Assembly: GCF_000255455.1 (NCBI RefSeq)
Contig: NZ_JH621251.1
Coordinates: 62,001 to 126,000, forward strand
Length of the DNA: 64,000 nucleotides
Direction of reading: 5' to 3'
Source: Aquimarina agarilytica ZC1
GTDB taxonomy: Bacteria; Bacteroidota; Bacteroidia; Flavobacteriales; Flavobacteriaceae
The notes beneath the pieces were generated by a model. That model worked only from the letters and a program-made list of their open reading frames with translations. It did not search any database and was not told the origin of the DNA. Positions 1-64,000 of this stretch are shown here, piece by piece (the first letter of the stretch is position 1; every line of letters begins with the position of its first letter). The position numbers and the translations under genes were made by a program.

Positions 1-541
1 TGGTTACCCCGTTTAAACCTAAATCAGTAAATACAGCATCATACAATTGAATAAATTCTACCTCTTGCCAAAGCGAAGCACTCCCAACTACATCTGCATC
101 ACATTGGAAAAACTCTCTAAATCGACCTTTTTGAGGGCGATCTGCTCTCCAAACGGGTTGTATTTGAAAACGCTTGAACGGAAATTCAATGTCATTTTGG
201 TGTTGTACCACATAACGCGCAAAAGGTACTGTTAAATCATAGCGCAAAGCTTTTTCAGAAATTTGAAAAATTAATTTCTGACTTTCCTTATTTGCCAACA
301 CCTCTTCATTTGCCTTTTTTAAATAATCACCACTATTCAAAATTTTAAAAATCAAACGATCTCCTTCTTCACCATATTTACCCATAAGGGTACTACTATT
401 TTCAAAACTTGGTGTTTCTATTGGATTAAAACCAAAGTTTTTAAAATGTGAACGAACCGTATTCATAATATAAGTTCGTTTTGCCACCTCAGCTGGTGAA
501 AAATCTCGTGTCCCTTTTGGTAATGAAGGTTTTTGTGCCAT
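1..541 (-). CDS. hisS: histidyl-tRNA synthetase, N-terminal part (cut by window edge)
   Basis: Charges tRNA-His with histidine in the cytoplasm. About 180 N-terminal residues are visible on the minus strand from an ATG at 541; the rest lies left of the window. The start reads [16 protein letters not shown], the usual HisRS opening. Further on are the histidine-site segment [13 protein letters not shown] and the class II motif 2 region around [17 protein letters not shown], followed by [10 protein letters not shown]. These are seen directly by translating the reverse strand. It is divergent from the LOG-family gene at 660. No truncation other than the window edge is visible. Identification is secure. 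Confidence 0.95.
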
Positions 542-606
542 AACTTAAATTGTAGCCGCAAATATCTATATTAATTATGAATTTGCCTCATTGACGCATT
601 TATTTA

Positions 607-639
607 TTGCCTCATTATTCATTCGACTGCTTATATTTG
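607..639 (+). promoter_or_regulatory. Bacteroidota-type promoter for the LOG-family gene
   Basis: A TATATTTG box (632-639) matches the Bacteroidota -7 consensus TAnnTTTG, and a TTG at 607-609 lies 22 bases upstream as the -33 element. The start codon follows 20 bases later at 660. Prediction only. Confidence 0.55.
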
Positions 640-659
640 TAAACTATTACAATTAATAT

Positions 660-1775
660 ATGAACTACACCGAAATAGAATCTCAGGAAGCCTTACAACA
701 ACTATTAATTACAAAAAATCAAATTTCGAAATATGCCTTTCAAAATCTTGACTTTAACAGTATTACTTCTGCCTTGAGCGATATTACGTTTACCGATTGT
801 ATTTTTTTAGGATGTATACTTCCAAATAGTCTAGTGTGTGATTTATATACCGAAAATTATTTATTCCCTAATTTAAACATGCCCTTTAACAATTACGTGA
901 ATGGCTTGTATACAAAAGAAACTTTGTATAATAATTATATTTTAAATCAACCCGAAAGCTATAAAAACACACAAGATGCTATAGTCTATGAACATTTTTT
1001 AAAAACGGGTAAAGAAGCTAATGATATTAAAGAAACTTTGGGTCGACGTTTACATGATCATTCCATAACAGATGCGCTTTACGGTTTTTTGGATGACTAT
1101 CCTGATGATAAAAAAGTGGCCATTATGGGAGGCCATGGATTGTCACGTGCCGATCAAGGTTTTACAACCGTTGCACAATTAAGTAAAAAATTAACCGAAA
1201 AAGGTTACTTAATGCTTTCTGGTGGAGGTCCTGGTGCTATGGAAGCTACTCATGTTGGCGCATGGTTTGCTGGTAAAACAGATGCAGAACTAAATGATGC
1301 TATTGCTATTTTAGCGACAGCTCCAAGTTATAAGGATAAGCTTTGGCTTGACAAAAGTTTTGAGGTACTTGCCAAATACCCTACATCCGATTACGAAAGT
1401 GTAGGCATTCCAACTTGGCTTTATGGCCACGAACCACCCACGCCATTTGCTAGTAAAATTGCTAAGTATTTTGCCAATAGTGTACGCGAAGACGGTTTAC
1501 TTGCCATTGCTAAAGGAGGCATTGTATTTACACCAGGTAGTGCAGGTACTATTCAAGAAATTTTTCAAGATGCTACTCAAAATCATTATTTAAGTTTTGA
1601 AGTTTCTAGTCCTATGATCTTTTTGAATTCTGACTACTGGACAAAAGAACGCCCTGTTTACCCTTTAATTGAAAAATTAAATAACGAAGAAAAATACAGC
1701 AATCTATTACTATCGCTTTGTGACACTAAAGAACAAGTCATTGAACAATTGGATGCTTTTTCGATTCCTGAGTAA
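660..1775 (+). CDS. LOG-family (lysine decarboxylase-like fold) nucleotide hydrolase
   Basis: Probable cytosolic member of the LOG/TIGR00730 superfamily, whose characterised members release ribose 5-phosphate from nucleoside monophosphates. A Rossmann-like core begins near residue 152 (KKVAIMGGHG). A GGGPGAMEA segment lies at 188-196, matching the glycine-rich LOG motif. A TPGSAGTIQE segment lies at 291-300, corresponding to the family PGGxGTxxE motif with Ser in place of the second Gly. The first ~140 residues are an extra N-terminal domain not found in short LOG proteins, so it resembles the longer PpnN-type proteins in layout. Substrate is not determined. It has its own promoter and is convergent with the next gene. 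Confidence 0.75.
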   Translation: MNYTEIESQEALQQLLITKNQISKYAFQNLDFNSITSALSDITFTDCIFLGCILPNSLVCDLYTENYLFPNLNMPFNNYVNGLYTKETLYNNYILNQPESYKNTQDAIVYEHFLKTGKEANDIKETLGRRLHDHSITDALYGFLDDYPDDKKVAIMGGHGLSRADQGFTTVAQLSKKLTEKGYLMLSGGGPGAMEATHVGAWFAGKTDAELNDAIAILATAPSYKDKLWLDKSFEVLAKYPTSDYESVGIPTWLYGHEPPTPFASKIAKYFANSVREDGLLAIAKGGIVFTPGSAGTIQEIFQDATQNHYLSFEVSSPMIFLNSDYWTKERPVYPLIEKLNNEEKYSNLLLSLCDTKEQVIEQLDAFSIPE

Positions 1776-1817
1776 TCTTGTAAATAAAATTTGTGTAACT
1801 CTAGTCATCGAGAACAA

Positions 1818-2864
1818 TTAATAGCCTGTTTCCTTACGGTGTGTTACATAATTTTTAGTCACAAAATCAAAACCTGTTTTTAAAATTTGACCCATAGTTT
1901 CACATTTTCGGAACTTAGAATGGAAGGTAAAATTAAACAGATCCTCGCGTAATACTTTTATATTTTCTGGTGTTGAAATACTATCCTTTTCCATACATTC
2001 AAGCAAACGCGCAGTTCTTGTATGGGTGTTCATCATTCGTTTGGCCAAAATGGAACGTTCCTCTTTTTGATATTGATGTACCGATGATAAATCCAAACGA
2101 TCACTAATCATTGAAATCATTTCATTATTCTCCTTAAAAAATTGTGGTTGATATACCTTTAATTTTCCTTCGTAACATTGTTGATCAAAATCAATCGCTC
2201 TTATTTTATACTCTACATGATCAAAATCATGCGTTGGTATAATCACATAATTGTACGATCTCATATCGCCTAAAAGACGCAATTGACAACGTTCATTAAA
2301 CTTTACAAATTCTTTTGCTATTTGTGCTTTTGCTTGTGAACTTAAGTCCGGTAAATAATCTTTTATAAACGTATCTCCGGGAATACCTACTATATGTTCT
2401 TCAATAAGCGTGTTTTCATGCACAAAAAAATTGATTCTGTTAGGCGAAAAAATATGCTCTAACTCCAAACCATAAACTCTTGAAGCATCAGCTTGCTTTA
2501 CATAAAAATAAGTGTAATTATCGTTTAAAATATTACGAATTTTAATTCTGAATGGTTTTGAGTTTCCAAAAGTACAATAGTCAATAGCATCAATACTCAA
2601 AAATTCAGTAATATCTTGATTCCCGTCAGAATGCAAAATTGTATATACCTGTTTTAAACTTTTATCAATATCCTTATGCTCAAATTCATTGTAATATACA
2701 CTTACCCACAACGTATCATTATCATTGGCATCCAACACACTAATAGCACCCGAAAAACGTAACAAATCATCGTAAAACACAGATATTTTTAACAACCTAT
2801 TATAATCGTTCAAGTAGCTACTCAAAAAAGATTGAATAGGATAGGTTGGTTTTTTTTTTGACAT
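1818..2864 (-). CDS. conserved hypothetical protein, possible kinase-like fold
   Basis: About 348 residues, soluble, with no signal peptide or membrane segment. I do not recognise a named family with confidence. A segment near the middle (RLLGDMRSYNYVI, then IRAIDFDQQCY about 20 residues later) has the spacing and residues of a kinase catalytic loop (D..N) followed by a metal-binding D, so a degenerate protein- or aminoglycoside-kinase fold is possible. That is inference only. A longer reading frame begins with TTG at 2888 and there is an ATG at 2879. The TATATTTG promoter box at 2886-2893 places transcription start near 2880, so ATG 2864 (MSKKKPTY) is preferred. Confidence 0.6.
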   Translation of the reverse strand: MSKKKPTYPIQSFLSSYLNDYNRLLKISVFYDDLLRFSGAISVLDANDNDTLWVSVYYNEFEHKDIDKSLKQVYTILHSDGNQDITEFLSIDAIDYCTFGNSKPFRIKIRNILNDNYTYFYVKQADASRVYGLELEHIFSPNRINFFVHENTLIEEHIVGIPGDTFIKDYLPDLSSQAKAQIAKEFVKFNERCQLRLLGDMRSYNYVIIPTHDFDHVEYKIRAIDFDQQCYEGKLKVYQPQFFKENNEMISMISDRLDLSSVHQYQKEERSILAKRMMNTHTRTARLLECMEKDSISTPENIKVLREDLFNFTFHSKFRKCETMGQILKTGFDFVTKNYVTHRKETGY

Positions 2865-2885
2865 TAAGCGCTCTTCCATATTAAA

Positions 2886-2893
2886 CAAATATA
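2886..2893 (-). promoter_or_regulatory. -7 box TATATTTG upstream of the 1818-2864 gene
   Basis: On the minus strand this reads TATATTTG, a full match to TAnnTTTG. No clear TTG -33 element is seen 17-23 bases upstream. It sits just before the coding start, so the leader would be very short. Confidence 0.4.
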
Positions 2894-2903
2894 CTTTGTT
2901 CTA

Positions 2904-3134
2904 TTTAAATCCGAATTAAACATTAAAAATCTATTGCGTATCGAAATCTCTACAAAATCAAACGCTTCGCTACATTTTTTGATTTCAGCATAGTCATGCT
3001 ATGCTAAAATCAAGAAAATGCTCCACTGCACCAGCTGGCTCTTTCATAACAAGCCAAACCTTTGGCTTGACATTTCAGCCCTAATAAGCTTTCAATACTC
3101 ATAACAAAGTGCTAATACAGAATGCGGATTAAAC
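2904..3134. repeat. structured intergenic repeat element, copy 1 (MITE-like)
   Basis: The left end reads TTTAAATCCGAATTAAAC (2904-2921) and the right end, in reverse complement, GTTTAATCCGCATTCTG (3118-3134), so the ends form an imperfect terminal inverted repeat. Inside are a 15-base-pair hairpin with one mismatch (2979-3013, arms TTGATTTCAGCATAG and CTATGCTAAAATCAA) and a perfect 9-bp hairpin (3050-3069, CAAGCCAAA / TTTGGCTTG). A second, diverged copy lies at 20499-20965. The element is less AT-rich than the surrounding intergenic DNA. No transposase is present, so a non-autonomous mobile element or a structured RNA are both possible. Confidence 0.5.
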
Positions 3135-3303
3135 CCTTATTATGTAATAGAAACCAAATCTTATTTACTAACAACCAGCTTTAAAATGTCACATAATCGA
3201 TATTTTTATGCATTTAATCTATAAAAAATAGTGTTTAATAATTCTAAATCCTTAACTTTGAATTTTGTATATTCTTACAAATTATTTAATAAGGTTTCAG
3301 TAC

Positions 3304-4329
3304 ATGAAAGCAAAAATTACTTTATTAGCACTTTTTGGCATTTTTCAAACACTGCTTTCGCAAGAAGGTTTACCCACTTATCAAGATTACTTAACAAGTA
3401 GTTGGTACCTTATTCACCCATCCATGGCTGGAGCCGCCGAATCTAACCAAATCCGCTTAACAGGTCGTTCACAATGGTTTGATGTACAGGATGCCCCAAC
3501 ATTAGCTACAGCAAGTATCAACGGAAGAATTAGAAATAATATAGGAGCTGGTATTTTAGCCTTTAGTGATACTAATGGTAATTTTTCTCAAAATGGTTTT
3601 TATGCTACGTTTTCCTATCATTTAAATTTAACATCTAGACAACTAAGTTTAAACAGAATCATTTTTGGAGTTAGTGGCGCCGTAATCCAACAAAAGATTG
3701 ATGAACGTGATTTAATAAATCCACGTTTTAATGACCCTGCAATAACAGGTAACGTACTTGCCGATAATTATTTTGATACCGATTTTGGAGTATCTTATTT
3801 AAACAATGATTTCTTTCTTCATTTTACCGTTAAAAATGCCCTATCAATAAGTAAACTTCGTTTCAATTCTTTTAGCAACACAGAACCCGAAACACAACGC
3901 AGGTTTATTTCAACTATAGGTTACACTCTCGGTGTAGGTGACAATGGATTAAGTTTTGAACCTTCATTTTTATACTTAACTACTCCATCCATAAACGAAC
4001 AACTAATGGATGTTAACGCCAAAATTTATAAAAGTTTTAATGGTAATAAATTTTGGGGAGGCTTGTCATACCGTGTAAATTTTGAAGGCACTCCTATTAC
4101 CACTGACAATCAAACTGTGGAAGAACAACGATTTCAATCCATTAGCCCTTTTGTTGGTATGAACTACAAAGACTTTGTTTTTGCCTATACTTATACCAAT
4201 CAATTAAACGAAGTAACTATTAGTAATGCTGGTTTTCATCAAATTACCTTAGGCTATAATTTTGGGGGTAATAAATATCGAGGCGCCGAAAAAAGATGGC
4301 ATTGTAACTGTCCTGCCATTAACGATTAG
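3304..4329 (+). CDS. type IX secretion membrane protein, PorP/SprF family
   Basis: Outer-membrane beta-barrel protein of the PorP/SprF family, associated with the type IX secretion system and gliding adhesin export in Bacteroidota. The chosen ATG at 3304 gives a signal peptide (MKAKITLLALFGIFQTLLSQ) followed by QEGLPTYQDYLTSSWYL and NPS/HPSMAGA-type wording, hallmark of the family. Glycine- and aromatic-rich alternating strands run to the C-terminus. A longer frame starting with TTG at 3265 would put 13 residues before the signal peptide and is rejected. Family members usually sit beside large adhesins; here uvrB follows after about 110 bases. A weak 6-bp hairpin at 4392-4411 may end the transcript. 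Confidence 0.85.
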   Translation: MKAKITLLALFGIFQTLLSQEGLPTYQDYLTSSWYLIHPSMAGAAESNQIRLTGRSQWFDVQDAPTLATASINGRIRNNIGAGILAFSDTNGNFSQNGFYATFSYHLNLTSRQLSLNRIIFGVSGAVIQQKIDERDLINPRFNDPAITGNVLADNYFDTDFGVSYLNNDFFLHFTVKNALSISKLRFNSFSNTEPETQRRFISTIGYTLGVGDNGLSFEPSFLYLTTPSINEQLMDVNAKIYKSFNGNKFWGGLSYRVNFEGTPITTDNQTVEEQRFQSISPFVGMNYKDFVFAYTYTNQLNEVTISNAGFHQITLGYNFGGNKYRGAEKRWHCNCPAIND

Positions 4330-4440
4330 ATTAATCCGTTATTACTTCGTACAATTCGCAAAAAAATCATAATTTCAGAAATGGATAAAACAACTCTATC
4401 TTAAAAGAGTTAATTTTACACTTATTCCAATTCTTTTTTT

Positions 4441-6441
4441 ATGAAGTTCGAACTTGTATCTGATTACAAACCCACAGGAGACCAACCTGAGGCTATAAAA
4501 CAATTAGTTAACGGATTAAACTCCAACACACAATTTCAAACTCTTTTAGGAGTAACAGGTTCTGGTAAAACATTCACGGCCGCCAATGTAATTACCGAAG
4601 TACAAAAACCTACCTTAGTTTTAGCACATAATAAAACTTTAGCGGCTCAATTATTTCAAGAATTTAAACAATTCTTCCCTAATAATGCAGTGGAATACTT
4701 TGTTTCATATTATGATTATTACCAGCCCGAAGCCTTTATTCCAACTACTGGAACTTATATTGAAAAAGACTTATCCATTAACGATGAACTCGAAAAACTA
4801 AGACTAAGTACTACTTCCTCCCTCCTTTCGGGAAGAAGAGATATATTGGTCGTAGCATCAGTTTCATGTCTGTACGGAATTGGGAATCCTGATGAATTTC
4901 AAAAAAGTATTATTTATTTAGAAAAGGATCAGGAAATATCTCGCACCGAATTATTACACCTATTGGTGCAAAGTTTATACGCCCGTACCGAAGCTGAATT
5001 TTTACCAGGAAACTTTAGAATTAAAGGAGATACTGTTGATATTTATCCTAGCTACGCCGATGATGCCTTTCGCATTCATTTTTTTGGTGATGAAATTGAA
5101 GAAATAGAATCTTTTGACCCCAGAACCAAAGAAATCTTGGAGCAGTTTGAAAAACTGAGTATCTACCCTGCGAATATGTTTGTGACTTCGAAAGAAGTAT
5201 TAAATGGAGCCATAGACCAAATAGCTTTAGACTTAGGAAAACAAGTGGAATACTTTAATGAAATAGGCAAACATTTAGAGGCAAAACGCTTGGAAGAGCG
5301 CACTAATTTTGATTTGGAAATGATTAAAGAGTTAGGCTACTGTTCCGGTATTGAAAATTACTCCCGCTATCTTGATGGGCGTAAACCAGGAACTCGCCCC
5401 TTCTGTTTACTTGATTTTTTTCCTGATGATTATTTAATGATAATTGATGAAAGTCACGTAACCGTTCCACAAGTACATGCCATGTATGGCGGGGACCGTT
5501 CTCGTAAGGAAAACTTAGTTGAATATGGTTTCCGATTACCCGCAGCCATGGACAATAGGCCTTTAAAATTTGAAGAATTTGAGGTCATGCAAAACCAAGT
5601 GCTTTATATAAGTGCAACTCCTGCTGACTATGAATTACAAAAATGCGAAGGCGTGTATACCGAGCAAATCATTAGACCAACGGGATTATTAGATCCCATT
5701 ATTGAAGTTCGACCAAGCTTAAATCAGATAGATGATTTGGTGGAAGAAATGCAATTACGCATCGATAAAGATGAACGCATTTTGGTGACTACCCTTACCA
5801 AACGTATGGCCGAAGAATTAGCTAAATACCTCACCCGAATTAATGTTCGTTGCCGTTATATTCATAGTGATATTGACACGTTGGAACGTGTAGAAATTAT
5901 GCAAGACCTCCGAAAAGGTTTATTTGATGTACTTATTGGAGTTAACTTACTCCGTGAAGGCTTGGATTTACCCGAGGTTTCATTAGTTGCCATTTTAGAT
6001 GCTGATAAAGAAGGTTTTTTACGTAATGTGCGCTCACTAACACAAACCATTGGTAGAGCAGCCCGTAATGTAAATGGAAAAGCTATTATGTATGCGGATA
6101 AAATTACTGCTAGTATGCAAAAAACCATTGATGAAACCGCTTATCGCAGAAGCAAACAAATGAATTACAACACCAAAAATAATATTGTTCCACAACCTTT
6201 AAACAAGCCTATTGACAATAGTTTAAATACTACAAAAAAAGAACCTTATAAAATTGAGGCTGCAGCCACATTAAAAGCTGCTGAAGAAGAAGTAGTTTAT
6301 TATTCAAAAGATCAACTACAAACTCGTATTCGAGGACTTAGAAAGGATATGGAAACTGCGGCCAAGGATCTAGATTTTATGAAAGCAGCAAAACTACGAG
6401 ATGAAATTAAAATGTTACAGGAAAAGGTAAAAGAGAAATAA
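4441..6441 (+). CDS. uvrB: excinuclease ABC subunit B
   Basis: DNA-damage verification helicase of nucleotide excision repair; takes damaged DNA from UvrA and recruits UvrC. Full length at 666 residues. A Walker A motif GVTGSGKT lies at 37-44, followed by the beta-hairpin region with YYDYYQPEAFIP. Further on are the DESH Walker B box near residue 337, the C-terminal helicase motif IGRAARN and a C-terminal UVR domain (about 625-660, LRKDMETAAKDLDFMKAAKLRDE) that contacts UvrC. Starts at ATG 4441. It is monocistronic by layout and convergent with the 6463-7815 gene. Confidence 0.98.
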   Translation: MKFELVSDYKPTGDQPEAIKQLVNGLNSNTQFQTLLGVTGSGKTFTAANVITEVQKPTLVLAHNKTLAAQLFQEFKQFFPNNAVEYFVSYYDYYQPEAFIPTTGTYIEKDLSINDELEKLRLSTTSSLLSGRRDILVVASVSCLYGIGNPDEFQKSIIYLEKDQEISRTELLHLLVQSLYARTEAEFLPGNFRIKGDTVDIYPSYADDAFRIHFFGDEIEEIESFDPRTKEILEQFEKLSIYPANMFVTSKEVLNGAIDQIALDLGKQVEYFNEIGKHLEAKRLEERTNFDLEMIKELGYCSGIENYSRYLDGRKPGTRPFCLLDFFPDDYLMIIDESHVTVPQVHAMYGGDRSRKENLVEYGFRLPAAMDNRPLKFEEFEVMQNQVLYISATPADYELQKCEGVYTEQIIRPTGLLDPIIEVRPSLNQIDDLVEEMQLRIDKDERILVTTLTKRMAEELAKYLTRINVRCRYIHSDIDTLERVEIMQDLRKGLFDVLIGVNLLREGLDLPEVSLVAILDADKEGFLRNVRSLTQTIGRAARNVNGKAIMYADKITASMQKTIDETAYRRSKQMNYNTKNNIVPQPLNKPIDNSLNTTKKEPYKIEAAATLKAAEEEVVYYSKDQLQTRIRGLRKDMETAAKDLDFMKAAKLRDEIKMLQEKVKEK

Positions 6442-6462
6442 TGGAAGGTGATAACCTATTTA

Positions 6463-7815
6463 TTACCTCAAAAAAATCTGACTATTTGCTACACTCATTT
6501 GGATTTCTTTATCTGTATTTCTAGATGTTGAATATCCATTTAGCATTTGGTTATAATTATCGCCAAGCGAGGTTAACTGCATTGTGTTTTCTGGGATTTC
6601 GATACGACTACGATTCCCTGTGTAAGCAAAATTGTAAGGAGATTTAGGTAGCGTAATTCCTATATCACTATTTTTAGATATCAATGATAATTTTGAAAAT
6701 TTTTCATCTAATTTTAAAATATTTACCATTCCAAAAAGACTTTCTATTGTTCCTTTTCCACTTAAAGATTCGATTTGAACACGACTAGATTTGGCATATA
6801 AATTAATATCATCAACTTGGTTTAGTGTTGATTTTTTCACATAACCTAAAGATAAATTCCCAGCTTCCCAGTGATTAACCGACACTGGTGCAAATGAAAC
6901 TACTAAATCAGTATCAACTCCCGAAACCTTTTCGGCATTAAAGGGCGTATATTTCATTTCTGCCTTGGCATTTGCTAACTCATTGATAACACTCACCTTT
7001 CCATAACGTGTTTTAAACCTCAACTTTGCACTAAGTGGAACATAGACTTCTAATACTTTTTTTGAAGAAACTTCTACTGTTGAAGTTGCACTAAGCGTTT
7101 GTGAAAATTGAATATAATTTGGTTTATTCACAACAACATTATTCGGTACCAAAACTTCATTAACCACATTAGAATTAGTTACTTGTTGTAAATTAGACGT
7201 TGCATTTTTAGACCATTTACGTACTTCGGTAGCAGATTTAGGATCTAAATCTTTAACTAAATTGTATTCCCAAATTTTAAGATAAGTTTCGCCTAATTTA
7301 TCGTAGGCATTAAAATCAAACTGTAATTGAGCCAAACTGCTTTTTAATGATGCTGGTATGGGGTTATTTTGCACATTTTCAAGTACAGGGGCCATCATAG
7401 CTTGCATTAACTGTGCTAGTTTTTCCTGAGATATGTCACCTGTTATATTGTAAGCTGTAGTAGAAACTGTTCGTTTTGGTCTACGAGAAGCATCTGATGA
7501 AATGATCAATAATGAATCATTCTCATTAATTTGCACTTCCCATAAATCAACTTGTTCCTTGAGTCCTTCTGTATCTTCTGCTGCGCCTTTTACATAAGCA
7601 TTAACAAAAATTTGATCCTTATCCCAACTTTTAAAAACAATATCGGTGTACAAGGCATTAAGCTCTAATACAGCTATGCGTTTTGTAGTAAATTCTTTTT
7701 TTAATTTGGAAACTATGCTTTGTGCTAAAAAAACCTGTGCACTAAATAGGAAAACAACCGCAACTACTGCTTTATTAAGCTTGATGATTCTTGTATGTTG
7801 GGTTAGTATATTCAT
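6463..7815 (-). CDS. secreted DUF4097-like beta-helix protein of an ECF sigma operon
   Basis: About 450 residues with an N-terminal signal peptide (hydrophobic segment roughly 15-31, ending FLAQS). The C-terminal half has the alternating short beta-strand pattern of DUF4097-type putative adhesins (for example residues around LFGMVNILKLDEKFSKL). Its start overlaps the end of the upstream anti-sigma-like gene by 41 bases, so the two are probably translationally coupled. It is the last gene of a three-gene sigma operon. Role unknown: it may be an envelope-stress output or sensor. The DUF4097 assignment rests on pattern recognition, not a search. Confidence 0.7.
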   Translation of the reverse strand: MNILTQHTRIIKLNKAVVAVVFLFSAQVFLAQSIVSKLKKEFTTKRIAVLELNALYTDIVFKSWDKDQIFVNAYVKGAAEDTEGLKEQVDLWEVQINENDSLLIISSDASRRPKRTVSTTAYNITGDISQEKLAQLMQAMMAPVLENVQNNPIPASLKSSLAQLQFDFNAYDKLGETYLKIWEYNLVKDLDPKSATEVRKWSKNATSNLQQVTNSNVVNEVLVPNNVVVNKPNYIQFSQTLSATSTVEVSSKKVLEVYVPLSAKLRFKTRYGKVSVINELANAKAEMKYTPFNAEKVSGVDTDLVVSFAPVSVNHWEAGNLSLGYVKKSTLNQVDDINLYAKSSRVQIESLSGKGTIESLFGMVNILKLDEKFSKLSLISKNSDIGITLPKSPYNFAYTGNRSRIEIPENTMQLTSLGDNYNQMLNGYSTSRNTDKEIQMSVANSQIFLR

Positions 7816-8407
7816 GTAGATTTTTAAGTTTTTCCTTCAATTGCTGTAGCAATTCTAATCGCATTTGTAAATTTTGTATTAAAGCTTCAAGCGTTTGTGA
7901 ATTTGTGCCATCTTGCCTTAATTCCTTTTGTAATGTTTTATACTCTTCATCCAACTGACTTAAATGCTGCATAAAACTATCCACAACACTTTTATTATCA
8001 TCATTAATTTTGAGCTGAGCTAATTCAACATTAATGGATGTTAAATAATAATCTTCAACTTTTTTAAATTCTGGAGAGACATCTGCTAATGAAGGTAAAA
8101 CAGCTTCATTAACCACACTCATATTATATACGTTTAAATCATCGGGCTGTTGCACTTTATTTGTTGTATTTAATCCTGTAAACACATAAGCTCCTAAACC
8201 TATAGTTACTACAACTGATGCAGCAATTGACATATACCAATTTGTGTTTTTCTTTAAAACCACTACATCATCAGCCCCATTCACTTCATCAGGAAAAGCC
8301 TCATTGAGTTTGTCTAAAAAACGAAGTTCATGATTGTCATTAATATCAACTGAACTTTGGTCTTTAAATAAGTCACCTTGTAATAATTCTCTAATATCCT
8401 GTCCCAT
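7775..8407 (-). CDS. single-pass membrane protein, probable anti-sigma partner
   Basis: 210 residues. A short N-terminal cytoplasmic segment is followed by one transmembrane helix (about 57-80, WYMSIAASVVVTIGLGAYVF) and a periplasmic part whose C-terminal half is a predicted coiled coil rich in Leu, Gln and Glu. It starts inside the end of the ECF sigma gene (17-base overlap) and its end overlaps the next gene, a layout typical of sigma/anti-sigma pairs. No zinc HxxxCxxC anti-sigma motif is visible. The anti-sigma role is therefore inferred from position and topology. Confidence 0.65.
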   Translation of the reverse strand: MGQDIRELLQGDLFKDQSSVDINDNHELRFLDKLNEAFPDEVNGADDVVVLKKNTNWYMSIAASVVVTIGLGAYVFTGLNTTNKVQQPDDLNVYNMSVVNEAVLPSLADVSPEFKKVEDYYLTSINVELAQLKINDDNKSVVDSFMQHLSQLDEEYKTLQKELRQDGTNSQTLEALIQNLQMRLELLQQLKEKLKNLHEYTNPTYKNHQA

Positions 8408-8936
8408 GTTTCAAGTGCTTTAATTGCTCTTGTAAGCGTTTCTTCCCTCTATGTACCAATGTTCTTGATGATACTGCCGTAATTCCTAAAATTTCAGAAA
8501 TTTCGTTATGATCATATCCCTCTAATAAAAATAAATGTATTGGATATTTATATTTTTCAGGCAAACTTTCAATAGCTTTCTTAACCTCATCGGCAGTAGT
8601 CGTATCTTCAACTTCCCAATTTTCAAACTCATCTGGAGTCCCCATGATTTGCTCATTGAGCGCAGTTGTTTCCAACTTGCGTGCCTTAAGCATATCAATA
8701 CTCTTATTAATTACAATTCGTTTTAACCAAGCTCCAAAAGTAACATCACCTGTAAATTGATCTAATTTTGAAAAAGCTTTTATAAATGATTCCTGCATAG
8801 CTTCTTCGGCCAAAAAAGAATCTTTAAAAAAACGATACGCCACAAAGTACATCCCACGCGAATATTTATTGTAAAGCTCCATCTGGGCTTTACGATCCTT
8901 CTTGCGGCAGCGTGCTATTAATTTTTTATTATCCAC
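8391..8936 (-). CDS. ECF-type RNA polymerase sigma factor
   Basis: 181 residues, with sigma region 2 (about 22-60, YNKYSRGMYFVAYRFF and AEEAMQESFIKAF) and sigma region 4 with a helix-turn-helix (about 125-172, YDHNEISEILGITAVSSRTLVHRGKKRL). First gene of an operon with a membrane protein and a secreted protein, both overlapping in sequence. A promoter with ECF-like boxes lies 20-50 bases upstream, suggesting autoregulation. The regulon is unknown. It is not closely similar to the FecI-type factor at 13440. Confidence 0.93.
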   Translation of the reverse strand: MDNKKLIARCRKKDRKAQMELYNKYSRGMYFVAYRFFKDSFLAEEAMQESFIKAFSKLDQFTGDVTFGAWLKRIVINKSIDMLKARKLETTALNEQIMGTPDEFENWEVEDTTTADEVKKAIESLPEKYKYPIHLFLLEGYDHNEISEILGITAVSSRTLVHRGKKRLQEQLKHLKHGTGY

Positions 8937-8955
8937 AGTAGTTAGTATATACTTT

Positions 8956-8984
8956 TAATACGTTACAATTTAATGATTGTTGCA
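8956..8984 (-). promoter_or_regulatory. ECF-like promoter upstream of the 8391-8936 sigma gene
   Basis: On the minus strand TGCAAC is followed after 16 bases by CGTATTA. This matches the general ECF layout AAC - 16/17 bases - CGT and lies directly before the sigma gene, which suggests self-activation. No typical TAnnTTTG box is seen at this spot. Prediction only. Confidence 0.45.
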
Positions 8985-9037
8985 AAAAATAAAAAAAAAT
9001 CTTTGAAATAGTATAAATAAAGTTTGTTACCAACCAA

Positions 9038-9070
9038 AAACACCTGAATTGTTCAATAATTCAGGTGTTT
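9038..9070 (-). terminator. terminator after the Ohr gene
   Basis: Perfect 13-bp stem (AAACACCTGAATT and its complement) with a 7-base loop. On the minus strand it runs into TTTTTGG. It lies 24 bases past the stop of the Ohr gene. Confidence 0.75.
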
Positions 9071-9093
9071 TAGTATTGCATCTTCTTTTTAGA

Positions 9094-9519
9094 CTATTCG
9101 TCTAATAATAAATTTAATGTAACGTCAATATTATCCTCAGTGGCACGTGAATAGGGACAAACTTCATGTGCTTCATTAATCAAAGCTTCCCCTTGATCCA
9201 CAGAAACACCTGGAATATAAGTATCTAAAATTACTGCCAATTGAAAATCCCCTTCTTCATTTTTACCTAATGATACTTCGGCTGTAACCGAAAAATTACC
9301 TAAATCAATCTTTTGCTGATCAGCAACATGTTGTAATGCACTTCCGTAGCATGATGAATATCCCATAGCAAATAATTGCTCGGGATTTGTTCCACTACCA
9401 CTATTACCACCTAACTCTTTCGGCACACTTAAATCTAATGACAATTTACCATCAGCTGTTGTGGCTTTTCCTGCTCTACCTCCAGCTGTTGTAGCTGATG
9501 TTGTATACAATGTTTTCAT
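9094..9519 (-). CDS. organic hydroperoxide resistance protein, Ohr/OsmC family
   Basis: Thiol peroxidase that reduces organic hydroperoxides in the cytoplasm. 141 residues, the family size. The two catalytic cysteines are visible: C57 in GYSSCYGSAL and C121 in EVCPYSRAT. The conserved Arg (R15) and Glu (E47) that organise the active site are also present. It ends at a strong hairpin terminator. The gene for a 75-residue protein lies 15 bases upstream and could be co-transcribed. No OhrR regulator is in the window. Confidence 0.92.
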   Translation of the reverse strand: MKTLYTTSATTAGGRAGKATTADGKLSLDLSVPKELGGNSGSGTNPEQLFAMGYSSCYGSALQHVADQQKIDLGNFSVTAEVSLGKNEEGDFQLAVILDTYIPGVSVDQGEALINEAHEVCPYSRATEDNIDVTLNLLLDE

Positions 9520-9534
9520 TTTAAACTAATTTAG

Positions 9535-9762
9535 TTAATTATTATAACGTTCAATTTCTCGATCATAAAAGGTACTTGCTGCTTCGACAATTATTTGCGA
9601 TTCTTGTAACAATTCTTCTTCATCATTTTTGTCAAATTCTTCCAGCCATTCCACCTCATCATCAACAAGGTTAATTATACAACGGGGAAACTCGGTATGA
9701 ATTACAAAAATGGCATCGGGATAATCAGTATTATCACCTAATAAAAATTTGGGAAATTCCAT
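9535..9762 (-). CDS. small acidic hypothetical protein
   Basis: 75 residues, strongly acidic (for example VDDEVEWLEEFDKNDEEELL at about 33-52), with no signal peptide or membrane helix. I recognise it only as a type of small conserved flavobacterial protein of unknown function. It is placed 15 bases upstream of the Ohr gene on the same strand. Coding is supported by its plausible composition and the lack of any competing frame. Confidence 0.6.
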   Translation of the reverse strand: MEFPKFLLGDNTDYPDAIFVIHTEFPRCIINLVDDEVEWLEEFDKNDEEELLQESQIIVEAASTFYDREIERYNN

Positions 9763-9844
9763 TCTACTTTTGAAGTTTATTAAATATACTAAATAAATAC
9801 TTTTCTCTAGATTTTCTTTAAAACGATTTGTTTATTAAATTCAT

Positions 9845-12370
9845 TTACCAAAAAACACGTAAGCTTAGGTTGGGAGTAATCCCTAAAGCTTCATAATTTA
9901 AGGTAAGAAAGTCCTTTGATATGCTACCTGGTGTCGATCTAAATTCACGATTTATAATTGATTTTCTATTATAAATATTAAGTACCGAAAACCCTAACTG
10001 ATACCTAAAACTATCTGAGAATTTAAAATTATACAACATGGATGCGTCTAGCTTATGATAGACTGGCAAATTATCTTCATTAAGGTTTTTTAAATCAATA
10101 CCATCACCCGTCAACACTACAGAATCAGAATCTGTAGCAGCCTTACCTGTGTGCCACAACCAACTTAATGAGAATTGAAATTTTTTATACTGATAAAAAT
10201 GCAACCATTTGAAGGTATGATCTATGTTTAAATTGGCCGTGAAAAATTTATTATCGTTTAAATCTTCAAATTTATTTTTTTGATTTGTGTAACTATAACT
10301 TACCCAAGAGGCATAATTTTTATACTTCTTTTTAACAAACATTTCGACCCCCTCTACATTATTTAGTCCTAAAATTAACCGTTGACTATCTGGCGTTAAA
10401 AAACCTGTGGTTAATGAGGTAACATTATTTGTTCTTTTAATGTAACTATCAAACTCTATAAACCAAGTTTTAGTTTTATACGTAGCTCCAAATGATACTT
10501 GCCTTGTTCTTAATACATCAAATTCATTATCCGTAACTCGCCACAATTGATTTTCAAGAGACAAACTACTCACAACCGATTCTTGAATTTGAGTTATAGC
10601 TTGACTTCTTAATGAAAAAGAAGTATTTACATTTACATTAGGCAACACGGGTACTTCTAAATACAACCTGGGTTCAATAAACACATCATTAGTTATGGAA
10701 TAAAAATTTCCACGAACACCCATTTGTAACAAAAATTTATTTTTTGATTTTATCTCATATTGAGAAAATACACTATGAGTATCTAATTCACTTTTTTCTT
10801 CATCTTTGACTACCGAAATACTAAAAAATCTACTCCTTAATGCAAATCGGATATTCGTTTTGGAATATTCATACCCCAACTGTAAACTTGATTGTTTTCC
10901 TAATTTTAGTACTCCAAAAGTTTGTGCTCCTATATCATTTATAAAATTTTGCTTACTATCTTCTTTTTCTGAGGAAGCTATGTCATCTTCTATATTACTA
11001 AATGTATAATCTAATGCATAATTCGACAAATTAACCTTAGTACTTTGCGAAAACCTATCACTATACCTTCTCTTCCATTGTATATTGTAACCTTCATTTT
11101 CAGTAATTAATTCATCAGAAAACATGATATTCCCAGTACTACTATCAAAACTTAAATCATTTTTTGTAACTAAAGCATTTACTTGTAAATCATCTTTTTC
11201 CGAAAGTTTACCTTGTATACTAAAACTATAATCTACAAAATAAAAGCTATTTGTGTTGTTTGAAGATGACTCATTAATTTTAGTATTCTGAAATACGCGC
11301 TCTGCCATTTGCTTATAGGTGGGTGATTCCCATAAATCATTAAAGGACCTTCTGCCTGCTATTTCAATTGATAATCGATCTTTAATTATTGGAACTCTAG
11401 CAAAAGCATCTGCATGTATCAAATTTGTACCTATACCTCCTTCGAATTTTGAAGCTACCTTTTGAGAGGATTTTAAATCTATAACTCCTGCTACTCGATC
11501 TCCAAATTGTGCATTAACTCCTTTACTATAAAAATCAATTTCTTTTATTAAATATGGATTAAATGAAGATATTAAACCAAAAAAATGACCTTGATTATAG
11601 CTTTTTATCCCATTCCACAATACTAAATTTTGATCCGGTGTACCACCACGAACACTAAGCCTAGAAGCAGTTTCAAATGGACTTTGTACTCCGGGTATAT
11701 GCTGTAAACTTTGCATTACATCTGGCTCAGTTAGTCCTGCTATTACACTAAACTTTTTGGGGGTGAACATTATTTTTTGGAATTTTTTATCAACACCCTT
11801 TGTCAAATATTGCCACAGATTTACTTCCTTTAACTCTTGATGATAAATAGAAAAAAATAGGTCTGGACATTTCTCTTTAAAAAGTTCACTTGCCTTTTTT
11901 TTCTCCAAGACACTGGCATTGAATTCAAAAACTAAGGAACTGTTGTAAGGTACTTGTATTTCAAAAAAACCATTTTGATCACTATAAGTTTGCTTTAAAT
12001 TAAATACCGAACTTATACTTATACCACTTTGGATTTTCCTATCTAATCTAGTTATACCACATATTGTAATCATGTCATCATCTAAAAATGGTCGAATGAC
12101 TACTTTTTTATCTTCTACAAATTCAAAACGTAAATGAACTTGCTTTTCTAATGAACTTATTATTTTGGTTAGATTATCGGAATTTATAGGTTTTACACTT
12201 TTACCTACATAAGAATCTATATATGTGAATTTTAAGTCAAACTTACTTTCTAGAGTTTGGATATATTCTTTCAGAATGACAGTTTCAAGATCATTTTCCT
12301 GAGCTCGAACATTCATTACAAAACAAAATAACGTGCACAAGCACAATACCCAAAACTTTTTTTGACTCAT
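9845..12370 (-). CDS. TonB-dependent outer-membrane receptor with STN-like signalling domain
   Basis: 841 residues. Signal peptide at 1-23 (ending VRAQ), then an STN-like domain at about 28-95 that in FecA-type receptors contacts FecR. A carboxypeptidase-D regulatory-like beta-sandwich follows at about 100-175, then a plug domain at about 215-300 containing GGTPDQNLVLWNGIK and FGDRVAGVIDLKS, and a beta-barrel to a terminal aromatic (LSLRVFW). It directly abuts fecR upstream: the ATG at 12370 touches the fecR stop at 12371. It is therefore the third gene of a sigma - FecR - receptor operon. The ligand cannot be read from the sequence and no SusD-type partner is adjacent. Confidence 0.88.
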   Translation of the reverse strand: MSQKKFWVLCLCTLFCFVMNVRAQENDLETVILKEYIQTLESKFDLKFTYIDSYVGKSVKPINSDNLTKIISSLEKQVHLRFEFVEDKKVVIRPFLDDDMITICGITRLDRKIQSGISISSVFNLKQTYSDQNGFFEIQVPYNSSLVFEFNASVLEKKKASELFKEKCPDLFFSIYHQELKEVNLWQYLTKGVDKKFQKIMFTPKKFSVIAGLTEPDVMQSLQHIPGVQSPFETASRLSVRGGTPDQNLVLWNGIKSYNQGHFFGLISSFNPYLIKEIDFYSKGVNAQFGDRVAGVIDLKSSQKVASKFEGGIGTNLIHADAFARVPIIKDRLSIEIAGRRSFNDLWESPTYKQMAERVFQNTKINESSSNNTNSFYFVDYSFSIQGKLSEKDDLQVNALVTKNDLSFDSSTGNIMFSDELITENEGYNIQWKRRYSDRFSQSTKVNLSNYALDYTFSNIEDDIASSEKEDSKQNFINDIGAQTFGVLKLGKQSSLQLGYEYSKTNIRFALRSRFFSISVVKDEEKSELDTHSVFSQYEIKSKNKFLLQMGVRGNFYSITNDVFIEPRLYLEVPVLPNVNVNTSFSLRSQAITQIQESVVSSLSLENQLWRVTDNEFDVLRTRQVSFGATYKTKTWFIEFDSYIKRTNNVTSLTTGFLTPDSQRLILGLNNVEGVEMFVKKKYKNYASWVSYSYTNQKNKFEDLNDNKFFTANLNIDHTFKWLHFYQYKKFQFSLSWLWHTGKAATDSDSVVLTGDGIDLKNLNEDNLPVYHKLDASMLYNFKFSDSFRYQLGFSVLNIYNRKSIINREFRSTPGSISKDFLTLNYEALGITPNLSLRVFW

Positions 12371-13300
12371 TTATTTTTTCACTTGGCGTAAAATACGAAT
12401 TTCTTTATCAGAAACAAATTCATATTTTACTCCCAAGGTACCAAATACCATATATAATGCCTTATTTAAATCTTTATTAGAAAAACTTCCTGTAAAAACA
12501 ACATCACTGCTAATTGACTCCATGTTAAGCACTTTAACACCATACTGACGCTGTAATGACGTAATCACATGGCTTACTGGTACTCCATTAAAAAGTGTTT
12601 CGTTTGTTGTTGTCCAACTTGGAGCTAAAGCCTCAAAATTCCATTGTTTTCCTTTATCCTTATATAGTTGATAAGCATTTCCTTTAGTTAAAATCACTTC
12701 CCCCTCATTTGTAGTAACACTCACTCTACCTTCAAAGCACTTTACAATCAATAAATCATCATTTATAGTGTTTACAGTAAACTGTGTTCCCAACACCTGA
12801 ACTGTTCCAATAGTAGTTTTAACACTAAATTTCTCTCCTTTTTTAACCTTAAAATAGGCCTCTCCGTCTAATTGAACTTGTCTATTACTATTATCCCATT
12901 GTCCCTTATCAACTTTAGCTGAAGCCATTCCATTCAAAATAACAGTAGATCCGTCTGGTAAAGTAATATTTTTATGTTCTGCAATACCACTTTCATATAC
13001 AGTATCTGAAAAGTTAAATGTATATAAACCTATAGCCAATATTAGACAAGCTGCAACTGCTCCAACCCATTTGTAAAGCGAAATTACTTTAGTCTTTTTA
13101 GGGGTATTGATTCTATTTTTCAGTTTCGAAAACGCTTCGATTTCATCATAATCTGAAAAAGACATGTTCGATGTGACTTTATTAATCCTAACATATTCCT
13201 CATAATGCGGATGCAACTCAAAATCAGCTAGTTGATCTGGTGTTAATTCACCCGATAACCATTTCGCTAAAAAAGTTTCGTCAAGTTTGTTATCTTTCAT
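12371..13300 (-). CDS. FecR-family anti-sigma/signal transducer
   Basis: About 309 residues. It couples ligand occupancy of the neighbouring TonB receptor to the adjacent ECF sigma factor. An N-terminal cytoplasmic segment contains FLAKWLSGELTPDQLADF. It is followed by one transmembrane helix (YKWVGAVAACLILAIGLYTF), the FecR beta domain (ITLPDGSTVILNGMASAKV, GTQFTVN) and a C-terminal DUF4974-type domain. A longer frame to 13387 exists, but ATG 13300 (MKDNKLDE) gives the usual FecR start and leaves the promoter-like element at 13320-13354 outside the coding region. Confidence 0.93.
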   Translation of the reverse strand: MKDNKLDETFLAKWLSGELTPDQLADFELHPHYEEYVRINKVTSNMSFSDYDEIEAFSKLKNRINTPKKTKVISLYKWVGAVAACLILAIGLYTFNFSDTVYESGIAEHKNITLPDGSTVILNGMASAKVDKGQWDNSNRQVQLDGEAYFKVKKGEKFSVKTTIGTVQVLGTQFTVNTINDDLLIVKCFEGRVSVTTNEGEVILTKGNAYQLYKDKGKQWNFEALAPSWTTTNETLFNGVPVSHVITSLQRQYGVKVLNMESISSDVVFTGSFSNKDLNKALYMVFGTLGVKYEFVSDKEIRILRQVKK

Positions 13301-13319
13301 AATTATAAGCTCTATACAA

Positions 13320-13354
13320 TTAATACGCTTATTGCTAAGATTTACCCTACCCCC
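13320..13354 (-). promoter_or_regulatory. bipartite promoter-like element before fecR
   Basis: On the minus strand a GGGGTAGGGTAAATC block (13339-13353 region) is followed by TAAGCGTATTAA (13320-13331). The same pair in the same order occurs at 14038-14070 before the divergent lipoprotein gene. A G-rich -35-like part and a CGT-containing -10-like part suggest recognition by the local ECF sigma factor. Confidence 0.55.
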
Positions 13355-13439
13355 TTGTAAATTTTTTTTCTTACAATAATCGAGCATTTACCCCTTTAGC
13401 ATCTGTTTTTCAGAGACAAGCATATTATACTTATCTATT

Positions 13440-13964
13440 TTAAATATCTCCAATTTCTGATCTTACTTTCAATAATGCTTTGTGCATTAGTTTTTCAACT
13501 GCTTTTACAGATACTCCTGATAGTTCGGCAATCTCCTTATATGTTTTTTTCTCTATCCGACTTAACATAAATACCTGACGTTGTCTATCAGGTAAATTCG
13601 CAATAATACGCTTTACCTTTTCTTTAAACTCTGTTTCTTCCATTAAGAACTCTGGAGATTCACTTGTGACAATATCATTTTGATGCATCACAATATTTTG
13701 ATGCTTAAATTTTACCTGATCATGTCTCTTGGTACTTATTCCTAAATTAATGGCAATTTTGTATAAATAACTTTTGGCTGTTTCAGGGTTAACTTTATCA
13801 CAATTTTTCCAAAGTTTAACAAAAGCTTCTTGCACCAAGTCTTCTGCCAAATCCATTTCTCCAAATTTCACAAACAAAAAATTCCTTAAAGCTCTAGCTT
13901 GAGCTTTAAAAAACAATTCGTAAGTCCGGTCTCCACACAAGGAAGTTTCTTTTGAATTTTGCAT
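13440..13964 (-). CDS. ECF-type (FecI-like) RNA polymerase sigma factor
   Basis: 174 residues, with sigma region 2 (about 20-60, FLFVKFGEMDLAEDLVQEAFVKLWKNC split over core helices) and sigma region 4 with helix-turn-helix (about 115-165, LPDRQRQVFMLSRIEKKTYKEIAELSGVS). It lies about 140 bases upstream of fecR and is the head of the sigma - FecR - TonB receptor set. It probably transcribes fecR-receptor and possibly the divergent lipoprotein gene, because both carry the same upstream element. Confidence 0.93.
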   Translation of the reverse strand: MQNSKETSLCGDRTYELFFKAQARALRNFLFVKFGEMDLAEDLVQEAFVKLWKNCDKVNPETAKSYLYKIAINLGISTKRHDQVKFKHQNIVMHQNDIVTSESPEFLMEETEFKEKVKRIIANLPDRQRQVFMLSRIEKKTYKEIAELSGVSVKAVEKLMHKALLKVRSEIGDI

Positions 13965-14037
13965 TAAAAATTATTTACAGAAGCCAAAAGTAATTTTTTT
14001 TTTATATTCATTCTCGTCAAAAAAATTATTTTTATTA

Positions 14038-14070
14038 GGGGTAGGGTAAATCGTACTCTAAGCGTTTTAA
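14038..14070 (+). promoter_or_regulatory. bipartite promoter-like element before the divergent lipoprotein gene
   Basis: GGGGTAGGGTAAATC (14038-14052) then TAAGCGTTTTAA (14059-14070). The first block is identical over 15 bases and the second 11 of 12 to the element before fecR. It points toward the gene at 14205, 135 bases downstream. Confidence 0.5.
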
Positions 14071-14204
14071 GATTAAGTAAACAACTAACATAAATTCCAT
14101 GTTTTCTAACGTAAATGTTACCAAAAAAATCTCATTTACTATTAAATACTAGAACATTTCTGTTATTAGTTCAAATAATTAATATATTGCATATTTAAGA
14201 TCAA

Positions 14205-15437
14205 TTGAAAAAACAACATTACTACATATCGCTTATTTTTTTCATGCTTCTTTTAGGCTGTGTTTCTGAAGAAGGTACTTTTGAGGAAGACATCATGTCA
14301 CCTACAAAAACTTCATTTGCACCCACCATGTTTGATTACCTTTATAATCTATCGGGTAATTGCTTTGAATTAGAATTCCCTTTGAGCGTGTTTACTAACA
14401 CAGGAATGCTTATTACCTTTTTGGATCAAAATGGTGTTAATGAATTTAAAAATACTCAAAACTCAAATTTCTTTATCGAAGGTATCACCTTCCCTTTTTC
14501 TGTTACTTTAGATGAAGCATCTTCCTTAACTATAAGAGATAATAATGATTTTTCTAACTTACTAACTACATGCTCCGTACCCTCATTTAGTATGATTTTA
14601 TCACAAGGTATTGTTAGTTGTTTTGATTATGAATATCCTTTACAGGTTACATCAACTTTAGACCAAAGTAACTCTAGAGCTGTTAATAATTCAATAGATT
14701 TTCTTGACTTTTTAACTGATTTAAATTTTTCACAAATAACCCTTGATTACCCTGTCACTACAGATACAGGAATAACAATTAACAATCAATTTGAGCATTT
14801 TAATGCTTTAAGAAACAATTGCAAAGTAATTATTACGCCTATAGACGAAAATGATGATTGTCCTGATTTATTTGATTTTGACATTGAATACACAAAGCCT
14901 CAAGTAAATAACACTACCTATACTTTTACATTAAACATATTGGATGACCATACACCAACAAAAATAGAGTGGTTAATTAATGATCAAATTATAGAAGGTG
15001 AAACGGAGACAACATTAGCATATGATATTATTAAAAATGGCGTATACAATGCATGCGCTAAGCTAACTTTTTCTGGATGTACAGAAGTTGTTGAGGTGTG
15101 CCAAATCCCGCCTCTTTTTGTAATCGATATTAATGAATTTTGTAGCCCTAACGTAGAATTAAAAGTTGAAAAAAGCAGCCTTAATCCTGCCGAATACAAT
15201 TTTAAAGCTATTTATAGATCTATTGACCATGATGATATCACCTACACATGGACGATAGACAATGGCATTACTTTAAATAGTACTCCTATTACAGAAACAT
15301 CTAACGAACTTACTTACACTTTTTCCAAAGCAGAAACAAATAGAATATGTGTTACCGTAAATAACCCTAGTTGTTTTAGCGATGACGACATAATTACAGA
15401 CTGTAAAATAATTACTATTAATGATGAAGACTTATAG
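14205..15437 (+). CDS. lipoprotein with two duplicated modules and PKD-like domains
   Basis: 410 residues beginning with TTG at 14205; an in-frame stop at 14196 rules out anything upstream, and the first internal ATG would destroy the signal peptide. A lipoprotein signal ends in LLLGC (Cys 19). Two similar ~90-residue modules follow (near 50-120 with CFELEFPLSV and near 130-205 with CFDYEYPLQV). Two PKD-like Ig domains end the protein (about 225-300 and 310-405, with YTWTIDNG). No enzyme motif is seen. It is divergent from the sigma/FecR/receptor operon and shares its promoter-like element, so a surface partner of that receptor is a reasonable inference. Confidence 0.75.
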   Translation: MKKQHYYISLIFFMLLLGCVSEEGTFEEDIMSPTKTSFAPTMFDYLYNLSGNCFELEFPLSVFTNTGMLITFLDQNGVNEFKNTQNSNFFIEGITFPFSVTLDEASSLTIRDNNDFSNLLTTCSVPSFSMILSQGIVSCFDYEYPLQVTSTLDQSNSRAVNNSIDFLDFLTDLNFSQITLDYPVTTDTGITINNQFEHFNALRNNCKVIITPIDENDDCPDLFDFDIEYTKPQVNNTTYTFTLNILDDHTPTKIEWLINDQIIEGETETTLAYDIIKNGVYNACAKLTFSGCTEVVEVCQIPPLFVIDINEFCSPNVELKVEKSSLNPAEYNFKAIYRSIDHDDITYTWTIDNGITLNSTPITETSNELTYTFSKAETNRICVTVNNPSCFSDDDIITDCKIITINDEDL

Positions 15438-15738
15438 TCTTTAGCATCATCAATTATTCTCGATTCACTTAATTACAATATGTAAGCTTATACATAAACT
15501 CCTTTTTTGATTACACTTTACTAATTAGTGATAATCGTATTAAACTATGTAATAAAGACAGCATATCCATCTTTAAAAAGGTTCAAAAAAGTAATATTAG
15601 CCAAAAAGGCTAACTATTCTACTACCAATAGAATAATAATCTTTTTATTCATGTAATTCAGTTTTAATTGACTTATTAAAAAAAATTAGGGTTTTTAAAT
15701 ACTGTGGTGTTATAGTAATTGTAATTAAAAATAATACC
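15438..15738. other. intergenic stretch without a recognised gene
   Basis: AT-rich spacer of about 300 bases between two lipoprotein genes. Only a weak 7-bp hairpin (15615-15635, TATTCTA / TAGAATA) is seen, followed by a short T run, possibly the end of the 14205 transcript. Confidence 0.4.
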
Positions 15739-16698
15739 ATGAAAACTATTTCAAGATTATCACAACTTCTAACTTTATTGTTATTAACACTATTGCTAAG
15801 CTGTAGTAACGATGATGACACTTCTACAATCCTCCCTTCTGGAGAAACAGAAAAAATAGCTACTGAAATTAAGTTTCAAGAATTTCCAGATATCAACAAA
15901 CTATATGTTGGAAAAGGAAATAAAAATTCGGATACTGTTATTATATTCGAACAAGGAGGTCCTTCAATCGAATTAAGTTTATACTGTTTAGAAAATGTAA
16001 ATACTGATAATCCAGAAGAAAACAACGACTTAGCAGATCATTTAGTTGATTATTACCGCGTTTATGCACATCAAGCATTAAGCTTTGATAAAAAAAACAA
16101 TAAAAAAGACAAAATAAATAAACAAGAAGCTCTTAGGCTTAGAGAATTGAATGCAGACATACTAAATGCACTTATTACACAATTTAAAAATAACGGCAAA
16201 ACAGTAATCGTTATAGGGCACTCATATGGCGGCTTTGTGATCCAACAATACCTTTCAAAGTTTGGAAACAAAAAAGCTGATAAATTTATCATTATGGCAT
16301 CTAGATTAAATATGGATTTACAAATAAGCGAAAGTTGGAAAAAAATAACCCCAAATCACTTTGACATTGATGGTAAAACCATTCTTCCTTATAAGGAAGA
16401 AAAAGAAGATTTAACTGATCCCGAATCTCCTCAAAATGCTCCTTTGATTTTTAGTTTAGGTGGTTACCATGTTGAAGAACGATTTACAGAAACTATCAAA
16501 ATTACTAGCATTGAAAACCTTTTATATGTGCATGCTTTAAACGACCAACAAACAGGACGATTATCTATAGAGGAACTCCATTTTTTAAACCAACGTAATT
16601 CAAAAATTATTGAAATCCCAAATACTACCGAAGACGGTCATTCCGCTCCTTTTATTGAACCTTATGCATCACAAATTTCAGATTTCATTAATAAATAA
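15739..16698 (+). CDS. lipoprotein alpha/beta hydrolase
   Basis: 319 residues. A lipoprotein signal ends in LLLSC (Cys 22) followed by an acidic SNDDDTS linker. The nucleophile elbow is GHSYGG with Ser 162. A later ALNDQ supplies a candidate Asp and EDGHSAPF near the C-terminus a candidate His, completing a hydrolase triad. Substrate is unknown; family members include esterases and peptidases. Lys-rich, Asn-rich composition is like its neighbours. It appears to be transcribed alone. Confidence 0.75.
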   Translation: MKTISRLSQLLTLLLLTLLLSCSNDDDTSTILPSGETEKIATEIKFQEFPDINKLYVGKGNKNSDTVIIFEQGGPSIELSLYCLENVNTDNPEENNDLADHLVDYYRVYAHQALSFDKKNNKKDKINKQEALRLRELNADILNALITQFKNNGKTVIVIGHSYGGFVIQQYLSKFGNKKADKFIIMASRLNMDLQISESWKKITPNHFDIDGKTILPYKEEKEDLTDPESPQNAPLIFSLGGYHVEERFTETIKITSIENLLYVHALNDQQTGRLSIEELHFLNQRNSKIIEIPNTTEDGHSAPFIEPYASQISDFINK

Positions 16699-16908
16699 AT
16701 CGAATTCATTAATTTTCAGATAGGTAACTAAAGCCAGGTGTATACCCTAATTTAAACTTTAAGAAATTGAGATCAAATCAAACCGCCTCTTTTGACCAAA
16801 ATTAAGAAACCACTTATATTTAAAGTAGTTCACCTCTTATTAATATAATTTTAACGCATTTTTCCGGTTAAAAAATATAATATCTAGTCTTTTTAAAATA
16901 AACTAAAA

Positions 16909-16916
16909 TATATTTG
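16909..16916 (+). promoter_or_regulatory. -7 box TATATTTG before the DUF5686 gene
   Basis: Full match to TAnnTTTG, 31 bases upstream of the start codon. No perfect -33 TTG is seen at the usual distance. Confidence 0.45.
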
Positions 16917-16947
16917 CCAGAATTTACCGAATATAGAATTTACAAGC

Positions 16948-19461
16948 ATGAATTTGCATTTTTTTAAACGTCATTTTTTTCTACAAATTTTTATTCTTTT
17001 AGTTGCATCAACTAATCTAATAGCCCAAGTTAAAGCTAGTGGAAAAGTAGTTGATCAAAATAACGAACCGGTACCCTACGCCAATGTCTATTTTCCCGGT
17101 ACTATTATTGGAACGGTAACCAACGAAGATGGAAGCTTTTATTTAGAAGATGAAACCTATCACTCATCACTTATTATTTCATTTATTGGATACAAAACCA
17201 CTACCATTAATTTAAATAAAGGAGCTAACTATAAATTAGTAGCTAAAGTGGAAGAAGAAACTAGCTCTTTAAACGCAGTACATATTGTTACAGGAAAACA
17301 ATCTAAAAAGAATAATCCCGCTATTGATATTTTACGTAAAATATGGAAGCATAAACGAAAAAATGGTGTAAAACAATTCAAGCAATATGCCTATAACAAG
17401 TATGAAAAGCTTGAATTTGACCTCAATAATATTGACAGTACCTTAATAAATAATCGCATGTTTAAAGGCATGCAATTTATTTTTAATTACCAAGATACTT
17501 CCCGTATTTCGGGAAAAACATTTTTACCTATATTTATTAATGAGTCCGTGTCCAAAGTATATGGAGACAATCTTATTAACAAAGAAAAAACAGAACTTTT
17601 AGGAAATAAAAATTCTGGTTTTAGTAACAATCAATCGCTTATTGCTTTTGTAAAAGACTTGTATACAACTTATGATGTGTATGACAATTACATAAAACTT
17701 TATGACAAAAGTTTTACTAGCCCACTCTCCAGAACTGGTGTAAACGTATACAATTATGCTTTAACCGACAGTGCTTATATTGACAATAAATGGTGTTATA
17801 ATATTGTATACTATCCGCGTCGCAAAAACGAACTTACATTTAAAGGTGACTTTTGGGTAAACGATACTACGTGGGCAATAAAAGACATTAATATGGAAGC
17901 CACCAAAAGTGCCAATATTAACTGGGTAAAAGAGCTTTATATTGAACAAGAATATGACGTACTCAACGATTCTTTATTTTTAATTACTCGTGACTATTTC
18001 CAAACAGACTTTACACTTAACAAAAAAGAATCCTCCAGAGGTTTATACGGAAAGCGTACCTCTTTGTATGATTCATACAAATTTGACGAACCAAAAAAAG
18101 AAAAATTCTATAAGAGAGAGGTTAATCCAACTACATTTGACGCCTACCAACGTGATGACAATTTTTGGGAAACAAACAGACTGGAAAAGCTAAACAAAAA
18201 TGAACGACAAGTCTATGGCATGCTAGACACACTTAAACAAGTAAAAGCTTTTAAAAACCTATACACTATTAGTGAAATTTTAGCTAGCGGTTACATTAAC
18301 TTAGGAAAAGTTGAATACGGCCCTGTGTTTTCAACCGTAGGCTATAATGAAATAGAAGGCTTTCGTTTACGATTAGGAGGGCGCACCTATACTGGCCCAA
18401 ATGATTTATGGCGTTTACAAGGTTATACTGCTTATGGGTTTGGTGACAACAAATTCAAATACAGTATAGCTGCCAAGTTTTTACTAAATAAAAAGAATCG
18501 TTTAAAATTAACCTTTGGTAACCGAAGAGATGTAGAGCAATTAGGTGCCAGTTTAACAAACACTAATGATGTACAAGGGAGAAGTTTTGCCTCCAATACA
18601 CTTTTTGGAGTTGGGGATAATCGCACACTTACTAATATTAATTTAACATCACTTAATTTAGCCTGTGAGCCTGTAAAAAACCTAGTTGTTTCTTTAAGCA
18701 GCTCGTACAGAACACTCAAACCTGCAAACCCTAATTTATTCAGCTTAAGTTACTTTACGGATAATACATTTACAAACACCAAAGAAACTATTGAACAACT
18801 CGAAGTAGGCACAAAAATAACCTACACCCCGCGTAAAAAAACTACTGGTTATGGTGTTGACCGTTTTAAAGTAAATAAAAATAGCCATCCTATATTATTT
18901 TTAGAATTTAACAAAGGATTAAAAGGTCCTTTAGGTAGTGATTTTGATTATGAAAAAATCCAATTGTTTTACAAACAACCCTTTAATATAGGAGGTTTTG
19001 GACGCTTACGAAGCACCATTGAACTTGGAAAAACCTTTGGTACAGTACCTTTAGGTTTACTAAGTATTGTTCCTGGAAATCAATCCTATTTTTCTATATA
19101 CAATACTTTCCCGATGCTTAATTTTTACGAATTTGCCACAGACACTTATAGTTCTTTACATTTAGAGCATAATTTTGGTGGGCGTATTTTTTCGCGAATT
19201 CCATTATTGCGCAAACTTAATTTGAGAGAATTAGTTTCATTTAGAACCATTTCAGGTAGTATTTCCGATAAAAATAAGGCCATTGATAATTCTGGAAGAA
19301 CACTATTGGCTCCCTCCTCAACTCCTTATTATGAATACAGTTTAGGTGTTGGTAATATTTTTAAGTTAATCCGTATTGATTTTAACTTCCGTGGAAACTA
19401 TAAAAATAATACTGATGCTCGTAATTTTGGAATTACTGGATCGTTTGGATTTTTCTTCTAA
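16948..19461 (+). CDS. outer-membrane protein with carboxypeptidase-like domain, DUF5686 family
   Basis: 837 residues. Signal peptide at about 1-26 (ending NLIAQ), a carboxypeptidase regulatory-like domain at about 28-105 (GKVVDQNNEPVPYANVYFPG), then a long beta-rich region typical of DUF5686, ending in a C-terminal aromatic strand (GITGSFGFFF) as in outer-membrane barrels. There is no plug domain, so it is not a TonB receptor. Function is unknown; homologues are widespread in Flavobacteriia. It is convergent with the pyrophosphatase gene and separated from it by a bidirectional terminator. Confidence 0.8.
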   Translation: MNLHFFKRHFFLQIFILLVASTNLIAQVKASGKVVDQNNEPVPYANVYFPGTIIGTVTNEDGSFYLEDETYHSSLIISFIGYKTTTINLNKGANYKLVAKVEEETSSLNAVHIVTGKQSKKNNPAIDILRKIWKHKRKNGVKQFKQYAYNKYEKLEFDLNNIDSTLINNRMFKGMQFIFNYQDTSRISGKTFLPIFINESVSKVYGDNLINKEKTELLGNKNSGFSNNQSLIAFVKDLYTTYDVYDNYIKLYDKSFTSPLSRTGVNVYNYALTDSAYIDNKWCYNIVYYPRRKNELTFKGDFWVNDTTWAIKDINMEATKSANINWVKELYIEQEYDVLNDSLFLITRDYFQTDFTLNKKESSRGLYGKRTSLYDSYKFDEPKKEKFYKREVNPTTFDAYQRDDNFWETNRLEKLNKNERQVYGMLDTLKQVKAFKNLYTISEILASGYINLGKVEYGPVFSTVGYNEIEGFRLRLGGRTYTGPNDLWRLQGYTAYGFGDNKFKYSIAAKFLLNKKNRLKLTFGNRRDVEQLGASLTNTNDVQGRSFASNTLFGVGDNRTLTNINLTSLNLACEPVKNLVVSLSSSYRTLKPANPNLFSLSYFTDNTFTNTKETIEQLEVGTKITYTPRKKTTGYGVDRFKVNKNSHPILFLEFNKGLKGPLGSDFDYEKIQLFYKQPFNIGGFGRLRSTIELGKTFGTVPLGLLSIVPGNQSYFSIYNTFPMLNFYEFATDTYSSLHLEHNFGGRIFSRIPLLRKLNLRELVSFRTISGSISDKNKAIDNSGRTLLAPSSTPYYEYSLGVGNIFKLIRIDFNFRGNYKNNTDARNFGITGSFGFFF

Positions 19462-19481
19462 ATAAGAAAGAAGAGCTTTTT

Positions 19482-19519
19482 AAACAAAAAACCCTTTAAA
19501 AAAAGGGCTTTTTTGTTTT
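19482..19519. terminator. bidirectional terminator between convergent genes
   Basis: AAACAAAAAACCCTTT pairs with AAAGGGCTTTTTTGTTT with one bulged base. It has a T run on both strands and serves the DUF5686 gene and the pyrophosphatase gene. Confidence 0.8.
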
Positions 19520-19538
19520 ATACAGTATCCCAACCTTA

Positions 19539-20453
19539 TTATAAAGCAGGTATAATTTGCTTTTTACGTGATACTATACCCGGTAATACAACCAATTCTG
19601 AAGTTGGCACTGCTTTAAATGAATTTTCTGCAATAGTTTTCACAGATTCATTAGGCACAAAAAAAGTAGCCTCTTCGTTTAAAATATCAATAACAAAAAG
19701 CAATACTTCATCCAATTCTTCACTTTCTTTAACTGTCTCTATCGTTTTTAAAATACTCTCTTTACGATCTAGAACTATATTTGGCGCCGTAGTTTCTAAT
19801 ACTGAAATACGGTATTTTTTACCTCCTACTTCGTATTTTTTGCTATCCATTTTTATCAAATCCTCATCAGAAAAATGAGATACATCCGATTTTGCCTCAA
19901 ACATTTGTATAGCATAAGCTTCCATATCAATACCTAATTGATCTGATAAAAATTGTGCAATCTCTCGATCTTTATCTGTTGTTGTAGGACTACGAAACTC
20001 CAAGGTATCCGATAATATACACGACAACATTAAACCTTTAATGGCTTTAGGCATTTTTTCAATATCATTAGCAGACATCATGGTATACATAACCGATGCA
20101 CATGACGCCAAAGGCTTGATACAAATATCAATTGGACCAGAGGTATGCAAGCCTCCTACCAATTTATGATGATCTATTATTTGAATAATCTGTGTCTTAT
20201 TAATATTATCAAAAAGCTCTTTAGGGTTATTCGTGTCTACAATAATCACTTGATCTTCTTTTGAAACAGAACTTAAAAGCTCTGGGAGTTCAACCCCCCA
20301 ATGTTTCAACACAAATAAAGTTTCTGTATTAGGCGTTCCTAATACATAAGCTTTCGCATTAACTCCTTTTTCATTTAAATACCATGCCCATACTAAGGCT
20401 GAGGCGGTAGCATCTGTATCCGGAGATTTATGTCCGAAAATTTTAATTGACAT
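19539..20453 (-). CDS. ppaC: manganese-dependent inorganic pyrophosphatase (family II)
   Basis: Hydrolyses pyrophosphate to phosphate in the cytoplasm, driving biosynthetic reactions. 304 residues, the usual family II length. The DHH-superfamily motifs are all present: GHKSPDTDA at 7-15 (H8, D12, D14), VDTN with D73, and DHH at 94-96. The C-terminal DHHA2 domain has the RKKQ motif near the end (SRKKQIIP). No CBS domains, so it is the unregulated form. Monocistronic and convergent with the DUF5686 gene. Confidence 0.93.
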   Translation of the reverse strand: MSIKIFGHKSPDTDATASALVWAWYLNEKGVNAKAYVLGTPNTETLFVLKHWGVELPELLSSVSKEDQVIIVDTNNPKELFDNINKTQIIQIIDHHKLVGGLHTSGPIDICIKPLASCASVMYTMMSANDIEKMPKAIKGLMLSCILSDTLEFRSPTTTDKDREIAQFLSDQLGIDMEAYAIQMFEAKSDVSHFSDEDLIKMDSKKYEVGGKKYRISVLETTAPNIVLDRKESILKTIETVKESEELDEVLLFVIDILNEEATFFVPNESVKTIAENSFKAVPTSELVVLPGIVSRKKQIIPAL

Positions 20454-20498
20454 TCTATACTGTTTACAATTTTGCTGCGAATTTATGAAACCTTTTTC

Positions 20499-20965
20499 AT
20501 TTAACCCGAATCATCGATTATTTCTATGGATTTAATTCCCTCAAATACAACTTAAACTACAAATAACTCTTTAAACGAACTCAAATTATACATTTTAAAG
20601 TCTATTACATATTTAAACCCTTGCAAATCAATTATTCTTCAGTACTTTTTCATTTGACTATAGCGATGCTATTCCAAAATTTAAGAAAACATTTGATTTT
20701 ATTATGTTATCAATCCACTTAACGAATTTAAAACACCTAATTCAAGTTAAAACAAAAACTATATTTCTGTTATATTTTAATGATTCTATTGGATAAAGTA
20801 AGCTTTGCTTAGTACCTTTGCAACCAACTTTTAATTAAGAAAAGACTTCGTAAAAAAAACAAAAAAGAGGCCTGTTACAATTATACTTATCAACTTACAA
20901 AAGTTAATTAAGTTTTTACTAGCCTAAGTCTAGACTTAAAAGCAAATTCCGCAATGTGGATTAAA
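20499..20965. repeat. structured intergenic repeat element, copy 2 (diverged, MITE-like)
   Basis: The region 20582-20692 aligns by eye with 2915-3015 of copy 1, sharing stretches such as TCTATT, CTTC, ATGCTAT and AAGAAAA in the same order. It contains the shortened hairpin ATAGC-GAT-GCTAT (20660-20672). The ends resemble the copy 1 ends: ATTTAACCCGAATCAT on the left (20499-20514) and, in reverse complement, TTTAATCCACATTGCGG on the right (20949-20965). Copy 2 is about twice as long and more decayed. The extent of the element is uncertain, since its right part holds a promoter. Confidence 0.35.
20789..20820 (+). promoter_or_regulatory. Bacteroidota-type promoter for the SCO operon
   Basis: TTG (20789-20791) and TACCTTTG (20813-20820) are separated by 21 bases, fitting the -33/-7 consensus. 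The first gene starts at 20975, leaving a leader of about 150 bases. Confidence 0.55.
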
Positions 20966-20974
20966 GAACAGTAA

Positions 20975-21625
20975 ATGAAAAAAACAGTTGTATTAGGAGT
21001 TCTTTTTATTTTACCATTAGTAGCTTATTTATTTTTTGCTTCTGGGGTAAATCATTTTTCCAAACTCCCTGTTTTAGAACCTCAAATTGGTGATATTACT
21101 AAATTTGTTTCTCCTTCCGATAGTATTTCCTTTAAAAATCATATCACTATTCTTGGTTTTATGGGAAGTAACCTAGCCGTAACCAAAGGAAATATTTTTA
21201 ATATAAATCAAAAAATATACAATTACTTTCATGGTTTTTCCGATTTCCAGATGCTCATGCTCATGCCAAATGGCACACAAAATGAAGTAGCTAAAACGAT
21301 GGCAGAACTCGATGGATTGACAGATACACATAAATGGAAATTTATATATGCCGAACCTTCAAAAATTAGATCATTTTTTAAAACATTAAATTCACCTTAC
21401 GCACTTGATGCATACTTACACAGCCCCCAAGTATTTATTATTGACAAAGAAGGAGGGTTACGCGGACGTGATGATGACGAAGAAGTTGGTAAATTATATG
21501 GTTACAATTCGGGATCGGTTTCTGAAATTAATGGAAAAATGAAAGATGATGTTAAAGTAATTTTGGCTGAATATCGCTTAGCGCTGAAGAAATATAACGA
21601 TTCAAAAACTAAAATTTCGGAATAA
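20975..21625 (+). CDS. membrane-anchored protein of the SCO operon, thioredoxin-like without cysteines
   Basis: 216 residues. One N-terminal membrane anchor (about 4-23) is followed by a periplasmic domain. The strand pattern (HITILGFMG, FQMLMLMPN, WKFIYAEPS, SPQVFIIDKEGGLRGR) resembles a thioredoxin/SCO fold, but there is no cysteine where SCO has CxxxC. It is first in an operon with SCO, DUF420 and a small CxxC protein. A role in cytochrome oxidase assembly is inferred from position only. Confidence 0.65.
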   Translation: MKKTVVLGVLFILPLVAYLFFASGVNHFSKLPVLEPQIGDITKFVSPSDSISFKNHITILGFMGSNLAVTKGNIFNINQKIYNYFHGFSDFQMLMLMPNGTQNEVAKTMAELDGLTDTHKWKFIYAEPSKIRSFFKTLNSPYALDAYLHSPQVFIIDKEGGLRGRDDDEEVGKLYGYNSGSVSEINGKMKDDVKVILAEYRLALKKYNDSKTKISE

Positions 21626-21627
21626 AA

Positions 21628-22356
21628 ATGAAGAAGTATTCATATGTAGGTATATCATTTATTATACTCCTTTTTGGAATTATTTTTGTTCCTCGAATTG
21701 TAAATCGTATTAAGGACACCAAAATTGTGAGCAACAGTCGCATGAGCGCCGACAATAAATTGACCAACGAAAAACTAGGTTATATTTTAATCAATGGACA
21801 AAAAAAGAAAATCCCTGCTTTTGCATTACAAAATCAGGATAGCTTATTAATTACACAGCATGATTATAAAGGCAAAGTTACCGTAGTAGATTTCTTTTTT
21901 GTGAACTGTCCTACAATATGCCCGAAAATGACCAGTAATTTGGTGCATTTACAACATACTTTTAAAGCAAATCCTAATTTTGCTATCGCATCCTTTACTA
22001 TAAATCCAAAATACGATACTCCTACTAAGCTCAAAAAATATGCTGAAGCGCATAAAGTGACTAACCCATACTGGCATTTTTTAACGGGTGATAGAGACCA
22101 AATATATGGTTTAGCTAAAAATTCTTTCAATCTATTTGCGGAACAAAATCCAAATGTCCCTGGTGGTTTTGAACATTCAGGATATTTTGCGTTGGTAGAT
22201 AAACAAGGTTTTATTCGTTCACGTTATGACGCTTACGGCAACCCAATTATTTATTATCGAGGAACTGTTAGTTTAGAAGAAAAAATAGCCGACAATGGCG
22301 AAGAAGAGCAAATAAGCATACTAACAAAAGATATTCAAAAATTACTAGAAGAATAA
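21628..22356 (+). CDS. SCO1/SenC-family copper chaperone
   Basis: Membrane-anchored thioredoxin-fold protein that delivers copper to, or reduces, the CuA site of cytochrome c oxidase. 242 residues, with an N-terminal anchor (about 5-22). The copper ligands are visible: C94 and C98 in NCPTICPKM and H183 in GGFEHSGYF. Spacing to the upstream gene is 2 bases, and the stop overlaps the next start by one base (TAATG), so translation is probably coupled. Confidence 0.93.
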   Translation: MKKYSYVGISFIILLFGIIFVPRIVNRIKDTKIVSNSRMSADNKLTNEKLGYILINGQKKKIPAFALQNQDSLLITQHDYKGKVTVVDFFFVNCPTICPKMTSNLVHLQHTFKANPNFAIASFTINPKYDTPTKLKKYAEAHKVTNPYWHFLTGDRDQIYGLAKNSFNLFAEQNPNVPGGFEHSGYFALVDKQGFIRSRYDAYGNPIIYYRGTVSLEEKIADNGEEEQISILTKDIQKLLEE

Positions 22357-22928
22357 TGAAACAGTCGAATATTGAAAAAAAGCAAAACCGTATTATTGCT
22401 GTCCTATCCATTGTAATTCCTCTGGCTGTAGCAGCTTTATTTACAGTACGCATTCCAGGTGTAGATCGTTTAGGTTTTTTACCTCCAATTTATGCTTCCA
22501 CTAATGCTATTACTTCGGTATTATTAGTTTTTGCTGTTATTCAAATAAAAAAAGGAAATCGAATAATGCATGAAAAATTAATAAAAGCAGCAATGGTACT
22601 CTCCGTTCTTTTTCTACTGTTGTATGTTGTCTATCATGCTACGGCTGATGCTACAAAATTTGGCGATACTAATTATAATGGAATCGTTGATGCTGCCGAA
22701 AAATTAGCCATTGGTTCAAGGGCATATATTTACTATTTCTTATTACTCACTCACATACTTTTATCTATTATTGTAATCCCTTTTGTACTTGTCACTTACG
22801 TTCGTGCCTCAAATGGAAACTTTGAACAGCATAAAAAAATAGCGAAATACACCTTTCCGTTATGGTTATATGTAGCCGCTTCCGGTGTTGTTGTTTATTT
22901 AATGATTTCTCCCTATTATCCTGCATAA
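22356..22928 (+). CDS. DUF420 membrane protein (cytochrome oxidase assembly, CtaM-like)
   Basis: 190 residues with about five predicted transmembrane helices (around 15-35, 45-63, 75-95, 120-145 and 165-185). DUF420 proteins include CtaM, needed for assembly of some haem-copper oxidases. Conserved histidines lie at membrane edges (MHEKLIKAAM, YHATAD, LLLTHILLS, EQHKKIAKYTFP), as expected for a haem- or copper-handling membrane protein. Both ends overlap neighbouring genes by one base. Confidence 0.82.
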   Translation: MKQSNIEKKQNRIIAVLSIVIPLAVAALFTVRIPGVDRLGFLPPIYASTNAITSVLLVFAVIQIKKGNRIMHEKLIKAAMVLSVLFLLLYVVYHATADATKFGDTNYNGIVDAAEKLAIGSRAYIYYFLLLTHILLSIIVIPFVLVTYVRASNGNFEQHKKIAKYTFPLWLYVAASGVVVYLMISPYYPA

Positions 22929-23143
22929 TGAAAAAAACACACCTACATATTAGCTTTTTACTTCTTTTTCTTTTCGCGAAAATAAACACTTGGGCACAAT
23001 GCGCTATGTGCAGAGCTGTTCTAGAAAGTGAAGAAGGAAAAAAACTAGCCGAAGGTGTTAATGATGGTATTACTTTTTTAATGGTTATTCCTTATATACT
23101 TGTTGCCATAGTTGGTTACCAAGTTTTTAAAAAGAATAAGTAA
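22928..23143 (+). CDS. small membrane protein with mature N-terminal CxxC
   Basis: 71 residues, beginning at ATG 22928; a longer frame upstream runs through the DUF420 gene and is rejected. A signal-like segment ends WAQ, directly followed by CAMC, then a charged stretch and one C-terminal transmembrane helix (about 47-65) with a lysine tail. As the last gene of the SCO operon, with a CxxC at the predicted periplasmic face, it may handle copper or thiols during oxidase assembly. This is inference; no characterised homologue is known to me. Confidence 0.7.
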   Translation: MKKTHLHISFLLLFLFAKINTWAQCAMCRAVLESEEGKKLAEGVNDGITFLMVIPYILVAIVGYQVFKKNK

Positions 23144-23172
23144 CTATTTCCTACAATTACTTATTTATTTTT

Positions 23173-23193
23173 TGTGTCAAATAAATTGACACA
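23173..23193. promoter_or_regulatory. perfect dyad TGTGTCAA-5-TTGACACA
   Basis: 8-bp perfect inverted repeat with a 5-base spacer, 30 bases after the SCO operon. No T run follows on the + strand, so it looks more like a protein-binding dyad than a terminator. Confidence 0.4.
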
Positions 23194-23230
23194 TCTCTCC
23201 TACACTTCAGTTATATAAATATATTTACCC

Positions 23231-23399
23231 GTGTACTACGTACACTATAAGGCTATACCTAATAGTACATCTCCCGACTATTAGTAAAAACTATAGTCAT
23301 CATTAAATTTAAGAGAATTTTAAGATTTTAAGCCTATCTAAGTATTTGATTATTAATTTTTAATTCTTTTATTTGTAGTGTACTAGTTTAGTGGTACAC
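23231..23399. promoter_or_regulatory. repeated GTGTAC/GTACAC dyads upstream of the ABC exporter operon
   Basis: GTGTAC-TAC-GTACAC at 23231-23245 is a perfect dyad. A second GTGTAC ... GTACAC pair with a 10-base spacer lies at 23378-23399. Three of the four half-sites extend to TAGTGTAC or GGTGTAC on one strand. The second pair ends 42 bases before the ATPase start codon, so it could be an operator. The rest of the 300-base gap has no gene. Confidence 0.4.
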
Positions 23400-23440
23400 C
23401 TGAGTGTTGAAATTATATAACCAACTTAAATAATGAACTC

Positions 23441-24142
23441 ATGATTGAAATCAAAGATTTACACAAATCTTATCAAATGGGCAGCAATTCTTTGCATGTT
23501 CTCAAGGGAATTGATTTTAATGTCCAAAAAGGAGAATTGGTTTCAATTATGGGCTCCTCTGGTTCAGGAAAATCTACCTTATTAAATATCATCGGTATTT
23601 TGGATGAAGCTGATCAAGGTACCTACACCCTAGACAATACGCTTATTAAAAACCTAAATGAAAAAGTAGCCGCAGAATATCGAAATAAATTTCTAGGTTT
23701 TATTTTTCAGTCTTTTAACCTTATCAATTATAAGAATGCTATTGATAATGTTTCTCTTCCTCTTTATTACCAAGGTGTAGCTCGTAAAGAACGATCTGAA
23801 AAAGCCTTACATTATTTGGAAAAAGTTGGATTAGCCGATTGGGCAACGCACTTACCCAATGAACTTTCAGGTGGACAAAAACAACGTGTAGCCATTGCTC
23901 GCGCATTGGCTTCTGACCCAAAAGTATTATTAGCCGATGAACCGACTGGAGCCTTGGATACCAAAACCTCTTACGAAGTTATGGAACTCATCCAAAATAT
24001 TAACGACGAAGGAAAAACAATACTTATTGTTACCCATGAGCCTGATATTGCTCAAATGACAAAACGAATTGTAGACCTTAAAGATGGTCTTATTATAAAC
24101 GACACCTACATTGAACCCGTAATAGCGAATGCTCATGTTTGA
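23441..24142 (+). CDS. ABC transporter ATPase, MacB/LolD type
   Basis: 233 residues, cytoplasmic ATPase of a tripartite exporter. Walker A is GSSGSGKST (about 38-46), signature LSGGQKQR (about 143-150), Walker B VLLADEPTGALD (about 162-173) and the H-loop THEP (about 203). The PTGALD variant is typical of the MacB/LolD/FtsE subfamily. It is first in a five-gene operon with two MacB-like permeases, an HlyD-like adaptor and a TolC-type channel. It overlaps the first permease by several bases. Confidence 0.93.
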   Translation: MIEIKDLHKSYQMGSNSLHVLKGIDFNVQKGELVSIMGSSGSGKSTLLNIIGILDEADQGTYTLDNTLIKNLNEKVAAEYRNKFLGFIFQSFNLINYKNAIDNVSLPLYYQGVARKERSEKALHYLEKVGLADWATHLPNELSGGQKQRVAIARALASDPKVLLADEPTGALDTKTSYEVMELIQNINDEGKTILIVTHEPDIAQMTKRIVDLKDGLIINDTYIEPVIANAHV

Positions 24143-25382
24143 TATTGAACGCTGGGAGGAAATTTTTGAAGCTATATCTAAAAACAAGCTTCGTACTTTT
24201 TTGACAGGACTTTCTGTAGGTTCAGGGATTTTTATACTTATCATTCTTCTGGCCGTAGCCGATGGAATGAAAAATGGTACAAAAAAACAATTCGAGCGTG
24301 ATATAGCTACAAAAATTAGCTTTTGGACGGCAAGTACCTCTAAAGAATATAAAGGATTTAATATAAATAGGTGGATTTCATTTAAAAATAACGATTACAA
24401 CTACGTAACAGATCAATATAAAGATGAAATTGAATACAAAACTACCGATTTTAGAAATTGGGGTGCCCGAGCTATTTACAAAGACAAAAATGGCTCTTAT
24501 CAATTTAGAGGAGTTATGCCAGATATGTTATTTGTTACTAATGCCACATTAAACGCTGGGCGTTTTATATCTGAAAGAGATATAAGTAACAATGCAAAAG
24601 TGGTAGCTATAGGAATAAGAGTCGCTAAAGATCTATTTACAGATTATACTAAAGCCGTAGGTGAGGATATAAAAATTAATAATATCAAATTTAAAGTCAT
24701 AGGCGTATTTACAGATGCCGGTGGTGAACGTGCCAATAGTATGTTATATTCCCCATTACCTATTGTTGCTCAACTATATAATAGACCACGTGATGTAGGT
24801 AGTTTTGATTTTACATTACAACCCGAAGATGACTATAATTTAGCCCTACAAAAATCTGAAAAATTTGCAGAACAAGTTAAAACATACCTTCAAAAAAAAC
24901 ATCATGTACATCCAGATGATTTAAAAGCTATTCGCTTTTATAATGCTGTGGATGGAAATAAAGATTTATACATGTTAAACCTAGGTATGAAAGTATTTTT
25001 CTGGGGTATTGGTATTTTAACATTAATTGCTGGGATTGTAGGTGTAAGTAACATTATGCTAATCATTGTTAAAGAGCGTACAAAGGAAATTGGCATACGA
25101 AAAGCCTTAGGTGCTCAACCTAAATCAATTGTAAAAATGATTCTACATGAATCCATCTTTGTAACCTCAATTTCAGGTGGTATTGGATTAATATTTGCTT
25201 TGGCTTTGCTAGCCTTGGTAGGCCCAAAAATAGAAACCGATTTTATTTTAAATCCTAATGTAGAATTTGGCGTTGCCATTATTACCGTGCTACTTTTAAT
25301 TATTGCTGGTGCAGTTGCTGGTTACATTCCTGCCCGCCATGCTTCCAAAATTAAACCCATAATAGCTTTACGTGATGAATAG
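24135..25382 (+). CDS. MacB-like ABC permease 1
   Basis: About 415 residues. One transmembrane helix near 20-42 is followed by a large periplasmic MacB-type core domain (about 50-280) and three C-terminal helices carrying the FtsX domain (GVSNIMLIIVKERTKEIGIRKALGA at about 310-334). The start may be ATG 24129 or 24135; MFDIERWEEIFEA is the usual opening. It overlaps the ATPase gene and, by 8 bases, the second permease. The two permeases probably form a heterodimer. The substrate is unknown. Confidence 0.9.
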   Translation: MFDIERWEEIFEAISKNKLRTFLTGLSVGSGIFILIILLAVADGMKNGTKKQFERDIATKISFWTASTSKEYKGFNINRWISFKNNDYNYVTDQYKDEIEYKTTDFRNWGARAIYKDKNGSYQFRGVMPDMLFVTNATLNAGRFISERDISNNAKVVAIGIRVAKDLFTDYTKAVGEDIKINNIKFKVIGVFTDAGGERANSMLYSPLPIVAQLYNRPRDVGSFDFTLQPEDDYNLALQKSEKFAEQVKTYLQKKHHVHPDDLKAIRFYNAVDGNKDLYMLNLGMKVFFWGIGILTLIAGIVGVSNIMLIIVKERTKEIGIRKALGAQPKSIVKMILHESIFVTSISGGIGLIFALALLALVGPKIETDFILNPNVEFGVAIITVLLLIIAGAVAGYIPARHASKIKPIIALRDE

Positions 25383-26655
25383 TTTATTTAATAAAGATTT
25401 ATGGAAAGAAATTTTACAATCCATCACTTCCAATGGATTTAGAACAATAATTACCTCTTTTGGTGTTTTTTGGGGTGTTTTTATACTCATACTATTACTT
25501 TGTGCATCCAATGGACTTAAAAACGGTATTGAAAACTCTTTTTCTGGGATTTCAACAAACTCCATTTTTATATGGGCTCAAGGGGTCTCTATGGAATATA
25601 AGGGATTACCAAAAAATAGAGAGTATAATTTTAAAATGCAAGATGCCCAAGCTATTAGAAACAATATAAAAGGTTTAAAAACAGTATCACCTCGTAATCA
25701 ACTTGGTGGTTGGGGAGTTTCCAACACCATCACCCATAATTTAAATGAAGGTTCCTTTACTGTAATGGCCGATTTTCCAGAAATACTTGAGCAAAAGTCT
25801 TTAATAATGGAACAAGGGAGGTTCATTAATTATAATGATATCGAACATAATAAAAAAAATGTTGTTATCGGCTGGGCTATTATTGATGAACTATATGAAA
25901 AAGGTGAAGAAGTAATTGGAAGCTATATTAAAATTCAAGGAGTTAGCTTTAAAGTAGTCGGGGTATACAAAGATATATCCATGCAAGGCAAAAGACAGAT
26001 TGAAGAACAAAAATACATTCATGTCCCCTTTTCCACCTTTACACAAGTATTTAATGAAGGAGATAAAGTCCGTTTTTTTCATATTACCGCTAACGATAAT
26101 CAATCGATTTCAGAAATTAAAGAATCTATTTTTTCTTTGCTAAGAAAACGTCATTCTATTCACCCAAAAGATGATAGAGCCATCGGTAATTTTGACCTAA
26201 ATAAGTTTTTTACCAAATTTGGAATGCTCTTTTTAACCTTAAAAATAGTGTCCTACTTTGTCGGTATCCTCATTCTATTTTCGGGAATTATTGGAATAAG
26301 TAATATTATGCTTATTGTAATAAAAGAACGTACCAATGAAATTGGTGTTCGCAGAGCCCTAGGTGCCACGCCCGGTAATATCCGGAAACAAATATTACTC
26401 GAATCATTATTCCTTACTATTATTTCGGGAATGACCGGAGTTTCATTAGCAGCATTAATATCCTATCTGATCAATTTGCAATTAGACAGTCAGGATCCTG
26501 CTACTTCAGAATCCTTACTTTATAACCCATCTGTTGATTTAGTTACAATAATTACGGTACTCATTATATTAGTAATAAGCGGCTTAATTGCAGGCTTCAT
26601 ACCTGCTCAAACAGCCATTAAAATAAAACCAATTGAAGCACTTAGAACTGAATAA
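25375..26655 (+). CDS. MacB-like ABC permease 2
   Basis: About 426 residues, same architecture as permease 1: N-terminal helix (about 20-45), periplasmic core, and C-terminal FtsX helices with GISNIMLIVIKERTNEIGVRRALGA. The two are clearly paralogues. ATG 25375 is chosen over the GTG one codon earlier. An extra insertion in the last periplasmic loop (SQDPATSESL) differs from permease 1. Adaptor gene follows after 9 bases. Confidence 0.9.
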   Translation: MNSLFNKDLWKEILQSITSNGFRTIITSFGVFWGVFILILLLCASNGLKNGIENSFSGISTNSIFIWAQGVSMEYKGLPKNREYNFKMQDAQAIRNNIKGLKTVSPRNQLGGWGVSNTITHNLNEGSFTVMADFPEILEQKSLIMEQGRFINYNDIEHNKKNVVIGWAIIDELYEKGEEVIGSYIKIQGVSFKVVGVYKDISMQGKRQIEEQKYIHVPFSTFTQVFNEGDKVRFFHITANDNQSISEIKESIFSLLRKRHSIHPKDDRAIGNFDLNKFFTKFGMLFLTLKIVSYFVGILILFSGIIGISNIMLIVIKERTNEIGVRRALGATPGNIRKQILLESLFLTIISGMTGVSLAALISYLINLQLDSQDPATSESLLYNPSVDLVTIITVLIILVISGLIAGFIPAQTAIKIKPIEALRTE

Positions 26656-26664
26656 ATTACACTC

Positions 26665-27789
26665 ATGAAAAAATCAAAAACTATACTCATTTTAGTCTCC
26701 ATTGTACTATTTTTTGGACTGTCACTATTTTATTTCTGGAAACGTAACCAAAAACCTGCTGTTGTTTATAACACTAAAAAAGCTTCGGTACAAACCATTA
26801 CTTTAAGTACTATTGCTACTGGAAGTGTTGTACCCGACGAAGAAGTATCTATTCGTCCTAATATTTCCGGAGTGATAAAAGATATCTATGTCGAAGCTGG
26901 TGATTTTGTAAAAACTGGTGATAAAATTGCGCGTATTAAGGTCATTCCTAGCATTAATAATTTACAAGCCTCTCGTAACGGTGTACAAAGTGCTAAAATC
27001 AATTTAGAAACTCAGAAAAAAATATTCAACCGTCAAAAAGAACTTTTTGATAAAGGAGTAATCTCTGCTAATGACTTTGATCAAAGTAAAAATGCTTTCG
27101 ATCAAGCCAAACAAACTTATGATTCTGCCAATGAGAATTATCAAATTGTAAAAACAGGAACTGCACAAGGTTTTAATAACATTGCCCAAACCATAATTAA
27201 AGCCACTATAAGTGGCCAAATATTGGATGTTCCTGTGGAAGAAGGTGTCCAAGTAATACAAACCAATAATTTTAATGAAGGAACTGAAGTAGCCTCCATT
27301 GCCGATGTAAGTAAAATGATTTTTAAAGGAAAAATCGATGAAAGTGAAGTAGGTAAAATTAAAGAAGGTATGCCCATAAAAATTACTATAGGAGCTATGC
27401 CAGATCAAGAATTCGATGCCAAGCTTAACTACATTGCCCCAAAAGGCTTTATGGTAAACGGAGCTGTACAATTTGACATTGAAGCTAAACTAAGTATCTC
27501 GAAAGATGTACTAATTAGAGCTGGTTTAAGTGCCAATGCCTCAATTATATTAGATAAAGCTACTGATGTTTTAGCCATGAGTGAAGCGCTTTTGCAATAT
27601 GATAAAGAAACTAAAAAACCCTATGTTGAAATTGAAACTGGCGAACAGCAATTTGAACGTAAAGATCTTACATTAGGAATAAGTGATGGAATTACCGTTG
27701 AAATTAAAAACGGAGTCACTAAAGATGATAAAATTAAAGAATGGAATGCCATTACTGTGCCCGAAGAAACCAAAAAGAATAAGTCCTAA
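26665..27789 (+). CDS. periplasmic adaptor protein (HlyD/MacA family)
   Basis: 374 residues. An N-terminal membrane anchor (about 5-24) is followed by a biotinyl-lipoyl-like half motif (GVIKDIYVEAGDFVKTGDKIARI near 70-92), an alpha-helical hairpin (about 100-165), the second lipoyl half and beta-barrel domains. It bridges the permeases with the outer-membrane channel encoded next. Spacing to the TolC gene is 3 bases. Confidence 0.92.
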   Translation: MKKSKTILILVSIVLFFGLSLFYFWKRNQKPAVVYNTKKASVQTITLSTIATGSVVPDEEVSIRPNISGVIKDIYVEAGDFVKTGDKIARIKVIPSINNLQASRNGVQSAKINLETQKKIFNRQKELFDKGVISANDFDQSKNAFDQAKQTYDSANENYQIVKTGTAQGFNNIAQTIIKATISGQILDVPVEEGVQVIQTNNFNEGTEVASIADVSKMIFKGKIDESEVGKIKEGMPIKITIGAMPDQEFDAKLNYIAPKGFMVNGAVQFDIEAKLSISKDVLIRAGLSANASIILDKATDVLAMSEALLQYDKETKKPYVEIETGEQQFERKDLTLGISDGITVEIKNGVTKDDKIKEWNAITVPEETKKNKS

Positions 27790-27792
27790 ACT

Positions 27793-29127
27793 ATGAAAAA
27801 GTTATTTATAACCACATTTGCTATAGTTGCTTTTTATAGTTTAGGTCAAGCCCAAGAAAAAGCTAAAAAAACAGTCTGGAGCATACAAGATTGCATAGAA
27901 TATGCCATTGAAAACAATTTACAAATCCAACAACAACAATTAGATTTACAGGATGCTGATATTAATGAAAAAGATGCTAAAAATACCTTTTTACCCGATC
28001 TAAATGGAAGTGCTGGAAACCAATGGAGTTTTGGTTTTAGTCGTGATGCTTCAGGGGTTTCTGCAGAAAGAAACACCAGAGGATCTAGCTATTCGTTAAG
28101 GTCAAACGTGCCTATTTATAACGGATTACAAAATTATAATAGAGTACAAAGAGCCAAACTTCAAAAAGTAGCCAGTCAATTCAATATTGAACGTTTAAAA
28201 GATGATATTCGAATAAATATAGCCAATAATTACCTTCAAATTTTGCTACAGCAAGAAAATTTAAATGTACTTAACGCTCAAAATAAGATTACATTAGAAC
28301 AAATTAAGCGTACACAACAGCTTATTGATGCTGGTAATTTGCCTGAAGGTGATGTATTGCAATTAAAAGCTACTGCTGCAGAAAATTTACAAAATATTGC
28401 TACAAGTGAAAATAGTGTAGCCATTGCTAAATTAGGACTAAAACAATTACTACAACTTAACTTTGACAATCCATTTGAAATTTCACAAATAGAAATTGAG
28501 CTTGACGAACTGTCTATTTTGGATAAAGAAATAAAACAAATTGTAGGCACTGTATTGGAAAATAGAAACGAAATCAAATTTGCTGAACAAAATATAAAAC
28601 TCGCAGAAAAAGATATAGATATTACTAAGGGAGCATTTTTACCCACACTTTCTGGCTTTGTAGAATACGGAAGTCAAGAAGTGGATATCGAAGGATTTCC
28701 TTCAAGACCTTTTTTTAATCAATTAAATGATAATAAATCTTTTAGTATTGGAGCTAGACTAAACATGCCTTTATTTAACCGCTTCCAAACAAAAAATGCA
28801 GTTTCTCGTAACAAAGTAAACGTATTACGTACTCAAAATCAATTAGAACAAACCAAGCAGCGTATTACCCAAAATGTATACCAAGCCTATTTGGATGCTA
28901 AAGCCAGTAACAAATCATATGAAGCAGCAAAAGTTGCTGTAACTGCTCAAGAGCGTGCTTTTGAATATGCTAAAAATCGATTTGAAGTAGGTATTAGTAA
29001 TTCTCTTGATTTTACACAAGCACGTATTGCATATCAAAATAGTCAAACCCAATTACTAAGAGCTAAATACGATTTTCTGTTTAAAGTAAAGCTATTGGAA
29101 TTGTACTATGAAAGTCCAATCAAATAA
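27793..29127 (+). CDS. TolC-family outer-membrane efflux channel
   Basis: 444 residues. The signal peptide ends GQAQ at about 21. Two repeated OEP domains carry long helices rich in Gln/Asn/Ala (about 35-215 and 235-435), including GLQNYNRVQRAK and NRFQTKNAVSRNK in the equivalent position of each repeat. It is the outer-membrane exit duct of the ABC exporter, and the last gene before a strong terminator. Confidence 0.93.
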   Translation: MKKLFITTFAIVAFYSLGQAQEKAKKTVWSIQDCIEYAIENNLQIQQQQLDLQDADINEKDAKNTFLPDLNGSAGNQWSFGFSRDASGVSAERNTRGSSYSLRSNVPIYNGLQNYNRVQRAKLQKVASQFNIERLKDDIRINIANNYLQILLQQENLNVLNAQNKITLEQIKRTQQLIDAGNLPEGDVLQLKATAAENLQNIATSENSVAIAKLGLKQLLQLNFDNPFEISQIEIELDELSILDKEIKQIVGTVLENRNEIKFAEQNIKLAEKDIDITKGAFLPTLSGFVEYGSQEVDIEGFPSRPFFNQLNDNKSFSIGARLNMPLFNRFQTKNAVSRNKVNVLRTQNQLEQTKQRITQNVYQAYLDAKASNKSYEAAKVAVTAQERAFEYAKNRFEVGISNSLDFTQARIAYQNSQTQLLRAKYDFLFKVKLLELYYESPIK

Positions 29128-29154
29128 GTTCAATAAAATATAAATTTGATTTTA

Positions 29155-29209
29155 TATAAACCAAAATGGTATCATTCTTGATCAAGGAATGATACCATTT
29201 TGGTTTATA
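29155..29209 (+). terminator. very long hairpin terminator of the exporter operon
   Basis: 23-bp perfect stem (left arm 29155-29177, right arm 29187-29209) with a 9-base loop, followed by CTATTTTTC. The loop is itself the palindrome TTGATCAA plus one base. It ends 17 bases before the next start codon. Confidence 0.8.
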
Positions 29210-29225
29210 CTATTTTTCTAATCTC

Positions 29226-29624
29226 ATGAACAAAATAAAATTATTGCTACTCATTTCAAGCTTACTGCTACTTATTAGCTGTGATCAATTTTACTGTGTT
29301 CAATACACTATTAATAATACTTCTAACAATGATATCATCGTTAAATTTTATGATAAAGAATATAACCTTGATAGCAACACGGTAACACTTAAAAGCAAGC
29401 AACAATTCATAATTTATGAAGATTTTGGTTCTGGCGAAACTTCCAATTCATTCTTAAAAAAAATTTCAAGCATTACTTTAGATTCCTTATCAATTAGGAA
29501 TACAACTAATAAGCATTATCGACTAAACTCTAAACAAATTAATCTTTGGATTAAAAAAAAACAGACCAAAAATGATACCTGCGCTAGTCTTGAACTTATA
29601 GTAACAAATACGGATTTTAACTAA
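29226..29624 (+). CDS. small lipoprotein, unknown function
   Basis: 132 residues with a lipoprotein signal ending LLISC (Cys 19). The remainder is a beta-rich domain with NNTSNNDIIVKFYDKEYNL and several repeated Asn/Thr-rich strands. No family is recognised. The start lies just past the long terminator hairpin, and no clear TAnnTTTG box is visible between them, so its promoter is unclear. Confidence 0.6.
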   Translation: MNKIKLLLLISSLLLLISCDQFYCVQYTINNTSNNDIIVKFYDKEYNLDSNTVTLKSKQQFIIYEDFGSGETSNSFLKKISSITLDSLSIRNTTNKHYRLNSKQINLWIKKKQTKNDTCASLELIVTNTDFN

Positions 29625-29703
29625 TCAAATATCATTATCCCATTTCAATTATTAAAAATGTTCCGGAAAAATAGTATTTTCGAACTTCTAAATACCACAA
29701 AGA

Positions 29704-30510
29704 ATGAAAAGTATCATACTACCTTTATTTATATGCATTAGTACTATAGCTACCGCTCAAAAAAAGAAAGATTTACTTGACGAAATAAACAAATTAAAGT
29801 CAAATTTAAGAGAAGAGAAAGCTCGTGCTGATAAAGCAGAAAGTAGCAATAAAAATATGCTTACAAAACTTGATTTTGCAAACAGTCAAGTGGATGAAGT
29901 GAAACATGAAAATGAAACATTACTAAAAACAATTAACAATTTTGCATCGGTTACCAAGCAAAAAACTGCGAATGTGGAATCTAGTCTTAAAACAATTAAA
30001 GAAAAAGATGCCCAACTAAAAGTAGTGAATGATGCCCTTACCGAAGCTGAAGAAACTCGATTAGCTCAATTACAAACTTTTAAAGGAAAACTAAATACGA
30101 TAGGAAAAGTAGGCATTCAAAATAATCAATTGGTGCTAAGTATACCTAACACCGAACTTTTTTTAGCTGTTGATGGTGATGGAACCCTAAGTGAAAAAGG
30201 AAAAATGAGTTTGCAAAAAATTGCCGAAGTACTCAAAGCCAATACTCAATATTTTATCATTATTGAAGGGAATAGTAACGCTATTGAATTTAAAACAGAA
30301 AAAGCCCTTAATAATTGGGATTTAAGTGCTAGGCAAGCTGCTGCCATTGCTCATAGCTTACAAATAGATCATGAAATTGAACCTAAGCGTTTAAAAGTTA
30401 CTAGTAACGGGGAACATGGCACAACTGGGGTGGAAACTGTAACTAAAATTATTATTGATGCCCAGTTTGATGATTTCTTTAGTTTAATAAAGGATCGTAT
30501 GAAGAAGTAA
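29704..30510 (+). CDS. coiled-coil protein with OmpA-like C-terminal domain
   Basis: 268 residues. Signal peptide at about 1-18 (ATAQ), then a long coiled coil (about 20-135, rich in Lys, Glu and Leu). The C-terminal domain (about 150-265) is OmpA/MotB-like, with AVDGDGTLSEKGKMSLQKIAEVL, FIIIEGNSN and NWDLSARQAAAIA, as in peptidoglycan-binding domains. It probably tethers the envelope to peptidoglycan. The layout in front of tsaB is common in Flavobacteriia to my knowledge. Confidence 0.8.
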   Translation: MKSIILPLFICISTIATAQKKKDLLDEINKLKSNLREEKARADKAESSNKNMLTKLDFANSQVDEVKHENETLLKTINNFASVTKQKTANVESSLKTIKEKDAQLKVVNDALTEAEETRLAQLQTFKGKLNTIGKVGIQNNQLVLSIPNTELFLAVDGDGTLSEKGKMSLQKIAEVLKANTQYFIIIEGNSNAIEFKTEKALNNWDLSARQAAAIAHSLQIDHEIEPKRLKVTSNGEHGTTGVETVTKIIIDAQFDDFFSLIKDRMKK

Positions 30511-30525
30511 TTCTGAGATAGTTTG

Positions 30526-30533
30526 TAAATTTG
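30526..30533 (+). promoter_or_regulatory. -7 box TAAATTTG before tsaB
   Basis: Full TAnnTTTG match, 18 bases upstream of the tsaB start codon and past the end of the OmpA-like gene. No convincing -33 element. Confidence 0.35.
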
Positions 30534-30550
30534 CAGCTTATAAATTTCAC

Positions 30551-31237
30551 ATGAGTTACTTACTTTGTATTGAAACCAGTACTACTAATTGTTCTGTAGC
30601 GCTTTCGCTGAAGGGTAATATTGTTAGCTTTAAAGAGGATAATAGTAAAAATTATTCTCATGCCGAAAGCCTACATGTATTTATTGAAGCTCTTTTAGCA
30701 GAAGCTAAAGTAAGCTTACAACAAATTGATGCCATTGTAGTAAGTAAAGGGCCTGGATCATATACAGGCCTTAGAATTGGAGTTTCGGCAGCAAAAGGAC
30801 TATGCTATGCCTTGGATATACCTCTTATATCCATAAATACGCTTGAAAGTTTAGCTCATCAAACAACTCACTCTACTACTCCATCATTTATTGTTCCCAT
30901 GCTAGATGCTCGACGGATGGAAGTATACACCGCTACCTATAATAACCATTATGATTGCCTAGATACTACTCACGCAAAAATTTTAGATGAGACAAGTTAT
31001 ATGGTATTACTAGATAAACAAAAAACTATTTTTATTGGTAACGGGGTCACTAAATTTAAAGAGATTTGTACGCATAATAATGCTGTTATTATCGAGGATG
31101 CACTTCCTTCTGCCAAACAATTAGGAAAATTAGGTTATCAAAAATTTCAAAATAATGACTTTGATGATGTTGCTTACTTTGAGCCTTATTATTTAAAAGA
31201 TTTTGTGGCAGGCAAACCCAAACAGAAAAAACAGTAA
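30551..31237 (+). CDS. tsaB: tRNA threonylcarbamoyladenosine biosynthesis protein TsaB
   Basis: Partner of TsaD and TsaE in forming t6A at position 37 of ANN-decoding tRNAs. 228 residues with the ASKHA opening LLCIETSTTNCSVALS and the diagnostic KGPGSYTGLRIGVSAAKGL (about 66-84). No catalytic metal-binding HxxxH is present, as expected for TsaB rather than TsaD. Convergent with the lipase-like gene. Confidence 0.96.
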   Translation: MSYLLCIETSTTNCSVALSLKGNIVSFKEDNSKNYSHAESLHVFIEALLAEAKVSLQQIDAIVVSKGPGSYTGLRIGVSAAKGLCYALDIPLISINTLESLAHQTTHSTTPSFIVPMLDARRMEVYTATYNNHYDCLDTTHAKILDETSYMVLLDKQKTIFIGNGVTKFKEICTHNNAVIIEDALPSAKQLGKLGYQKFQNNDFDDVAYFEPYYLKDFVAGKPKQKKQ

Positions 31238-31252
31238 AAGAGTCAAATCAAC

Positions 31253-32470
31253 TTAAAACTGATTAAAATACTCCAAACTAACCACATTATAGGAACCTCT
31301 ACCTTCAAAATGATTAGCATCATCAGTTGATAGTGTGATATCCTTTTTATTGTTATTTGTATAATATTCTACTATATTTTGAGTGTTCAAAGGTAAAACT
31401 GCTTGATCATTTAAACCTTGGTAAAATAATATCGGCGTCACAGGAATCCAAGCATTGCCTACATAGGTATTCTCTTTTATCGCATTTTCAACTACGGTAT
31501 CATTTGAAGACACAAAACCTAAAGCAAATTCGGGATTCAATAATTCCTTATAAGTCGCTGGTAAATTATCTAAAATTTGTTGCGTATTAAATGCTCCATC
31601 AAATAAGCCATTTTTAATAGCCTCTGCATATGGTTCGGCAAAAATAGCATTAGTAGGTCTTTTAAAAAAGAATGTATTATACGAATCAAAAATTAAGGGA
31701 ACAAACTCATTTAAAGGAAGCTCATTAGTTATTACAAACTTTAACACCTGCGAAAAGGCATTTAAATCATAAGCTCCGGCACCACACGCGGCAGCTGTTA
31801 TTTTAAACTCTTTACGCGCTTCAATTAATCGGGTTAAAGCTAAATTGGACAAGCCCCCTTCCGAATACCCCGATAAAAATAATTTTAAAGGTTTTTCAAT
31901 ATTTTCCTTTTCTAAAAATTCATAACCTGCCTGTATAAAATCATATGCAGATACCGCCAATTTATCGGGAATATTATAAGGATGCTTCTCCTCTTTTGAA
32001 AGTCCAAAACCTGCATAATCTGCTGCAAACACAATATAGCCATTCGCCGCTAAAAATGAGAAAAAATTAAAAGTCCCTGTTTCCGTATTGTTGTAATTTG
32101 TTGTTCGATCTGCTTCTAAAAAAACAGTTCCGGGCTGGTAACTAATTACTCCTTTTATAGCTATATCACTAGTTGGTAATAGTACAATACCAGAATTTAT
32201 TATTTTCTCCCCAAATCCATTGAGCGTTTTATAAGCTACATCATATACATCAATATCCGAATCAACAAACCTTTCCACTTTGGTTAAACGTTCATTCGTA
32301 AATTTAAAATCAATAATCTCTTGACTTGTAAAACTTTTTCCAAAAGAGGAAGCTACCATAACTTTAGGTATTGGTTTATTGGGCACATCGAACACATAGG
32401 AGCATGATGCCATTAAAAATAGTATACTCGTTACTAAAATAGGGAAGCTAAACTTTTTAACTAATTCCAT
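31253..32470 (-). CDS. lipoprotein secretory-lipase-like alpha/beta hydrolase
   Basis: 405 residues. The lipoprotein signal ends LMASC (Cys 23). The nucleophile elbow is GYSEGG with Ser 203. GLNDQAVLP and DANHFEGRG near the C-terminus give candidate Asp and His. AADYAGFGLS upstream of the elbow and the overall layout resemble secretory lipases (LIP family) and related cell-surface esterases. Substrate not determinable. Its end is 15 bases from the convergent tsaB stop. Confidence 0.75.
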   Translation of the reverse strand: MELVKKFSFPILVTSILFLMASCSYVFDVPNKPIPKVMVASSFGKSFTSQEIIDFKFTNERLTKVERFVDSDIDVYDVAYKTLNGFGEKIINSGIVLLPTSDIAIKGVISYQPGTVFLEADRTTNYNNTETGTFNFFSFLAANGYIVFAADYAGFGLSKEEKHPYNIPDKLAVSAYDFIQAGYEFLEKENIEKPLKLFLSGYSEGGLSNLALTRLIEARKEFKITAAACGAGAYDLNAFSQVLKFVITNELPLNEFVPLIFDSYNTFFFKRPTNAIFAEPYAEAIKNGLFDGAFNTQQILDNLPATYKELLNPEFALGFVSSNDTVVENAIKENTYVGNAWIPVTPILFYQGLNDQAVLPLNTQNIVEYYTNNNKKDITLSTDDANHFEGRGSYNVVSLEYFNQF

Positions 32471-32603
32471 AGGATATAAATTTATTTTACACCAACTAAC
32501 TGATTATTAGTTAATTTAATTATTTTTCACATCAATAAAAAGCTGAAAAAACAAAAAAAATGTCACTATTTTCGGACAAATATAGTTGTCATTCCCCTAT
32601 ATA

Positions 32604-33275
32604 TTACTCCAATTTACAACTCAAAATTAAGGTTTCTCTTTCGTTATGTCCAGCAACAAAACCTTCTTGTAAAGGCTCCATTATCGCTGTAGATTCTATG
32701 CTATTAAAACCATTTGATCGTAATAATTCTATAATTTCATCATTTGATTTAATTGAAAAGCCATATTTGGTAACAGGGAATTTTTCTAAATTATGTTTTG
32801 GTCGAACAGCAATAATTAGTTCTCCTTCTTTTTTAAGCACTCGCTTCAATTCATATAAAACTTTTACATGATCTTCCCAAAAATAAAACGTATTGATAGT
32901 TATTATTTTATCAAATCTAGCGGTATCAAATGGCAAATCCTTAATATCAGCTTTTACAAAATTAACTTGACCTTGGGCTATAAAATCTTTATTTATTTCG
33001 GAAGCTAATTGCACCATATCACCAGAATAATCACAACCTACATAATTAATATGCTCCCCTACACAAACTATATTTTTAACAAAAAAACCATTCCCCATAC
33101 CTATTTCAAGAATAGTTTCATTTGCTTGCGGATCTAAAACTGCTATAGCATGCAGGTTCATCGACTTGTTTCCTACATTCATTCTTTCGGCAACTTTTAT
33201 ACCATCTGCTCCTTCTGGCTTTCTTAATTGTGCCGCTATTTTTTTAAAATCGGGTGTTGTGATTTGATCTTCCAA
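32604..33275 (-). CDS. class I SAM-dependent methyltransferase
   Basis: 223 residues. Rossmann methyltransferase with motif I ILEIGMGNGFFVK (about 75-87), an acidic loop CDYSGDMVQLA after strand 2, and motif IV-like FDKIITINTFYFW. The C-terminal region lacks a recognised substrate domain, so small-molecule or ubiquinone-like methylation cannot be decided. It stands alone with its own spacer on both sides. Confidence 0.8.
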   Translation of the reverse strand: MEDQITTPDFKKIAAQLRKPEGADGIKVAERMNVGNKSMNLHAIAVLDPQANETILEIGMGNGFFVKNIVCVGEHINYVGCDYSGDMVQLASEINKDFIAQGQVNFVKADIKDLPFDTARFDKIITINTFYFWEDHVKVLYELKRVLKKEGELIIAVRPKHNLEKFPVTKYGFSIKSNDEIIELLRSNGFNSIESTAIMEPLQEGFVAGHNERETLILSCKLE

Positions 33276-33305
33276 TGTTTCTTAATTTAGTAGTACTTAA
33301 AGCTA

Positions 33306-34025
33306 CTAAAATAGTTCTAACTTACAAGCACCAGTCAATGAAAGTTGTTGATCTTGAGTATAACCTACAATCTGTAATTCATTAAGGGTATATTTAGAGT
33401 CTAAATCAAAATCAATCGTTCCGGATTTTATTTTTAAAGACGCTACTGTTTTTTTGTCTAAAACAATATATGCATCAGTAAGTACTTTATTTCTATTTTC
33501 TCCTCGTTTAACCGAAGTTACTTTTTCTTTAAGTACTAAAACAACACTTAAATTATCATCCAATCCACTTTCTACAGTATAATCAACACTAATTTTATTA
33601 CTTCCTTTTACAGGGTTAAACAACCTAATTTTTGATGTGAACTTTTTGTTATTTAGTTTTTGTAATAGATTAGTTAATGATTTTACATCCGAACCTACAA
33701 TATGCTGATCTCCATTAATAACCAATTGAGGTGTGTAAATCGAATTGCCACCAAATTTTTGCCCATACTTATATTGATATTGCGAATATGTTGCTTTGCT
33801 AAATGGATCCTTCCAACCCAAACGATCCCAATAATCAACGTGGTAGGCCAAAGTAATAATTTCACCTCCATGAGCACTTTCTGCTACTTTTTTTAATAAT
33901 TGATCTGCTCTAGGACAACTGCTACAACCTTGTGAAGTAAACAGTTCTAAAACTATGTTAGCTTGTTGTGCACTTAATACTATTGAATTTAAAACTAAAA
34001 AAACGGCTATAGATATCTTTTTCAT
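33306..34025 (-). CDS. secreted DUF1223 thioredoxin-like protein
   Basis: 239 residues. Signal peptide at about 1-20 (ending LSAQ). The DUF1223 core starts VLELFTSQGCSSCPRADQLL with a CxxC at C34 and C37. Also present are HVDYWDRLGWKDPF and YTPQLVINGDQHIVGS, both typical of the family. The C-terminal beta domain is the usual one. Function of DUF1223 is unknown, although the CxxC suggests redox chemistry in the periplasm. It lies 30 bases upstream of the methyltransferase gene. Confidence 0.88.
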   Translation of the reverse strand: MKKISIAVFLVLNSIVLSAQQANIVLELFTSQGCSSCPRADQLLKKVAESAHGGEIITLAYHVDYWDRLGWKDPFSKATYSQYQYKYGQKFGGNSIYTPQLVINGDQHIVGSDVKSLTNLLQKLNNKKFTSKIRLFNPVKGSNKISVDYTVESGLDDNLSVVLVLKEKVTSVKRGENRNKVLTDAYIVLDKKTVASLKIKSGTIDFDLDSKYTLNELQIVGYTQDQQLSLTGACKLELF

Positions 34026-34113
34026 ATATAAATAGACGTTATACCAGTTTACCCATTACAAGAACACCAAACTACCACTTATTTTTACTATAAAATGCAT
34101 TCTAAACTTAAAA

Positions 34114-34141
34114 AAGGGGCTGTTACAACTAACATCCCCTT
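34114..34141 (-). terminator. terminator of the BNR-repeat protein gene
   Basis: 12-bp stem with one mismatch (AAGGGG...CCCCTT) and a 4-base loop. On the minus strand it ends in a run of T. It lies 17 bases after the stop codon. Confidence 0.75.
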
Positions 34142-34157
34142 AATACAAATAAATAAA

Positions 34158-37112
34158 TTACTCTATTATTAATCGTTTAACATAGCTTTTGCCTTCATGT
34201 TTTAGTAGCGTTATATACACACCTGCACTAATTTTATTCAAATGAATAGCTATTTCATTTTTACCAATTAAAGGAGTTGTTTTTATACTTTCAACTAACC
34301 TACCTTCTAAATCGTAAACCTCTAATGTAGGCTTAGTAAAATTTAAATGCGCGGATTTAATAGTAAAACTTCCATTAACAGTTGGATTAGGATAATAGGT
34401 TACAAACTCAGATTCTCCTTTTTCAATATCGCCGGCATCATTTACTCCCAATATAATATTACCTCTATAAATTCCTTTGGCCCATGCACTTCCCTTTAAA
34501 GCCAACCAAAATTCATTGGTATTTTCTGTATCGGGTTTAAGATCTGTGATTACGTTAGGTTGTCCTAAGTTATTTGCTATTTTTTCCCAAGTATTCCCTC
34601 CATCTAATGACAGGTATGCCCCCGGATTAAAAACAGTTACATTTTTCCTTTTCTTATCCTGTAAAGGCACATTTACTGTAATAATTTTAGGATCAATTGG
34701 TGAGGTTTCTGTCTGCCAAACATAAGGCATATCAAATATTTTTTTCCATGTAGTTCCTTCATCAGCACTTTTCCAAACACCTCCTTCATTTGGATCATTA
34801 CTTTCAAATTGACCACATGAAATATAAATATCATTTACATTATTTTCATTTTTGTGTGTATCTACAAATACATTATTCACCGATTTTATAACGGAAGGGA
34901 TGGTAACTTTGCTCCATACTTGACCACTATTATCCGAAAAATAAAGTCCTCCTTTAGTACCAGAGCTACTTATATTTAAAGCAGCATACATTTGCCATGG
35001 CTTACCTGGGTGAAATGTAATTCGTCTTACACTTGGCTTTTGGGGTAAGCCTTTGTTTGAAGCTACCCAAGTTGTACCACCATCAAAACTTCGTCGTATT
35101 CCTAAATCTGCATCCCGAGTCACTTTTCTAAAGGAAGCATTTACCTCTGCCACTGGATTTTCCATGACACAAAAATACATACGATCTGCATTATCAGGTC
35201 TAATCAACAAATTATATTGAAAAATATGCTTTTGAGACTCACTTGTACCCGTATAGTCACCTTCAAACGGAAATGCTACATTATTCCATGTTTTACCACC
35301 ATCTGTAGATTTACGCAACTGTCCGCGATGTTTTTGTCTAAATTGCAAAGTAAAAATAGTATTCGGATCATTGGGATGTACTGCAACTGACGCTATTGAA
35401 TGAGCTCCTCCGGGGTTATTCTGGCCTTCAATTTGCTCAACGGCAACTGTTAATTCATCTGCTTTAGCATAATCATCATGAGGAACTGTTTTCCACAAAC
35501 CATGTTCACCAGAGCATAAAAGCTTTCTGCCTTTTACACCAGTTTCCAATAAAATAAATCGTCCTGGCAAATTACTATCACCTCGACCAATCCATTTATT
35601 ACTTCCGGGTGAAGTTTCAATATCATCAATTTGTTCCCATGTTTTTCCATTATCCCTTGATCGGAATGTTTGTTGATCAATACTGGTAAATACTTCTCCT
35701 TTGGTATTAATTTCTAAAAATCTACATCCCGAAGATTCATTTCCGCTTTGCATCTCTCTTTCTAAATGTGCAAATTTTGTATTCACATCATTAGGACTAT
35801 TTCTAGCAGTCCAATAATCATCATCCCTACTTCCTTTCCAATAAGTACCTGTTCGCACACACGGAAACCAATTTATACCTCCATCCTCTGTTTTCCATAC
35901 ATCACCAGGTCCAAAACTAAAATCATGTTTGGAATTAAATGATATATACAATTCTTTTGCATTTTTAGGATTAACCACTAATCGATTGTAAACTGATAGT
36001 ATAGTTGTTTCAGGAAGTTTACTATATGTTTTTTGAGCTTCTCCTTTATTCATTCCCAACCAATAAGAAACCGCGCGGTAATACTTATCTACTGCAAAAA
36101 AATTATCCACACCATTAGGTTGATCTACTCCTCCACTATTTGCCGAAGTAAAACGTACTCCTAAATTACCTGTAACACTAGTCCAAGTAGCTCCAAAATC
36201 ATTACTTTTAAATACACCACCTGTTGCTTTAATCGAATTCCCATTAGGTTCATATTGGGTTTGCTCTACTAAAAATAACGTTGTTTTTAATTTTTTGGGA
36301 TTTGTATTATCCACATAATAATCCATATCCCTAGGTAAATTATGAGGCAGTCCTTTTCCTGAATCCGCTTCCCATGTAAGCCCTTTATCGGTACTTTTAT
36401 ACAATCCAAAATTTGTTGCGGCAATAATCCTATTTGAATTTGAAGGATCAACAATAATAACTCCTACAGATAAATCATCCTTATGAGCTGGATCAACAAT
36501 AACCGGTTCCCATGAGGTTCCCTTATTGGTACTACGATAAATATGACCATAAGCTATAAAACGATCGATGTTACCTTGTGGATTAGCTTTGGTACGATGG
36601 TAGCCTTTAACATTCCAAAAATCACCTGCACCTATGTACCAATTATTATCATTAGAAGGGTCAACGACTAATTCAGAATGTCTTCCTTCAATAAGTTCTT
36701 CTATTTTGTCCCAACTTTTCCCTTTGTTTGTAGTCTTAAATAAAAAACCACGCACATTAGTAGCATAACCTAAATTGGGATTTTGATGTGAAAAAGTAAT
36801 GGCTTGAACGCGTCTCATTCCTTGACTATCTCCATCTATCTCTTTAATAGTTTGCCAACTTTCACCATTATCAAAACTACCATAAGAGTTTGATAAATCT
36901 GGAGACATATAAAAACAAGTTGGGTCTGTAGGATGTATCCAAAACTCCTCACAATATCCTGAATTTCCTGGCCCAAATTGTCGCCATTCAAAATTAGAAG
37001 AAGAAAGTTGCTTTTTTGATTTTAAATTATCGAAATAATCTTGATCGAGCGTTTGCGCATATGAAGTACAGGCAAGTACTCCTACACACGCAAAGTGTAA
37101 AATTGATTTCAT
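34158..37112 (-). CDS. large secreted BNR/sortilin-like repeat protein with T9SS sorting domain
   Basis: About 984 residues from ATG 37112 (MKSILHFACVGVLACTSYAQ signal peptide); a longer frame to 37154 adds 14 residues before the signal and is rejected. Many BNR/Asp-box repeats form a beta-propeller, for example STDKGLTW, SNDFGATW, SRDNGKTW, STDGGKTW, SFDGGTTW and SLDGGNTW. The last ~80 residues (YYPNPTVNGSF ... GVYITLLKHEGKSYVKRLIIE) are a type A C-terminal sorting domain, so it is exported by type IX secretion and probably anchored at the surface. Propellers of this kind occur in glycoside hydrolases and sortilin-like proteins; the substrate is unknown. Confidence 0.88.
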   Translation of the reverse strand: MKSILHFACVGVLACTSYAQTLDQDYFDNLKSKKQLSSSNFEWRQFGPGNSGYCEEFWIHPTDPTCFYMSPDLSNSYGSFDNGESWQTIKEIDGDSQGMRRVQAITFSHQNPNLGYATNVRGFLFKTTNKGKSWDKIEELIEGRHSELVVDPSNDNNWYIGAGDFWNVKGYHRTKANPQGNIDRFIAYGHIYRSTNKGTSWEPVIVDPAHKDDLSVGVIIVDPSNSNRIIAATNFGLYKSTDKGLTWEADSGKGLPHNLPRDMDYYVDNTNPKKLKTTLFLVEQTQYEPNGNSIKATGGVFKSNDFGATWTSVTGNLGVRFTSANSGGVDQPNGVDNFFAVDKYYRAVSYWLGMNKGEAQKTYSKLPETTILSVYNRLVVNPKNAKELYISFNSKHDFSFGPGDVWKTEDGGINWFPCVRTGTYWKGSRDDDYWTARNSPNDVNTKFAHLEREMQSGNESSGCRFLEINTKGEVFTSIDQQTFRSRDNGKTWEQIDDIETSPGSNKWIGRGDSNLPGRFILLETGVKGRKLLCSGEHGLWKTVPHDDYAKADELTVAVEQIEGQNNPGGAHSIASVAVHPNDPNTIFTLQFRQKHRGQLRKSTDGGKTWNNVAFPFEGDYTGTSESQKHIFQYNLLIRPDNADRMYFCVMENPVAEVNASFRKVTRDADLGIRRSFDGGTTWVASNKGLPQKPSVRRITFHPGKPWQMYAALNISSSGTKGGLYFSDNSGQVWSKVTIPSVIKSVNNVFVDTHKNENNVNDIYISCGQFESNDPNEGGVWKSADEGTTWKKIFDMPYVWQTETSPIDPKIITVNVPLQDKKRKNVTVFNPGAYLSLDGGNTWEKIANNLGQPNVITDLKPDTENTNEFWLALKGSAWAKGIYRGNIILGVNDAGDIEKGESEFVTYYPNPTVNGSFTIKSAHLNFTKPTLEVYDLEGRLVESIKTTPLIGKNEIAIHLNKISAGVYITLLKHEGKSYVKRLIIE

Positions 37113-37154
37113 TGTATTTTGGTTTTTTGGTTTTGTCCCTACATAACATTTCAA

Positions 37155-37468
37155 AAAACTAATTAGTATCTACACATTGAACGAATTATACCACACAAGT
37201 AAATTTTAATAGAACGTATGTTTTTATTAAAAAATTAACATTATTACAATTATAAAAAAAATCTTACAAGGAGTGGTAGGGATAATTCTTTGAGATGCGT
37301 ATTACATTAAATTATTTATTTTATGAAAACATCATCACTGCTAGAACATGCTCCAAAAAATAGTAGTATTAATGGCAGTAACTTAAAGTTGCGGTAGTTT
37401 ATTATCATTGCCATAAATTAAAGTGCAAAAATATAAACAACTACAAACCAGAAACTTTTAAACAAAAA
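37155..37468. other. intergenic stretch, possible 24-codon ORF only
   Basis: AT-rich spacer of about 315 bases upstream of the BNR-protein gene and past the nqr operon. The only frame is a 24-codon ORF on the + strand (37323-37397, beginning MKTSSLLEHAPK). There is no promoter or binding-site evidence, so its status is unknown. Confidence 0.3.
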
Positions 37469-37494
37469 AGAGGCTATCTTTTCAGACAGCCTCT
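37469..37494 (-). terminator. terminator of the nqr operon
   Basis: AGAGGCT and AGCCTCT arms with a short inner pairing (TCT/AGA). On the minus strand the hairpin is followed by TTTTTTG. It lies 24 bases after the nqrF stop. Confidence 0.85.
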
Positions 37495-37517
37495 ATGCTA
37501 TTAAATATAAATTTCAA

Positions 37518-38825
37518 TTAACCTCCAAAGTCATCAAAACGAACATTTTCTTTTGGCACACCAAAATCATCAGCCATTTTTTCAACAGCTTTATTCATTA
37601 ATGGTGGTCCACAGAAATAGAATTCAATATCTTCTGGAGCATCGTGTTTTGATAAGTAGTTATCAATTACTACTTGGTGTACAAAACCTACAAAACCATC
37701 ACCTTCACCATCTAAACCATCTTTAGTTTTCCAGTTATCTTCCTCCATTGGTTCTGATAATGCAATGTAAAACTTAAAGTTAGGAAAATCACGTTCCAAA
37801 GCTCTAAAGTGTTCTGTGTAGAACAATTCACGTTTTGAACGTCCACCGTACCAGTAGGATACTTTACGACCAGACTTTAATGTACGGAATAAGTGGTATA
37901 AGTGAGAACGCATTGGTGCCATACCGGCTCCTCCACCTACATAAATCATTTCGGCTTCACTGTGATTAATAAAGAATTCACCGTAAGGACCAGAAATGAC
38001 ACACTTATCACCTTTTTTCAATGAGAATACGTATGATGAAGCTACCCCTGGATTCACATCTGCCCAACCACCTTTCACTCTATCAAAAGGAGGAGTTGCA
38101 ATACGAACGTTCAACATAATTTCACGTCCTTCTGCTGGGTAAGAAGCCATTGAGTAGGCACGCTCAACCATTTCTGGATTAGTCATTTTTAAATCCCAAA
38201 GTTTGAATTTATCCCACTCTAATTGGAATTTATCAGGCGTCTCATGTTCTTCAGGGTGTGCTGTAATATCGATATCTTTAAAATCAACAGTACATTTTGG
38301 TACTTCGATTTGAATATACCCTCCTGCTTCATAATCCATATCTTCAGGAATCTCAACTACAAATTCCTTAATAAATGAAGCTACGTTATAGTTACGTACC
38401 ACAGTAGCCTCCCACTTTTTAATTCCAAAAATTTCTTCTGGAACTTTGATTACCATATCAGATTTTACTTTAACCTGACATCCTAAACGCCATCCTGCTG
38501 CGGCTTCTTTACGTGTAAAGTGAGGCTCCTCAGTAGGTAGTAAATCTCCACCACCTTCTAATACCTGACATTTACATTGTACACATGTACCACCACCACC
38601 ACAAGCAGATGGTAAAAATATTTTATTGTTTCCTAAAGTACTTAACAATGAATTCCCTGAAGATACTTCGATCTCATCTCCTCCATTGATTTTAAGTTTC
38701 ACTGGCCCCGAAGGCGAAAGCTTTTCTTTTGCAAATAAAAGGATACCAACTAAAATCAACGTAAGTAGTAAAAAGGCTACCACCGTTGCAATAATTGTTC
38801 CTCCTGTACTAGCTGCTAATATCAT
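37518..38825 (-). CDS. nqrF: Na+-translocating NADH:quinone reductase subunit F
   Basis: NADH-oxidising entry subunit of Na+-NQR, at the inner face of the cytoplasmic membrane. 435 residues. An N-terminal membrane helix (about 8-31) is followed by a [2Fe-2S] ferredoxin domain with C75, C81, C84 and C116. The FAD domain has RAYSMASYP (about 220-228), and the NADH domain GGGAGMAPMRSHLYHL. The C-terminal YFCGPPLMNKAVEKM is typical. Last gene of nqrABCDEF, starting one base past nqrE. Confidence 0.97.
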   Translation of the reverse strand: MILAASTGGTIIATVVAFLLLTLILVGILLFAKEKLSPSGPVKLKINGGDEIEVSSGNSLLSTLGNNKIFLPSACGGGGTCVQCKCQVLEGGGDLLPTEEPHFTRKEAAAGWRLGCQVKVKSDMVIKVPEEIFGIKKWEATVVRNYNVASFIKEFVVEIPEDMDYEAGGYIQIEVPKCTVDFKDIDITAHPEEHETPDKFQLEWDKFKLWDLKMTNPEMVERAYSMASYPAEGREIMLNVRIATPPFDRVKGGWADVNPGVASSYVFSLKKGDKCVISGPYGEFFINHSEAEMIYVGGGAGMAPMRSHLYHLFRTLKSGRKVSYWYGGRSKRELFYTEHFRALERDFPNFKFYIALSEPMEEDNWKTKDGLDGEGDGFVGFVHQVVIDNYLSKHDAPEDIEFYFCGPPLMNKAVEKMADDFGVPKENVRFDDFGG

Positions 38826-38826
38826 G

Positions 38827-39546
38827 TTATTGCTTATTTGTTGTATTTAACACCATTTCCTTAGATTCATCTAAAAGCTCTTCCGCTTCTGCTTGAACCT
38901 CTTCTTTTACTGGCTTTTTATTTCCTTCATCACCAGTTAACATTCCTCCAAAACTCATAAAGCCAATAGCCATAAGTCCTGTTAAAATAAATGTAATTCC
39001 TAAACCTCTTAATGGCGCAGGCACATTTGAATATCTGATTTTTTCGCGAATAGCTGCAATAGCTAAAATTGCTAAAAACCAACCAATTCCTGAACTAACT
39101 CCATAATTTAAGGCCATTCCTAAAGTAGGAATTTCACGAGATTGCATAAATAATGAACCTCCTAAAATAGCACAGTTTACAGCAATTAAAGGTAAAAAGA
39201 TACCTAATGAATTGTATAATGATGGTGAAAATTTTTCTACTACTATTTCTACTAATTGTACCATAGTTGCAATGGTAGCAATGAATAAAATAAAGGACAA
39301 GAAACTCAAATCATAACTAGCATACTCTGCTCCTAACCATGATAATGCTCCTTCTTTTAACACATAAGTATCCAACAACCAGTTCACAGGTACAGTAATT
39401 GCCATTACAAAAATAACTGCTGCTCCCAAACCTACTGCTGTTGATACTTTTTTAGACACTGCAAGATATGAACACATCCCAAGGAAGGTTGCAAATACCA
39501 TGTTATCTATAAATATAGACTTAAAAAATAATTCTAAATGTTCCAT
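38827..39546 (-). CDS. nqrE: Na+-translocating NADH:quinone reductase subunit E
   Basis: Integral membrane subunit, about six helices, with the [12 protein letters not shown] and [11 protein letters not shown] segments of the NqrE/RnfA family (Cys residues there ligate an inter-subunit iron centre). At 239 residues it is longer than the ~200 of proteobacterial NqrE because of a charged C-terminal tail of about 35 residues ([16 protein letters not shown] and on). The tail is predicted cytoplasmic and probably dispensable. Sits between nqrD and nqrF. Confidence 0.97.
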
Positions 39547-39568
39547 TATATCTTATACTTTTAAGTTC

Positions 39569-40249
39569 TTAACTTTCAATTAATGATTTATTTCTACTAC
39601 GTTGGATCCAAATAATGATACCTACAGTAATCAAGGCCATTGGCGCTAATAACATAAAACCATTATTTTCATAACCAATTGCATACAATCCTGTTTTTCC
39701 GATTGGATCACCTAAAACTTTAAATCCTAATAAAGTACCAGAACCTAATAATTCACGGAAAAAACCTACTATGATCAATATTAAACCATAACCTGCAGCA
39801 TTACCAATTCCATCAAGGAATGATTTCCAAGGACCGTTACCCAAAGCAAAAGCTTCGAAACGTCCCATGATAATACAGTTGGTAATGATTAATCCAACAA
39901 ATACTGATAATTGTTTACTTAACTCATAAGCAAAAGCTTTAAGTACTAAATCCACAACAATCACTAAAGTTGCAACTACAACTAGTTGAACAATAATTCT
40001 AATTTTTGAAGGAATAATGTTACGCATTAATGAAATCACAACATTACCCATTGCTAATACAAACATTACTGCCAATGCCATTACAATTGACGCTTTTAAT
40101 TGCGCTGTAATTGCTAAGGCTGAACAAATACCCAGTACTTGAATTGTAATTGGGTTATTATCAAACAGAGGATCTGTCATTAAACCTTTATTCTGCTTTG
40201 AGAACAACGGCTCTTTTGCTTTTACTTCTTTTTCTGCTACTTCAGCCAT
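39569..40249 (-). CDS. nqrD: Na+-translocating NADH:quinone reductase subunit D
   Basis: Integral membrane subunit, 226 residues, six predicted helices. The segments GICSALAITAQLKASIVMA and GLIITNCIIMGRFEAFA are typical of NqrD/RnfE; their cysteines pair with those of NqrE. It starts 2 bases after nqrC. The N-terminal 20 residues are charged and cytoplasmic. Confidence 0.97.
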   Translation of the reverse strand: MAEVAEKEVKAKEPLFSKQNKGLMTDPLFDNNPITIQVLGICSALAITAQLKASIVMALAVMFVLAMGNVVISLMRNIIPSKIRIIVQLVVVATLVIVVDLVLKAFAYELSKQLSVFVGLIITNCIIMGRFEAFALGNGPWKSFLDGIGNAAGYGLILIIVGFFRELLGSGTLLGFKVLGDPIGKTGLYAIGYENNGFMLLAPMALITVGIIIWIQRSRNKSLIES

Positions 40250-40251
40250 GA

Positions 40252-41022
40252 CTAGTTTGGTTTTACAGTTTCAAAATAAGGAATGTATAACTTTAAGTCT
40301 GATTTAATCATTGCCGTAACACCATCACCTGTAATGGTAGCACCTGCAATTGCATCAACTTTGTTATCTCCTTTTCTTTGGTTAGTTGGATCATTATTTC
40401 CTTTAGCTACAGTAATACCTTTGTATTCTGCTCCACTATAAATACTTTCTCCTTTAAAATCTTCATAAAAGAATGCTTCTTTAATGTTAGCTCCTAAACC
40501 TGGTGTTTCTCCTTTGTGATCAAAGAAAGCTCCTTTTACCGTTTTTAGATCTCCTTCTAAAGCTACGTAACCCCATATGGCATCCCAAAGTCCTTTTCCA
40601 TATAAAGGCACTACATATGATTTTTTTCCATCAACTGTTCCTATATACAATGGTAACTTACGAACATAACCTGCTTCTTTTGCTTTCTGTCCTTCTTTTT
40701 TAACATCAATATCAAAAGCATCACTTGATTTTGTTGCCTTTGATCCTTCAATGATATATTGGTTTTCACCTATATATTGAGAAAAAATTTTATCTGCCTC
40801 ATTAGCATCTACTGGAGAGTTTGCATCTTCGGCATTTTTTGTTAATGTTGCTTTGGTGATTCCCATAGCAAACAAAATATTTTGTTTTTTCTCTTTCTTC
40901 TTATTCTCCTTAATGTTTGCATTTAATGATCCGAAAAGACCTGCTAACACGGTTCCTACTACTACTACCATTCCGACAGCAAATAGTAAGGTATATGAAT
41001 TTTTTTCAGTATTTACTGCCAT
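40252..41022 (-). CDS. nqrC: Na+-translocating NADH:quinone reductase subunit C
   Basis: Periplasmic flavoprotein subunit with one N-terminal helix (about 11-31). 256 residues. The FMN-attachment region near the C-terminus reads VDAIAGATITGDGV; the Thr that receives FMN is present, but the usual Ser/Thr before GAT is Ala. The GETPGLGANIKEAFFYE segment is characteristic of the family. It lies between nqrB and nqrD with 2-base gaps. Confidence 0.97.
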   Translation of the reverse strand: MAVNTEKNSYTLLFAVGMVVVVGTVLAGLFGSLNANIKENKKKEKKQNILFAMGITKATLTKNAEDANSPVDANEADKIFSQYIGENQYIIEGSKATKSSDAFDIDVKKEGQKAKEAGYVRKLPLYIGTVDGKKSYVVPLYGKGLWDAIWGYVALEGDLKTVKGAFFDHKGETPGLGANIKEAFFYEDFKGESIYSGAEYKGITVAKGNNDPTNQRKGDNKVDAIAGATITGDGVTAMIKSDLKLYIPYFETVKPN

Positions 41023-41024
41023 CG

Positions 41025-42239
41025 TTATGCTGTTTTAACTTTTAAACGTTTTAATCTCTTGTTTATGTTACCTTGAACTACATAATGATCAATAGTTGGT
41101 GCAAAAACATTCATTAATAAGATCGCTAACATAATTCCTTCTGGATATGCTGGATTAAATACACGGATCATTACTGCGAAAAATCCGATTAAGAATCCAT
41201 ACCAAACCTTCCCTTTATTTGTTTGTGCTCCAGATACGGGATCTGTTGCCATAAATGTAATACCAAAAGCAAAACCTCCTATTAATAAATGATTCCAAAA
41301 TGGCAGGTTCATTAAGTCATAAAACTTACTCCCTTCGGTAATCCATCCTTGAGCAATAACTCCATTAAAGATTAATCCCATAGCTAAAGCTCCAACAATC
41401 CCACTAGCTATAATTCTCCAACTTGCAATTTTCGAAAAAATCAAAATCAGAGCTCCTAAAGCAATTAACAAGGTAGACGTTTCTCCTACCGAACCTGGAA
41501 TAAAACCAAAAAATGCTTCGTCCATTCCATAGGTTAAATCTTTCTTCTGCGCAAGCATACCTAACATAGTCTCACCAGAAATAGCATCGGGTGTACCTAC
41601 TCTATTAACAGCATCGTGTACCCAAACTTTATCACCACTCATCCAAGTTGGGTAAGCAAAGAATAAAAATGCTCTAATTGTTAAGGCCGGGTTTAATACA
41701 TTCATTCCCGTTCCTCCAAATACTTCCTTTCCGATAACAACACCAAAAGCTACTGCTATTGATAACATCCATAATGGTGTATCAATAGGTACAATTAAAG
41801 GCACTAACATTCCTGTTACCAAATATCCTTCTTCAACTTCGTGTTTTTTGATTACAGCAAATAAAAACTCAATTGCCAAACCAACTACATAAGACACAAT
41901 TACTAAAGGAAGTACTTTTTTTGCTCCTATTAACAAGTTATCTAAAGTGAAAAAATACTTTAAATGATCAAAGAATGATACAAACTCAGGTGTCCCACCA
42001 GCGATAGCTGAATAATGTTGGTAACCTGCATTAAACATTCCCCAAATTAAACAAGGAACCATGGCTAAAATCACCATATTCATTGTTCTTTTTAAATCAT
42101 CGGCACCACGCACATGTGCTCCCGCATGCGTAGTCTCATTAGGCAAGTACAAAAACGTATGGATTGCGTTAAACGCAGGCGCCATTTTAGTGCCTTTGTA
42201 CTGCTCTTTTAAATTATGTAATTTATTTTTTAAGCTCAT
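41025..42239 (-). CDS. nqrB: Na+-translocating NADH:quinone reductase subunit B
   Basis: Large membrane subunit, 404 residues, about ten helices. It carries covalent FMN and forms part of the Na+ channel. Family segments include GKEVFGGTGMNVLNPALTIRAFLFFAYP and ATDPVSGAQTNKGKVWYG. The FMN-attachment candidate is DAISGETML, where Glu replaces the usual Ala before Thr. Starts 11 bases after nqrA. Confidence 0.97.
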   Translation of the reverse strand: MSLKNKLHNLKEQYKGTKMAPAFNAIHTFLYLPNETTHAGAHVRGADDLKRTMNMVILAMVPCLIWGMFNAGYQHYSAIAGGTPEFVSFFDHLKYFFTLDNLLIGAKKVLPLVIVSYVVGLAIEFLFAVIKKHEVEEGYLVTGMLVPLIVPIDTPLWMLSIAVAFGVVIGKEVFGGTGMNVLNPALTIRAFLFFAYPTWMSGDKVWVHDAVNRVGTPDAISGETMLGMLAQKKDLTYGMDEAFFGFIPGSVGETSTLLIALGALILIFSKIASWRIIASGIVGALAMGLIFNGVIAQGWITEGSKFYDLMNLPFWNHLLIGGFAFGITFMATDPVSGAQTNKGKVWYGFLIGFFAVMIRVFNPAYPEGIMLAILLMNVFAPTIDHYVVQGNINKRLKRLKVKTA

Positions 42240-42250
42240 CTTTCCGTCTT

Positions 42251-43600
42251 TTAACCAATTTCTTTATACATAAGATCCAAACCTTTACGTACTATCTCTT
42301 GGTGGTTTTGTTTAGAAACACACACAAATTCAGTTAACGCAAAATCCTCAGGTGCTATTTCATAAGCGCCTAATTTCTCCATTTCATCTAAGTCATTGTA
42401 GCTAAATGCTTTTAATAACTGTAATGGATAAATATCTAAAGGAAACACTTCTTCATAGTTACCTGTAACTACAAAAGCTCTGTGCTCACCATTAGTATTT
42501 GTATTTAAATCGTATTTTTTCTTTGGAAATAACCAAGAAAAAGTCAAGGCTCTAGAATAACTAATTTTGTTAAAAATTGGTTTATTCCATCCGAAAAATT
42601 CATAATCATTTCCTTCTGGAATTACAGTAAACGTATCAACGGTTGATGCTAAATGTCCATCAGGTGCAACAGTTATACCTGTTAATACATTACCATTAAT
42701 CATACGCACATTATCACCATTAATACCTGCATCATAAGCAAAAGTTGATACCTCAGCACCAATTTTAGTCTCGTAATACTTAGGTGATTTTACAGATGAA
42801 CCTGCAACCGCAATTTTACGTGTTGCATTATACTTCCCTGTAAGCAATAACTCTCCAATAATCACCAAATCTTGAGCAGAAACTACCCAAACAATTTCTC
42901 CCTTATTAATAGGATCAACCTTAGCGATTTGTGTACTCACATTTCCTATAGGGTGCGGCCCACTTAATGTATGCACCTCAGCATTACCCACTTTTGCAAG
43001 TGGTGATGCTTGGTTATTTACCGAAACATGTACTTTACCTGAAGTTAATTTAGATAAAGCTGTAATGGCTGCATCCAATTCATTTTCTTTTCCAGCTAAA
43101 ACATAATCCAAATCCGCAGCCAAAGGTGCACTATTGTGTCCCGATACAAAAATAGCCTTAGGAGCTACTTCTGGATTTGCTATAATGTCATACGGGCGTT
43201 GCTTAATAAACGGCCAACATCCAGCTTGTAATAAGTGTGATTTTACTTGATCACCACTCATTGAGGCTACATTTTTAGCTCCAAAATCCTCATATTGTTG
43301 TTCCTTATCCGCAAGTACTTTAAAAGAAAGGATTTTTCTTTTAGCACCACGCACAATTTCAACAACCTCACCACTCACTGGCGAATTGAAAAGGATTTGA
43401 TCGTTAGATTTGGAATAGAAAAGCGGAGAACCTGCTTTTACTTCTGTACCAACCTTAGCGATAATTTTAGGGATTACTCCATGAAAATCGTCTGGGTTGA
43501 TGGCATAGGTATTACTTTTTATTGCCTGAGCCAATTGCTTTTCAGCAGCTCCTTGCAAACTAATATCTAAGCCTTTCTTAATACGAATGTCTTTTGACAT
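42251..43600 (-). CDS. nqrA: Na+-translocating NADH:quinone reductase subunit A
   Basis: Soluble quinone-side subunit on the cytoplasmic face. 449 residues, opening MSKDIRIKKGLDISLQGAAE and containing the conserved GHNSAPLAADLDYVLAGKE region. There is a biotinyl-lipoyl-like N-terminal fold (PKIIAKVGTEVKAGSPLFYSK). First gene of the nqr operon, following a TAAATTTG promoter box. Confidence 0.97.
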   Translation of the reverse strand: MSKDIRIKKGLDISLQGAAEKQLAQAIKSNTYAINPDDFHGVIPKIIAKVGTEVKAGSPLFYSKSNDQILFNSPVSGEVVEIVRGAKRKILSFKVLADKEQQYEDFGAKNVASMSGDQVKSHLLQAGCWPFIKQRPYDIIANPEVAPKAIFVSGHNSAPLAADLDYVLAGKENELDAAITALSKLTSGKVHVSVNNQASPLAKVGNAEVHTLSGPHPIGNVSTQIAKVDPINKGEIVWVVSAQDLVIIGELLLTGKYNATRKIAVAGSSVKSPKYYETKIGAEVSTFAYDAGINGDNVRMINGNVLTGITVAPDGHLASTVDTFTVIPEGNDYEFFGWNKPIFNKISYSRALTFSWLFPKKKYDLNTNTNGEHRAFVVTGNYEEVFPLDIYPLQLLKAFSYNDLDEMEKLGAYEIAPEDFALTEFVCVSKQNHQEIVRKGLDLMYKEIG

Positions 43601-43634
43601 ATTTGTAGTCTGTATATTTAACTTAAAAACCGCA

Positions 43635-43642
43635 CAAATTTA
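43635..43642 (-). promoter_or_regulatory. -7 box TAAATTTG of the nqr operon
   Basis: On the minus strand a full TAnnTTTG match, 35 bases before nqrA. A TTG lies 24 bases further upstream, one base outside the usual 17-23 spacing. Confidence 0.5.
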
Positions 43643-43784
43643 GTGATAATTTCAGGCTCTGTAAAACAACTATACCTACTTATTATTATTTAAAACAACT
43701 CTAAATAAAGTACTTTCCTATAACTAATTCAATATACTAGCGTTTCAAAAGGGATTTACCTAAATTTAGCTTTCATTTAGGCAC

Positions 43785-43792
43785 TAAATTTG
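43785..43792 (+). promoter_or_regulatory. -7 box TAAATTTG of the Plug gene
   Basis: Full TAnnTTTG match on the + strand, 28 bases before the start of the DUF5103 gene. No clear -33 element. Confidence 0.4.
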
Positions 43793-43820
43793 ATAACATT
43801 AAACAAGTCAAAATTCTACT

Positions 43821-45071
43821 ATGTATTCTAAGTCTTTGTCATTTTTATTTACACTACTTTCTTTTTTTTATATGCTTTCGCAAGAAGCAACTGAAGTAGC
43901 TCCACCAGAATATATTAAAACAATTCAATTTGTTCAAAATGGCGAAAACAAAAATGGCACACCTCTAATTGAGCTTGGTACTCGTTTTGAAATCAACTTT
44001 GATGACATTATTGGAGACGAAGCCTTTTACTATTACAAGATCAGCTATTACAATTTTGATTGGACACCAACCATTCTTTCAAAAAATGAATATCTAGATG
44101 GAATTGACAACATACTTTTACAGGATACCGAAAATTCCTTAAACAGCCTTCAAATATACACACATTACAAAATGCAAATACCTAACAGTAGCACTCGTGC
44201 TCTTAAAAAAAGTGGTAATTACATTTTTGAACTTTATAACGACAATGAAGAATTGGTTTTTTCAAAAAAATTCATAGTCTACCAAAAAGGAGCCACTATA
44301 CAAGCTAATGTAAAACGATCTAGAGATTTTAATTTTTTAAACAAAAAACAAGTAGTACAATTTAGCATTAACTCCAATGAACTTATTGTTAACCCTAAAA
44401 AGAATTTAAAAACACTTATTTTACAAAATAACAATTTAAAAACTGCCATTACCAATTTAAAATCACAATATACTATTGGTAATAAATTCATTTACAGATA
44501 CGACAAGGAAACTAGCTTTTGGGGCGGGAATGAATATTGGAATTTTGATAATAAAGATGTGAGAAATGCCACAGTAAACATTAGTCATATTGAATTAAAA
44601 GACATCTATCATAATTACTTGTATGCACACTCCAACAGATCAAATCAAGTGTATACTTTTTTCCCGGATGTAAACGGAAATTTTGTTGTCCGCAATATTG
44701 ATGCACAAAATAGTGATATTGAAGCCGAATATGTATGGCTTCATTTTAAATTAAAAACAGCCAACGTAGGCAACAAAGAAATTCATCTTTATGGAAATTT
44801 CAACAACTTTACTACCGATCAAAGTACGCTACTAACTTACAATAAAGAAGAGCGTGCTTATATTGGAAAACGCTTATTTAAACAAGGTTTTTACAACTTT
44901 AAATACGTTACAAAAGACAAAAATGGAATTATAGACGAAAATGCGATTTGCGGCAATTTTGACAAAACAGAAAATGAATATATAATCATTGCTTACTACC
45001 GCGCTCCGAATAGCAGAAACGATAGTATTATAGGAATTGGAAGCACGAATTCCGCTAATATTACCAATTAA
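43821..45071 (+). CDS. type IX secretion system Plug protein (DUF5103)
   Basis: Periplasmic DUF5103 protein. In Flavobacterium johnsoniae the homologue was seen as the Plug that closes the SprA translocon from the periplasm. 416 residues; signal peptide at about 1-20 (FFYMLSQ), then beta-rich domains with YKISYYNFDWTPTILSKNEYLDGIDN, which is diagnostic. No enzyme motif. The sprA gene is not in this window. It lies divergently beside nqrA and 108 bases before apaG. Confidence 0.85.
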   Translation: MYSKSLSFLFTLLSFFYMLSQEATEVAPPEYIKTIQFVQNGENKNGTPLIELGTRFEINFDDIIGDEAFYYYKISYYNFDWTPTILSKNEYLDGIDNILLQDTENSLNSLQIYTHYKMQIPNSSTRALKKSGNYIFELYNDNEELVFSKKFIVYQKGATIQANVKRSRDFNFLNKKQVVQFSINSNELIVNPKKNLKTLILQNNNLKTAITNLKSQYTIGNKFIYRYDKETSFWGGNEYWNFDNKDVRNATVNISHIELKDIYHNYLYAHSNRSNQVYTFFPDVNGNFVVRNIDAQNSDIEAEYVWLHFKLKTANVGNKEIHLYGNFNNFTTDQSTLLTYNKEERAYIGKRLFKQGFYNFKYVTKDKNGIIDENAICGNFDKTENEYIIIAYYRAPNSRNDSIIGIGSTNSANITN

Positions 45072-45179
45072 TAGCCTTGTACCCTTTTTCACACTTATAG
45101 ATTTACTAAAAACACTGGTTGTTTTTACAAAATTCACTATATTGTATGCTCAAATTAATAGTGTTAGGTAATTTGGGTT

Positions 45180-45566
45180 ATGGTACAACAAGTTACAAGT
45201 GGGATAAAAATATCTGTCGAAACTAATTTCGAAGGGACGTTCTATAAGAACTATAAAATTCACTTTGCCTTTGGTTATCGTGTTACCATTGAAAACCAAA
45301 GTAAAGATTCCGTTCAACTTACATCTCGATTTTGGAAAATTAAAGATGCCTTAAACAACACTGAAATTGTAGAAGGCGAAGGAGTTGTTGGTAAAAAACC
45401 CGTACTAAGACCCGGAGAATCTCACACCTATTCAAGCGGATGCCTTTTATCATCTCCCTTTGGTTCGATGGATGGCTATTACAACATGATCAACTTTACT
45501 TCTACCAAAAAGTTTAAGGTTATTATACCTTCTTTTAAGCTGAGCGCTCCTTTTGCTATTAATTAA
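45180..45566 (+). CDS. apaG: ApaG protein
   Basis: 128 residues, the size of the family. A single immunoglobulin/fibronectin-like domain with the conserved YRVTIENQ, LTSRFWKIKDA, EGEGVVGKKPVLRPGESHTYSSG and GSMDGYY segments. Cytosolic; the family was linked to Co2+ and Mg2+ efflux and diadenosine-polyphosphate metabolism, but its molecular activity is unclear. It probably follows the Plug gene on one transcript. Confidence 0.95.
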   Translation: MVQQVTSGIKISVETNFEGTFYKNYKIHFAFGYRVTIENQSKDSVQLTSRFWKIKDALNNTEIVEGEGVVGKKPVLRPGESHTYSSGCLLSSPFGSMDGYYNMINFTSTKKFKVIIPSFKLSAPFAIN

Positions 45567-45792
45567 ATAGTACATTAAAAAATCTACTTAAAACTAACAT
45601 TCGTTTTACTACAAGCAACTTTGTTATTTTCTTAATCAAGAATTAGCATTTTCAAGCCTTCATTTTAATTAATTCTTTATCAAAAAAATCATAAATTATA
45701 CTTTTCTAAAAAATTAACAAATAACCCCACACAATTTCATTTATGTAGTTGATTTGAGTAATTTTAATGAAACTCAATTTTACAACAACACA

Positions 45793-47940
45793 ATGAATTC
45801 ACTCAAATTAATTTTACTCGCCACATTAGCAGTAGTGCCTTTCAAGAAAAGTATTAAAGCACAAACATTAAAAAAAGGAAACATTACCGTGAATTACCCC
45901 AACACAAAAAAAGTAGATAGCATAGACACCTATTTTGACACCAAAGTTAAAGATCCTTATCGCTGGCTTGAAGATGATAGAAGCGCAGAAACCGAAAAAT
46001 GGGTGAATACACAAAATAAAACCACCTTTAGTTATTTAGAAAAAATTCCCTACAGAGAAACACTTCGCAAACGCCTTGAAAAATTATGGAATTACGAAAA
46101 AATAACTGCCCCATTTAAAGAAGGAAAATATACTTATTATTACAAAAATAATGGACTCCAAAATCAATATGTGCTTTATCAAAAAAAAGATCAAAATAGT
46201 GATGAAGTTTTTTTAGATCCAAATACTTTTACTAAAGACGGTACCACATCCCTATCATCTATCAATTTTTCAAAAGATGGAAGTCTAGCTGCTTATGCCA
46301 TATCAGAAGGCGGAAGCGATTGGCGAAAAGTAATTACTATTGACACCGAATCAAAAAAAATCATTGAAGATACGCTAGTCGATATTAAATTTAGCGGTAT
46401 TTCCTGGAAAGGAAATGAAGGCTTTTATTACTCAAGTTATGACAAACCTGACGGCAGCGAATTATCTGCAAAAACGGATCAGCACAAATTATACTACCAC
46501 AAATTAGGAACTCCTCAAACGTCTGATGTCGTAATTTACGGTGGAAATGATATTGAAAAGCATCGTTATGTTGGGGGATACTTAACCGAAGACGAAAAGT
46601 TTTTAGTAATCACTGCTGCTAAATCCACTTCGGGAAATAAGTTATTTATCAAAGACCTTACTACCCCTAATAGTAAATTAGTTTGTATTATCGATAATTT
46701 TGATTCCGACAGCTATGTAATAGATAATAAAGACACAAAACTATACATTAGCACCAACAAAAATGCACCAAATAAAAAAATTGTTACGGTAGATGCTTCA
46801 AATCCTTTGCCAGAAAATTGGAAAGATCTTATTCCCGAAACAGAAAACGTCCTTTCTGCAAATATTGGAGGTGGTTATTTTTTCACAGAATACACCGTAG
46901 ATGCTATTTCCAAAGTATATCAATATGATTATAACGGCAAATTAATACGTGAAATTAAACTCCCCGGTATAGGAAGCGCTAGTGGATTTAGCGCCAAAAA
47001 TACAGATAAAGAATTGTATTTCAACTTCACTAATTACAACACTCCATGGTGTACTTACAAATACAATATTGAAACTGGAAAGTATAACGAATATTGGAAA
47101 CCTAAAATTGATTTTGATTCTGAAAAATATGAATCCAAACAAGTTTTTTACACCTCTAAGGACGGGACTAAAATCCCAATGATTATTACACACAAAAAGG
47201 GAATCAAACTTGATGGCAAAAACCCAACAATCCTATACGGTTATGGAGGCTTTAATATTAGCCTCACCCCAAGTTTTAGCACGCCCAATTCGGTTTGGCT
47301 AGAACAAGGAGGTATTTATGCTGTTGCCAATTTACGTGGCGGTGGTGAATATGGTAAAAAATGGCATGTAGCTGGAACTAAATTAAAAAAACAAAATGTA
47401 TTTGACGATTTTGCAGCTGCTGCTCATTTTTTAACATCAGAAAAATACACTTCTTCCGATTATTTAGCTATACGAGGAGGAAGCAATGGAGGCCTTTTAG
47501 TTGGTGCCACATTGACTCAGCAACCCAATTTAGCTAAAGTTGCCATTTGTCAAGTAGGAGTTTTAGACATGCTACGCTACCATACTTTTACAGCTGGTGC
47601 CGGTTGGGCCTATGATTATGGAACTGCCGAAGAGAGTAAAGAAATGTTTGAATACCTAAAAAAATACTCTCCCTTACACAATGTTAAACAAGGAATTGAA
47701 TACCCTGCCACATTAGTGACTACAGGTGATCATGATGATCGCGTGGTACCTGCACATAGTTTTAAATTTGCTGCTACATTACAAGAATATCAAACAGGTA
47801 TTAATCCAGCCTTAATTCGTATTGAAACTAATGCAGGACACGGAGCAGGAACTCCAATAAGTAAAACTATAGAACAATATGCAGATATATTTGCTTTTAG
47901 TCTGTTTAATATGGGAATTAAAACAATTCAAAAGCTTTAA
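45793..47940 (+). CDS. prolyl oligopeptidase-family serine peptidase (S9A)
   Basis: 715 residues from ATG 45793; a TTG at 45754 gives a longer frame without support. The N-terminal segment (MNSLKLILLATLAVVP...IKAQ) is a signal peptide, so the enzyme is periplasmic or outer-membrane associated. A seven-bladed propeller covers about 70-430. The catalytic domain has GGSNGGLL with Ser 564, DHDDRVV with the Asp, and AGHGAG with His 683. Cleaves peptides after proline. It ends in a bidirectional hairpin. Confidence 0.93.
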   Translation: MNSLKLILLATLAVVPFKKSIKAQTLKKGNITVNYPNTKKVDSIDTYFDTKVKDPYRWLEDDRSAETEKWVNTQNKTTFSYLEKIPYRETLRKRLEKLWNYEKITAPFKEGKYTYYYKNNGLQNQYVLYQKKDQNSDEVFLDPNTFTKDGTTSLSSINFSKDGSLAAYAISEGGSDWRKVITIDTESKKIIEDTLVDIKFSGISWKGNEGFYYSSYDKPDGSELSAKTDQHKLYYHKLGTPQTSDVVIYGGNDIEKHRYVGGYLTEDEKFLVITAAKSTSGNKLFIKDLTTPNSKLVCIIDNFDSDSYVIDNKDTKLYISTNKNAPNKKIVTVDASNPLPENWKDLIPETENVLSANIGGGYFFTEYTVDAISKVYQYDYNGKLIREIKLPGIGSASGFSAKNTDKELYFNFTNYNTPWCTYKYNIETGKYNEYWKPKIDFDSEKYESKQVFYTSKDGTKIPMIITHKKGIKLDGKNPTILYGYGGFNISLTPSFSTPNSVWLEQGGIYAVANLRGGGEYGKKWHVAGTKLKKQNVFDDFAAAAHFLTSEKYTSSDYLAIRGGSNGGLLVGATLTQQPNLAKVAICQVGVLDMLRYHTFTAGAGWAYDYGTAEESKEMFEYLKKYSPLHNVKQGIEYPATLVTTGDHDDRVVPAHSFKFAATLQEYQTGINPALIRIETNAGHGAGTPISKTIEQYADIFAFSLFNMGIKTIQKL

Positions 47941-47950
47941 AAAATAGAAC

Positions 47951-47980
47951 GCGAGTTATAGACATCAATCTATAACTCGC
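47951..47980. terminator. hairpin between convergent genes
   Basis: 12-bp perfect stem (GCGAGTTATAGA and complement) with a 6-base loop. Without a long T run, it may act as a bidirectional terminator of the peptidase gene and the next gene. Confidence 0.6.
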
Positions 47981-47991
47981 TCTAATATATT

Positions 47992-48960
47992 TCATATCAC
48001 ATCAAACCTGTAAGTTATGCCCGCCTGCATTATGTGACAATAACTACAATTGGAATCATAAACAAACTCATAATTTTCATTGATATCAAAGCCTGATTTA
48101 TTTACAATAAATTCTCCTTCAAAATCTTTACAAAAATTAGGGGTGTATCTTTTTATTACATACCTATCCTCTAGTTCTGTAGCTTCAATTTCAAAATAAG
48201 CGCTAGCCCCTATACCTGATAATAATTGGGCTTTCCCCTTTGTCTTTTTAAGGCTTTTACTTGCAAGCTTTGGAATCCTAGGATCAAAATAATTTGTTAA
48301 ATTTTCCTTCAACATATAACCATCGTACTCCCCTACTTTCCCATGTAACACTTTATATATTTTACCTCCATTAGCTCCATATTTTACATTACCTAATGGA
48401 CTTGGAGTAAACGAACTATTACGTTTTAAAACTTTTATTATTTTTTTATCTGTTGAAGAATTTATCAATGTATCCGCCACTAAACGTGAGCAATTACTAC
48501 CTACATTACCAAAAGTTAAATAAGGAACACTTCCTTGGTCCTGTAAACTATTTAAAAAGTTAATCGCCTTACTATAATCAATATCATGACAGACTGAAGC
48601 TACCAAACGCCCACTTCCATGTGTTTTTTCTGGATGCGCATCTAACCACAATAAAATAGCTTCAATATTTTCAACATGACCTGAACTTGATATTTCTGCC
48701 TTAAAAGGTACTTTCAATTCCACATCTGTTTTGGCACTTCGCACTCTACCTTTTCCCAAAGGAGTAATGTAACGACCAAAATCAAAATACTGAATAGCAC
48801 CTGTTGCATTTTCAATTAACAATAAAATAGCGTGCCCAGCTTTAATATACTTTTTCCTTCCCAGTCCTACTAATGGAAAAAAATAGTTCAACACCTTTTC
48901 TTCTGAGTAACGAACAAAAGTATCAGGAAAAGCAATGGGGATAATTTTACCTGTATTCAA
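47992..48960 (-). CDS. conserved protein of possible permuted papain fold (DUF6695-like)
   Basis: 322 residues, no signal peptide. The N-terminal part has AGHAILLLIENATGAIQYFDFGRY, giving H43, and the middle has GNVGSNCSRLVADTL, giving C157. A GHxxL motif followed by NCxxL is the order seen in permuted NlpC/P60-type papain-like proteins, which cut peptides or lipids. The family name DUF6695 is recalled, not searched. It is followed 6 bases upstream by the NRDE-family gene on the same strand, so the pair is probably co-transcribed. Confidence 0.6.
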   Translation of the reverse strand: MNTGKIIPIAFPDTFVRYSEEKVLNYFFPLVGLGRKKYIKAGHAILLLIENATGAIQYFDFGRYITPLGKGRVRSAKTDVELKVPFKAEISSSGHVENIEAILLWLDAHPEKTHGSGRLVASVCHDIDYSKAINFLNSLQDQGSVPYLTFGNVGSNCSRLVADTLINSSTDKKIIKVLKRNSSFTPSPLGNVKYGANGGKIYKVLHGKVGEYDGYMLKENLTNYFDPRIPKLASKSLKKTKGKAQLLSGIGASAYFEIEATELEDRYVIKRYTPNFCKDFEGEFIVNKSGFDINENYEFVYDSNCSYCHIMQAGITYRFDVI

Positions 48961-48965
48961 GGATT

Positions 48966-49685
48966 TTAGATATTTACTGTTTCAAAGGATTTTTGAAACA
49001 CCTTATTAATCACTAAATCTTCATATCGCATTTGCAAATCCCGATCACCAGCGCATACCTGAGTAATACTACGAGTTTGTAGATCACCTCGTTTTATTTG
49101 CAAATCGTAATATTCATTTCCTATTCCTCCATTTTTATGAAAATGAATCAAGGAATCTTTATCTATACTATTATTTAACTTAAAATCGGCCAACCAATCT
49201 TTACGCATTTGTTTCATTTCATCGGTATACAAAGTTGATGAGGACCATATATGCATATGAGATGTCGCCAATTTTCTGATATGTTTCTTAGAGCCATCCC
49301 AAACCAACTCATAAAATTTTAATTCAGAATTCCAATCTACACCTACTAAAGTAAAAGGCTCCAAGCCTTCACAATTATAATTTTGCATAGCTTCCCATAA
49401 ATTACCTTCCGTAAGGATATCAGTAACTACCACTCCACGACTATGTCTGTAATTATGGGCTTTTACATGATTTTTATAACCTCCGTTCAATAAACAAATC
49501 ATTGTTTGTTCATCACTAGCAGCTATCCATGTCCCTCCAGCCACTTCATCTTTAGGGTATAGAAGTCTTTTCCCACCTTGCGCATAACTTGCTATAGGTA
49601 GTGTTTTACGACCTATGGCTTCGTCACGGTTGGAAGTTAATATGAAACTATTTTTATTTAAAGAAACTAAAGTAACTGTACACAT
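48966..49685 (-). CDS. NRDE-family (TANGO2-like) protein
   Basis: 239 residues with the diagnostic N-terminal MCTVTLVSLNKNSFILTSNRDEA: catalytic-type Cys 2 and the NRDE motif. NRDE proteins are related to N-terminal nucleophile hydrolases; TANGO2 members bind haem or lipids. Precise function is unknown. Co-transcribed with the 47992 gene on positional grounds. A longer frame with additional sense is not available upstream. Confidence 0.88.
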   Translation of the reverse strand: MCTVTLVSLNKNSFILTSNRDEAIGRKTLPIASYAQGGKRLLYPKDEVAGGTWIAASDEQTMICLLNGGYKNHVKAHNYRHSRGVVVTDILTEGNLWEAMQNYNCEGLEPFTLVGVDWNSELKFYELVWDGSKKHIRKLATSHMHIWSSSTLYTDEMKQMRKDWLADFKLNNSIDKDSLIHFHKNGGIGNEYYDLQIKRGDLQTRSITQVCAGDRDLQMRYEDLVINKVFQKSFETVNI

Positions 49686-49738
49686 ATAAATTTATCAGTC
49701 ATTGCAATCTATAACAACTTACAAAAAAATCCTAATTA

Positions 49739-50368
49739 CTACCCCTTATATTTCATGGGTAGATGAACAACTTTTTTGGTTTCAAAAAAGTCTTCTTCAA
49801 AAAAATCGGCTAACAAATATTCTTTAACTGTTGAAAAAACACTCAACTCTTCGGTTAAATCGCCTCCTTTTAAATACAAGATACCATTTTTAAGTTCATG
49901 ATTCGATTTCTTTTTCACATTACTACGTACCCATTTCACAAAATCTGGCATTTTAGTTACTGCTCTACTCACAATAAAATCAAACTGCGTATCAAAAGTT
50001 CCTGCTCGCTTCTGTTCTGCTTTAACATTTGTCAATTCTAAAGCTGTAGCTACTGCATTCACTACTTTTATTTTTTTTGCAATAACATCGCACAAATAAA
50101 AATTAGTCTCAGGAAAAAGAATCGCCAATGGAATTCCTGGAAAACCACCACCTGTACCTACATCCATTACATTAGCTCCTGGCAAAAATTTTTGCACCTT
50201 AGCAATACCCAACGAATGGAGTACATGTCTCTCATAGAGTAAATCTATATCCTTTCTGGAAACTACATTAATTTTAGCATTCCATTCGGCATACAATTCT
50301 TTTAATTTTGTAAACTGATCAATTTGTTCCTCTGTTAAATCTGGAAAATATTTTAATATAATTTGCAT
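49739..50368 (-). CDS. rsmG: 16S rRNA (guanine-527-N7) methyltransferase
   Basis: Methylates G527 of 16S rRNA. About 209 residues with the SAM motif VMDVGTGGGFPGIPLAILFP, FDFIVSRAV and the N-terminal LYERHVLHSL. The start may be 50368 (MQIILKYFP) or 50377 (MTCMQIIL); the first is preferred because a CAAAAATA (TATTTTTG on the minus strand, 50388-50395) box lies about 20 bases ahead. Divergent from the desaturase gene. Confidence 0.95.
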   Translation of the reverse strand: MQIILKYFPDLTEEQIDQFTKLKELYAEWNAKINVVSRKDIDLLYERHVLHSLGIAKVQKFLPGANVMDVGTGGGFPGIPLAILFPETNFYLCDVIAKKIKVVNAVATALELTNVKAEQKRAGTFDTQFDFIVSRAVTKMPDFVKWVRSNVKKKSNHELKNGILYLKGGDLTEELSVFSTVKEYLLADFFEEDFFETKKVVHLPMKYKG

Positions 50369-50387
50369 ACAGGTCATAAATAAGTCA

Positions 50388-50395
50388 CAAAAATA
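50388..50395 (-). promoter_or_regulatory. -7 box TATTTTTG of rsmG
   Basis: Full TAnnTTTG match on the minus strand just ahead of the rsmG start. No clear -33 element. Confidence 0.4.
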
Positions 50396-50421
50396 AGTTT
50401 TAGATTGCTATTTTTAGAAAA

Positions 50422-50456
50422 TTGAGAGGAGTAAAAAATTTAAATACCTATTTTTG
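50422..50456 (+). promoter_or_regulatory. promoter of the desaturase gene
   Basis: TATTTTTG (50449-50456) with a TTG 24 bases upstream (50422-50424). It lies inside the longer open frame and so shows that translation starts further down at 50521. Confidence 0.45.
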
Positions 50457-50520
50457 TTCATTGAATAGGAATTTTAGCTTTAATAAAACATTAACAAAAC
50501 TGTTCCTAAAAAAAACCTCT

Positions 50521-51621
50521 ATGAAAGGAGCTCAAATACGTTTTAGCCGAGTAAATTCTCCTGCTTTTTTTAAAACACTTAACCGCAGAGTAAACACTTA
50601 CTTTAAAGAACAGAATATAAAAAAAACAGGAAATTGGAAGCTACACCTTAAAACTATGGTGATGTTCACCTTATTCACAGCACCCTATTTTTTAATCTTA
50701 CTTAGTCCAATACCACAATGGCTTATGCTAATTTTGTGCGTAATAATGGGTATAGGTATGGCTGGAATAGGCATGAATGTAATGCATGACGGTAATCATG
50801 GTTCTTATTCATCAAAAAGATGGGTAAACAAACTCATGGGATCAAGCATGTATTTTTTAGCCGGAAATGTATACAATTGGCAAGTACAACACAATGTACT
50901 ACACCATACCTATACTAATATACATGGACACGATGAGGATTTAGATGCAGGTCGTATTATTCGATTTAGCAGGCATTCTGATTGGAAATATTTTCACAAA
51001 TTTCAACATATTTACTCCATATTCCTTTATGGGTTACTTACAGTTAATTGGGTAACTACTGTTGATTTTAAACAAACGGCTCGCTATTTAAAGCGTAAAC
51101 TCTCTTATGAAAAATTACCAAATGCATTTAAACAATGGACTACGGTAATCGTTAGTAAAATTCTATACTTCAGCGTATGGATTGTTACACCTATGCTTGT
51201 ATTGGATGTGGCTTGGTATAAAATATTACTTGGCTTTTTTGTAATGCATTATGTTGCAGGACTGATTTTGAGTACCGTTTTTCAATTAGCGCATATTATT
51301 GAAGAAACTGATACTCCATTACCTAGTGAAGAAGGAACCATGAAAAACACCTGGGCAATACATCAATTATTCACTACAACCAATTTTGGAACAAATAATA
51401 AATTTTTAAGTTGGTTTACAGGCGGTTTAAACCACCAAGTGGAGCATCATATTTTTCCAAATATTAGCCATGTACATTATCCTAAAATTTCAAAAATAAT
51501 AAAAGAAACTGCTAAAGAATTTAACCTACCTTACTATGAATATAAGAGTATGGGAAGTGCTTTAGCTGCACATTTTAGACATTTAAAACACTTGGGCATG
51601 AACCCCAATTTAACTTCATAA
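50521..51621 (+). CDS. membrane fatty acid desaturase
   Basis: Introduces a double bond into acyl chains using di-iron chemistry in the cytoplasmic membrane. 366 residues from ATG 50521. Three histidine boxes bind the iron: HDGNHGS (about 91-97), HNVLHHTYTNIHGHDEDLD (about 124-142) and HQVEHHIF (about 310-317). Four membrane segments lie between them. This box pattern is that of acyl-CoA/front-end-like desaturases; position specificity is not determinable. The aminotransferase gene follows after 20 bases on the same strand. Confidence 0.92.
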   Translation: MKGAQIRFSRVNSPAFFKTLNRRVNTYFKEQNIKKTGNWKLHLKTMVMFTLFTAPYFLILLSPIPQWLMLILCVIMGIGMAGIGMNVMHDGNHGSYSSKRWVNKLMGSSMYFLAGNVYNWQVQHNVLHHTYTNIHGHDEDLDAGRIIRFSRHSDWKYFHKFQHIYSIFLYGLLTVNWVTTVDFKQTARYLKRKLSYEKLPNAFKQWTTVIVSKILYFSVWIVTPMLVLDVAWYKILLGFFVMHYVAGLILSTVFQLAHIIEETDTPLPSEEGTMKNTWAIHQLFTTTNFGTNNKFLSWFTGGLNHQVEHHIFPNISHVHYPKISKIIKETAKEFNLPYYEYKSMGSALAAHFRHLKHLGMNPNLTS

Positions 51622-51641
51622 AGCACATAATTTAAATAACA

Positions 51642-52832
51642 ATGAGTAATCAATTATCCGAAAGAATTAATAGTTTAGCACCATCCGCAACACTTGAAAT
51701 GGCTGCTAAGGCGCGTGAATTAAGAGCCGCTGGAAAAGACATTATTGGTCTTAGTTTAGGAGAACCTGACTTTAACACACCTGATTACATAAAAGATGCA
51801 GCCATTCAGGCTGTAAATGATGATTATAATTCCTATACTCCTGTAGATGGATATGGTGAACTAAAGGATGCTATAATCACCAAATTTAAACGAGATAACA
51901 ACTTAAGTTATGAAGCTTCTCAAATTGTAGTTTCTACAGGTGCCAAACAAGCATTATACAATGTAGCTCAAGTATGCCTTAATAAAGGTGATGAAGTTAT
52001 TTTACCTTGTCCTTACTGGGTTAGCTACAGTGATATTGTAAAATTAGCTGATGGTGTTCCTGTCGAAGTAGCCACCTCAATTGATAGTGACTTTAAAATG
52101 ACGCCTGAACAACTTGAAGCTGCTATTACTCCAAAAACTAAAATGCTTTGGTATAGCTCTCCTTGTAACCCAAGTGGATCTATTTATAGTAAAGAGGAAT
52201 TAAGAGCTTTAGCTGATGTATTAAAAAAGCATCCACAAATTGTAGTAGTAAGTGATGAAATTTACGAACACATCAACTACGGAGTTACTGCTCATGCATC
52301 CATGGCTGAGTTTGAAGACATGTATGATCGTACGGTTACTGTTAATGGAGTTGCAAAAGCTTTTGCAATGACAGGATGGAGAATTGGTTATATTGGAGCG
52401 CCTACTTATATAGCACGCGCTTGTAACAAATTACAAGGTCAAGTAACTAGTGGCGCCAACTGTATTGCTCAACGCGCCGTTATAACTGCTTTGGCTGAAC
52501 CGGTTAGCCGTATTCAATACATGGTTGACAAATTTAAAGAGCGTAGAAAATTAATTTTAGGCTTATTAAACGACATTGAAGGATTTAAATGTAATGAGCC
52601 AGAAGGTGCTTTTTATGTATATCCGGATGTTACTGCCTTTTTTGGTAAAACTTTAGGCGGTAAAAAGATCAACAATGCTTCAGAATTTGCTATCTATTTA
52701 CTTGAGGCTGCAAATGTAGCTACAGTTACTGGAGATGCCTTTGGAAACGGAAACTGTATTCGTATTTCATATGCGGCAAGTGAAGCACAAATCATCGAAG
52801 CCATAAAACGCATTAAAGAAGCGGTTAGCTAA
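51642..52832 (+). CDS. aspartate-type aminotransferase (fold type I, PLP)
   Basis: 396 residues. Transfers amino groups using PLP in the cytoplasm. The Schiff-base lysine is K239 in VAKAFAMTGWRIGY, the PLP-contacting D205 and Y208 are in SDEIYEH, and CNPSGS (about 175-180) binds the cofactor. This fits the subgroup Ibeta aspartate/prephenate aminotransferases. Transcribed with or just after the desaturase and ended by a clear terminator. Confidence 0.92.
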   Translation: MSNQLSERINSLAPSATLEMAAKARELRAAGKDIIGLSLGEPDFNTPDYIKDAAIQAVNDDYNSYTPVDGYGELKDAIITKFKRDNNLSYEASQIVVSTGAKQALYNVAQVCLNKGDEVILPCPYWVSYSDIVKLADGVPVEVATSIDSDFKMTPEQLEAAITPKTKMLWYSSPCNPSGSIYSKEELRALADVLKKHPQIVVVSDEIYEHINYGVTAHASMAEFEDMYDRTVTVNGVAKAFAMTGWRIGYIGAPTYIARACNKLQGQVTSGANCIAQRAVITALAEPVSRIQYMVDKFKERRKLILGLLNDIEGFKCNEPEGAFYVYPDVTAFFGKTLGGKKINNASEFAIYLLEAANVATVTGDAFGNGNCIRISYAASEAQIIEAIKRIKEAVS

Positions 52833-52855
52833 ATTAAGCTTTTTATAAAAATTTT

Positions 52856-52885
52856 AAAAAACCATCCTTTTAAGGGTGGTTTTTT
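52856..52885 (+). terminator. terminator after the aminotransferase gene
   Basis: 12-bp stem (AAAAAACCATCC with GGGTGGTTTTTT, one G-T pair) and a 6-base loop, ending in a T run. Confidence 0.85.
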
Positions 52886-53149
52886 GTATCCGAGGCTTAC
52901 ATTATAACAATTCTTAGGAAACTTCAAACACAAACTTAATCAAAAAACAAATTTACCCGAAAACTTAAAATTCAACTTTATAATCACAAAATAAATCAAT
53001 ATTAATTATAAAAAGGACTAAAAAGTGCAAATAAAATGTTTTCGTTACAATTTGATAATCTAAAATTCTCTTTTTATTTACATTAAAAGAAGCAAGTACC
53101 TACATCTAACTAGTAAATTTGAGTAATTTTTTTTACTCAAAACTTTACT
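52886..53149. other. intergenic promoter region of the Oar-like receptor
   Basis: AT-rich spacer of 264 bases. A TAAATTTG -7 box lies at 53114-53121. A 9-bp hairpin (TTTGAGTAA - TTTTTT - TTACTCAAA, 53118-53141) overlaps it and reaches to within 8 bases of the start codon, so it could mask the translation start or be an operator. Nothing else is seen. Confidence 0.45.
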
Positions 53150-56100
53150 ATGAAAAAAAATCAACTCTTATTATTCCTTTTATTAATTAAATCAATAAGC
53201 AGTTTTGCTCAGGGAGTAACACGATCCGCTGTTTCTGGAAAAATCATAGACGACAAAAGCACTCCCGTTTTAGGAGCACAAGTAGTTATGGTCGAAGTCA
53301 ATTCTGGAACACTATATGGCGCATTAACTGATGAAGATGGTTATTATCGTATTTCCAATGTTAAACCAGGTGGACCTTATAAATTTTCGGTAATTTATGT
53401 TGGATATACAGATTATGTGGTTGAAAATATTTTCATTCAATTAGGAGAAACTAAAAACATTAATGGTACGTTAAATGAGGATGTAAGTCAACTAGATGAA
53501 GTGATTATTACAGCTTCTAAAAACAGTGTGTTTAGCTCCAAAAGAACGGGTGCAGAAACTTCAATTTCTCAAAGTGATATCAATAAAATACCACAGGCCT
53601 CACGTTCGGTTGCCGATTTTGTGCGTTTAACACCTCAAGCACAAATAACAGAAGGAGCAGATGGATTTTCTATCTCTTTGGGAGGTCAAAATAATAAATT
53701 AAACTCTATATATGTCGATGGAGCTGTGAGTAATGATGTGTTTGGATTAGCTGGATCCGGAACCAATGGCGGACAAACTGGAGTGAATCCTTTTTCTGTA
53801 GATGCTATTGAATCCTATCAAGTTCAAATAGCACCTTTTGATGTCCGTGTTTCTGGTTTTGCCGGTGGAGCTATAAGTGCCATTACCCGTTCTGGGTCTA
53901 ACAACTGGGAAGGTTCCGTGTACAGTTTTATTAGAAATGAAGATTTATCTGGAAAAACACCTGTTCAATTGGCAGAAGATGGTCTGAGAGAAAAACTTGG
54001 AGATTTTTCTACCTTAACCAGCGGACTACGAATAGGAGGCCCCTTAATTAAAAATAAACTTTTCTTTTTTGCAAACTATGAAAGAGGCGAAAGTAATATA
54101 CCCCAACCCTTCAATATTAGCAACTATAATGGAGACTCTACTAATGATGATATTAACCGCCTAAGAAATTTTATTTCTAATCAATTCAACTATGATATCG
54201 GAAACTTTGAAACCCCAAGCACGCTTGAAAGTCATAATTTCACAGCAAAAATAGATGCCAATATTAATAAAAACAATACATTTTCATTCAAGTATAACCT
54301 CATTTCTGCTGATAATTTAGAAGGAAGAAGCTCTTCTAGAAATCAACTAGGTTTTGGTAATGGATCCGAATTATTTAAGTCGACAACTAATACACTTAGT
54401 GCGGAATTAAACTCTTCCTTTGGTAATAAATTTGCTAACAGTCTTATTTTAGGCTATACTAACGTTAGAGACGACAGAGACCCTAGTGGCCCTGATTTCC
54501 CTTCTGTTCGAATAAGAGATGGACTAGATGGTAGTATTGATGGTATTAGCTTTGGTGCAGAACCTTTTTCAACAGCTAATCTTTTAGATCAAGATGTTTT
54601 TACGTTAACTGATAACTTCGAAATATTTTTAGGAAAACATGCATTGACTATTGGTACGCATCATGAGTTTTATAAAGTAAAAAACTTATTTTTTGCCTTT
54701 AACTACGGAAACTACACTTACAATACAACAGATGACTTTATTAATCAAGTAAAACCCAATTTTATCCGCTTCTTTTCACTTAATGACTTAACTGTTGGAG
54801 ACGAATCTTCTGGTGCTGCTGAATTTAAAAATAGCCAACATGGGGCTTATATTCAAGATGAATATAGAATAACTGACAATTTTAGAATAACCGGAGGAGT
54901 ACGAATTGATGTTCCTGTATGGGAAAATGGTCCTGTAAACAGTAATTTTAATGAAGATAGATTAAGACCTGACCTACCACTTAATGAAGATGGAACAATA
55001 GTTGTTGAGTTATCTGCTGCGAACGAGCTAGAAGCAAATGGAAAAAACCTTAGAGGAGCTAGAGAAGGTAAAAAAATAAAATCGCAAATACACTTTTCTC
55101 CTCGTTTTGGTTTTAACTGGGATGTTTTTGGTAACAGAACTACTCAAATTAGAGGAGGTGCTGGTATTTTTACTTCTAGAATCCCTTTGGTATGGCCTGC
55201 AGCAAGTTATAACAATAATGGAGTAACTCAAGGGGGGACTTTCTTTTTACCTGACGGAGAAAACTTTAATCCAAATATTAATGAGCAATTTATCCCCGAC
55301 GATATCAAAGAAAAAATTGAAAAAGGTGAACAAGTATTTAATGGAAATATAGACTTATTTGCTCCCGATTTAAAACTACCTCAAGTTGCCAAATACAACA
55401 TTGCTATTGACCAAAAAATTCCTGTATTGGGTGGCCTAATTTTAAGCACCGATTTTATTTACAACAATACCATTAATGGCATTCGATATGAAAATGTTAA
55501 TATTACAGGTCAACCAGATGAAAATTCTCGAATTTTTAATGGTGGCGGCTTAGACAGAAGACCTCTTTTTAGCCGAGATAGAGTTGTTGGTCAATACGGA
55601 GATATTATTTTAGGAAGCAATACTAGCCAAGGAGAATCCTGGAATGTCTCTGTAACTATTCAAAAGCCTTTTCAAAATGGTTTTGCAGGACAATTAGGCT
55701 ATTCATATGGAGATTCAAAAAGTGTTTATGACGGAAACAGTTCTAGAAATATTTCCAACTGGGAAAAAAGCGTTACTGTCAATGGTAAAAACAACACTGC
55801 AGTAGGGCGATCTGAATTTGCGCAAGGCCATAGAGTTTTTGCTAATGTTTCCTACCAATTTGACTGGGCCAAAAGTTTCAAAACTACTATTAGCCTCTTT
55901 TATGATGCCACGCAAGGACAACCAACATCATATATTTACAGACAAGGTATTGATACTAATGGAAGAGATGTTACCTTATTGAATGATACTAGAGACGATG
56001 ACAATGCGTTGTTATTTGTACCTGCATCAAGAGATCAAATCAATTTAGTGCCTTTCGAAAGAGATGGACGTATCGTGTCTGCTGATGAACAATATACCGA

Positions 56101-56545
56101 TTTAGAAGCATTTATTAATGGTAATGATTACCTAAAAACACGTAAAGGAAAATTTGCTGAACGTAATGGCGATTTTGGTCCTTGGAGTCATGTTGTTGAT
56201 CTTAGGATATTGCAAGATTTCAATTTAAAACTTGGGAACAAAAAACACACATTCCAATTTTCAGCCGATATCTTTAATTTCACTAATCTGTTGAACAAAA
56301 AATGGGGAGAAAAAAATAGATTTAACAGAAATACTACTTCGGTTATTACTGTTGCTAAAAATGAACTAATTCCAGTTGCAGACCCTACAAACCCTTCAAA
56401 TCCACCAATAAGTATAAGCTCAATTCCAGAATTCAACTTTGATAAAACTAGAGTTAGTAATGATCGAATTGAAAGTGTTGATGATGACGGAATTCAATCA
56501 TCACGCTGGCAAATGCAACTTGGTTTACGCTATATTTTTAAATAA
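53150..56545 (+). CDS. TonB-dependent receptor, Oar-like, with carboxypeptidase-like domain
   Basis: 1131 residues. Signal peptide at about 1-20 (ending SSFAQ), a carboxypeptidase regulatory-like domain at about 26-110 (AVSGKIIDDKSTPVLGAQVVMVE), plug domain at about 135-245 (ISQSDINKIPQASRSVADFVRLTP), then a 22-strand barrel ending in an aromatic (LGLRYIFK). Oar-type proteins are large outer-membrane receptors common in Bacteroidota and myxobacteria. Cargo is unknown; no SusD partner is next to it. A perfect palindromic terminator follows. Confidence 0.9.
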   Translation: MKKNQLLLFLLLIKSISSFAQGVTRSAVSGKIIDDKSTPVLGAQVVMVEVNSGTLYGALTDEDGYYRISNVKPGGPYKFSVIYVGYTDYVVENIFIQLGETKNINGTLNEDVSQLDEVIITASKNSVFSSKRTGAETSISQSDINKIPQASRSVADFVRLTPQAQITEGADGFSISLGGQNNKLNSIYVDGAVSNDVFGLAGSGTNGGQTGVNPFSVDAIESYQVQIAPFDVRVSGFAGGAISAITRSGSNNWEGSVYSFIRNEDLSGKTPVQLAEDGLREKLGDFSTLTSGLRIGGPLIKNKLFFFANYERGESNIPQPFNISNYNGDSTNDDINRLRNFISNQFNYDIGNFETPSTLESHNFTAKIDANINKNNTFSFKYNLISADNLEGRSSSRNQLGFGNGSELFKSTTNTLSAELNSSFGNKFANSLILGYTNVRDDRDPSGPDFPSVRIRDGLDGSIDGISFGAEPFSTANLLDQDVFTLTDNFEIFLGKHALTIGTHHEFYKVKNLFFAFNYGNYTYNTTDDFINQVKPNFIRFFSLNDLTVGDESSGAAEFKNSQHGAYIQDEYRITDNFRITGGVRIDVPVWENGPVNSNFNEDRLRPDLPLNEDGTIVVELSAANELEANGKNLRGAREGKKIKSQIHFSPRFGFNWDVFGNRTTQIRGGAGIFTSRIPLVWPAASYNNNGVTQGGTFFLPDGENFNPNINEQFIPDDIKEKIEKGEQVFNGNIDLFAPDLKLPQVAKYNIAIDQKIPVLGGLILSTDFIYNNTINGIRYENVNITGQPDENSRIFNGGGLDRRPLFSRDRVVGQYGDIILGSNTSQGESWNVSVTIQKPFQNGFAGQLGYSYGDSKSVYDGNSSRNISNWEKSVTVNGKNNTAVGRSEFAQGHRVFANVSYQFDWAKSFKTTISLFYDATQGQPTSYIYRQGIDTNGRDVTLLNDTRDDDNALLFVPASRDQINLVPFERDGRIVSADEQYTDLEAFINGNDYLKTRKGKFAERNGDFGPWSHVVDLRILQDFNLKLGNKKHTFQFSADIFNFTNLLNKKWGEKNRFNRNTTSVITVAKNELIPVADPTNPSNPPISISSIPEFNFDKTRVSNDRIESVDDDGIQSSRWQMQLGLRYIFK

Positions 56546-56565
56546 CAACAATTTATAATGATATT

Positions 56566-56601
56566 AAAAATCCATTTATGAAATTTCATAAATGGATTTT
56601 T
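56566..56601 (+). terminator. 36-base perfect palindrome, terminator of the Oar-like gene
   Basis: 18 bases (AAAAATCCATTTATGAAA) followed by their exact reverse complement, then TTTAATTTT. It reaches within 15 bases of the next start codon, so the next gene needs readthrough or a promoter within the hairpin. Confidence 0.75.
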
Positions 56602-56615
56602 TTAATTTTACTTTT

Positions 56616-57431
56616 ATGAAAAACATACTTATACTACTAAGCCTATTTATTGGTATTCATAGTAGCTTTGCTCTTCCAAATTGGGGAAAAACTGGCCATC
56701 GAGTAGTTGGTGCTATTGCTGAAAAACACCTTTCGCGTAAAGCTTTAAAAAAAATCAACACATTACTTAACGGCACTTCATTAGCTTATGTATCCATACA
56801 TGCAGATGAAATTAAAAGTGACCCTAAATACAATAATTTCTCGCCTTGGCACTATGTTAATTTTAAAGAAGGCGAAAAATATGGTGAAACGCCAGCACAT
56901 CCTAAAGGAGATATCATCCAAGGAATTAAATCCTGTATTTTAAAAATTAGAGACACCAATTCTTCTACAGCGGACAAGCAATTCTATCTTAAATTTTTAG
57001 TGCATTTACTAGGTGATTTACACCAACCACTACATGTTGGTAACGCTGAAGATAAAGGAGGAAACACCATTAAAGTTGATTGGTTTAACACAGCTTCAAA
57101 TTTACATCGTGTTTGGGATTCTAACATGATTGACAGCTATAAAATGAGTTATTCGGAATTATCAAATAATACAAAACATAAAACCACAACCGAAATAGCA
57201 AACATTAAATCAGGCTCACTGCTGGATTGGACGTACGAATCTAAAGCCTTAGCTACTAAAGTATATGCTTCGGCAAAAATGAACGACAATTTAAGTTACA
57301 CATATATGTATCACCATTTTCCAATAGCAGAAAGTCAATTACAAAAGGCTGGTATACGCTTAGCACATGTTTTACAATTAGTTTTTTGTGGTAAAAACAC
57401 TGAATTAGATACTTTTTTTAATGGAATTTAA
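56616..57431 (+). CDS. S1/P1-family nuclease
   Basis: Zinc-dependent secreted nuclease that cuts single-stranded DNA and RNA. 271 residues from ATG 56616; a frame to 56592 adds 8 residues before the signal peptide and is rejected. The signal ends HSSFA; then LPNWGKTGHRVVGAIAEKHL holds the Trp and His ligands, and HYVNF, HLLGDLHQPLHVGN and NLHRVWDSNM supply further zinc ligands. Three residues precede the Trp whose free amine should bind zinc. Convergent with the nucleoside transporter. Confidence 0.9.
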   Translation: MKNILILLSLFIGIHSSFALPNWGKTGHRVVGAIAEKHLSRKALKKINTLLNGTSLAYVSIHADEIKSDPKYNNFSPWHYVNFKEGEKYGETPAHPKGDIIQGIKSCILKIRDTNSSTADKQFYLKFLVHLLGDLHQPLHVGNAEDKGGNTIKVDWFNTASNLHRVWDSNMIDSYKMSYSELSNNTKHKTTTEIANIKSGSLLDWTYESKALATKVYASAKMNDNLSYTYMYHHFPIAESQLQKAGIRLAHVLQLVFCGKNTELDTFFNGI

Positions 57432-57432
57432 A

Positions 57433-57455
57433 GGAATACTCTATAAGAGTATTCC
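57433..57455. terminator. hairpin shared by the nuclease and transporter gene ends
   Basis: 10-bp perfect stem (GGAATACTCT and complement) with a 3-base loop, overlapping the last codons of the transporter gene. T runs are short on both sides. Confidence 0.5.
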
Positions 57456-58661
57456 AGCAATACATGCCGTCATCCAACTTGCTAAAGCACCACCTAACAT
57501 GGCTTTCATCGCTAACTTAGCCACTTCCTTCTTTTTATTAGGTGCAATACCCGAAATACCTCCAATTTGAATCCCTATGGAAGCAAAATTAGCAAAACCG
57601 CACAACGCATAACTCGCAATTTGTGCAGTACGTTGTGATATTTCGTTATTTTTCAACATAACCCCCAAGTCTTTATAAGCTATAAGTTCTGTCAAAGCTA
57701 TTTTTTCACCTAATAAGGTCCCAAAAGCCCCTGCCTCCGACCAAGGAATACCCATAATAAAAGCTAAAGGTTTAAAAAAGAATCCAAAAATTTCTGCCAT
57801 TGATGTATTTACTAAACTTAATAAACCATCCACTAGGGCTACCATACCCACAATAGCGATTAACATTGCGGCAATATTGGCCGCTAATTTTAAACCATCA
57901 ACAGCCCCATCTGCAATAGCTTCAATTACATTACTATCAGTATCACTGGCTACCATATCTACTTTCTCTTTACTTTCCGAATCTTCTGTTTCTGGAAACA
58001 TAATTTTAGAAATAACAATTGCCGCAGGGGCACTCATTATTGATGCTGCCATTAAATGTCCCGCTATGCCTGGAATCGTATCAAGCATTTTAACATATAT
58101 AGCCATTACTCCACCTGCAACTGTAGCAAATCCCCCTACCATAACTGTCATTAATTCCGACTTAGTCATGTTTTTAACATAAGGCTTTACCAATAAAGGC
58201 GCTTCGGTCTGCCCTACAAAAATACTCCCTACCACACTCAAAGTTTCACTGCCACTGGTTCCCAATAATTTTTGCATTAATTTAGAAAGTCCGTTAACAA
58301 TAAACTGCATCACTTTTAAATGATACAAAAGACTCATTAATGCCGAAAAAAAGATAATTGTTGGTAATACCCGTACTGCAAAGTTGATAATTGGCGATTC
58401 CACCTGTCCACTAACAAATGAAGCAAAAAGGAAATCCCCTCCTTTATCTGCAAAAGCAAGTAGTTTTTTTATTACGGAATCAAAAAAATTAAAAAAAGGT
58501 AACCCAATCGGTGTTTTTAATATTAAAAGTGCAAACACCAGTTGGAGTACCGCTCCTTTTATTACTAATTTAAAATCTATTTTTTTTCTGTTATTGCTCA
58601 CTAAAAAAGCTACTAATAACAATACCAACAAACCAATAATCCCTATAAATTTAAACATCAT
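57441..58661 (-). CDS. concentrative nucleoside transporter (NupC/CNT family)
   Basis: Imports nucleosides by Na+ or H+ symport through the cytoplasmic membrane. 406 residues with about ten helices. The CNT segments GKGGDFLFASFV-like (FADKGGDFLFASFVSGQVESP), GQTEAPLLVKPY, MTVMVGGFATVAGGVMAIY and GFANFASIGIQIGG are all visible. It fits with the secreted nuclease next door, which would supply nucleotides. Confidence 0.92.
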   Translation of the reverse strand: MMFKFIGIIGLLVLLLVAFLVSNNRKKIDFKLVIKGAVLQLVFALLILKTPIGLPFFNFFDSVIKKLLAFADKGGDFLFASFVSGQVESPIINFAVRVLPTIIFFSALMSLLYHLKVMQFIVNGLSKLMQKLLGTSGSETLSVVGSIFVGQTEAPLLVKPYVKNMTKSELMTVMVGGFATVAGGVMAIYVKMLDTIPGIAGHLMAASIMSAPAAIVISKIMFPETEDSESKEKVDMVASDTDSNVIEAIADGAVDGLKLAANIAAMLIAIVGMVALVDGLLSLVNTSMAEIFGFFFKPLAFIMGIPWSEAGAFGTLLGEKIALTELIAYKDLGVMLKNNEISQRTAQIASYALCGFANFASIGIQIGGISGIAPNKKKEVAKLAMKAMLGGALASWMTACIAGILL

Positions 58662-58734
58662 TTACTTTTGATTAACATCCACTAAATTTAAATTTTTTAA
58701 ATTGTTTTTTGATTTGATCTACTAAAATTTATTT

Positions 58735-59859
58735 ATGAATGCTATCGTTTTAAGGTTTCCCATTCTTATCCTATGTTATTTTACATTTACTAATTATATT
58801 TTGTCTCAAAATTTAGAAAATGAGAATAAATCCTATAAAAAAATCACTTTAAACCTAATTGGAGAACAAGTATTGGACGCAAATCTTGTCTTTGAAAACA
58901 CCAAAGTAGGAGGCCTTTCGGGAATTGATTATACTAATGGAATTTGGCACCTGATATCCGATGATTCGCAAAAGCCTGTACGTTTTTATGAAATGAATTT
59001 AACTTTTAATGATACTTCTTTTACTGCTGTAGAAATTTTAAAAGTGAACAAATTATTAAACTCAAAGGGCATTGCTTTTGAACAAAAAACTATTGATGGA
59101 GAATCTATTCGATTTGACACTACTTTGAATAAATTTATATGGACTTCCGAAGGAGCATTATCACTAGGAATCCAACCTACGCTTTTCGAAACCGATCCAA
59201 AAACACTAGTTAGTTTTCCCATCAAAAAAATTTCAAAAGAACAGCAAGGTATCCCTAACGGAAGCTTGGAAGGTTTAAGCATAGGTTACCACACTAATGA
59301 ATATTGGTTTTCCATGGAACTCCCTTTAAAAGAAGATGGGGAACCTGCTACGTTTACTATAAATAATTCACCCGTCCGATTAAGTTGCTTTGACAAAAAA
59401 ACTAAAAAAATAAAAAAACAATATGCCTACATCCTAGATAAAGTTGCCCTAAAACCCAAAGCTGAAACCGATTTGGCTATTAATGGATTGGTCGAAATAC
59501 TAGCTATTAGTCCTACTCAATTTTTAACTATGGAGCGCTCTTACACCAGCAATTATGGCACTAATGGAAACACAGTAAAAATATTTTTAAGTACGCTAAC
59601 CAATGCAACCGATATTCGAAATATCAAATCATTAAAAAAATCCAACTTTACAGCTATTAAAAAAGAACTTATACTAAATCTAGATGCTATAAAAAATCAA
59701 TTACCGAGTAAAAGAATTGATAATTTAGAAGGTATGTGCATAGGCCCCAAACTTTCTAACGGAAATAATAGTTTAGTTTTGGTTGCAGATAATAATTTTA
59801 ACAAATTTGGTGAGCAACTAAATCAGTTTATTGTTTTTGAGCTAGTCCCTCCCTTTTAA
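58735..59859 (+). CDS. phytase-like secreted protein (esterase-like phytase domain)
   Basis: 374 residues. Signal peptide at about 1-24 (ending ILSQ). The protein has the phytase-like fold of PF13449: GGLSGIDYTNGIWHLISDD, SKGIAFEQK, IWTSEGAL, NGSLEGLSIG, and the C-terminal DNLEGMCIGPK...LVLVADNNFN. The repeated E-G patterns mark the propeller blades. May release phosphate from organic phosphates; activity is not proven for this family. Confidence 0.83.
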   Translation: MNAIVLRFPILILCYFTFTNYILSQNLENENKSYKKITLNLIGEQVLDANLVFENTKVGGLSGIDYTNGIWHLISDDSQKPVRFYEMNLTFNDTSFTAVEILKVNKLLNSKGIAFEQKTIDGESIRFDTTLNKFIWTSEGALSLGIQPTLFETDPKTLVSFPIKKISKEQQGIPNGSLEGLSIGYHTNEYWFSMELPLKEDGEPATFTINNSPVRLSCFDKKTKKIKKQYAYILDKVALKPKAETDLAINGLVEILAISPTQFLTMERSYTSNYGTNGNTVKIFLSTLTNATDIRNIKSLKKSNFTAIKKELILNLDAIKNQLPSKRIDNLEGMCIGPKLSNGNNSLVLVADNNFNKFGEQLNQFIVFELVPPF

Positions 59860-59992
59860 TTGTATTCTTCTAGTCACAAAAAAAATAGCCTATTAGCATA
59901 CATTTCCAATAACTCAAAACCACAAACAATTCCATTAGTTATTGTGCAGCAATTTTATTTTTTATAAAATTACATCTGTAAATACACCGTGC

Positions 59993-60601
59993 ATGTACAT
60001 TATAGGAATTACAGGAGGAACTGCTAGTGGAAAAACTACTTTTGTAACAAAACTTTTAGCTCAATGCGATCCTCATAGGATAACTATGATTAGTCAAGAT
60101 GATTATTATAAGCCTTTAACAGGACTTTCACTTCAAGAAAAAAACAACATCAACTTTGACCATCCCAACAGCATAGATTTTGATTTATTGGAAAAACACA
60201 TACTTTCCTTAAAAAAAGGAGAACTAATTAATAAGCCTAACTATAGTTTTGAAACCCATGATAGACTTGAAAAAGTTACTACTATATCACCTAAACCTAT
60301 TTTAATTTTAGAAGGCATCTTAGTATTATCCGTCCCCAAAATTAAAGCACTTTGCAATTACACTATTTTTGTAGATGCTTCTGAAAAAACTAGACAAGAA
60401 AGACGTTTAAAAAGAGACATTGCAGAAAGAGGACGTGATAAAGAAACTATCTTAGAGCAATTTAAAACTAACATCCACCCTATGCACAGAAAGTTTATTG
60501 AACCTCTTAAAAATGAGGTAAACTTAGTCATTGATGGGACTAAAAATTTTAATGAACCTATTAACAGTCTCGTTAACTTAATAGAGACAAAAATAGAGTA
60601 A
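59993..60601 (+). CDS. udk: uridine kinase
   Basis: Phosphorylates uridine and cytidine in pyrimidine salvage. 202 residues from ATG 59993 (MYIIGITGGTASGKTTF with the P-loop); a frame from TTG 59942 adds 17 unlikely residues. Also visible are SQDDYYKPL, NFDHPNSIDFDLL and the lid RRLKRDIAERGRD. It lies near a secreted nuclease and a nucleoside transporter, consistent with salvage. Confidence 0.95.
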   Translation: MYIIGITGGTASGKTTFVTKLLAQCDPHRITMISQDDYYKPLTGLSLQEKNNINFDHPNSIDFDLLEKHILSLKKGELINKPNYSFETHDRLEKVTTISPKPILILEGILVLSVPKIKALCNYTIFVDASEKTRQERRLKRDIAERGRDKETILEQFKTNIHPMHRKFIEPLKNEVNLVIDGTKNFNEPINSLVNLIETKIE

Positions 60602-60815
60602 GACTCATTTTTGTTACAATGATTCCCATTAATATCCGATAAATATTCTGAATCATTTTATTTCAGGAAACATGAACCAAGATTAAATTCATACTATACA
60701 TTAAACAAAACGTTTTCCTTTTTAAAATTCCACTATAGCTCTTATCTAAAGGACTCAATATCAAGTATACTTCTATTTATAAAAAACTAATAATAATCTT
60801 TTATCACCCATAAAA
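60602..60815. other. intergenic stretch with no recognised gene
   Basis: AT-rich convergent spacer between the uridine kinase and secDF ends. I see no reading frame, RNA or repeat in it besides the terminator that follows. Confidence 0.4.
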
Positions 60816-60849
60816 AAAAGGCCTTCAAACTTATGTTTAAAGACCTTTT
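60816..60849 (-). terminator. terminator of secDF
   Basis: 15-bp stem with G-U pairs in the minus-strand RNA, 4-base loop, then a long run of U. It lies 55 bases after the stop codon. Confidence 0.85.
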
Positions 60850-60903
60850 CAATATATATTTTAACTAATAAATTAGTTAAAGCATTACACTTTTTTAAAA
60901 GAA

Positions 60904-63900
60904 TTAAGCTTCAGTAACTTCTAATTCTTCAGTTTTAGATTCTTTTTGTTTCAATCCAACTTTACTTACAGTATCATACATAATTGGTGTTGCAATAAAC
61001 AATGATGAATACGTACCCACTACTACTCCGATGATTAATGAGAACATAAATCCTCTTAACGGCGCAGCAAAAATAAAGATCGCTACTAATACTAATAAGG
61101 TAGTTAACGATGTATTTAAGGTTCTACTCAATGTACTGCTCAATGCCGAATCTACAATACGTTGCAACTTCCAGTCTTGATGATCATTTAAAAACTCACG
61201 AATACGGTCAAAAACTACCACCGTATCATTCAGGGAGTACCCTATAACGGTTAGTATTGCTGCAATAAATGCTTGATCTATTTCCATATTAAATGGCATT
61301 ACTTTATGCAATAATGAAAAGATACCTAATACAATTAAAACATCATGGAATACCGCCGCAACAGCTCCTAAACTAAACTGCCAACGTTGGAAACGTAATA
61401 AAATATACAAGAACACTACCAATAATGATCCTAATACGGCCCAGAATGCAGCCTTTTTAATATCATCCGCAATTGTAGGCCCAACTTTCATTGAGGACAT
61501 TACTCCTTCTAATTTTTCGTCACTACCAGAAATAAATAGGTTATAATTCACATTACTTGACAAATAAGGTTTCAAGGCTTTAAATAGTTTCTCTCTTACC
61601 TCATTATCAACTGCAGTACCCGTTTCTTCAATTTTATATTTCGTAGTAATTTTTAATTGGTTCGCTGCTCCAAAAGTTTTTGCTTCGGCACTACCAAACT
61701 CTTTAACTAAGGCATCTCCAACTTGAGTTGCATTTACATCATTTGCAAAACGTACGGTATACGTTCTTCCGCCTACAAAATCAACTCCTTGATCTAAACC
61801 TTGAGTAAATAATGAGATTAAACCTGTTAATACTAAAGCTCCAGAAATCACATAGGCTAATTTACGCTTCTTTAAAAATTCGATATTAAAGTTACGGAAC
61901 CAGTTTTTAGTAATTCCTGTTGAGAACGTTAAAGACTTTCCATTTTTACCATATCCATCGATAAATAATCGTGTAATAAAAATTGCAGTAAACAATGAAG
62001 TTAATATACCTATCAATAATGTAGTAGCAAAACCTTTAATTGGTCCAGTTCCAAATACTAATAAAATTAAACCTGTTAATCCAGTAGTAATATTCGCATC
62101 TAAAATAGATGATAATGCATTACTAAAACCATCTTTAATAGCATCAACTTGTGATTTACCTTTAGCTAATTCTTCGCGAATACGCTCAAAGATAAGTACG
62201 TTAGCATCCACCGACATACCAATGGTTAATACAATACCTGCAATTCCAGGAAGTGTTAATACAGCCTTAAGACCAGCTAGTACTCCAAAAATAAATAAGA
62301 TGTTTACTACCAAAGCGATATCAGCAAAAATACCCGCTTTTCCGTAATAAAATACCATCCAAATTAATACTAGAGCTAATGCGATAAGGAAAGACATTAC
62401 CCCACTATCAATGGCCTCTTGACCTAATGAAGGTCCAACAATTTCACTCTGAATGATATCAGCAGATGCTGGTAATTTACCTGCACGTAATACATTCGCT
62501 AAATCTTTTGCTTCAAGGATATCAAAATTCCCTGTAATTTCACTTCTACCTCCTGTAATAGCTCCACTGCTTACACCTGGTGCCGAATACACAACATTAT
62601 CAAGTACAATAGCAATTTGACTTTGTTGTTGAGAAGCTCTTGCTGTCATTTCTGCCCATTTTTTAGCTCCCTTACCATTCATTTGCATACTCACCGCAAC
62701 CTGACCTCTTTGTGTATACGTTTGCTGCGCATCAGTCACTACATTTCCTGAAAGTTCAGGCTTATTTTGTCTGTTTGCCTTTATAGCATATAAATCAACT
62801 ACTTCACTTCCTTCTTCTGCTTTACCATAAGCAAAACGTGCATAACGTTGTTGACCCGTTAATAAAGCTCTTACCTTAGGTGAATTTAGATAGGCATTAA
62901 ATTTAGCAGTATCTTTTTTAGCTATAGTTGCAATTACTGGTCCTCCTTGATACACTTTTGAACGTGCATCTCGTACCATTAAATCAAAAATAGGATTAGC
63001 CACTTCTTCTTTTGCTTCTTCCTCTTCGGCATCGGCTAACAAATCATTAATGGCCTTTTTATCTTCATCATCAGCTTTAGTTGCTTCAGTTTTCTTTTCT
63101 TTTTTAGGAGCTTCTGCTTGTAATAAAGCATTTGCTTGACTAATAAAAGAGATCATCTCTTCCATTTTGTACACATCCCAAAATTCCAATTGCGCTGTAC
63201 TTGTTACTAATTTAGTTACACGCTCGATATCTTTCGCTCCTGGCAACTCCACTAAGATACGACCTGTATTTCCTAAACGTTGGATATTTGGTTGGGTTAC
63301 CCCAAACTTATCAATACGCTTACGTAATACTTCGAATGCAGAAACTATAGACTCATCAATTTTTTTACGAATTACAGGTTTTACCTGATCATTAGTCATG
63401 TTATCCTCAACTACACCATCTAAATTTTTAGTTAAAAAGATATCTGGCGATGCCAATTTAGCATCTGGTAAAGCATCAAATGCTTTAAAGAATGACTCTA
63501 CATAAGGAGCATCCGTGTCTTTTTGCAATGCATCTGCATTAATCAAAGCTTTGTTGAATGCTGGATTTTTTGATCCGTTAGCCAATCCTTTAAGAATATC
63601 TTTTACAGATATTTGAAGAATTACGTTGATTCCACCTTTAAGGTCAAGTCCTTTATTTAATTCTTTCTTTTTTGCAGCATTATAAGTAATCCCAAAAGCA
63701 ATAGTATCATTACCAATAGAGTCCAAATACTTTCTTTCCGCATTTTCTCTTAAACGTGCACCATCTTTGGTTCCTTCTGCAAATCTTTCAAAAGCATACG
63801 CCTCTGCATCACTCTCTTTTGCATTTGTGATAAATGTATACGACAATTGGTAAATACATACCAAACCAAATAAAATGGCAAATACCCGTATCAGTCCTTT

Positions 63901-63909
63901 ATTCTGCAT
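60904..63909 (-). CDS. secDF: fused protein translocase SecDF
   Basis: Uses the proton gradient to complete Sec-dependent export. About 1001 residues from ATG 63909. SecD and SecF are fused, as usual in Bacteroidota, giving 12 helices. Motifs are GLDLKGGINVILQI (N-terminal D1), GMSVDANVLIFERIREEL in the SecD half and GYSLNDTVVVFDRIREFL in the SecF half, and DQGVDFVGGRTYTV between them. A longer frame to 63951 starts with TTG upstream of the promoter box and is rejected. An insert rich in Glu/Lys (about 270-310) is typical of this group. Confidence 0.96.
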   Translation of the reverse strand: MQNKGLIRVFAILFGLVCIYQLSYTFITNAKESDAEAYAFERFAEGTKDGARLRENAERKYLDSIGNDTIAFGITYNAAKKKELNKGLDLKGGINVILQISVKDILKGLANGSKNPAFNKALINADALQKDTDAPYVESFFKAFDALPDAKLASPDIFLTKNLDGVVEDNMTNDQVKPVIRKKIDESIVSAFEVLRKRIDKFGVTQPNIQRLGNTGRILVELPGAKDIERVTKLVTSTAQLEFWDVYKMEEMISFISQANALLQAEAPKKEKKTEATKADDEDKKAINDLLADAEEEEAKEEVANPIFDLMVRDARSKVYQGGPVIATIAKKDTAKFNAYLNSPKVRALLTGQQRYARFAYGKAEEGSEVVDLYAIKANRQNKPELSGNVVTDAQQTYTQRGQVAVSMQMNGKGAKKWAEMTARASQQQSQIAIVLDNVVYSAPGVSSGAITGGRSEITGNFDILEAKDLANVLRAGKLPASADIIQSEIVGPSLGQEAIDSGVMSFLIALALVLIWMVFYYGKAGIFADIALVVNILFIFGVLAGLKAVLTLPGIAGIVLTIGMSVDANVLIFERIREELAKGKSQVDAIKDGFSNALSSILDANITTGLTGLILLVFGTGPIKGFATTLLIGILTSLFTAIFITRLFIDGYGKNGKSLTFSTGITKNWFRNFNIEFLKKRKLAYVISGALVLTGLISLFTQGLDQGVDFVGGRTYTVRFANDVNATQVGDALVKEFGSAEAKTFGAANQLKITTKYKIEETGTAVDNEVREKLFKALKPYLSSNVNYNLFISGSDEKLEGVMSSMKVGPTIADDIKKAAFWAVLGSLLVVFLYILLRFQRWQFSLGAVAAVFHDVLIVLGIFSLLHKVMPFNMEIDQAFIAAILTVIGYSLNDTVVVFDRIREFLNDHQDWKLQRIVDSALSSTLSRTLNTSLTTLLVLVAIFIFAAPLRGFMFSLIIGVVVGTYSSLFIATPIMYDTVSKVGLKQKESKTEELEVTEA

Positions 63910-63948
63910 TATTTCAATAAATTTAATTTGTGTAATTTCTAAAACGGA

Positions 63949-63956
63949 CAAATATA
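63949..63956 (-). promoter_or_regulatory. -7 box TATATTTG of secDF
   Basis: Full TAnnTTTG match on the minus strand, 39 bases before the chosen start codon, which rules out the TTG start at 63951. Confidence 0.45.
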
Positions 63957-64000
63957 ACTTTTCAATATTTAACCTCCAATTATTTTTTTATTCCTTATTT

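What the first reader, a model, noticed from the sequence alone, without database searches (positions are those of the whole stretch)
13320..14070. Same bipartite promoter-like element drives fecR-receptor and a divergent lipoprotein
GGGGTAGGGTAAATC followed by TAAGCGTwTTAA occurs twice in this window: before fecR on the minus strand and before the lipoprotein on the + strand, with the blocks 7 and 6 bases apart. A 15-base identity plus 11 of 12 at the same order is unlikely by chance in AT-rich DNA. The ECF sigma gene lies between them, so the pair looks like its binding site. This would make the PKD-like lipoprotein part of the receptor's regulon.
Basis: partly seen in the sequence, partly recalled or inferred. 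Interest (0 to 1): 0.72.

Follow-up and report, generated by a model that had tools for sequence, protein, structure and literature searches.

The report
Sigma-factor promoter pair with small RNAs
In a marine bacterium the same promoter signal sits in front of a sensor-receptor operon and a surface lipoprotein gene, and related species reuse this signal for secreted proteins and for short, apparently untranslated RNAs, so one surface-sensing switch probably controls a small regulon of cell-surface proteins and small RNAs.

Summary
GGGGTAGGGTAAATC...TAAGCGTwTTAA occurs twice in the window, flanking an ECF sigma gene. Comparison with 80 named loci (Aquimarina, Kordia, Cyclobacteriaceae, Fulvivirga, others) redefines it as an ECF promoter, rGgTAGGGTa-N14-CGTTt. 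A strict form lies before fecR in 66 of 79 loci and in the divergent arm in 52 of 78; reversed and opposite-strand controls give 0. The exact form has 117 hits in 52 Aquimarina genomes (reversed control 2) against 5 in 148 genomes of other genera of the family (control 3), and tracks the sigma ortholog (42 of 43 genomes with it have a hit, 2 of 9 without). The regulon is wider than proposed: tandem Ig-like lipoproteins, T9SS substrates, M57 peptidases and, unexpectedly, intergenic units without ORF. Two RNA families were searched by body alone: the promoter precedes 6 of 11 new family A hits (all 6 at E<=3e-4, none of 5 weaker) and 14 of 16 new family B hits. The window's own genome carries a third family. 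This looks like a FecI/FecR/TonB surface-signalling system with a small-RNA arm. Transcription, sigma dependence, ligand and RNA targets are inferred, not shown.

The parts
13320..13353 (-). Predicted ECF promoter of fecR-receptor: GGGTAGGGTA (13352-13343), N15, CGTATT (from 13327)
   Evidence: counterpart site between sigma and fecR in 66 of 79 named loci
14038..14070 (+). Predicted ECF promoter of the divergent lipoprotein: GGGTAGGGTA (14039-14048), N14, CGTTTT (14063-14068)
   Evidence: divergent-arm site in 52 of 78 named loci; before the window lipoprotein's counterpart in L073 and L074, not in L072
13440..13964 (-). ECF sigma factor, 174 aa, Bacteroidota FecI-like
   Evidence: Pfam sigma-70 regions 2 and 4; best NCBIfam TIGR02985 (118.4 bits, cut-off 126.4)
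12371..13300 (-). FecR-type anti-sigma factor; start placed at 13300 rather than 13387
   Evidence: Pfam FecR 5.5e-16 and FecR_C 1.4e-08; start distance conserved in relatives
9845..12370 (-). TonB-dependent receptor, probable signal transducer (841 aa)
   Evidence: Pfam Plug 1.2e-08; orthologs carry an N-terminal FecR_C/STN-like domain
14205..15437 (+). Lipoprotein with a 'CFxFxYP' region and Ig-like/PKD-like repeats
   Evidence: PKD 2.6e-05; family in relatives; AlphaFold mean pLDDT 81.9; Ig/FnIII-type structural matches
13985..13992 (-). TACTTTTG, resembling the Bacteroidota sigma-A -7 box (TAnnTTTG), 20 nt before the sigma ATG; the ECF motif is absent there in this orientation
   Evidence: consensus as quoted in passages of PMC9723704

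Best explanation
The two elements are -35/-10 promoters of the ECF sigma factor encoded between them. The sigma gene itself has a sigma-A-like box and no copy of the element. When the outer-membrane receptor binds its ligand, the FecR anti-sigma releases or activates the sigma (inferred from the FecI/FecR/FecA paradigm). The sigma then transcribes (a) fecR and the receptor, a feedback loop that raises both brake and sensor, and (b) the divergent surface lipoprotein, together with a scattered regulon of lipoproteins, T9SS substrates, M57 peptidases and, in Aquimarina species, short terminator-bounded RNAs. Shown here: presence, conservation, spacing, co-occurrence with the sigma, and the promoter upstream of RNA homologs found without it. 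Inferred: binding by this sigma, transcription, signal, and RNA function.
For: Both copies exact. 27 of 30 ortholog loci in the genus have a site on both sides of sigma and all 30 at least one, at up to 3 mismatches (no control in that call). In 80 named loci the strict motif is in the divergent arm in 52 of 78, before fecR in 66 of 79, both in 48 of 77; reversed and opposite-strand controls 0. Spacing N14 in 134 and N15 in 11 of 145 relaxed sites. fecR start 48-53 nt from the motif start in 66 of 78 loci. Exact motif in 52 Aquimarina genomes: 117 hits, reversed control 2; 42 of 43 genomes with the sigma ortholog have one, 2 of 9 without, Fisher p 2e-6 (the ortholog cut at 54% identity was set after seeing the gap). 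5 hits, control 3, in 148 genomes of other genera of the family. Lipoprotein family: 63 of 80 with a site, control 0. RNA families.
Against: 9 of 77 loci show neither site in strict form, though some of these carry divergent or N15 forms. In the close relative L072 no site precedes either lipoprotein, and in L073 and L074 none stands next to sigma in the divergent arm. The window's fecR copy has N15 and CGTATT, off the consensus. The window's + site lies 167 nt from the annotated lipoprotein start (about 90 nt in many relatives). Paralogous sigma loci carry similar -35 elements with a TGTT or GGTT -10, and four loci of the CGTT group have TGTT in the divergent arm (L087, L094, L100, L126), so other sigmas could use some sites. 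Five inspected exact sites lie inside ORFs (L197, L198, L215, L214, L199) and are probably chance. No expression data.
Confidence: 0.88

Rival explanations
1. The element is a shared promoter of several paralogous FecI-type sigma factors, so the sigma between the copies is only one of its users.
For: Own genome has three more sigma loci of this type (C3, C41, C44), and C44 carries AGGTAGGGTC-N14-TGTT and GGGTAGGGTT-N14-GGTT near its sigma. A distinct sigma clade (15 loci, Kordia and others, plus L139 from a genome that also has the ortholog) uses forms such as AAGTAGGGTA-N14-TGTT.
Against: The exact CGTTT form tracks the ortholog (42 of 43 vs 2 of 9) although most genomes also hold more distant matches to the sigma. 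Sigma residues 76, 77 and 80 separate the CGTT and TGTT groups almost completely, although this is confounded with phylogeny. The C3 and C41 loci lack the element between sigma and fecR.
Confidence: 0.25
2. The intergenic sites are relic promoters of lost genes, or serve very short peptides, and the RNA families are not functional small RNAs.
For: By my reading L157, L163, L190 and L205 are such relics: the site is followed by a decayed tail of a T9SS-sorted protein gene that is intact in L162 and L210. L177, L196 and L201 contain a 32-codon ORF similar in sequence (read by eye). Of 20 intergenic sites the script saw a terminator-like hairpin within 420 nt at 11 only.
Against: Families A and B have conserved bodies, terminators with compensatory changes (family B: 19 both-side cells against 4.8 in shuffles) and the promoter at a near-fixed distance in most homologs found without it. 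In the loci whose neighbours I looked at (9 of family A, 5 of family B) the next gene is convergent, so these are not 5' leaders.
Confidence: 0.2
3. A classical DNA-binding regulator, not a sigma factor, binds the element.
For: Only sequence is available; two-part operators exist.
Against: Direct (not palindromic) halves, fixed orientation and distance to the fecR start codon, -35/-10 spacing, CGT box, sigma gene in between.
Confidence: 0.04
4. The two copies are terminal inverted repeats of a mobile element, or a recent duplication.
For: They face outwards around one gene.
Against: Same layout in loci labelled as several families, with diverged spacers, and many unlinked single copies.
Confidence: 0.02

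Closest known systems
E. coli FecIRA and Pseudomonas cell-surface signalling (CSS)
   Same: ECF sigma, FecR anti-sigma, TonB-dependent receptor, sigma-dependent promoter feeding the receptor; sigma gene without a copy of the promoter in the window, and PMC9249621 states that fecIR is not autoregulated (passages read)
   Different: The promoter lies between sigma and fecR, so the anti-sigma is itself a target; a divergent Ig-like lipoprotein and unlinked surface proteins and RNAs share the promoter. 'small RNA' and 'sRNA' have 0 occurrences in the main text of that review.
Bacteroidota ECF sigma/anti-sigma pairs of SusCD-type PULs
   Same: ECF sigma with anti-sigma controlling outer-membrane uptake genes (passages of PMC11697453, and PMC12596196)
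   Different: No ORF of SusD size next to the receptor; the receptor matches no NCBIfam SusC model at E<=0.001.
Flavobacterium psychrophilum SM6 promoters (PMC9723704, passages read)
   Same: [quoted passage not shown] targets related to the T9SS
   Different: Listed SM6 targets include T9SS machinery genes and an ECF/anti-sigma pair; a GTAGGG-type -35 is not mentioned in the passages I read (the logo itself was not seen).
ECF sigma-E-dependent small RNAs (E. coli MicA/RybB, recalled; Fusobacterium FoxJ, PMC11005410, search listing only)
   Same: ECF sigma driving short RNAs
   Different: Here the sigma is of the FecI/FecR/TonB surface-signalling type, in Bacteroidota; no targets known; no Rfam match at gathering score in the 20 loci scanned.

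Membership tests
FecI/FecR/TonB cell-surface signalling system | ECF sigma with regions 2 and 4 | tested here: met
   but the FecI equivalog cut-off (NF041727) is not met: 63.8 vs 260 bits, and TIGR02985 is just missed, 118.4 vs 126.4
FecI/FecR/TonB cell-surface signalling system | FecR anti-sigma downstream, with FecR and C-terminal domains | tested here: met
   PF04773 5.5e-16, PF16344 1.4e-08; the NCBIfam FecR equivalog cut-off is not met, 44.8 vs 385 bits
FecI/FecR/TonB cell-surface signalling system | TonB-dependent receptor downstream | tested here: met
   Plug domain; relatives of the receptor in 77 of the 80 loci
FecI/FecR/TonB cell-surface signalling system | N-terminal signalling domain (STN-like) on the receptor | tested here: inconclusive
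   No match in the window protein at E<=1; PF16344 FecR_C matches the N-terminus of all 9 other receptors scanned, E 7.5e-10 to 0.13, 4 of 9 above the cut-off; STN itself only below cut-off, in 2 of 9
FecI/FecR/TonB cell-surface signalling system | Ligand-induced, TonB/FecR-dependent sigma activation | not testable with these tools
   needs experiment
ECF-sigma promoter | -35/-10 halves with near-fixed spacing, oriented to the gene | tested here: met
   N14 in 134 and N15 in 11 of 145 relaxed sites; oriented; controls 0
ECF-sigma promoter | Dependence on the sigma | tested here: inconclusive
   Co-occurrence only: 42 of 43 vs 2 of 9 genomes
SusCD-type PUL | SusC family receptor with an adjacent SusD | tested here: not met
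   No SusC model for the receptor; no ORF of SusD size beside it
ECF-dependent small RNA | Sigma-type promoter, no ORF, own terminator, conserved body | tested here: met
   Families A and B; the own-genome family in 3 genomes
ECF-dependent small RNA | Discrete sigma-dependent transcript that acts on target mRNAs | not testable with these tools
   no expression data; targets not searched

The most novel reading that the evidence does not exclude
A FecI/FecR/TonB surface-signalling sigma factor in marine Bacteroidota controls, besides its receptor and Ig-like surface lipoproteins, several unrelated families of small regulatory RNAs that different Aquimarina lineages have each recruited under the same promoter, so that sensing at the outer membrane both builds new surface proteins and silences or tunes other mRNAs, as sigma-E does with MicA and RybB in enterobacteria (recalled).
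Probability: 0.5. Interest if true: 0.78.

Novelty: new variant of a known kind. Interest (0 to 1): 0.62.

Why it matters
It gives a testable promoter sequence for a class of Bacteroidota surface-sensing systems, predicts their regulons from sequence, and links such a system to small RNAs. In the ten library searches made I saw no paper describing a small-RNA arm of a FecI-type sigma in Bacteroidota; I saw listings, plus passages of four papers, and most subscription papers are not in that library.

Tried and rejected
Treating the L157/L163/L190/L205 (and L212) group as a third RNA family: rejected, because by my reading the common hairpin is the end of a T9SS sorting-domain gene that is intact in L162 and L210. 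Weak RNA-model hits (5 with family A at E>0.002; L258 and L261 with family B; 4 of the 199 genomes searched with R3, all outside the genus, 2 of the 199 being Aquimarina) were inspected and dropped as terminators without the promoter. L204 was left out of alignment A2 because its body looked too different, and two near-identical rows (L255, L257) were left out of A4. The 209-base query also gave short weak matches (E>=1.6e-4) in 16 genomes other than G000, G005 and G035, which I did not inspect. Searching the literature for the motif letters gave 1,011 papers, the 20 listed being unrelated by title. The lipoprotein's structural neighbours are generic Ig/FnIII folds with low query TM-scores; they say nothing about its ligand. 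A toxin-family name for L031 is noise (16.2 of 380 bits). Residues 76, 77 and 80 of sigma separate the CGTT and TGTT groups, but this is confounded with phylogeny.

Full report
WHAT IS THERE. On the minus strand lie an ECF sigma gene (13440-13964), fecR (12371-13300) and a TonB-dependent receptor (9845-12370); on the plus strand, divergent from sigma, lies a lipoprotein gene (14205-15437). The 15-mer has no third match at up to 3 mismatches in the window; in the whole genome the two-part pattern with a variable gap hits three places, while the 15-mer alone with 3 mismatches is at background (77 hits, reversed control 86), so the spacing and the second half carry the signal.

THE TRUE ELEMENT. 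In 30 sigma-ortholog loci of the genus a match to GGGTAGGGTAA (up to 3 mismatches) followed by CGT, nearly always 13 nt on (N14 after the first ten bases), stands on both sides of sigma in 27 of 30; the other three (L043, L044, L045) show one site. In 80 named loci a strict form with C or T at the first -10 base is found in the divergent arm in 52 of 78, between sigma and fecR in 66 of 79, in both in 48 of 77 and in neither in 9 of 77; the same pattern reversed, or on the opposite strand of the same intervals, is found in none. The gap is N14 in 134 and N15 in 11 of 145 relaxed sites. At the RNA loci the halves hold 1.75-2.0 bits per base and the spacer 0.8-0.9, near the flank's 0.6-0.8. The fecR start codon stands 48-53 nt from the motif start in 66 of 78 loci and 43-56 nt in 73, which places the window's fecR start at 13300. 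This is -35/-10 geometry with a CGT box as in ECF promoters (compare motif SM6 of F. psychrophilum, PMC9723704, passages read).

LINK TO THE SIGMA. The exact form RGGTAGGGTD-N14-CGTTT has 117 hits in 52 Aquimarina genomes; the reversed control has 2. 42 of 43 genomes with the ortholog (>=54% identity; the cut was set after seeing the gap) have at least one hit, against 2 of 9 without it; of those nine, G046 is 55% complete and G023 89%, so some absences may be gaps. In 148 genomes of other genera of the family there are 5 hits, reversed control 3. A related sigma clade (15 loci: Kordia, Psychroserpens and others, and L139, a second locus in a genome that has the ortholog) uses TGTT instead, often with AAGTAGGGTA; four loci of the CGTT group also have TGTT in the divergent arm. 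The window genome's C44 paralog has similar sites, whereas C3 and C41 have none between sigma and fecR. So the -35 may be common to the family and the -10 may discriminate; exclusivity is not shown.

THE LIPOPROTEIN ARM. 63 of 80 ORFs related to the window lipoprotein (phmmer E<=1e-3) in the named loci have a site within 450 nt upstream, reversed control 0. Several loci have two or more such genes in tandem, often each with a site. In the closest relatives the site stands before the counterpart of the window gene in L073 and L074 but not in L072, and an extra lipoprotein without a site lies between it and sigma. The predicted structure (mean pLDDT 81.9, pTM 0.53) contains beta domains like Ig/FnIII folds, with conserved cysteines. 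In several loci related to Kordia no ORF of at least 100 aa follows the divergent site closely.

THE WIDER REGULON. In the window's genome, sites of varying strength precede three M57-peptidase genes, lipoprotein-like by eye (C10:134173 exact; C60:3752 and C1:186474 weaker), a T9SS-sorted protein (C11:37169), a DUF285/PARCEL surface protein (C9:57602), a PKD-like lipoprotein (C47:2864), a lipoprotein of no known family (C25:45019), further proteins with signal-like N-termini, and ORFs of 24-48 codons. No signal-peptide predictor was run. The 13 hits (up to 3 mismatches) compare with 5 for the control, so the weakest are partly chance; one, C9:81404, is inside an ORF. In relatives I inspected 30 loci and 45 sites in 40 regions. 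By my reading of the 45: 17 before exported-protein genes (among them a CotH-like T9SS protein, L202, and a T9SS-sorted family in L206 and L210), 20 in intergenic stretches without a close ORF (the script saw a terminator-like hairpin within 420 nt at 11), 5 inside ORFs, 3 unresolved.

THE RNA UNITS. Family A: 8 loci with a conserved 26-nt stretch and a terminator whose stem changes by compensatory pairs. A model of the body without the promoter (R1) searched in 52 genomes gave 19 hits at E<=0.01: the 8 used for training and 11 new. Of the 11, the 6 with E<=3e-4 all have the promoter at the same distance, with a one-base insertion in G023, a genome in which the sigma ortholog was not found; the 5 with E>0.002 have none. 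Family B: stem AATCTGT...ACAGATT around GTTTrAGGGACAAA plus a terminator. R2 gave 21 hits: 5 training, 16 new, of which 14 have the promoter directly upstream; the 2 without it (G010, G005) also lack GGGAC. On 17 sequences (16 distinct) 95.3% of cells pair, with 19 both-side changes against 4.8 in shuffles and at most 6 in slid versions; 7 of the 8 pairs with such changes are in the terminator helix. In the family, R3 finds only promoterless terminators in 4 of 199 genomes (2 of the 199 are Aquimarina, neither with a hit). Family O, in the window's own genome (C29:27178 downwards, about 230 nt to a terminator), recurs in G005 (89% over 125 bases) and G035 (84% over 106) with the promoter 36-37 nt before the extrapolated body start. 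A fourth unit occurs as three tandem copies about 170 nt apart, each with its own promoter, in G027. By genome lists 24 of 52 genomes have at least one of these four. Rfam gives no match at gathering score in the 20 loci scanned.

MECHANISM. By homology with FecI/FecR/FecA (PMC9249621, passages read), ligand binding at the receptor would relieve the FecR-held sigma, which then fires its promoters. Because fecR itself lies behind such a promoter while sigma, in the window, does not, activation should raise the anti-sigma and damp itself. The receptor's signalling domain is recognisable in orthologs but not in the window protein by Pfam. The RNA arm would let the same signal lower other mRNAs; its targets were not searched.

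VERDICT. The pair is an ordinary kind of thing, an ECF promoter, but well supported; the regulon, and above all the RNA families, make it a new variant of cell-surface signalling. All claims on transcription and function are inference.

Noticed in passing
window 37274-37303 (+): A weaker site (TGGTAGGGAT-N14-CGTATT) followed 19 nt later by a 24-codon ORF (read by eye), convergent to a gene that looks like Na+-NQR subunit F (recognised from memory, no call).
   Followed up: partly
L195:1131-1630 (G027): Three tandem promoter units about 170 nt apart with near-identical bodies, two ending in the same terminator and the third in a different hairpin: looks like a multiplied small RNA gene.
   Followed up: partly
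L177, L196, L201 downstream of the site: A 32-codon ORF (MRFLHTHFRFSFKIMMNFIKELPSSCGYAIRR and relatives, read by eye) in three genomes at the same kind of promoter: a possible small peptide of the regulon.
   Followed up: no
L157, L163, L190, L205: The promoter is retained in front of what looks like a decayed tail of a T9SS-sorted protein gene that is intact in L162 and L210.
   Followed up: partly
L087, L094, L126, L131, upstream of sigma: The divergent site is followed by a conserved stretch without ORF (TTAAGTTTTAAGTTGGTTTTAGGT-like), convergent to a similar 449-aa gene in all four: another possible RNA unit.
   Followed up: no
window 8391-8936 and 7775-8407 (-): A second, SigW-like ECF sigma with a possible membrane anti-sigma next to it (no Pfam match); no copy of the element was found near it.
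   Followed up: no
window 29155-29209: A long local inverted repeat (TATAAACCAAAATGGTATCATTC...) that showed up in the repeat-pair control.
   Followed up: no
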